From a virus, in IMG/VR virus record IMGVR_UViG_3300027733_001415, positions 1 through 22,556 of that record: a DNA stretch of 22,556 bases; one strand, written 5' to 3'. Shown here in pieces: positions 1 to 22,556 of the stretch; position 1 is the stretch's first letter; each line of letters starts with the position of its first letter. The position numbers and the translations under genes are program-made. A model generated the notes under the pieces. It had not been told where the DNA came from, did not search any database, and worked only from the letters and a program-made list of their open reading frames with translations.

Positions 1-7
1 TAAATAA

Positions 8-415
8 ATGGAATTATTAAACACACACCCAATTAAAAAATCAGACTTAGGGTTTCACGGAAATCTTTTTGGGGGGAAATTACTCGCGTGGATTGACGCA
101 TCAGCAGCAGGGTACGCTATGCAACTTTGTGATACACCAAGAATGGTAACCATCTCAATTGATAAATGTAATTTTGAAAAACCCGCACGTGAAGGACAAT
201 TATTAAAAATATATGGTAAACCTACTGATGTGGGTAACAGTTCTGTTATGTTATATATGGAGGCAAGAGCTCATAATGTTTATACAGGTAAACAAGTTTT
301 GGTTTTAAAAACACATATTAAATTTGTCCATATTGACGAAGAAGGACATCCAATCCCAATTGGAGAAAAAGGAAGAAAAAGAATTTTACAATTTATTGAG
401 CAAAATCAAAAATAG
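8..415 (+). CDS. Hotdog-fold acyl-CoA thioesterase
   Basis: Predicted to hydrolyse acyl-CoA thioesters to free acid and CoA. The 135 residues fit a single hotdog domain of the YciA/BACH type. The N-terminal half has the family signature: H17-G-N19-L-F-G-G, then the central helix LLAWIDASAAGYAM with an Asp at about residue 30. In this family the Asn and Asp are the catalytic or water-positioning residues. The middle segment (MVTISIDKCNFEKPAREGQ) matches the usual TxxxDxxxFxxPxxxGD strand. The start is the ATG at 8, just after TAAATAA, which probably includes the stop of an upstream gene. A thioesterase is a plausible auxiliary metabolic gene in a phage, but its substrate cannot be read from the sequence. 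The fold assignment is secure; the specificity is not. Confidence 0.88.
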   Translation: MELLNTHPIKKSDLGFHGNLFGGKLLAWIDASAAGYAMQLCDTPRMVTISIDKCNFEKPAREGQLLKIYGKPTDVGNSSVMLYMEARAHNVYTGKQVLVLKTHIKFVHIDEEGHPIPIGEKGRKRILQFIEQNQK

Positions 416-428
416 TTTAGTATATTTG
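396..428 (+). promoter_or_regulatory. Host-type promoter, start-codon-fused (for 433)
   Basis: TATATTTG lies at 421-428, with TAGT between it and the ATG at 433. A TTG at 396-398 could be the -33 element (22-base gap). The -7 box matches the Bacteroidota TAnnTTTG consensus. The transcript would begin at or very near the start codon. Confidence 0.7.
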
Positions 429-432
429 TAGT

Positions 433-1137
433 ATGAAAAAACGTATCACATTTATTAGCGACACTCACAACAAACACGACAAGGTTAATGGGTTCTTGAC
501 TGGTGGAGATATTCTTGTCCACGCAGGAGACTTAACAGGACGTGGTTATATTACTGAGATTGAAAACTTTATGAAGTGGTATGATAATATCAACAACTAT
601 GACACTAAAGTTTTTATTGCAGGAAACCACGATTTTGGGTTTGAAAATGATAACGAAAAAGTTAAAGGATTACTTACCGGTTACAAAACTATAGAGTATC
701 TTCAAGATGACTTACTGATGGTTGGTGAAGATTATGACACAATGATTAAAATTTGGGGTACGCCTTGGCAACCTGAGTTTCATAATTGGGCATTCAATCT
801 TCCTCGTGGTGAGAAGTTAAAAGAGAAGTGGGATATGATTCCAGTAAACACTGACATTCTTATCACTCACGGACCACCATTTGGTAAATTGGATTACGTA
901 CCTTACGATAGTGTAAATGTTGGTTGTGAAGAACTAATGAAACGAGTTGAGGAAATAAAACCAAAAATTCACGTATTTGGACACATCCACGAAGGTTATG
1001 GTTATGTGTTTGATGGAAATACTCACTTTATCAACGCGGCGGTATTAAACGGACGATATGAGTTCCGAAACAAACCGATAACTGTTGATTGGGATCCAGA
1101 AACAAATGAGTTGGAATTTGTAGATAACGCTGATTAG
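433..1137 (+). CDS. Calcineurin-like metallophosphoesterase (MPPED/UPF0046-like)
   Basis: Two-metal phosphoesterase of 234 residues. All core motifs are visible: SDTH (9-12), AGD (31-33), GNHD (64-67), THGPP (145-149) and GHIH (183-186). The order and spacing, and the HGPP form of motif IV, resemble the MPPED1/MPPED2 (class III-like) group. The likely activity is hydrolysis of a phosphodiester or phosphomonoester; cyclic nucleotides and nucleic-acid ends are both possible. It has its own promoter with the start codon four bases behind the -7 box. Its last codons overlap the end of the reverse gene 1134-2267, and both proteins end in DNAD because the overlap is an inverted repeat. A second, different metallophosphoesterase lies at 4244. 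Confidence 0.9.
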   Translation: MKKRITFISDTHNKHDKVNGFLTGGDILVHAGDLTGRGYITEIENFMKWYDNINNYDTKVFIAGNHDFGFENDNEKVKGLLTGYKTIEYLQDDLLMVGEDYDTMIKIWGTPWQPEFHNWAFNLPRGEKLKEKWDMIPVNTDILITHGPPFGKLDYVPYDSVNVGCEELMKRVEEIKPKIHVFGHIHEGYGYVFDGNTHFINAAVLNGRYEFRNKPITVDWDPETNELEFVDNAD

Positions 1138-1148
1138 TCGGCGTTATC
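1123..1148. terminator. Convergent-gene inverted repeat, possible bidirectional terminator
   Basis: GATAACGC at 1123-1130 pairs with GCGTTATC at 1141-1148. A T-G and a G-C pair extend the stem inward to a six-base loop. The hairpin covers the stop codons of the convergent genes 433-1137 and 1134-2267. There is no good T-run on either side, so termination is plausible but not proven. Confidence 0.5.
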
Positions 1149-2267
1149 TTCCATTACTTTTGAAGGTAACGGAGGGTTAAGTAAGAACTTATCGTTTAAC
1201 CAATGTCTTAATTCATTTTCAACAAAAAATTCAGGAACAGGTTCGTCATCAGGCATTTCACTTGCAATTTCTGCGATGTATCTTGCAAACTTAACTTTGT
1301 ATTTATCATTTAACATTGTCATTAAACCATCTGAAATAAAGAATACTCTTGATAACGGATCCGACAATCCAAGTTCACCTTCAGATAAATTAAATGATTT
1401 TAAAACAACCCTACCCCACCAAGTTTTGTAGTTTTCGGTTTCCTCTAATGCGGGTCTTAATATTTTATTAACTGCTCTTATTGATGATGCGACAAACCCT
1501 GCGATTGCAAGTTGCGGTAAAAACCAAGGTAGTAATCTAAGTGTTGCTTTAAATCCACCTTCACCTACGTGTTGTAAAAGTCTATTACTTGTTGAGCTTT
1601 CAACTATTGCCTTTAATTGTCCAAAGGTTATTTGTCCTTGAGCACTACAAAACTTTTCTGAATCACAAATGTTTTTTACTGCATCCTCAGAAGGGTTTAT
1701 GTCTTCATTAACGTTTCCTTTTATTTTGTTTTTAAGTTTACCAAAAACACTTTTAAGTGAATAGACAATCACGGCAAGTGTTGCTCCCGATAGTAACTTT
1801 TCTACGTTATCAGAACTAATATTATTATCTTTTATAACTTCATCAATAATTTTCATTGTTGGATTTAAAAGAAGTGTAAATCCTAAGATATCTAATAAAG
1901 AATATGTAACACCTACTAAATTTTTTGCTACAGCATTTATTACATCTTTAACATTTGTTACAAAATTGATAACTCCTTTTAGTGTTGGCATTAATCCCTT
2001 TTCTTTAACTTTTTCTAATAACGTTACACCTTCACTATCTTTTATAATAAGTGCAAATGACGTAATAATTAAAAGAATGATATCCCTTTCATCCATTGAA
2101 AATCCTGAACCTGAAAGTAATCTTTCAACAGGACCGATGAATGCACCAATACCAGTACCAAACGTAAATAAAATACCCGAATTGATTTTCAAATCATTTA
2201 ATGTGTCCTTTAACGTACTCTCTACTAATATCTTTTTATACTGTTCTTCTGTAATTACTATTTTCAT
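1134..2267 (-). CDS. Tagged membrane-associated protein, unknown function
   Basis: No family recognised. The 377-residue protein opens with the recurrent tag MKIVITEEQYKKILVE (1-16). It ends in L-V-E followed by Ser, a candidate (L/I)xE prohead-protease site. Several strongly hydrophobic stretches follow: around residues 30-52 (Gly-rich, FTFGTGIGAFIG), 62-75 (DIILLIITSFALII), roughly 110-135 (a long apolar run), 160-175, and 245-262 (LPWFLPQLAIAGFVASSI). It therefore probably sits in or crosses a membrane. It is one of only three reverse-strand genes here, and its upstream box TATTTATA (2274-2281) is of the phage-late type. A virion protein that inserts into the host envelope during DNA entry would fit tag plus hydrophobicity, but this is inference. 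Confidence 0.7.
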   Translation of the reverse strand: MKIVITEEQYKKILVESTLKDTLNDLKINSGILFTFGTGIGAFIGPVERLLSGSGFSMDERDIILLIITSFALIIKDSEGVTLLEKVKEKGLMPTLKGVINFVTNVKDVINAVAKNLVGVTYSLLDILGFTLLLNPTMKIIDEVIKDNNISSDNVEKLLSGATLAVIVYSLKSVFGKLKNKIKGNVNEDINPSEDAVKNICDSEKFCSAQGQITFGQLKAIVESSTSNRLLQHVGEGGFKATLRLLPWFLPQLAIAGFVASSIRAVNKILRPALEETENYKTWWGRVVLKSFNLSEGELGLSDPLSRVFFISDGLMTMLNDKYKVKFARYIAEIASEMPDDEPVPEFFVENELRHWLNDKFLLNPPLPSKVMEDNAD

Positions 2268-2273
2268 ATTACC

Positions 2274-2281
2274 TATAAATA
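2274..2281 (-). promoter_or_regulatory. Late-type promoter box (for reverse gene at 2267)
   Basis: Read on the reverse strand this is TATTTATA followed by GGTAAT and the ATG at 2267. It resembles the boxes before the other tagged genes. No clear -33 element is seen. Confidence 0.5.
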
Positions 2282-2282
2282 G

Positions 2283-2314
2283 TTTGATTAAATGAAAATG
2301 AAATTTTATATTTG
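2283..2314 (+). promoter_or_regulatory. Host-type promoter, start-codon-fused (for 2319)
   Basis: TTTG at 2283-2286, a 20-base gap, TATATTTG at 2307-2314, then TAAT and ATG at 2319. The promoter lies inside the upstream extension that starts at 2292, which decides the start codon. Confidence 0.75.
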
Positions 2315-2318
2315 TAAT

Positions 2319-3023
2319 ATGGAATTATCTAATAAAGTAAGGAAGTTAATATATAGTATGTTTGATACTATGGTAGAAGGGGTTGATAAGTATGAGACAA
2401 AATCATCAACTTGGTTAATATTCACAGATGAAAAAAAATGGGTTTTAGAATTTACAAAAGAAAACATTCTTTGGTTTAATTATAACACCTTTCAGTCAGA
2501 ATTGGTTTTGGTTGGAATGGATTGCGTTGATTCAAAAGATGTTATTAAAGAATGGTTTGAATCAAGATTTTTGGGTATTGAGGTTGAAGATACCATTCAA
2601 AATGGGGTGAAACACACCCATGCGCAACGGTTCCATGAGTTCGTTGGAGTTGAAGATACCATTCAAAATGGGGTAAAAATGATCAAAAGCACCTTAATCA
2701 GTCAAGATTCTAATGTTGAAGATACCATTCAAAATGGGGTGAAAGAGACTATTGGAACACTACGACGAACTAAACTTGGGGTTGATGACATTATTAAAAA
2801 CGGTGTTAAAGAAATCAACCACGTTGATGTTATGAAGTTTTTTGATAATAAAATGGAAAAGGCATTACAAAATGGTATTAAAGAAACCAAAAGTATGTGT
2901 GGAAAACGTGATGGTAGAGTTAACAACACAATTGAAAACGGGGTTAGACACGTTGAGGATGGTGATTGGTTAGATCAAGACGATAGAATTGAAGATATTA
3001 TTCAAAATGGTGTTAAATCATAA
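2319..3023 (+). CDS. Protein with seven VEDTIQNGVK repeats, unknown function
   Basis: No named family recognised; 234 residues. Residues 1-88 form a compact N-terminal domain rich in aromatic residues. From residue 89 to the end there are seven copies of a 10-residue core, consensus (V/I)(E/D)(D/N)xIxNGV(K/R), at residues 89, 111, 133, 155, 179, 201 and 224. The cores are separated by 12-14 residue linkers with almost no similarity to each other. The first three cores are identical at DNA level except for one base, while the linkers have diverged fully. ATG 2319 is chosen over the in-frame ATGs at 2292 and 2298 because the promoter's -7 box ends four bases before it and the earlier ATGs lie within the promoter. 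A binding surface with variable loops is a possible reading, but nothing shows the ligand. Confidence 0.8.
   Translation: MELSNKVRKLIYSMFDTMVEGVDKYETKSSTWLIFTDEKKWVLEFTKENILWFNYNTFQSELVLVGMDCVDSKDVIKEWFESRFLGIEVEDTIQNGVKHTHAQRFHEFVGVEDTIQNGVKMIKSTLISQDSNVEDTIQNGVKETIGTLRRTKLGVDDIIKNGVKEINHVDVMKFFDNKMEKALQNGIKETKSMCGKRDGRVNNTIENGVRHVEDGDWLDQDDRIEDIIQNGVKS
2583..3017 (+). repeat. In-frame tandem repeat, 7 x 30-bp core with 36-42-bp variable linkers
   Basis: Cores begin at 2583, 2649, 2715, 2781, 2853, 2919 and 2988, giving periods of 66, 66, 66, 72, 66 and 69 bases. All periods are multiples of three. Copies 1-3 begin GTTGAAGATACCATTCAAAA and are nearly identical; copies 4-7 are degenerate. 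The array encodes the C-terminal part of the protein at 2319. Confidence 0.93.
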
Positions 3024-3032
3024 AAAAATTAT

Positions 3033-3040
3033 TATATTTG
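3033..3040 (+). promoter_or_regulatory. Host-type -7 box, start-codon-fused (for 3045)
   Basis: TATATTTG followed by TAAT and ATG at 3045, the same four-base spacing as at 433, 2319, 7624 and 12791. No convincing -33 TTTG is present about 20 bases upstream. Confidence 0.65.
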
Positions 3041-3044
3041 TAAT

Positions 3045-3434
3045 ATGGAAAAAGTTTTATACATAGTAAGAGGAATACCTGGAAGTGGTAAATCTACATT
3101 TGCTAAAACATTGGGTGGGCAACACTACGAAGCCGATATGTTCTTCATTGATGTGGACGGTAACTACCAATTTGATTCAACTAAAATCAAAGATGCTCAC
3201 CAATGGTGCCAGAGCATTGTTAAAACTGATATGATTTTAGAATACCCAAAGATTATTGTGTCAAACACATCAACTCAAGAGTGGGAGATGGAACCATACT
3301 TTAAATTAGCAAAAGAGTATGGGTATGCTGTGTTCACGATTGTGGTTGAAAATGTTCACGGTGGAAAAAATATTCATAATGTTCCAGATGATAAAATAAA
3401 ACAAATGAAAGAAAGATTTGTTATTAGGTTGTAG
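3045..3434 (+). CDS. Small P-loop kinase / ATPase, polynucleotide-kinase-like
   Basis: The protein of 129 residues opens with a strand and a clear Walker A loop, GIPGSGKST at residues 10-18. This is the arrangement of the AAA_33/zeta-toxin/polynucleotide 5'-kinase group of P-loop kinases. IVSNTSTQEWEMEPYFKLA resembles the acceptor-binding helix region of T4 Pnkp-type kinase domains (strand, N-T, then an E-M-x-P-Y helix). A lid-region Arg is likely among the C-terminal residues KERFVIRL. The probable role is phosphate transfer from ATP to a nucleic acid end or small molecule. With the RNA ligase at 8017 and the HAD proteins it could serve RNA repair, but they are not adjacent. Its promoter ends four bases before the ATG. 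Confidence 0.8.
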   Translation: MEKVLYIVRGIPGSGKSTFAKTLGGQHYEADMFFIDVDGNYQFDSTKIKDAHQWCQSIVKTDMILEYPKIIVSNTSTQEWEMEPYFKLAKEYGYAVFTIVVENVHGGKNIHNVPDDKIKQMKERFVIRL

Positions 3435-3448
3435 AAATTTATTTTTGT

Positions 3449-3456
3449 TATATTTA
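3449..3456 (+). promoter_or_regulatory. Late-type promoter box (for 3486)
   Basis: TATATTTA, differing from the host-type box by a final A instead of G. It lies 29 bases before the ATG at 3486, so this transcript would have a leader, unlike most others here. Confidence 0.4.
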
Positions 3457-3485
3457 TATAGTATAAACTATTAAAGTTGAAAACT

Positions 3486-4247
3486 ATGAAAAAAATACAC
3501 AACATTTGTGGTTATTGTAATCAAAATTATTACGGACAAGGTAAATTTTATTGTTCTCTTGAATGTCGAAATAATGCGTCTAAAGGTAAGTCACAAAAAA
3601 AAAGGAGTGAAGAGACAAAATTAAAATTAAGTTTATCACATAAAGGTAAAAAGTTAACAAAAGAAACAAAAGAAAAAATTGGGTTAGCATCAAAAAAAAT
3701 ATGGGAATCTGAAGAATATAAAAAAAAACAATATAATAGTAGGATTGGTAAAACCGTTAGTAAAGAAACTAGAAAAAAAATTTCAGACACTCAAAAAGGT
3801 ATCCCAAGACCATATTTGATTGAATATAACAAAAACAGACCTAAAGTAAGTGGATGGAAACATACTGAAGAAAGTAAAAAAAAGATTAGCGAAGGTGTAT
3901 CAGGAAGTAAAAATGGAATGTACGGTAAACTACCAAAATTTAATAAACCAACTGAATATATCAATGGGGATTTAAAGATATTTATGAGGTCAACTTGGGA
4001 GTTTAAATTTGCTCATTGGTTGGATAAAAATAAAAAAAAGTGGGAATATGAAAAACACACATTTAAATTATCAAGCGGATATACCTATACACCTGATTTT
4101 TTATGTGAAGGTATTTTTTACGAAGTTAAAGGTTATATGCATAAAAAAGCAAAAGAAAAAATAGAAATGTTCAAAAAAGAATATTCAGATAAAAAATTTA
4201 TTATTGTTGATAGGGAGTATTTTAAAAAAAACGGTATAAAATTATGA
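3486..4247 (+). CDS. Free-standing homing endonuclease, NUMOD3 plus PD-(D/E)XK-type nuclease
   Basis: DNA endonuclease of the kind that spreads itself in phage genomes; 253 residues from ATG 3486. The N-terminus has a Cys zinc-finger-like element (CGYC ... FYCSLEC). It is followed by several NUMOD3-type DNA-binding repeats, seen as S-E-E-T-K-x-K-x-S and S-K-E-T-R-K-K-I-S segments and the KNGMYGK element. The C-terminal third has YTPDF followed by YEVKG, the D...ExK catalytic arrangement of PD-(D/E)XK nucleases. A TTG nine bases upstream (3477) is in frame but less likely as a start. The gene overlaps the next by four bases (ATGA), so it is wedged into the phosphoesterase unit. It is very Lys-rich. 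Confidence 0.82.
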   Translation: MKKIHNICGYCNQNYYGQGKFYCSLECRNNASKGKSQKKRSEETKLKLSLSHKGKKLTKETKEKIGLASKKIWESEEYKKKQYNSRIGKTVSKETRKKISDTQKGIPRPYLIEYNKNRPKVSGWKHTEESKKKISEGVSGSKNGMYGKLPKFNKPTEYINGDLKIFMRSTWEFKFAHWLDKNKKKWEYEKHTFKLSSGYTYTPDFLCEGIFYEVKGYMHKKAKEKIEMFKKEYSDKKFIIVDREYFKKNGIKL

Positions 4248-4897
4248 GTTTTAAAAAATTATTAACAACAGGAAAAGTTTGGATTACCTCAGATTTGCAT
4301 TTTGGTCACAAAAATATTGTACGAGGAACTACCAATTGGAGAACACAAGATGGTGAAGTACCTGTGGATTCTACTCGTGACTTTCAAACTATTGAACAAA
4401 TGAATGAACGTTTGATTGATGGTATAAATCACTTTGTTGGGCAAGACGATACTTTAATTATGTTGGGTGATGTTTCATTTGGTGGATTTGATAACATTGG
4501 ACTCTTTCTTGAACGATTGATATGTCACAACATTCATTTAATACTTGGAAACCACGATCACCACATTGAAAATAATCGGGATTACGTTCAAGGAAGATTT
4601 TTAAGTGTCCAACACTATTTGGAAGTGAACATTGAAGGTAAAGATTTTGTACTTTGTCACTACCCACTACAAAGTTGGAACGGACTTAACAAAGGTGTAA
4701 TCCATCTTCACGGTCACGTACATCTACCTGAAACCCGTAAATTTGGTAATGGAAAAAGATTGGATGTTGGTGTTGATGGTAATGGAATGGATCCATATAG
4801 TATTTCTGATATTATTAAAATAATGGATAAAAGATTAAAAGGTTCTGATATGTCAGGAGATCACCACTTGGATGGATTAGTTGGTGTTGTGGGTTAA
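4244..4897 (+). CDS. Calcineurin-like metallophosphoesterase (second copy type)
   Basis: Phosphoesterase of 217 residues with a full motif set: SDLHFGH (16-22), LGD (74-76), LGNHDHH (101-107), CHYP (138-141) and HGHVH (156-160). The DLHFGH opening and the CHYP motif place it in the phage/bacterial YmdB-unrelated calcineurin-like group often annotated simply as phosphoesterase. It is clearly not a recent duplicate of the protein at 433. The first ATG overlaps the stop of the homing endonuclease, so the two are probably co-transcribed. The C-terminus after about residue 195 is polar and lacks motifs. The substrate is unknown. Confidence 0.88.
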   Translation: MSFKKLLTTGKVWITSDLHFGHKNIVRGTTNWRTQDGEVPVDSTRDFQTIEQMNERLIDGINHFVGQDDTLIMLGDVSFGGFDNIGLFLERLICHNIHLILGNHDHHIENNRDYVQGRFLSVQHYLEVNIEGKDFVLCHYPLQSWNGLNKGVIHLHGHVHLPETRKFGNGKRLDVGVDGNGMDPYSISDIIKIMDKRLKGSDMSGDHHLDGLVGVVG

Positions 4898-4908
4898 ATC
4901 GCAACACC
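4883..4908 (+). terminator. Weak hairpin over the stop codon
   Basis: GGTGTTG at 4883-4889 pairs with CAACACC at 4902-4908 around a 12-base loop, spanning the stop of 4244-4897. It has no T-run and immediately precedes the promoter of 4924. It may be a terminator or an RNA 3' end. Confidence 0.35.
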
Positions 4909-4910
4909 AT

Positions 4911-4918
4911 TATATTTA
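4911..4918 (+). promoter_or_regulatory. Late-type promoter box (for 4924)
   Basis: TATATTTA, then five bases and ATG at 4924. A TTG at 4887-4889 lies 21 bases upstream and could act as a -33 element, which the other late-type boxes lack. Confidence 0.55.
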
Positions 4919-4923
4919 TATGT

Positions 4924-6174
4924 ATGGCAAAAATTATTATTACAGAAAGACAAATGGACTTGATAGTAAAAAATCTATTAAGTGAGGCTGTTGGTGTACC
5001 TGAAGGTATTATTGAATCGGCAGAAGAATTATATGAAATCATTTTGAATCTATTAAAAGGTATGGATGATTATGACACAAGACAAACATTTACTGAAAAT
5101 AATTTAGATTTAACAATATCTGATTATAAAATACACGAATTAGGTTTAAGTGTTGAAATTAATGAAATAGATGACTATGATGGACCATTTACTATGATGT
5201 CTGCTGGAGTTGCAAATCAATTTAATTTTGATAAAAAAATATTAATGAAGGTTCATAAATTGGACAACGAAATTGAGTTACAGTTAAGTTTCGCAGCAAA
5301 TGGAGATAATTGGGATGCTGATGATGTATATAACTATTTTAGTCAAGATAAGATTGAATTAATATCTGTAATTGCTCACGAAATTAAACATAAGTTTGAT
5401 AAACAAAAAAAAGAAACGGATTTGATAGGTAAAGATGCTGATTACCAAGCATATGCAAGTCAAGGATTAAACTTTGGTATTCCTGTAATCAATGAATTTA
5501 TGAGATATAGTTATTTCATCCAACACGTTGAAAACCTTGTTAGATCAACTGAAATGGCAACAAGAATGAAATTAACTGGTATCACAAAAGAAAAGTTTAG
5601 AGAATTTTTTGAAAACGATAAAGTTGTTAAAGAACTAAAAGACATTAGAGATTTTAGTTATGAATATTTAATTGAAAAACTAAACGAACAAATGGATCGT
5701 ATTGATGGTTTATTGGAACATGCTCAAATACCTTATGAGGATATGTCTGAAGATAAAAAAATACACGTAGTTATGGATTTGGTTTACGTTAATTTAATAA
5801 GCGCTAAAAGAGATGTTTTTGATAGAATGACAGAGGATAGTAATAGTAAAATGGCTGGATTTATGAGAATGTTAGGTATGGGTCATATGGTAAAAGATAA
5901 TAATAGTGAAGGATTGGAGAAAGTTAGAAATAAGTTTTTAAACCACATTGCTAGATACCGAAATAAAGAAGAACAGTTCTTTGTTGACGAGTGTGAAAGA
6001 TTTAATTATGTTGCAACAAAATTAATTAAAAGACTTTCTAAAATTTATTCACTTATTCCTGACGAAAAGGAAACCACAAATGAATCAATAATTGATTGGG
6101 ATCTACACCAAAAAATGATGGAGAAAAAACACGGAAGAAGAAAAATAGAAACCGAGTTTAAATTCAAACGTTAA
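4924..6174 (+). CDS. Tagged HExxH zinc metalloprotease-like protein
   Basis: Putative zinc peptidase of 416 residues. The N-terminus MAKIIITERQMDLIVKNLLSE (1-21) is one of the recurrent tags and ends in L-S-E before Ala, a candidate prohead-protease cut. The zinc-binding helix is VIAHEIKHKFD with H152, E153 and H156. The preceding strand-like segment and the E210 of NLVRSTEMATR, about 55 residues on, are reasonable candidates for the edge strand and third ligand. Thus a gluzincin-like arrangement is likely, but no named family is recognised. The C-terminal half is helical and charged. The gene has a late-type promoter and a terminator, so it is a single transcription unit. It may be packed in the virion and act on a host or capsid substrate; that is inferred from the tag. 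Confidence 0.75.
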   Translation: MAKIIITERQMDLIVKNLLSEAVGVPEGIIESAEELYEIILNLLKGMDDYDTRQTFTENNLDLTISDYKIHELGLSVEINEIDDYDGPFTMMSAGVANQFNFDKKILMKVHKLDNEIELQLSFAANGDNWDADDVYNYFSQDKIELISVIAHEIKHKFDKQKKETDLIGKDADYQAYASQGLNFGIPVINEFMRYSYFIQHVENLVRSTEMATRMKLTGITKEKFREFFENDKVVKELKDIRDFSYEYLIEKLNEQMDRIDGLLEHAQIPYEDMSEDKKIHVVMDLVYVNLISAKRDVFDRMTEDSNSKMAGFMRMLGMGHMVKDNNSEGLEKVRNKFLNHIARYRNKEEQFFVDECERFNYVATKLIKRLSKIYSLIPDEKETTNESIIDWDLHQKMMEKKHGRRKIETEFKFKR

Positions 6175-6179
6175 ATTGA

Positions 6180-6208
6180 AATCCTTTACTTTTTGTAAGG
6201 GATTTTTT
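6180..6208 (+). terminator. Intrinsic terminator after the metalloprotease gene
   Basis: AATCCTTTAC pairs with GTAAGGGATT (10 bp, one G-U) around five Ts, and is followed by a run of Ts. It ends the unit 4924-6174. Confidence 0.85.
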
Positions 6209-6219
6209 ATTTTAACTAT

Positions 6220-6585
6220 ATGAGAAAAATTATATTAGTTATATCGTTATTTACATTATCATTTATTAGTACACCTAAAATACATAAAGGAACCGCAACG
6301 TATTACGGTAAAAACTATACAGGTAGACTAACCGCATCAGGAGAAAGATTCCATAAAGATAGTCTAACTGCAGCACACAAGACATTCAAGTTTGGAACTG
6401 TCGTGAAAGTAACAAACCTCATCAATGACTCTATTAGATATGTTAAAATTAATGATAGACTACCTAAGTCATCAAGTCATATCATAGATCTTTCTTATGG
6501 GACAGCAAAAGAAATGGATTTTCTAAGAAGAGGGGTAATTCCCGTAACTCTTGAGATTATAGACACCGTACCAATTAAAAAATAA
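6220..6585 (+). CDS. RlpA-like double-psi beta-barrel protein, exported
   Basis: The 121-residue protein starts with a short signal-peptide-like segment (MRKIILVISLFTLSFIS). A complete RlpA-type domain follows: GTATYYGKNYTGRLTASGE (24-42), AAHKTFKFGTVVKVTN (51-66), V-K-I-N-D-R (75-80) and IIDLSYGTAKEM (88-99). In RlpA these blocks build the double-psi barrel. The conserved E42 and D79 correspond to residues needed for lytic transglycosylase activity in active members. A role in cleaving peptidoglycan at lysis or entry is likely. No cell-wall-binding SPOR domain is present. The box TTATTTTA (6207-6214), five bases before ATG, is a possible degenerate late-type promoter. Confidence 0.87.
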   Translation: MRKIILVISLFTLSFISTPKIHKGTATYYGKNYTGRLTASGERFHKDSLTAAHKTFKFGTVVKVTNLINDSIRYVKINDRLPKSSSHIIDLSYGTAKEMDFLRRGVIPVTLEIIDTVPIKK

Positions 6586-6617
6586 TTTGTTTTATTAAAA
6601 ATAGTTTCATATCTTTG
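6586..6617 (+). promoter_or_regulatory. Host-type promoter, start-codon-fused (for 6622)
   Basis: TTTG at 6586-6589, a 20-base gap, TATCTTTG at 6610-6617, then TAAG and a GTG start at 6622. The fixed four-base spacing supports GTG as the start of a small gene. Confidence 0.7.
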
Positions 6618-6621
6618 TAAG

Positions 6622-6795
6622 GTGAAAAAGCCTTGTAAAGAATGTCCCCACTTCATTCGTAATCGTCACAACGATACTATTGTTGATTTTGCTGAGAGAA
6701 CCGGTAAGAAACACAATTGTCATATGACAGAGGGAAAAAAAGATTTGTGGAATGTTAAAGATAAAAAATTAGAATGTTATGGAAGTAAAAACTAA
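6622..6795 (+). CDS. Small Cys/His protein, DUF6283-like
   Basis: 57 residues starting at GTG 6622. It has PCKECPHF near the N-terminus, HNCHM in the middle and a single Cys near the end (ECYG). The PCxxCP...CH layout resembles the DUF6283 family of small phage and bacterial proteins, probably metal-binding. The GTG start is supported by the promoter box ending four bases before it. The gene overlaps the next by 17 bases. Function unknown. Confidence 0.65.
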   Translation: MKKPCKECPHFIRNRHNDTIVDFAERTGKKHNCHMTEGKKDLWNVKDKKLECYGSKN

Positions 6796-7081
6796 ATTTG
6801 GAACATATATAAAAATGGAAACAGAAACAAGTACAAAACTAACTGGTGATAAAATCACAGTATTTGTAGAAAGATTGAAAAAAATTGGAATTGATGTAAA
6901 ACTATCAGGGAACTTTCCTTGGGTTTATATTACTGAAATCTGCGGTAAAAGAGTAACTGAAAGATTTGAAGGAAATCACGGATTTACAATAATCTTTCTT
7001 CCTGGAAGAAACGATAGTCCACCATCTAATTTTACAGATATTACAGAGATATTCAAACTATTAAGAAAATACGCAAAATGA
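6779..7081 (+). CDS. Hypothetical protein, 100 aa
   Basis: No family recognised. A soluble protein that begins MEVKTKFGTYIKM. It has alternating strand-like segments (DKITVFVERLKKIGIDVKL, FPWVYITEICGKRV, GFTIIFLPGR) and a C-terminal helix (DITEIFKLLRKY), suggesting a small alpha/beta fold. It starts inside the previous gene and shares ATGA with the next, so it belongs to a translationally linked trio 6622-7599. Confidence 0.7.
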   Translation: MEVKTKFGTYIKMETETSTKLTGDKITVFVERLKKIGIDVKLSGNFPWVYITEICGKRVTERFEGNHGFTIIFLPGRNDSPPSNFTDITEIFKLLRKYAK

Positions 7082-7599
7082 ACTTAGAAAAACTAACAAT
7101 GGACGAACTTATTTCATTACGAAATAAAATTGAATATAAAATAAATTCTTATGAAGATGGTTATTTGTATATCTGTTCTGTTCGTCAGTTTGGTAGTGTA
7201 TGGGAAGAGCGACCAAGTAGTTTATATGGTTTGAAAGAACTTTGTGATTCGTATTACGGAGACAATGGTATTGTCGATGTGTACACCAACAACCCAAATT
7301 TGGAATTCCCTGAAATGGAGTTTGAAAACTATGGTGATGTTATGTATATTAAATCTGAAGATGATTACAGAGAGTGGATTAAACACACTAAGGCTAAAAA
7401 CTTTATTGATGATGTAACACAACGACTTGATGAGTGGGATGAGAAGAAAGATTTACCACTTAGGTATCGTCCTTATTCTGCACCAATATGGACAAGAGAA
7501 GATCTTAATGAATGGGTTACAGAGTTTGAAAGTAAGTCGTGGGACTTCATAGAACCAAGTTCTATGAAGAAATATTTTGAAGAAGATAGTGAAGATTAA
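7078..7599 (+). CDS. Hypothetical protein, 173 aa
   Basis: No family recognised. The N-terminus is an amphipathic helix (LEKLTMDELISLRNKIEYKI). The rest is acidic and rich in Tyr and Trp, without Cys pairs or a nucleotide-binding motif. Its ATG overlaps the stop of 6779-7081. The gene ends just before the next promoter, so it closes the operon. Confidence 0.7.
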   Translation: MNLEKLTMDELISLRNKIEYKINSYEDGYLYICSVRQFGSVWEERPSSLYGLKELCDSYYGDNGIVDVYTNNPNLEFPEMEFENYGDVMYIKSEDDYREWIKHTKAKNFIDDVTQRLDEWDEKKDLPLRYRPYSAPIWTREDLNEWVTEFESKSWDFIEPSSMKKYFEEDSED

Positions 7600-7611
7600 A
7601 AAAATAATTAA

Positions 7612-7619
7612 TATATTTG
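7612..7619 (+). promoter_or_regulatory. Host-type -7 box, start-codon-fused (for 7624)
   Basis: TATATTTG followed by TATT and ATG at 7624. No clear -33 TTTG is seen. Confidence 0.65.
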
Positions 7620-7623
7620 TATT

Positions 7624-7752
7624 ATGAAATATTTAGCAATCGGTTTGATTTATTTAGGGTTCTTTGGATTGATAGGAACCGCAATATACTTTACCCAAAA
7701 CGCAAATTGTTTATGGGCATTAATATTAACACCAAGTTTAAAATCAAAATAA
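7624..7752 (+). CDS. Small membrane protein, 42 aa
   Basis: A 42-residue reading frame. One long hydrophobic stretch, YLAIGLIYLGFFGLIGTAIYF, is followed by QNANCLWALILTP, so one or two membrane spans are likely. It has a promoter box four bases before its ATG and its stop is one base before the ATG of the next gene. These two facts support it as a real gene despite the size. Function unknown. Confidence 0.65.
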   Translation: MKYLAIGLIYLGFFGLIGTAIYFTQNANCLWALILTPSLKSK

Positions 7753-7753
7753 A

Positions 7754-8014
7754 ATGGAATTAGATAAATTTGAAAAAGCAAAAAAAGTTAAAGACGATCT
7801 TGATAGGTTGCAAACACAAAAATATAAATTAGAATACTCACTTAAATCTTGTTCTTTGGGGGCAACAATCGCATATTCAAAAGGGGGTGAATACCGAAGT
7901 AAAGGTGAAATAAATATTTACAACACAGGGGCAATTAGGGAGATGTTATCTAAAGAACTTGAGAGAGTAAATGAGGAAATGGAGTTAGTGAACAAAGAAT
8001 TTGAAAATATATAA
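7754..8014 (+). CDS. Short coiled-coil protein, 86 aa
   Basis: No family recognised. Residues 1-30 (KAKKVKDDLDRLQTQKYKLE) and the C-terminal third (AIREMLSKELERVNEEMELV) show heptad-like spacing and are predicted helices. A Gly/Ser-rich segment lies between them. The result looks like a helical hairpin. It starts right after the small membrane protein and ends two bases before the RNA ligase, probably in one operon with both. Confidence 0.7.
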   Translation: MELDKFEKAKKVKDDLDRLQTQKYKLEYSLKSCSLGATIAYSKGGEYRSKGEINIYNTGAIREMLSKELERVNEEMELVNKEFENI

Positions 8015-8016
8015 AA

Positions 8017-9150
8017 ATGGAAAATCAAAATAGTGTAGCGTATGTTGGTAAGATAGGTTCAGTATCTGAAATACCAGGAGCTGACAACATAGAATTAGTA
8101 ACTGTTGGTGGTTGGAATGCAATAACCAAAAAAGGTGAATACCAGGTTGGAGATAAGGTTGTTGTTGCAACTACTGATGCGGTAATACCACAAGCATTAT
8201 CTGACTTGATGGAAGTAACCAACTACCTTCGTAAAGGACAAAGAGTTCGTACTGTTAAACTTCGTGGAGTTTATTCCGAATGTTTATTAATACCATTCAA
8301 ATACTTGGCACCAAAATCTTTGGAGAACAACGTTAATGAAGGTGACGATATGATGAGTATATTGGGTGTGACTAAATATGAACCACCTGTTAAAACCGTT
8401 CAGTTGAGTGTCGGAGGACGTAAAGTAAAATACCACCAAAACCCTAACTTCAAAGTATATTACAAGTTCCCTAACCAAAAGAACGTACCTGATATGTTTA
8501 CTGAAGAAGATGAAGTTGTTATAACTCGTAAACTTCACGGAACTAATGCACGTTACGGAATAGTTAGAAAGAAAAAACTATCATTGTGGGATCGTGTTAA
8601 AATGTTTTTTGGAAATGAGTGGGCAGCATTTGAATATGTTTATGGTTCACATAACGTTGAGAAGGGTTCCGACTCTCAAGGGTTCTACGATACTGATGTT
8701 TGGAAAACTGTTGCAAACACTTACGACATAAGAGGTAAGTTATGGGCTCACGTAAAAGACACTTACGAACCATTTGACTTGACTGAAGGTGTTGTTATAT
8801 ACGGTGAGATATACGGAGCAGGAATACAAAAAAACTACGAGTACGGTTTAACTGATGTTAAGTTTGCTGGATTTGATGTTGAAGTTGACGGAGTGTATCA
8901 ACCATACATAAATGAGTTCGTACATTTTAGTTGTTTAGAATTACCTAAAGTACAGTTACTTTATACTGGATTATGGGATAAAGAAAAACAAGACAAATTC
9001 GTATTCAACAACAATATAGAAGGAACAAAAGTACCTCACGAAGGTATAGTTGTAAAATCTGTAACTGGTGATCGTAGAAAAGTATCAAAGGTAATAAATC
9101 CTGATTACTTAATATACGGAGAAAAAAATAATGTTGGTGACTCTCATTGA
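8017..9150 (+). CDS. RNA ligase, DraRnl/Rnl2-like, with N-terminal OB-like domain
   Basis: ATP-dependent RNA ligase of 377 residues that seals 3'-OH/5'-phosphate RNA ends through a lysyl-AMP intermediate. The nucleotidyltransferase motifs are in order: motif I KLHGTN (172-177, nucleophile K172), motif III/IIIa around YGEIYG and KFAGFDVEV (262-290), motif IV HEGIVVK (341-347), and a motif V Lys in RRKVSKVINP (353-362). KxHGTN is the form used by the Rnl2 and Deinococcus-type ligases. Residues 1-120 form a separate domain (VGKIGSVSEIPGADNIELV), as in Deinococcus RnlA, where an OB domain precedes the catalytic core. The gene ends in a strong terminator that overlaps its last codons. Partners for end processing may be the P-loop kinase at 3045 and the HAD proteins. 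Confidence 0.9.
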   Translation: MENQNSVAYVGKIGSVSEIPGADNIELVTVGGWNAITKKGEYQVGDKVVVATTDAVIPQALSDLMEVTNYLRKGQRVRTVKLRGVYSECLLIPFKYLAPKSLENNVNEGDDMMSILGVTKYEPPVKTVQLSVGGRKVKYHQNPNFKVYYKFPNQKNVPDMFTEEDEVVITRKLHGTNARYGIVRKKKLSLWDRVKMFFGNEWAAFEYVYGSHNVEKGSDSQGFYDTDVWKTVANTYDIRGKLWAHVKDTYEPFDLTEGVVIYGEIYGAGIQKNYEYGLTDVKFAGFDVEVDGVYQPYINEFVHFSCLELPKVQLLYTGLWDKEKQDKFVFNNNIEGTKVPHEGIVVKSVTGDRRKVSKVINPDYLIYGEKNNVGDSH

Positions 9151-9167
9151 TAGAGTCACCTTTTTTT
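9136..9167 (+). terminator. Strong intrinsic terminator after the RNA ligase gene
   Basis: GGTGACTCT at 9136-9144 pairs perfectly with AGAGTCACC at 9152-9160 around seven bases, followed by seven Ts. The left arm lies in the last codons of the ligase gene. Confidence 0.93.
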
Positions 9168-9192
9168 ATTAAACTTATAAAAAATTAAAATT

Positions 9193-9432
9193 ATGATACA
9201 ACCAAGAGAAGTTATTTATGGGGTTTGTGATAAAACCGGAAAATGTGATTCGTACTTTGGATTCTTTAAAAGTTATGAAGATGCTCAAAAAGAAGTTAAA
9301 GTACAATCCGATAGATTAAAAGAGGATTTGGGATTGATGGATATTGTAGTAAAAGAAGATAGATCTGTTATTATGAAAACAGATAGAATTGAAGAGTTAG
9401 TAATTATTATCCATAATTTTGTTTTAAGATGA
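9193..9432 (+). CDS. Hypothetical protein, 79 aa
   Basis: No family recognised. Starts with strand-like VIYGVCDKTGKCDSYFGFF, followed by a helix (YEDAQKEVKVQSDRLKED), then two more strands. The small alpha/beta arrangement and two Cys near the N-terminus are all that can be said. It is the first gene after a terminator and has an A-rich leader typical of Bacteroidota starts; no TAnnTTTG box is evident. Its end overlaps the next gene's ATGATG. Confidence 0.65.
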   Translation: MIQPREVIYGVCDKTGKCDSYFGFFKSYEDAQKEVKVQSDRLKEDLGLMDIVVKEDRSVIMKTDRIEELVIIIHNFVLR

Positions 9433-9641
9433 TGGAAAAAAATAAACCTTTAGGATTAAAAATAACAGAGTTTTTAACTTTAAATTTTGTTTGGTACTCT
9501 ATATTTTCTTTAATATATTTTGATTTTAATCCACTAAATTGGTGGTTAATAACAAGTATATGGGGTAGAATAATTTTATTGATTTTAGAATATGGTGTAA
9601 TAATGTCGTCGTTTAATAATAAAAAAAATGAAAAAAATTGA
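9429..9641 (+). CDS. Small membrane protein, 70 aa
   Basis: Two hydrophobic segments, residues about 15-30 (FLTLNFVWYSIFSLIYF) and 37-60 (WWLITSIWGRIILLILEYGV), with a Lys/Asn-rich cytosol-type tail. A two-span membrane protein without recognised family. It overlaps genes on both sides. Confidence 0.65.
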   Translation: MMEKNKPLGLKITEFLTLNFVWYSIFSLIYFDFNPLNWWLITSIWGRIILLILEYGVIMSSFNNKKNEKN

Positions 9642-9810
9642 TGTTTTAGTTAGGTTTGCAAATGAAGGGGTTTATTATAGTCGTATAAGTATTAATCCTA
9701 AAAAAATAGAAAACCCTATGGTTTTTACTGATGAGGTTTTTTTTACAATAGATGGTATAAGAGTTGCCGTAAAAAAAGATGATTGGATTTTGTTAAATAA
9801 AGAAAAATAA
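9628..9810 (+). CDS. Hypothetical protein, 60 aa
   Basis: A small, probably all-beta protein (KIDVLVRFANEGVYYSRISI, VFFTIDGIRVAVKKDDWIL). No family recognised. It starts within the previous gene and lies six bases before the AAA ATPase gene. Confidence 0.6.
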   Translation: MKKIDVLVRFANEGVYYSRISINPKKIENPMVFTDEVFFTIDGIRVAVKKDDWILLNKEK

Positions 9811-9816
9811 TATAAA

Positions 9817-10791
9817 ATGGAAAACAAAATAATAAAAAAAATACTCGGTAACCTTGAGACACCTAACGACAGTTATAAAGATATAGAACCCTCGTATAGT
9901 GATAAAGAGGAGCAGATTGATACTGACGTTCCTTCTTGTTGGAGTAATTTAAAAAATGATGAATATGCTCCTGCTTATGTAACGGTACCTAAAGTTCCGG
10001 CTGGTGTTTATGAAATTGGATGGAATTCAAGCATGCAAATCCATACATTAAAAAAACAACCATTCAAAACCGATGAGTTATATCATTTACCATCATACGA
10101 AATCACTGACATCTTAAAGGATATTGATAATTTTTGGAATAGAGCGGACAATTATAAAAAATACAACTACATCCACAAAAGAGGTATTCTAATGTATGGA
10201 GAACCAGGGTGTGGTAAATCAGGAATTATCCAATTGATATCTCAACAGTTAATTGAAAAAGATGGTATTGTTTTAAACGTTAAAGATGAAGAAGATGTTG
10301 ACAGATTCACATCATTTATTGCGACATTTAGAAAAGTTGAACCAAACCGACCATTAGTAGTTTTATTAGAGGATATAGATTCTTTGGCTGGAGAAAACAG
10401 ATACCAAACGGCAAGGTTATTAAATATCCTTGATGGTGTTAAACAAATTGAAGGAGTTGTTTATATTGCAACAACTAACTATCCTGAAAAACTACAGGAA
10501 CGCATTACTAACCGACCATCTCGTTTTGATAGAAGATATAAAGTAGAACTACCAAACGAAGATATCAGAAGAGCGTACATCCAACATAAATTAAATGACG
10601 ATGATTTAAAAAACATTGACATTGAAGAGTGGATTAAAAAAACTGAAGGAATGTCTTTGTCACACTTAAAAGAAGTTGTGATTTCGGTTATTGTAATGGG
10701 TAGAAGTTTTGAAGAGACTATGGATAATCTTGAAGGATTGAAAAAGGCACCAATAATTAAGGGAACAGGTAGAGTCGGATTTGGAAAATAA
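9817..10791 (+). CDS. AAA ATPase
   Basis: ATP-driven remodelling enzyme of 324 residues. Walker A is YGEPGCGKS (127-135), Walker B VVLLEDID (181-188, catalytic E185/D186 region). Sensor 1 is the Asn of IATTNYP (217-223). RPSRFDRR (233-240) is the usual arginine-finger segment of the BCS1/FtsH/proteasomal-type AAA group. The C-terminal helical lid (SLSHLKEVVISVIVMG) follows. Residues 1-115 are an unrecognised N-terminal domain that would give substrate specificity. It is the largest gene in the run 9193-12555. Its substrate could be a protein complex of the host or phage; nothing nearby identifies it. Confidence 0.88.
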   Translation: MENKIIKKILGNLETPNDSYKDIEPSYSDKEEQIDTDVPSCWSNLKNDEYAPAYVTVPKVPAGVYEIGWNSSMQIHTLKKQPFKTDELYHLPSYEITDILKDIDNFWNRADNYKKYNYIHKRGILMYGEPGCGKSGIIQLISQQLIEKDGIVLNVKDEEDVDRFTSFIATFRKVEPNRPLVVLLEDIDSLAGENRYQTARLLNILDGVKQIEGVVYIATTNYPEKLQERITNRPSRFDRRYKVELPNEDIRRAYIQHKLNDDDLKNIDIEEWIKKTEGMSLSHLKEVVISVIVMGRSFEETMDNLEGLKKAPIIKGTGRVGFGK

Positions 10792-10795
10792 AATT

Positions 10796-10981
10796 ATGAA
10801 AACGTATAAAAAAGTTACTTGGGAATGTTTAAGTTGTAACAAACAACACGAATCACAATCTAATAAAAGATGGGATATGCAAGTTTGCGAATGTGGTAAA
10901 AGTGGTTACGATTTAGAAGAGTATTACTCAAGAACAATGGGTGAAATAAAAATAATAAAAGAAGAAAATTGTTATGAATAA
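10796..10981 (+). CDS. Small zinc-ribbon protein, 61 aa
   Basis: From ATG 10796 the protein has CLSCNKQHES and, about 20 residues later, CECGKSGYD, giving C-x2-C ... C-x-C, a likely zinc site. An in-frame TTG at 10781 within the previous gene is less likely as a start. A Glu-rich C-terminus follows. Nucleic-acid or protein binding is possible. Confidence 0.65.
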   Translation: MKTYKKVTWECLSCNKQHESQSNKRWDMQVCECGKSGYDLEEYYSRTMGEIKIIKEENCYE

Positions 10982-11123
10982 AAAATGGGAAATATTTTTA
11001 ACGGTACTTTATGTACTTAACGTAGGGATGACTATTGCGTCAGGTAATTATGTCGCCGCTATGGGTTGGGGTTGTGCGTTACTTGCACAATTAAGAATTA
11101 TGGATGTCATTAAAATTGATTAA
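10974..11123 (+). CDS. Small membrane protein, 49 aa
   Basis: A 49-residue frame with hydrophobic IFLTVLYVLNVGMTIASG and YVAAMGWGCALLAQL segments, so two spans or a hairpin. Its ATG overlaps the previous stop and its TAA is directly followed by the next ATG. Gap-free packing supports it as real. Function unknown. Confidence 0.6.
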   Translation: MNKKWEIFLTVLYVLNVGMTIASGNYVAAMGWGCALLAQLRIMDVIKID

Positions 11124-11555
11124 ATGAGACACCACGCAAACTTTTACACAAATAGATTGGTAACCGAATGGTTAAAAAATGGGAAGATTATAATTGGTTG
11201 TGATCTTGATGATACCATTATACCTTATAATGAAGAAATTAAAGACAACTGTAAAAAAATGGTTGATTTGATTTTAGAGTGTCAAAAAGAAGGTATTATA
11301 TTTTTAATTAATACCGCAAGAAGTGAATACCAATTAGAAAAGGCAAAACAACAAGTGGAAGAACTTGGTATTGTTGTACACGGAGTTAATAAAATGCATC
11401 CGGAGTGGGATAAACCATATGGTATAAATGGTAAGATATATGCCAATATATTCCTTGACGACAGAGGTGGTTTTTGGGATTCTTATTACACATTGTTTAA
11501 CGCTTTAACTATGATTAAAATGGAGAAAAAAAAACAAAATGAATCAAAATTATAA
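11124..11555 (+). CDS. HAD-family phosphatase
   Basis: HAD-superfamily hydrolase of 143 residues. Motif I is CDLDDT (D27, D29), motif II is the Thr of LINTARS, and the acidic motif IV is FLDDRGG. The nucleophile D27 forms the phospho-aspartate. No large cap domain is present, so large or polymeric substrates such as nucleic-acid 3' ends are possible. The closely spaced neighbours suggest co-transcription. One of three HAD-fold proteins in the window (see 12791 and 13680). Confidence 0.83.
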   Translation: MRHHANFYTNRLVTEWLKNGKIIIGCDLDDTIIPYNEEIKDNCKKMVDLILECQKEGIIFLINTARSEYQLEKAKQQVEELGIVVHGVNKMHPEWDKPYGINGKIYANIFLDDRGGFWDSYYTLFNALTMIKMEKKKQNESKL

Positions 11556-12075
11556 AACTGATGCTGAATTTGAAGATTTTTTAGCATCTATAAATGGGTT
11601 AGAAAACGGTTACAGAATTGGTGAGAAACCAATTTTAAGTAGAGGTTATTTTTCTGTTGGTAACGGTTGGTTAGGAATAATTCAAAGATTAATAGAAACA
11701 TTGATTAGTCTTGGTTGGAACAAGCAAATAACCCAAGTTAAAGAAAAATTCGGTGGACTTTGTTTTTACACTAATGAGTTACCTGAAGGTTCTATACACT
11801 TTATAATAGAAGTAGATAAAGAAAGTAGAACTACTTGTGAAATCTGTGGTGAACCAGGAGAAACCGTTAATAAAAAGGGTTGGTATTATACTTTATGTGA
11901 AAACCATTCGGTTTTGAATGATGTTGTTGAAGTTGATGGTGAAATGTATGCTCCGTCATTATTTTCTAAAATAAAAAATGGTGATTTATACTACGACGCT
12001 TTTCATCACGAAATTAAAAAATGTGACACCGATGGGTTTTTTAATCCTTGGTGTGTTAAAGTTGTAAAATATTAA
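11539..12075 (+). CDS. Zinc-finger-containing hypothetical protein, 178 aa
   Basis: Residues about 35-90 form a conserved-looking block (GNGWLGIIQRLIETLI ... VKEKFGGLCFYT). It is followed by a zinc-finger-like element, CEICGEPG ... YYTLCENH, giving C-x2-C-x(~18)-C-x2-H. The same combination occurs in many phage and bacterial hypothetical proteins, to my recollection, but I cannot name a function. It begins 17 bases inside the preceding gene. Confidence 0.7.
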   Translation: MNQNYKTDAEFEDFLASINGLENGYRIGEKPILSRGYFSVGNGWLGIIQRLIETLISLGWNKQITQVKEKFGGLCFYTNELPEGSIHFIIEVDKESRTTCEICGEPGETVNKKGWYYTLCENHSVLNDVVEVDGEMYAPSLFSKIKNGDLYYDAFHHEIKKCDTDGFFNPWCVKVVKY

Positions 12076-12120
12076 AATTAATAGTTGATACATCAAAAAA
12101 TAATACATATACTTAACATT

Positions 12121-12555
12121 ATGAATATAAAACAAGCACTCAAATTAAAAAACAAATTGATTAAATCAATTGGTGATAAGACAAAATTACTCCAAGAGTA
12201 TAATACGGTTGAAGTCGGAAATTCAAGACCATATTCACCTGTATTATTGATGGGTAATATAACAAAATCAACATATGAGTTGATTGAATTAAAATCAAAA
12301 ATTCATAGAGCAAACGCTCCGATGTTTGAAAAGATTTTTGAAATGTCTGAATTAAAATCAAACATTAAAGCACTTCAAAAGTTGGATTGTACTGAAGGTA
12401 AGTCAAATAGAGATCGTTACCGAATGGATAGTGAATTAACATTAACGTCGGAAGTCTCTTTGGTTGAAAGAAATGAAATCATCAAAGGAATGGAAGATAG
12501 AATTGAGGAACTTCAAGACGAAATGGATGTATTCAATTCAAATACAGAAATATAA
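12121..12555 (+). CDS. Helical hypothetical protein, DIP1984/septicolysin-like
   Basis: 144 residues from ATG 12121. Nearly all helix: ALKLKNKLIKSIGDKTKLL at the start, LIELKSKIHRANAPMFEKIF in the middle, and a C-terminal coiled coil (RNEIIKGMEDRIEELQDEM). The order of a leading helix, a helix with (I/L)-x-x-x-N-x-A, and a closing helix resembles the DIP1984 family of small helical proteins. This is a weak pattern match. An upstream TTG at 12085 is in frame but unlikely. It ends the operon. Confidence 0.65.
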   Translation: MNIKQALKLKNKLIKSIGDKTKLLQEYNTVEVGNSRPYSPVLLMGNITKSTYELIELKSKIHRANAPMFEKIFEMSELKSNIKALQKLDCTEGKSNRDRYRMDSELTLTSEVSLVERNEIIKGMEDRIEELQDEMDVFNSNTEI

Positions 12556-12727
12556 TTTGAGGATAAGATTAAAGTTAAACTGTATCTACTCTGAAAAACC
12601 GAATGGTTAGGTGAATGATTCTGATAATGTATAGTCCCAAACTCAATAATCAACTCTTGAAAATTCATTACCCTTAATATTTAAACTTCTTTATTTTTGC
12701 GGTTTTTAATCTTTGAATCAAATTATA
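12556..12727 (+). other. Noncoding gap, possible RNA
   Basis: No open frame of note on either strand. It contains the small hairpin AACC-GAAT-GGTT (12598-12609). AGG..AATGA (from 12609) can also pair with TCATT..CCT around 12665-12673. TATTTTTG at 12692-12699 fits the -7 consensus TAnnTTTG, so a transcript of about 60 bases could start near 12705 and end at the terminator 12728-12757. No tRNA or known riboswitch core was recognised. Confidence 0.35.
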
Positions 12728-12757
12728 AACCCCCCGTTCTTAATTGAATAGGGGGTT
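12728..12757 (+). terminator. GC-rich terminator hairpin
   Basis: AACCCCC (12728-12734) pairs with GGGGGTT (12751-12757). Inside, TTC/GAA gives a second short stem. The tail GTTTATTT is only moderately T-rich. It insulates 12791 from the run ending at 12555, or ends a small RNA. Confidence 0.75.
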
Positions 12758-12786
12758 GTTTATTTAAAATAGTTTTATTATATTTG
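12756..12786 (+). promoter_or_regulatory. Host-type promoter, start-codon-fused (for 12791)
   Basis: TTG at 12756-12758, a 20-base gap, TATATTTG at 12779-12786, then TACT and ATG at 12791. The -33 element overlaps the right arm of the terminator hairpin. Confidence 0.75.
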
Positions 12787-12790
12787 TACT

Positions 12791-13372
12791 ATGAAAGTTA
12801 TATTTTTAGATCACGATGGAGTTATTTGTCTTTCCAACAATTGGGGAGGACGAACAAAGAAATGGGCTAAGTACCGTAGTGAAAACCCTGACAGTAGTAA
12901 AGAAAAAAAAGATGCTTCTGTATCTTTTCGTTTTGATGATTTTGACACGAAGTCGGTTAAAGTACTTAATGAAATTCTTGAAGAAACAGGTGCTGAGATT
13001 GTAGTATCTTCAGATTGGAAACTACACGCAACATTAGAGGAACTTGGTGAATACTATGAATTGCACGGAATAATTAAAAAACCAATTGCATTGACACCTA
13101 ACATACAAAATTGTTCTTGGCATAATAACACTATTTGGATGTGGTCACCACGATGGGAATTGGAAATGATTCGTGTTATTGAGATTAAACAATACCTACA
13201 CGATCATCCTGAAATTACTCATTGGGTTTCAGTTGATGATTTGAATATGGGAAAAAATGGTGAAGCATGGAAAGACGAATGGGCGATAGATAATTTTGTA
13301 TTGACACCTAAATCAAATGAAGGAATTAAACAATCAGGAGTAAAAGAAAAGATTTTAAACTACTTAGGGTGA
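12791..13372 (+). CDS. HAD-domain protein, similar to the HAD of Swiss Army Knife RNA-repair proteins
   Basis: 193 residues. Motif I is FLDHDGV (D7, D9 with His between). Motif II is in IVVSSDWK, and the acidic motif is VSVDDLNMG. The combination of an N-terminal LDxDGV and VxSSxW is typical of the HAD_SAK group, in which a HAD domain is found with RNA-repair enzymes. A middle insertion with several Trp (SWHNNTIWMWSPRWELE) could be the substrate cap. It is the first gene of the unit 12791-14066. Its stop overlaps the next start in GTGA. Activity on nucleic-acid phosphate ends is a fair guess only. Confidence 0.8.
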   Translation: MKVIFLDHDGVICLSNNWGGRTKKWAKYRSENPDSSKEKKDASVSFRFDDFDTKSVKVLNEILEETGAEIVVSSDWKLHATLEELGEYYELHGIIKKPIALTPNIQNCSWHNNTIWMWSPRWELEMIRVIEIKQYLHDHPEITHWVSVDDLNMGKNGEAWKDEWAIDNFVLTPKSNEGIKQSGVKEKILNYLG

Positions 13373-13683
13373 AAAATATAAGACAAATATTCAAAAATAA
13401 TGAACATCTAATGGATTTAAGTCCTGTCGAAGAATTAATTGATTATACTCAAGAACTTGAAGGACAAATATTGGAAAGAAAAGTTGAAGATAACTATGAT
13501 AAAGAACATATGTTAAAATCTATGTTACAGGATATATTAACTAGTTGTCGTGATATGGAAGATAATAATCAATTGGCGGACAGATATCCTGGTATGTACG
13601 AAAAAATTGATGCCGAATCTTTAGTTAAAAATTTAAAGACATATATTTTAGATATGAACTATAAAAATAAATTAGGTATATGA
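13369..13683 (+). CDS. Helical hypothetical protein, 104 aa
   Basis: Starts at GTG 13369 in a GTGA overlap with the preceding stop and ends in an ATGA overlap with the next gene, so all three are coupled. Helix-rich and acidic (PVEELIDYTQELEGQILERK, HMLKSMLQDILTSCRDMEDN). No family recognised. Confidence 0.7.
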   Translation: MKNIRQIFKNNEHLMDLSPVEELIDYTQELEGQILERKVEDNYDKEHMLKSMLQDILTSCRDMEDNNQLADRYPGMYEKIDAESLVKNLKTYILDMNYKNKLGI

Positions 13684-14066
13684 AAAAAAGAGTTTATTTA
13701 ATTGATATTGACGGAACGGTATGTGATGATATAAAAAATGAAGATAGTCATTTATATAAAGACGCCACACCTTACGAAGGATCTAAAGAACAAATCAATA
13801 CCCTTTATGATGAAGGAAATAAAATAGTTTTTTTTACCGCAAGAGAACATAAAGATAAGGGTACCACACTTGCTTGGTTATGGAAACACGGATTCAAGTT
13901 TCATGACTTGATTACCGATAAACCAAGATGTTCCGAAGATGAAGAATACGTTTGGATTGATAATAAACCAGTGAGAGGTATCACATATAAAGGGGAGTGG
14001 TCACCAATTGTTGAAATTCAAAATCATTCAGACGAAATAAAAACAATGTTAAAATTTGAAAATTAA
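13680..14066 (+). CDS. HAD-family phosphatase, small
   Basis: 128 residues. DIDGTVCDD holds D9 and D11 of motif I. FFTARE is motif II with the Thr; the Lys of motif III is likely in TDKPRCS, and VWIDNK is the acidic motif. No sizeable cap, a form common in phage-borne and LNS2-like or sugar-phosphatase-like HADs. It is the last gene of its operon, closed by a bidirectional terminator. The substrate is unknown. Confidence 0.82.
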   Translation: MKKRVYLIDIDGTVCDDIKNEDSHLYKDATPYEGSKEQINTLYDEGNKIVFFTAREHKDKGTTLAWLWKHGFKFHDLITDKPRCSEDEEYVWIDNKPVRGITYKGEWSPIVEIQNHSDEIKTMLKFEN

Positions 14067-14093
14067 AAAAGGGAGGGTTACCCCTCCTTTTTT
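14065..14093. terminator. Bidirectional terminator between convergent genes
   Basis: An A-run, GGGAGGG, TTAC loop, CCCTCC and a T-run form a stem of about 11 pairs with one bulged G. T-runs follow in both directions. It serves 13680-14066 on the forward strand and 14078-14671 on the reverse strand, whose stop lies within it. Confidence 0.88.
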
Positions 14094-14671
14094 AAATCAT
14101 TTTCAATCCTGTATCTACGTTTTAATAACCATTTATTTTTTTTATTTTCTCTAATGGCGCTTGGAGAACATTTAAAATGTTTAGCCGCGTCTTTAGAATT
14201 TAAAAATAAAAACACCTGATTAGTTAAAGTGTCGGTTATTTTTAAATGAACCTTACTGTTAGATATCTTTTGTTTATTTAACCAATCATCATTTTTAAAT
14301 TTACCACCATAGTTTGGATTATTTTTACCCGAACTACTTTTAGAAATTTTTTCTATTATTAAATCTCTTTTAGGGTTGTTTGAAATAGTATCACCACCTT
14401 TAGCCACTTTTACAATATTATACTCAGAATTTTTTGATAAATAAAAATTTTCCCTTTCTAATAATACGTTCAAATCACAAGTCTCAATAACTTCAAACTT
14501 AAAATTATTTTCACCATATTTATTCCATGCCCTTTGTAATATAACATTTTGGTGATTATCAGATTTTAATTTTTTTAAATGCTCATTCCATCTTCTATCT
14601 ATATTTTTAGATGAACCAACATAATAATTACCATTATATGTGTTAATAATTTTATAAATCCCTATTATCAT
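14078..14671 (-). CDS. GIY-YIG homing endonuclease with NUMOD modules
   Basis: 197 residues. The GIY-YIG domain is at the N-terminus: GIYKIIN (4-10), YYVGSS (16-21), then the Arg pair and Glu of NIDRRWNEH. A second catalytic-type Glu lies in LLERENFYL. The middle holds a NUMOD3 element (SGKNNPNYGGKF). The end holds a NUMOD1-like helix-turn-helix (FLNSKDAAKHFKCSPSAIRE). This is the usual layout of I-TevI-like or Seg-type mobile endonucleases. Its ATG overlaps the last base of the stop of the upstream lysis-type gene, so it rides on that transcript. No intron is evident around it. Confidence 0.9.
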   Translation of the reverse strand: MIIGIYKIINTYNGNYYVGSSKNIDRRWNEHLKKLKSDNHQNVILQRAWNKYGENNFKFEVIETCDLNVLLERENFYLSKNSEYNIVKVAKGGDTISNNPKRDLIIEKISKSSSGKNNPNYGGKFKNDDWLNKQKISNSKVHLKITDTLTNQVFLFLNSKDAAKHFKCSPSAIRENKKNKWLLKRRYRIENDLKKEG

Positions 14672-15267
14672 TATTTAATGTCTGACGACTTAATTAAAGT
14701 ATATGTAAATGAGTTACCGTGTAAATCTTTAGCCTTTCTACAGATTTTCATAAACTCTTCAAAATCAGCAGACTTTTTAAATACAGTACAACCTTCGCTC
14801 CAATTTTCTACATATGTTGAATCAGCACCTGCTTTATGGATATTAATTCCAAAAACACCCTCAGTGATTTTTGATTCATCATAAACCAAATCACGGTTAG
14901 CGTCACGATAAACTTTAACGTTTTTTACTTGACCTAACGCCTCATATTTACCCTGATGTAATCTGATTGTATGTGAACCACGATATTGACCCTCAACCAA
15001 ACGAGCAACACCTGCGGCATTATGGTATTCCATAACACCTTTTTTACCTGGATCAGTAGTTGCTGGCCAAATATGATATTTCCATTGACCATCTACTTTG
15101 TAAGATAGTGTTATGAAATCATCAAACACGTTAGTGACTTTTTGTCCTGTACTTGAATTTCTAATACCTATGATATTAACATCATAACCTTTATTGTTTG
15201 CGTCCTCAAACCAAACATACCCTTTTGCTTTTACAGCCGCTTCCACTTGTTCTTTTGTGTAAGACAT
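14671..15267 (-). CDS. L,D-transpeptidase-like / cell-wall peptidase-like protein
   Basis: 198 residues. The key segment is GINIHKAG ... NWSEGCTVF, with H144 and S157-E-G-C160. The spacing of H, then 16 residues, then C resembles the catalytic His and Cys of YkuD L,D-transpeptidases (HxxG ... S/T-x-G-C). The Cys would attack the peptide stem of peptidoglycan. The rest of the protein (TLSYKVDGQWKYHIWPATTDP and a later EYHNAAG) is not typical YkuD, so it may be a phage-specific branch used as a lysin or for wall remodelling. No signal peptide is visible; a holin or virion delivery would be needed. The start follows an A-rich leader from the palindromic promoter region 15289-15306. Confidence 0.65.
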   Translation of the reverse strand: MSYTKEQVEAAVKAKGYVWFEDANNKGYDVNIIGIRNSSTGQKVTNVFDDFITLSYKVDGQWKYHIWPATTDPGKKGVMEYHNAAGVARLVEGQYRGSHTIRLHQGKYEALGQVKNVKVYRDANRDLVYDESKITEGVFGINIHKAGADSTYVENWSEGCTVFKKSADFEEFMKICRKAKDLHGNSFTYTLIKSSDIK

Positions 15268-15288
15268 AATTTAAAATATTTATTTGTT

Positions 15289-15304
15289 TATTTATATATA
15301 AATA
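15289..15304. promoter_or_regulatory. Perfect palindrome TATTTATATATAAATA, probable divergent promoter
   Basis: A 16-base perfect palindrome lies between the divergent genes 15267 (reverse) and 15327 (forward). Each half is the late-type box (TATTTATA). On the reverse strand the box AATATTTA (15299-15306) lies 31 bases before the ATG. The forward start is 22 bases downstream of the palindrome. Confidence 0.5.
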
Positions 15305-15326
15305 TTAATTAAATTTATAAGTTGTT

Positions 15327-15683
15327 ATGTCAGTTAGGAATACTATAAAAAATTATGTAAAGGAGTATTATGAGATATCATACGATCCAAAACAAAAACA
15401 AATTATATTGCACGATGAGTTTGAAACTTATAGTAACAGAAACTACATAGATATTGGTAGAGTAGGTAGAATTAAAATTACCTTATGTTGGGGTAAAATA
15501 GAAGAAGTTACAGGTATACAATACCATCACAAAGAATTCCAATCTGAGTTAAGTAAGTTGTTTTTTGAAATAATAACTGAAAAAAAAACAAAAGAATTTT
15601 TTAATTTATTACTTGTTGAAAATATTCCAGTAAATTTAGAGTTTAAAGATGTGATAGATGAGTTTCCATTATTGAATGAATAG
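15327..15683 (+). CDS. Hypothetical protein, 118 aa
   Basis: First gene of the long forward block. The N-terminal half is strand-rich (QKQIILHDEFETYS, YIDIGRVGRIKITLCWG). The C-terminal half has a helix (EFQSELSKLFFEIITEKKTKEFF). No family recognised. It has a short gap to the next gene, which has its own late-type box. Confidence 0.65.
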   Translation: MSVRNTIKNYVKEYYEISYDPKQKQIILHDEFETYSNRNYIDIGRVGRIKITLCWGKIEEVTGIQYHHKEFQSELSKLFFEIITEKKTKEFFNLLLVENIPVNLEFKDVIDEFPLLNE

Positions 15684-15690
15684 ATATTTA
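15683..15690 (+). promoter_or_regulatory. Late-type promoter box (for 15696)
   Basis: GATATTTA followed by five Ts and ATG at 15696. No -33 TTTG at the expected distance. Confidence 0.5.
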
Positions 15691-15695
15691 TTTTT

Positions 15696-16058
15696 ATGGT
15701 ACGTAAAATTTTAATTACAGAAGACGAAACAAATAACATTTCTAATCAACATTCAGAAATAGATAGAAAACTTATGACTTTTTTATTAAGACGTGTTGAA
15801 AAAAAAGAAAGACAAATAGGTTACGGAGACGAGTACGCATTTACTGTTATTGAAATATCCTTCAGCGATTTACCCGGTTATGGATTTAACACGTTCAGTA
15901 GTAGAAAGGATATGGAAAGAAATATGATAAATATGCTTTATGAAAATGATGTAATAGGTGATGAAGTGTATGATTTTAAAAACGAATTAGATACAAATAG
16001 ACAAAAAATTGTAAAAACAATAAGAGCCTTTTTAAATTTTATATTACCTAAAAAATGA
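15696..16058 (+). CDS. Hypothetical protein with tag-like N-terminus, 120 aa
   Basis: The start MVRKILITEDE resembles the tag opening MKIVITEEQ of other genes here. However, no L-x-E or I-x-E follows within 20 residues, so it may be a degenerate or uncut version. The rest is soluble: a strand block (EYAFTVIEISFSDLP) and a C-terminal basic helix (RQKIVKTIRAFLNFILPKK). No family recognised. It shares an ATGATGA overlap with the next gene. Confidence 0.65.
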   Translation: MVRKILITEDETNNISNQHSEIDRKLMTFLLRRVEKKERQIGYGDEYAFTVIEISFSDLPGYGFNTFSSRKDMERNMINMLYENDVIGDEVYDFKNELDTNRQKIVKTIRAFLNFILPKK

Positions 16059-16450
16059 TGACTACTAATACAAAATTAGCAAACACCTTAAAAAAATTAT
16101 ACGAAGGACATGAATATGTAACAACTTTTGAAGATGAGATTAGTTCTTGGGACGAAGATGATGAGGTATATATTGAAGAATGGAAAATTAAGTATTATTT
16201 AAAACTCCGTGAAGTACTTGGTAGTGGTGGATTAAACAGTATAGTTAGTTTTGATGTTATCATTACTGACATTATTGTTGATGGTGATAGTAAATATTAT
16301 ATTTGGGAAGAAGACGGTTTTAATGAAAATGAATGGTATATCTCAAAAGTTGAAAAAGATTTATATGATACTATAGCTACCGATTTCCCATTATCGTTTT
16401 ATTTTACTTTCTACGACGAAGAAGAATACAATAATTTACCTTCTGAATAA
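16055..16450 (+). CDS. Acidic hypothetical protein, 131 aa
   Basis: Strongly acidic, with an Asp/Glu-rich stretch near residues 24-40 (EDEISSWDEDDEVYIEE) and another at the C-terminus (YDEEEYNN). Mostly strand-like in between. No family recognised. Translation is probably coupled to the preceding gene through the overlap. Confidence 0.65.
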   Translation: MMTTNTKLANTLKKLYEGHEYVTTFEDEISSWDEDDEVYIEEWKIKYYLKLREVLGSGGLNSIVSFDVIITDIIVDGDSKYYIWEEDGFNENEWYISKVEKDLYDTIATDFPLSFYFTFYDEEEYNNLPSE

Positions 16451-16478
16451 AAAATCATATTATTAAATCAAAAACATT

Positions 16479-16832
16479 ATGGCTCACCCAATACTACATG
16501 CAAAAAGTTCCGTCAAAAAGTTTGGTGGAAAATGGGAAGATTATATCCATTTACATAATTGGTTAGACGAAACCAAGAGTTGGTACGGACATTCCTTTCA
16601 CAGGATGTGGAGACACCACTCAGAAGGGATTTTTGAGATGGAACAAAGGTTTGGTCCTGAGTTTAAAAATAGTGACGGTAAAACGGTATATACCCGGTAC
16701 GTAGGTGAACAACACGTTAAAGAAGACTGTGACGGGTACATACCAACCGCAAGAGAATGGTTCCAAATTGTGGAAAATAAACAAAGACCCTTATGGGCAA
16801 CAAGAACTCAGAAGTTAGAGTTTGAAGATTGA
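16479..16832 (+). CDS. DUF6915-like protein, 117 aa
   Basis: The sequence order MAHP-x-x-HA-x-S, FGG, YIHLHNWLDETK, HRMWRHHSEGIFEME, NSDG, GEQHVKEDC and IPTAREW matches what I know of the DUF6915 family. Many conserved His residues (including HxxxxRHH) suggest metal binding or catalysis, but no activity is known to me. Its stop is directly followed by the box for 16846. Confidence 0.8.
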   Translation: MAHPILHAKSSVKKFGGKWEDYIHLHNWLDETKSWYGHSFHRMWRHHSEGIFEMEQRFGPEFKNSDGKTVYTRYVGEQHVKEDCDGYIPTAREWFQIVENKQRPLWATRTQKLEFED

Positions 16833-16840
16833 TATATTTA
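16833..16840 (+). promoter_or_regulatory. Late-type promoter box (for 16846)
   Basis: TATATTTA immediately after the previous stop, then TTAAT and ATG at 16846 (five bases). This box decides the start over the in-frame TTG at 16822. Confidence 0.55.
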
Positions 16841-16845
16841 TTAAT

Positions 16846-17619
16846 ATGGAAAATATTAAATTGTCTGATAAAGATAGGCAAATGTTAAATAAATATAACC
16901 ACCTTTTAATGGCTATTGTTGGTGAAGAAGGGATATATGGTTATGGTTACGTATCTGAAGACGAGGGGGTATATGACTTTTCGGGGTTTCAACCTGTAGG
17001 TCCTAATGGATATAGTAGAAGGGACGAATTAGAACCCAATAGTAAAGAATATAACCTACTATATGACTTAATTGATGTTTTTTTTGAACAAAATTCTAAT
17101 GAATTTGTAAACTATCTTTATTGTGATGACTGCACAGGATATGGGCACGTTAATGTGATGTATAACCCATTTAACAGTACGTTTAGTGTTAATATAGATA
17201 TTGGAACTAGAGGTTATAATACCCACGAACACGACTTCACTTTTGAAAGGTTAAAAAACCAACCACAGGGACAATGGGGAGAAAAATATGATGAACTTAA
17301 AAAATTGGGCGATTCTAACTTCATTGAAAAAATGAAAAAAGATTATGGAAATACTTTAGAGATATCATATGAGGGTGGAGGTGATAGTGGACAAATTAAT
17401 GACTACGGAGATACCGATCACGGAAGTGTGAAAATAAATAATGATATTGAATATATTGGTTATGAGGTAATTGCCATTTATTATAGTGGTTGGGAAAATA
17501 ATGAAGGTGGGGATGGTAGAATAACATTTGATTTTGAAAATAAAACAGTAACCTTACATCACACCGAAAATTTTGAAGATTCAGAAACGGAAGAAATCGG
17601 TGAATTTAAATTAATATAA
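16846..17619 (+). CDS. Hypothetical protein with DUF6878-like C-terminus
   Basis: 257 residues from ATG 16846. Very acidic and Gly/Tyr-rich. The segment LEISYEGGGDSGQIN, followed near the end by GWENNEGGDGRITFDFENKT, resembles the GGGDSGxI signature of DUF6878 proteins. The middle has CDDCTGYGH, with Cys and His spaced as a possible metal site. Function unknown. It leads a run of genes (17619, 18497) with overlaps or tiny gaps. Confidence 0.6.
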   Translation: MENIKLSDKDRQMLNKYNHLLMAIVGEEGIYGYGYVSEDEGVYDFSGFQPVGPNGYSRRDELEPNSKEYNLLYDLIDVFFEQNSNEFVNYLYCDDCTGYGHVNVMYNPFNSTFSVNIDIGTRGYNTHEHDFTFERLKNQPQGQWGEKYDELKKLGDSNFIEKMKKDYGNTLEISYEGGGDSGQINDYGDTDHGSVKINNDIEYIGYEVIAIYYSGWENNEGGDGRITFDFENKTVTLHHTENFEDSETEEIGEFKLI

Positions 17620-18494
17620 TGGAAAATTTAAACGAAAATATAAATAGAATTAAAGAATTGATGTTGGTTGAAAGTGACGAACAACTTTCTTTATTCACAG
17701 GAGATAAAACACCAATCAGTTTAAATTCTAATGAGTTTACCAAAAGGTTTAAAGAAAAAGTGTATTTCATTTTAAAAGACTTATACAAATCAAATTGGGA
17801 TAGTGATAGAAGTAGGGGTCCTGGCGGTGGTGGAGGTGTCGTAAACGTACACACAGTTTATGATTTACTACAGAAAAAAGGATTAACTGATTATGATCCC
17901 GAAGGAGGTGATTGGTCAATACTTAATTATTTTGATACCAACCCACAGGTTAGAAAAACTATTGTAGGACTTTATGAAAAAGAAAGTGGGAACATAATAG
18001 ACAACACTGAAGTTATGGAAGACTTCATTAAGTGGATGTCAAAAAATAGAAATAAAATATTCAAAGACGGAGAAATTTTAAATACTCTAATTGAAAAAAA
18101 CATAGAGTCACTTTATCAAGGAGAACTAAACGAAAGAAAGGCGTACGATTATTTAACTAACATATTAAATTCAATTAAAGGGTGGAAATTAAAAGGTAGA
18201 TCAGTTCCTGGATCAAAGTTAGATAGAGAAGGAGTTGATTTTATTATGGTTCACGAAAAAACAGGAAGGGAAGGTAAATTCCAAGTTAAACCATTAGGGG
18301 AATATAACAGAGTTGGAAAATTTTATAAAATTAAAAGTTATAACATAAAAGGACTTGAAAATAAACCAGTTGATTATTTTGTATTTGCTTCCTCAGAGAA
18401 AGATGATGTATATATATTTAAAAATACTAAAGACAAATACACCATTTTAGATAATGATAATATTCAATTTGAAGAACCACCAATACAATTTTAA
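17619..18494 (+). CDS. Tagged PD-(D/E)XK nuclease-like protein
   Basis: 291 residues. The N-terminus MENLNENINRIKELMLVE (1-18) is a second form of tag, a short helix ending L-V-E before Ser. A Gly run (RSRGPGGGGG, 64-73) marks a linker. The C-terminal domain has E172 in a helix (ELNERKAYDYL), D207 in REGVDFIMV and Q222-V-K224 in KFQVKPL. This is the E...D...(E/Q)xK pattern of PD-(D/E)XK nucleases, with Gln replacing the second acid as in some members. DNA cleavage or binding is likely. It overlaps the previous stop by one base (TAATG). Carried in a virion, such a nuclease could attack host DNA or mobile competitors; this is inference. Confidence 0.68.
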   Translation: MENLNENINRIKELMLVESDEQLSLFTGDKTPISLNSNEFTKRFKEKVYFILKDLYKSNWDSDRSRGPGGGGGVVNVHTVYDLLQKKGLTDYDPEGGDWSILNYFDTNPQVRKTIVGLYEKESGNIIDNTEVMEDFIKWMSKNRNKIFKDGEILNTLIEKNIESLYQGELNERKAYDYLTNILNSIKGWKLKGRSVPGSKLDREGVDFIMVHEKTGREGKFQVKPLGEYNRVGKFYKIKSYNIKGLENKPVDYFVFASSEKDDVYIFKNTKDKYTILDNDNIQFEEPPIQF

Positions 18495-18496
18495 TT

Positions 18497-19594
18497 ATGA
18501 GTATAGAAGAATTAGTTGACAACTTTAACGATGGGGAGTTTGAAGAAAACATAAAACCGTATTTTAACGATGCGTTATCATTTTTAAAATACGCGTATAA
18601 GTACGGGTTTGTTACTCAATTGGACCTTAATCAAATCCCGTATTCAGATTTTAAAAATTGTCTTGAATTTTTAGAACAAATAGATTTAATTGGTAATTTA
18701 GATTATGAAGAGGTTGAAGAAGAATTTAAAAACACCATACTATTATATCAATTAGAAAAAGATACTGAAAAAACGTTAAATTTTGTTTGTGATAATTTAA
18801 TAACTGACGTTTATTTTATTAATGGTGAATATTGTTTACTGGTAAAAGATAGAGAAGAACTTGCTGGTTTATTTGAAGATAAAGGTAGAAATACAACATC
18901 TAGAGACGCAGCAAAGGCGGTTTTAGGTGAAGATATGTGGGATCCATTTTGGGATACAACCGATAATGTTTATAGAGATGTAATTGATGATTTAGATGAA
19001 TCAAACATTAATGCACTTGCACATTATATTGTAAAAAATATAGGAGGACAAGAATTTTCTTTAGACGATTACAACAATAAATTATTTCAAGAATTTTCAG
19101 AAAAACAAGGAACAGAAGGATTTTTTCAAATAACAAATGAAAATGTTATGGAATTAATCAAAAGTGAAGGTGCGATGAACGAAATGTTGAAACAGGATTT
19201 GAATGATTTAAAAGGTGAATTATATAATATTCATAATAATGCCTATAATAGTTCATATGAGACTGAAATATATAATGACGTATGGAGTGAACTTGAAAGG
19301 TATTTCCATAAAGAATTTGTTTATGATACTGAATTAATTCACGGAAATAAAAAAACATTTGAGTACCTTAAAATAAGAGATTTCTACCAATTAGTTTATG
19401 ATTTTTTATCTAATAATGAAGGTGGTACATATAGTGATAGTTCTTTAGAATATTTTGGTACTTATGTTAATGTTTTAGGTGATCTAATGGATAATTCTTA
19501 TGGTAATGATTATTTAAGTGTTAGAATTTCTGACTACGCAGATTGGGGTTTAACTAAAAAATATATAAACGAAATGTTTCCCGATTTCATTTAA
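18497..19594 (+). CDS. Large acidic hypothetical protein, 365 aa
   Basis: No family recognised. Acidic throughout, helix-rich, with few Cys. Segments worth noting: FLKYAYKYGFVTQLDLN, the Trp-rich EDMWDPFWDT, and a long helix (MNEMLKQDLNDLKGELYNI). No tag, signal peptide or membrane segment. It lies two bases after the nuclease-like gene 17619, so the pair may be functionally linked; an inhibitor or structural partner are both possible but unproven. Confidence 0.7.
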   Translation: MSIEELVDNFNDGEFEENIKPYFNDALSFLKYAYKYGFVTQLDLNQIPYSDFKNCLEFLEQIDLIGNLDYEEVEEEFKNTILLYQLEKDTEKTLNFVCDNLITDVYFINGEYCLLVKDREELAGLFEDKGRNTTSRDAAKAVLGEDMWDPFWDTTDNVYRDVIDDLDESNINALAHYIVKNIGGQEFSLDDYNNKLFQEFSEKQGTEGFFQITNENVMELIKSEGAMNEMLKQDLNDLKGELYNIHNNAYNSSYETEIYNDVWSELERYFHKEFVYDTELIHGNKKTFEYLKIRDFYQLVYDFLSNNEGGTYSDSSLEYFGTYVNVLGDLMDNSYGNDYLSVRISDYADWGLTKKYINEMFPDFI

Positions 19595-19597
19595 CAA

Positions 19598-19605
19598 AAT
19601 ATTTA
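19598..19605 (+). promoter_or_regulatory. Late-type promoter box (for 19612)
   Basis: AATATTTA, then six bases and ATG at 19612. No -33 TTTG seen. Confidence 0.45.
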
Positions 19606-19611
19606 TAATAG

Positions 19612-20643
19612 ATGGATAATATATACTACACAATTGCTGAACAAAAAATGGAAAGACTTAATGACATTTTAAATGAAATGGCAGGGGAAGATTTAAAAAA
19701 AATAATCGCAAGAGAACTTCAAAAAATTAAACTTATTCCTTTAGATATGTTTAGTTCAAGAGAGGCTATAAGTAACATTATAGATGCCGAGACATCAAGA
19801 AAAACAATTAATTTCAACAGAACAATTCCGTCATTAATGACATTAGATTTAACAAACGTTACAACACGTTCTAAATTTAGATTTGATAATTATTATAAAA
19901 GGTTTTACACATCAAGAAGTAGAGGGTTTGATTTTGAAGGAATGATTGCTGGGTTTTTAGATGGCGAAATATCTGAAAATAAAACATCACCTTTTGATAT
20001 TAGAGCAAACGGACAAAGAATATCACTTAAAACTTTAAAAGATGATGGTGAATCAGTTGTAATTAAATCTGTTGCTGATAGTTTAAAAAAATACCTGAGT
20101 ACTTATAACGGGACACCAGAAAATAAAGAACAACTTAAAAACATATTTTCATCATCTAATCCAATAGGGGTTTTAGTTGACTCTAAAAATAATGATTTAT
20201 TAAATATTGCTGAAGATGTTGTAGAAATGGCTTTAGAAGGAATTGATTGTTTATTAATTGGTATACCACAACAAGATAATAAAATTAATCTATATTATTT
20301 TAGTAAAGAAAAGATGGTAAGATTATCAACTAATCGAGCAACACTAATGGCTCCAAAAAATTCAGGAGCAAAACAAATACGACTATCAGCAAATATTTTA
20401 AGTGATGCTGATATTACAGGTACTATTACTTTCCCACACTTAAATGATGAGGACTATGAAAACTTTTTAGTTGGTGATGAAACAACAACCAGTACTATAG
20501 AAGTATTAAATAAGTTTGGTAGTAAATATGGAATAAATGGTTTAGGATCACAGTTACCACAAGACATTGTTATGGATTTAGCAAAGAGTGAACAATTCAT
20601 TACAGATATGAACTTTATTATTGGTGACCAAAAAGAAGTATGA
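19612..20643 (+). CDS. Second tagged PD-(D/E)XK nuclease-like protein
   Basis: 343 residues. A tag-like N-terminal helix ends ILNE (19-22), an I/L-x-E site. The nuclease-like part is FEGMIAGFLDGE (E109) followed by SPFDIRANGQRISLKTLK (D129, K140 with S138-L-K), a PD-(D/E)XK layout in which Ser replaces the usual acid before x-K. A similar D...SLK pattern occurs in some restriction-enzyme-like nucleases. The remaining 200 residues are mixed alpha/beta with IGVLVDSKNND and DCLLIGIPQQD strands. Its stop overlaps the next start (ATGA). Activity is uncertain because of the missing acid. Confidence 0.62.
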   Translation: MDNIYYTIAEQKMERLNDILNEMAGEDLKKIIARELQKIKLIPLDMFSSREAISNIIDAETSRKTINFNRTIPSLMTLDLTNVTTRSKFRFDNYYKRFYTSRSRGFDFEGMIAGFLDGEISENKTSPFDIRANGQRISLKTLKDDGESVVIKSVADSLKKYLSTYNGTPENKEQLKNIFSSSNPIGVLVDSKNNDLLNIAEDVVEMALEGIDCLLIGIPQQDNKINLYYFSKEKMVRLSTNRATLMAPKNSGAKQIRLSANILSDADITGTITFPHLNDEDYENFLVGDETTTSTIEVLNKFGSKYGINGLGSQLPQDIVMDLAKSEQFITDMNFIIGDQKEV

Positions 20644-21668
20644 AAATATTAGTCACAAAAGAACAATTAGATACAATAAGAGAAAATGACTCAAAGGAGT
20701 TTAATTGTGACAAGTGCGAACATTCTTGGAAAATAAAACCAGAAGATAAATTCCCCTATCTATGTCATATGTGTGGTTATGATTCACATAAAAAAAAATA
20801 CAACTACGAAGAACTTGAAAACTTTTGGAAGAACTATAAAGAAGAAGAAGAAGAAGAAATAACAGAAAAGTGGACAGAAAAATATAAAAAAAGTATTAAC
20901 TGTAGTAACCCAAAAGGATTTTCTCAAAGAGCACACTGTCAAGGTAAAAAAAAGAATCTAAAAGAATCCAAAAACGTAAATAATGTTCCTGAAAATAATA
21001 AAGAATTATTATCAAAAATAATTAATTTTGCAACACCTGAAATAAAAAATATTCTTGAAGATGAAAACATTATTATATCCTATGAATTAAAACGTCATAA
21101 TTATAATGAAAAACTTTATACTATTATTACAATGTTAGATATAGTGGATACTGATGGAAACTCAATTGCGTTAAGTGAAGACGATCAGGCAGATATAATT
21201 GACGTTATTTTTGATTATATAAAATATATGGGAGAAGATCAATACAACGGGATATATGACTATAGTTTTGATTTTAAAAGATATCATATGAAATTTAAAT
21301 TGGATGAATCTAAAGAAGACGAATTAGAAAAAAATGGTTTTGACATTGAAGGAATAAAAGTTGCGTTAAATACAATGTCAAAACTTTCAAACACATACGG
21401 AGATCAAGTGCCACTAACATTTAGTTTACAATATTATTGGTTAAAAAAAGTAAATTTAGTAACTCTACGTAGTAACCCAATTTTACAGTTAGATATTAAG
21501 GTAGAAACCGAAGACGGAGAACTTTACGAAATGACACAAAGAAATAGACACGAAATATCGGTGGAACTCTTAGGTATTTTAGAAATGTTTGGGTTATATG
21601 AAGACGAATATATGTCACCTTATTATAATTTTCACTTTAATAAAAAATCTTCTGAAGATTTAATTTGA
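20640..21668 (+). CDS. Tagged zinc-ribbon protein with SINCSNPKGFSQRAHC motif
   Basis: 342 residues in three parts. Residues 1-15 are a tag (MKILVTKEQLDTIRE) ending I-R-E. Residues 20-48 are a zinc ribbon with C23/C26 and C42/C45. After a Glu-rich stretch (EEEEEE around 68-73) comes KWTEKYKKSINCSNPKGF (78-95) with SQRAHCQGKKK after it, a Cys/His motif that I recall as recurring in marine phage proteins without known role. The C-terminal 230 residues are an unrecognised acidic alpha/beta domain. The zinc ribbon and basic motif suggest nucleic-acid contact. It is the last gene of the block and overlaps 19612 by four bases. Confidence 0.68.
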   Translation: MKILVTKEQLDTIRENDSKEFNCDKCEHSWKIKPEDKFPYLCHMCGYDSHKKKYNYEELENFWKNYKEEEEEEITEKWTEKYKKSINCSNPKGFSQRAHCQGKKKNLKESKNVNNVPENNKELLSKIINFATPEIKNILEDENIIISYELKRHNYNEKLYTIITMLDIVDTDGNSIALSEDDQADIIDVIFDYIKYMGEDQYNGIYDYSFDFKRYHMKFKLDESKEDELEKNGFDIEGIKVALNTMSKLSNTYGDQVPLTFSLQYYWLKKVNLVTLRSNPILQLDIKVETEDGELYEMTQRNRHEISVELLGILEMFGLYEDEYMSPYYNFHFNKKSSEDLI

Positions 21669-21695
21669 TTAATCAAAAAAGAATATATATATTTG
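21664..21695 (+). promoter_or_regulatory. Host-type promoter with leader (for 21734)
   Basis: TTTG at 21664-21667, a 20-base gap and TATATTTG at 21688-21695. The ATG is 38 bases downstream behind an A-rich leader ending AAACAAAAAAAATTATG, unlike the start-codon-fused promoters elsewhere. Confidence 0.75.
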
Positions 21696-21733
21696 TACAA
21701 GTATAAATCATTTAAACATAAACAAAAAAAATT

Positions 21734-21985
21734 ATGGCAACAAAATCAGGAAACAAAGGACGTTACATTTGCAAAGTTGGTTATTTGGATATCTACGCTA
21801 AGGATAGTCTAAAACCTAAAAAAGAAGGTAGAAACAATTTCAGTAAGGGTGAAGTTAAAGCTACGGTTTATAATATTTTACACGGTAAAAAATTAACAAC
21901 CGCAAATTTAAAAACTAAAGATGAGGCAGTTGCTAAAGCGATAGAATTGATGGGTGACAAGGCGGCACTTTACGGGTTAGTTTAA
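21734..21985 (+). CDS. Small basic protein, single-gene transcription unit
   Basis: 83 residues, Lys-rich, with MATKSGNKGRYICKVGYLDI at the start and a C-terminal helix (TKDEAVAKAIELMGDKA). No family recognised; the strand-strand-helix pattern would fit a small DNA- or RNA-associated protein. It has its own -33/-7 promoter, an A-rich leader and a strong terminator. Those features suggest high and independent expression, perhaps early. Confidence 0.72.
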   Translation: MATKSGNKGRYICKVGYLDIYAKDSLKPKKEGRNNFSKGEVKATVYNILHGKKLTTANLKTKDEAVAKAIELMGDKAALYGLV

Positions 21986-22004
21986 ACCCATCTATTATAT
22001 ATTA

Positions 22005-22032
22005 AAAGTCAGGATTAAGTCCTGACTTTTTT
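22005..22032 (+). terminator. Strong intrinsic terminator after 21734
   Basis: AAAGTCAGGA pairs with TCCTGACTTT (10 bp) around TTAAG and is followed by more Ts. Confidence 0.93.
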
Positions 22033-22041
22033 GTTTTCTAT

Positions 22042-22049
22042 GGTATTTA
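22042..22049 (+). promoter_or_regulatory. Late-type promoter box (for 22055)
   Basis: GGTATTTA followed by five bases and ATG at 22055, the same spacing as at 4924, 15696 and 16846. It directly follows a terminator, so a promoter is needed here. Confidence 0.5.
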
Positions 22050-22054
22050 TTATT

Positions 22055-22556
22055 ATGGAATTTAAAAAGGGTGATTTACTAATATCCGAAGATAAAAGTG
22101 AAGAAGGGATATTAAAAAAAATACTGTCCAAGTTTAAAGATATTAAAAATAGGGCTAAGTCTGAAATGGAAGAGACTAAGGCGTTAGTCCGAATATTAAC
22201 CTATGCGGTAAAGTCATACGCAAAAAATAGAGACTTTGACTTAGATAAAAAAGATATTGAATTTATTCAAGGGCAATCAGGGGATGTTATTAAAAACTTA
22301 CTAATGGTTGTCATTTCAATAATCCCGATACCAATCCCAATCACTCCATTCTTAATTATATTTGGTAAAAAAATAGGTATTGACATTGCACCAAAGGAAC
22401 ACGAAATTCCTGAGAAAGGAAAGAAAAAAGATAAAACGGATGAATCAGTAATATCTGAAGTATCAAATATGAAAATAATAATCACAGAAAGACAGTTAAA
22501 TTATTTGTTAGAGGCAACAAATAGTCCTTGCCCTGAAGGTAAAAAGGAAGACACAC
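22055..22556 (+). CDS. LETM1-like membrane protein with internal tag (cut by window end)
   Basis: Open from ATG 22055 to the window end (167 codons, no stop). Residues 75-112 (GDVIKNLLMVVISIIPIPIPITPFLIIFGKKIGID) form a hydrophobic, Pro-rich hairpin followed by a basic G-K-K and PKE, a pattern like LETM1-type domains in phage proteins. The first 12 residues end LLISE, and a full tag, MKIIITERQLNYLLE, lies in frame at 139-153 (ATG at 22469). The tag is followed by Ala and a CPEG segment. Either one long protein is cut at an internal site, or a second gene starts at 22469 and the first lacks its own stop. The 3' end is missing, so this is undecided. Confidence 0.6.
   Translation, partial: MEFKKGDLLISEDKSEEGILKKILSKFKDIKNRAKSEMEETKALVRILTYAVKSYAKNRDFDLDKKDIEFIQGQSGDVIKNLLMVVISIIPIPIPITPFLIIFGKKIGIDIAPKEHEIPEKGKKKDKTDESVISEVSNMKIIITERQLNYLLEATNSPCPEGKKEDT

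Follow-up and report, generated by a model that had tools for sequence, protein, structure and literature searches.

An array of repeats within a phage gene looks like an undescribed viral route to collecting new peptides

The array gene and its surroundings

The window analysed here, a stretch of 22,556 nucleotides, is a linear IMG/VR virus record (IMGVR_UViG_3300027733_001415) and carries a gene in which a head domain is followed by an array of repeats (Table 1). Seven cores of ten residues lie at 2583-3017 with start-to-start spacings of 66, 66, 66, 72, 66 and 69 nt, and the mutually unrelated linkers between them measure 12, 12, 12, 14, 12 and 13 residues. All 30 nt agree between core copies 1 and 3, and copy 2 is one base off; the ORF holds 34 repeated 12-mers, whereas none of 500 codon shuffles has more than 5. 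A preliminary description had reported seven cores at a period of 22-24 residues, the first three differing by one base in 30, in a layout that imitates CRISPR yet is coding throughout. All of this holds: repetition is far above that of codon shuffles, the first three cores share 29-30 of 30 bases, and every repeat lies inside the gene. Unit 1 consists of the 36-nt repeat GTTGAAGATACCATTCAAAATGGGGTGAAACACACC followed by 30 nt. As nucleic acid the repeat (2583-2618 in the window) could form two adjacent hairpins, CCATTcaaAATGG and GGTGaaacaCACC, and its most variable positions, 30-32, sit in the loop of the second.

Table 1. The array gene of the window and its parts
Feature	Position	Strand	Core position	Basis and occurrence elsewhere
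Whole gene, 234 aa: head domain and seven-unit array	2319..3023	+		ORF; no difference in L001/L002; 100+ homologues share the layout
Bacteroidota-type promoter (-33 TTTG, -7 TATATTTG), ending 4 nt before ATG	2283..2314	+
N-terminal head domain, alpha-beta4-alpha2	2319..2579	+		AlphaFold2 pLDDT above 90; alignment
Unit 1: VEDTIQNGVK + HTHAQRFHEFVG	2583..2648	+	2583-2612	linker 30/30 nt in L044, different head lineage
Unit 2: VEDTIQNGVK + MIKSTLISQDSN	2649..2714	+	2649-2678	linker 28/30 nt in L152, L098, L097
Unit 3: VEDTIQNGVK + ETIGTLRRTKLG	2715..2780	+	2715-2744	linker 30/30 nt in L018; 23 arrays, 11 lineages
Unit 4: VDDIIKNGVK + EINHVDVMKFFDNK	2781..2852	+	2781-2810	linker 34/36 nt in L041 and L037; 5 lineages
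Unit 5: MEKALQNGIK + ETKSMCGKRDGR	2853..2918	+	2853-2882	linker 30/30 nt in L081; 7 lineages
Unit 6: VNNTIENGVR + HVEDGDWLDQDDR	2919..2987	+	2919-2948	26 arrays, 14 lineages
Terminal core IEDIIQNGVK-S	2988..3020	+	2988-3017

The start codon is most likely the ATG at 2319, right behind a Bacteroidota-type -7 box, TATATTTGTAATATG, and in many homologues a promoter box is likewise found close to the ATG. Five copies of TATATTTGTANTATG, a -7 box of this type, stand a few bases before start codons (window positions 421, 2307, 3033, 7612 and 12779), and the short promoter motif has 11 matches on the plus strand as against 2.7 expected from mononucleotide shuffles. The position of the -7 boxes near start codons suggests that transcripts are leaderless or nearly so and that the host belongs to the Bacteroidota. 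Other genes of the window encode an RNA ligase, a kinase-like P-loop ATPase, an AAA ATPase, phosphoesterases and homing-endonuclease-like proteins. Two calcineurin-like phosphoesterases (433-1137 and 4244-4897) flank the region, and their relatives often adjoin the array gene in other phages. The genes at 3477-4247 and 14078-14671 encode NUMOD3 and GIY-YIG/NUMOD3 proteins; both are likely to be mobile homing endonucleases, and one lies close downstream of the array gene.

The prediction of structure that had been proposed for the repeat region gives a disordered array behind a confident globular head of ~86 residues (AlphaFold2, pLDDT above 90). Residues D22, Y24, S29, W31, I33, T35, W40, E43, L50, W51, N53, Y54, F57 and W78 of the head (numbering omits the start Met) are invariant in the alignment. 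In the L048 form, where the first core directly follows the head, the core is predicted to complete the head's last helix (residues 64-79); the repeats may therefore plausibly have arisen by duplication of the end of this helix. Neither Foldseek against the PDB (best E 0.41 and 0.53) nor VIA-align against solved structures (best Z 3.5) gives a match to the head fold above chance level, which does not in itself prove a new fold. In BFVD several uncharacterised 'uncultured Caudovirales phage' proteins resemble the head domain (best E 5.9e-6). Six of these have neighbouring accessions (A0A6J5L9N2, A0A6J5L6U7, A0A6J5L9L5, A0A6J5L5X4, A0A6J5L5S8 and A0A6J5L5U3), some being only 105-118 aa long, and are possibly paralogues in one phage. 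Apart from truncations, we find no stand-alone head domain without an array.

A phage family that gains, loses and exchanges whole units

Searches of IMG/VR with the protein, the repeat DNA and the head domain retrieve well over 100 carrying contigs of up to 308 kb. After reduction the family comprises 107 distinct proteins, 92 non-redundant arrays and 894 units from 45 head-domain lineages (85% identity). A complete array has 2-27 units (median 9); none of the 894 units breaks the frame, and the same head domain stands ahead of every array. Searches of INPHARED phages and of 84,980 species genomes (bacterial chromosomes) found no relative. Pfam and PHROG searches yield no family worth keeping, PHROG matches at E about 0.001 being driven by the repeats and discarded. 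Gene neighbourhoods vary widely among phages, and the array gene is probably an accessory gene of large freshwater phages with Bacteroidota as probable hosts. Literature searches find VEDTIQNGVK in no paper and, when broadened, nothing similar; to our knowledge, no described system has this combination of features.

Clustering of the 802 linkers gives 473 clusters, including 334 singletons, and the two most frequent linkers are spread over 14 and 11 head lineages. The linkers of the window, said in the preliminary description to share nothing obvious, are indeed unrelated among themselves, yet each of the six is found again in other phages and combined differently there, with three identical over 30 nt despite strongly diverged heads. 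Near-identical arrays differ by the exact insertion or replacement of a single unit (L132 versus L141 and L106 versus L045, for instance), and new units are seen inside arrays as well as at the 5' edge. Unit overlap (Jaccard) is 0.65 between arrays whose head DNA is >99% identical, 0.40 at 97-99%, 0.11 at 93-97% and 0.01 at 50-70%; in close pairs the order of units is mostly conserved. At the level of sequence, these comparisons show that arrays gain, lose and swap units as intact 66-nt blocks, with the repeats as the points of exchange. The same linkers at a constant copy number, the pattern that would have spoken against variable units, are absent family-wide. Within one population the picture differs from that of the family: its 26 loci, drawn from about 19 contigs and diverging by as much as 0.56%, all keep one and the same array, so that array change is not instantaneous. 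Likewise, two other contigs, each 99.98% identical to the window, carry exactly its array.

How can conserved cores alternate with unrelated linkers? It had been proposed that either the linkers undergo diversifying change or the cores are homogenised by recombination. The former is not supported. Related linkers have a dN/dS of 0.30, and pairwise linker identities are bimodal, linkers being either unrelated or at least 20/30 nt alike with a valley between; thus linker diversity does not come from point mutation and, as the sequences show, retained linkers are under purifying selection. The idea that one linker gives rise to another through a frame shift or an inversion was also dropped, as linker-to-linker relations are in frame only (864 in-frame matches, 0 shifted and 2 trivial reverse). 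In the 5' portion of arrays, homogenisation of cores is supported. Perfect cores use codons that are rare in these phages (ACC 97%, GGG 89%, GTG 69%), a usage suggestive of DNA-level identity through recent exchange or duplication; the ACC/GGG preference of perfect cores is kept across phages with head domains about 50% identical. The puzzle of the linkers is answered by gain, loss and exchange of whole units together with polar ageing, and not by diversifying point mutation. Whole-unit movement, the polarity of arrays, the fixed 66-nt private units and the conserved head domain are what the earlier reading lacked.

Age of units and origin of new linkers

Several properties change along the arrays. 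From the first to the last fifth, core identity goes from 27.0 to 23.2 of 30 nt, linkers of exactly 12 residues from 86% to 48%, and linker sharing between lineages from 28% to 53%. Synonymous GC3 of private linkers declines along arrays from 0.316 to 0.191 (phage expectation 0.205), core GC3 is 0.354 in perfect cores and 0.208 in those with 3 or more differences, and linkers common to at least 3 lineages have a GC3 of 0.170; the z-scores of these composition trends assume independent codons. When loci are collected through the head domain only, as a control for bias from DNA-pattern retrieval, the gradient is the same (private-linker GC3 0.341 to 0.226, cores 27.3 to 23.6) and codon preferences are unchanged. 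The synonymous codons of private linkers look foreign in the 5' direction, and linkers in the 3' direction agree with the codon usage of the phages. Cores at the 3' end diverge with the protein-like constraint V/I-x-x-x-I-x-N-G-V-K. Taken as signatures left in the sequence, these gradients show that arrays are polar, running from young (5') to old (3').

Private linkers that lie between two perfect cores have a spacing of 22 residues in 33 of 33 cases, equal to the 36-nt repeat plus 30 nt of novel DNA, unlike shared units, which range over 19-29+ aa. In a six-frame codon model the in-frame share of private linkers is 0.45 (5-95% 0.34-0.57, second model) and that of linkers common to at least 2 lineages 0.58-0.72; as controls, real in-frame coding DNA gives 0.84-0.99 and random-frame DNA 0.2-0.3. 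These values fit an origin of private linkers as DNA pieces in any reading frame, with adaptation to coding afterwards.

Donor DNA for the linkers was sought at several levels. For 78 young linkers INPHARED contains no source match, the positive control of the method having worked; nine linkers searched in IMG/VR as exact or merged patterns match in arrays only; two have no match in GTDB genomes; and all linkers compared with 2.7 Mb of related phage DNA, three near-whole phage contigs included, show no excess over decoys. Self-derived linkers, without excess over reversed decoys, and linkers as hairpins, without enrichment, were both dropped. Ten contigs of 104-308 kb contain no reverse transcriptase (RVT_1), no Cas1 (PF01867), no tyrosine integrase (PF00589) and no Y1 transposase (PF01797), the last being the mark of an IS200/IS605-type or REP-associated system. 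Given that neither a linker donor nor any of the four candidate machineries was found, we infer acquisition rather than show it.

Readings of the array and known systems

We consider it somewhat better than an even chance that the locus is a modular peptide-string gene, one that takes up short pieces of DNA and whose units are subsequently traded. The protein would be a small globular head with a disordered string, each unit pairing a 12-residue core encoded by the repeat with a variable peptide of ~10 residues. Entry of new units, chiefly into the 5' half, would bring in some 30 nt of arbitrary-frame DNA along with a copy of the 36-nt repeat, through a machinery that is probably not phage-encoded, and homologous recombination at the near-identical repeats would then spread useful units among co-infecting phages. 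What the peptides do is the weakest step: they might engage proteins of the host or of rivals, as decoys, antagonists or alternative short binding motifs displayed by the head; we make this proposal tentatively. Regarding the array as an evolvable peptide collection is just as speculative.

Possible, though on balance doubtful, is a protein-coding counterpart of CRISPR, in which a ruler-like machinery would insert about 30 bp of foreign DNA and duplicate the 36-bp repeat, making peptide units. The machinery might be host Cas1-Cas2 or another integrase acting in trans, with selection keeping units and recombination spreading them; we hold this combination to be no firmer. The type II-C CRISPR array of Campylobacter jejuni PT14 has a 36-bp repeat and a 30-bp spacer (PMC4283603). 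Near-identical 36-nt repeats, unrelated 30-nt spacers, a fixed unit size, decay of the repeat toward one end and an open spacer pool are all shared with CRISPR arrays. Unlike these, the phage array is translated in frame with a head domain in all 894 units, its linkers are under protein-level purifying selection, are traded between phages and sometimes exceed 30 nt, and it gains units internally too; neither Cas1 in the ten contigs nor protospacers in the part of the relevant DNA that was searched were found.

The main rival to acquisition, which we rate as possible but not probable, is shuffling only, that is, a very large and old pool of units exchanged by homologous recombination at the repeats, with private linkers undersampled. 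Exchange of whole units among lineages is a direct observation, the Chao2 estimate of about 2,050 clusters against 473 seen marks the pool as open, and the searches made found no source DNA of linkers. The odd composition of private linkers would then reflect higher-GC donor phages or relaxed selection, yet private linkers are without an in-frame codon signature under own-phage and 38%-GC phage models alike, their synonymous GC3 drops along the array, and private units are strictly 22 aa in length.

It is improbable that the gene encodes a precursor polyprotein whose cores are processing or recognition sites, each linker being freed as a RiPP-like or signalling peptide. Such a precursor would resemble multi-core ones in its conserved spacers and hypervariable cores, and the predicted disorder of the array would suit it; however, no conserved modifying or protease gene was seen in the neighbourhoods, which vary widely, and linker composition has no modification-like bias. 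A role as nucleic acid, be it CRISPR mimic, mini-array or RNA decoy with an incidental open frame, is very improbable. The repeat is conserved at the DNA level, can fold into two small hairpins and has, with its spacer, type II-C dimensions, yet each of the 894 units keeps the frame, shared linkers have the low dN/dS given above and 3' cores diverge as protein does. Nor does the repeat match any Rfam family at E up to 5, CRISPR families included, and the absence of cas1 from the ten contigs and of protospacer matches from the DNA searched points the same way. An RNA function of the hairpins was dropped, as their stability is ordinary for the peptide encoded, 13% of synonymous recodings being equally stable. 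Targeted hypermutation of linkers by a diversity-generating retroelement or phase-variable slippage is scarcely credible: linkers are hypervariable between phages, but RVT_1 is absent from the ten large contigs, identities form no mutational continuum, the substitution pattern (dN/dS 0.30) is not mutagenic and the array is constant in the 26 loci of one population.

The modular peptide-string gene can also be set beside other systems. Like integron cassette arrays it is polar and accumulates modular cassettes that are exchanged by recombination at short repeats, but its cassettes are 66-nt pieces within one ORF and not whole genes, and the ten large contigs have no match to the tyrosine recombinase family. 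With polymorphic toxin or TALE-type repeat proteins it shares conserved backbone repeats that let recombination swap variable elements; unlike in these, the variable part is an unrelated 10-residue peptide in each unit, apparently of non-coding-frame origin, and no toxin or DNA-binding domain is found in the array protein. Racrs, the RNA anti-CRISPRs of phages, are non-coding solitary repeats (PMC10651486). They too are phage-borne repeat units resembling CRISPR repeats, whereas the arrays described here are long, translated and match no CRISPR-repeat family in Rfam.

If the acquisition reading is true, this would be a natural system in which arbitrary short DNA gives rise, within one gene, to peptides that are translated, can be selected and can be traded horizontally. 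Array order would record age, providing a dated record of the birth and optimisation of coding sequence, and the large natural set of phage peptides, of which the clusters seen are a part, may reveal host targets or counter-defence. Even with shuffling only, the arrays form an undescribed and widespread phage protein family with unusual modular evolution. Array genes also occur as tandem pairs (L034, L066, L139, L141, L113 and L118), often the short before the long and with different units, and at L154 (1-1500) the gene is apparently split, a stop straight after the head domain being followed by an open array.
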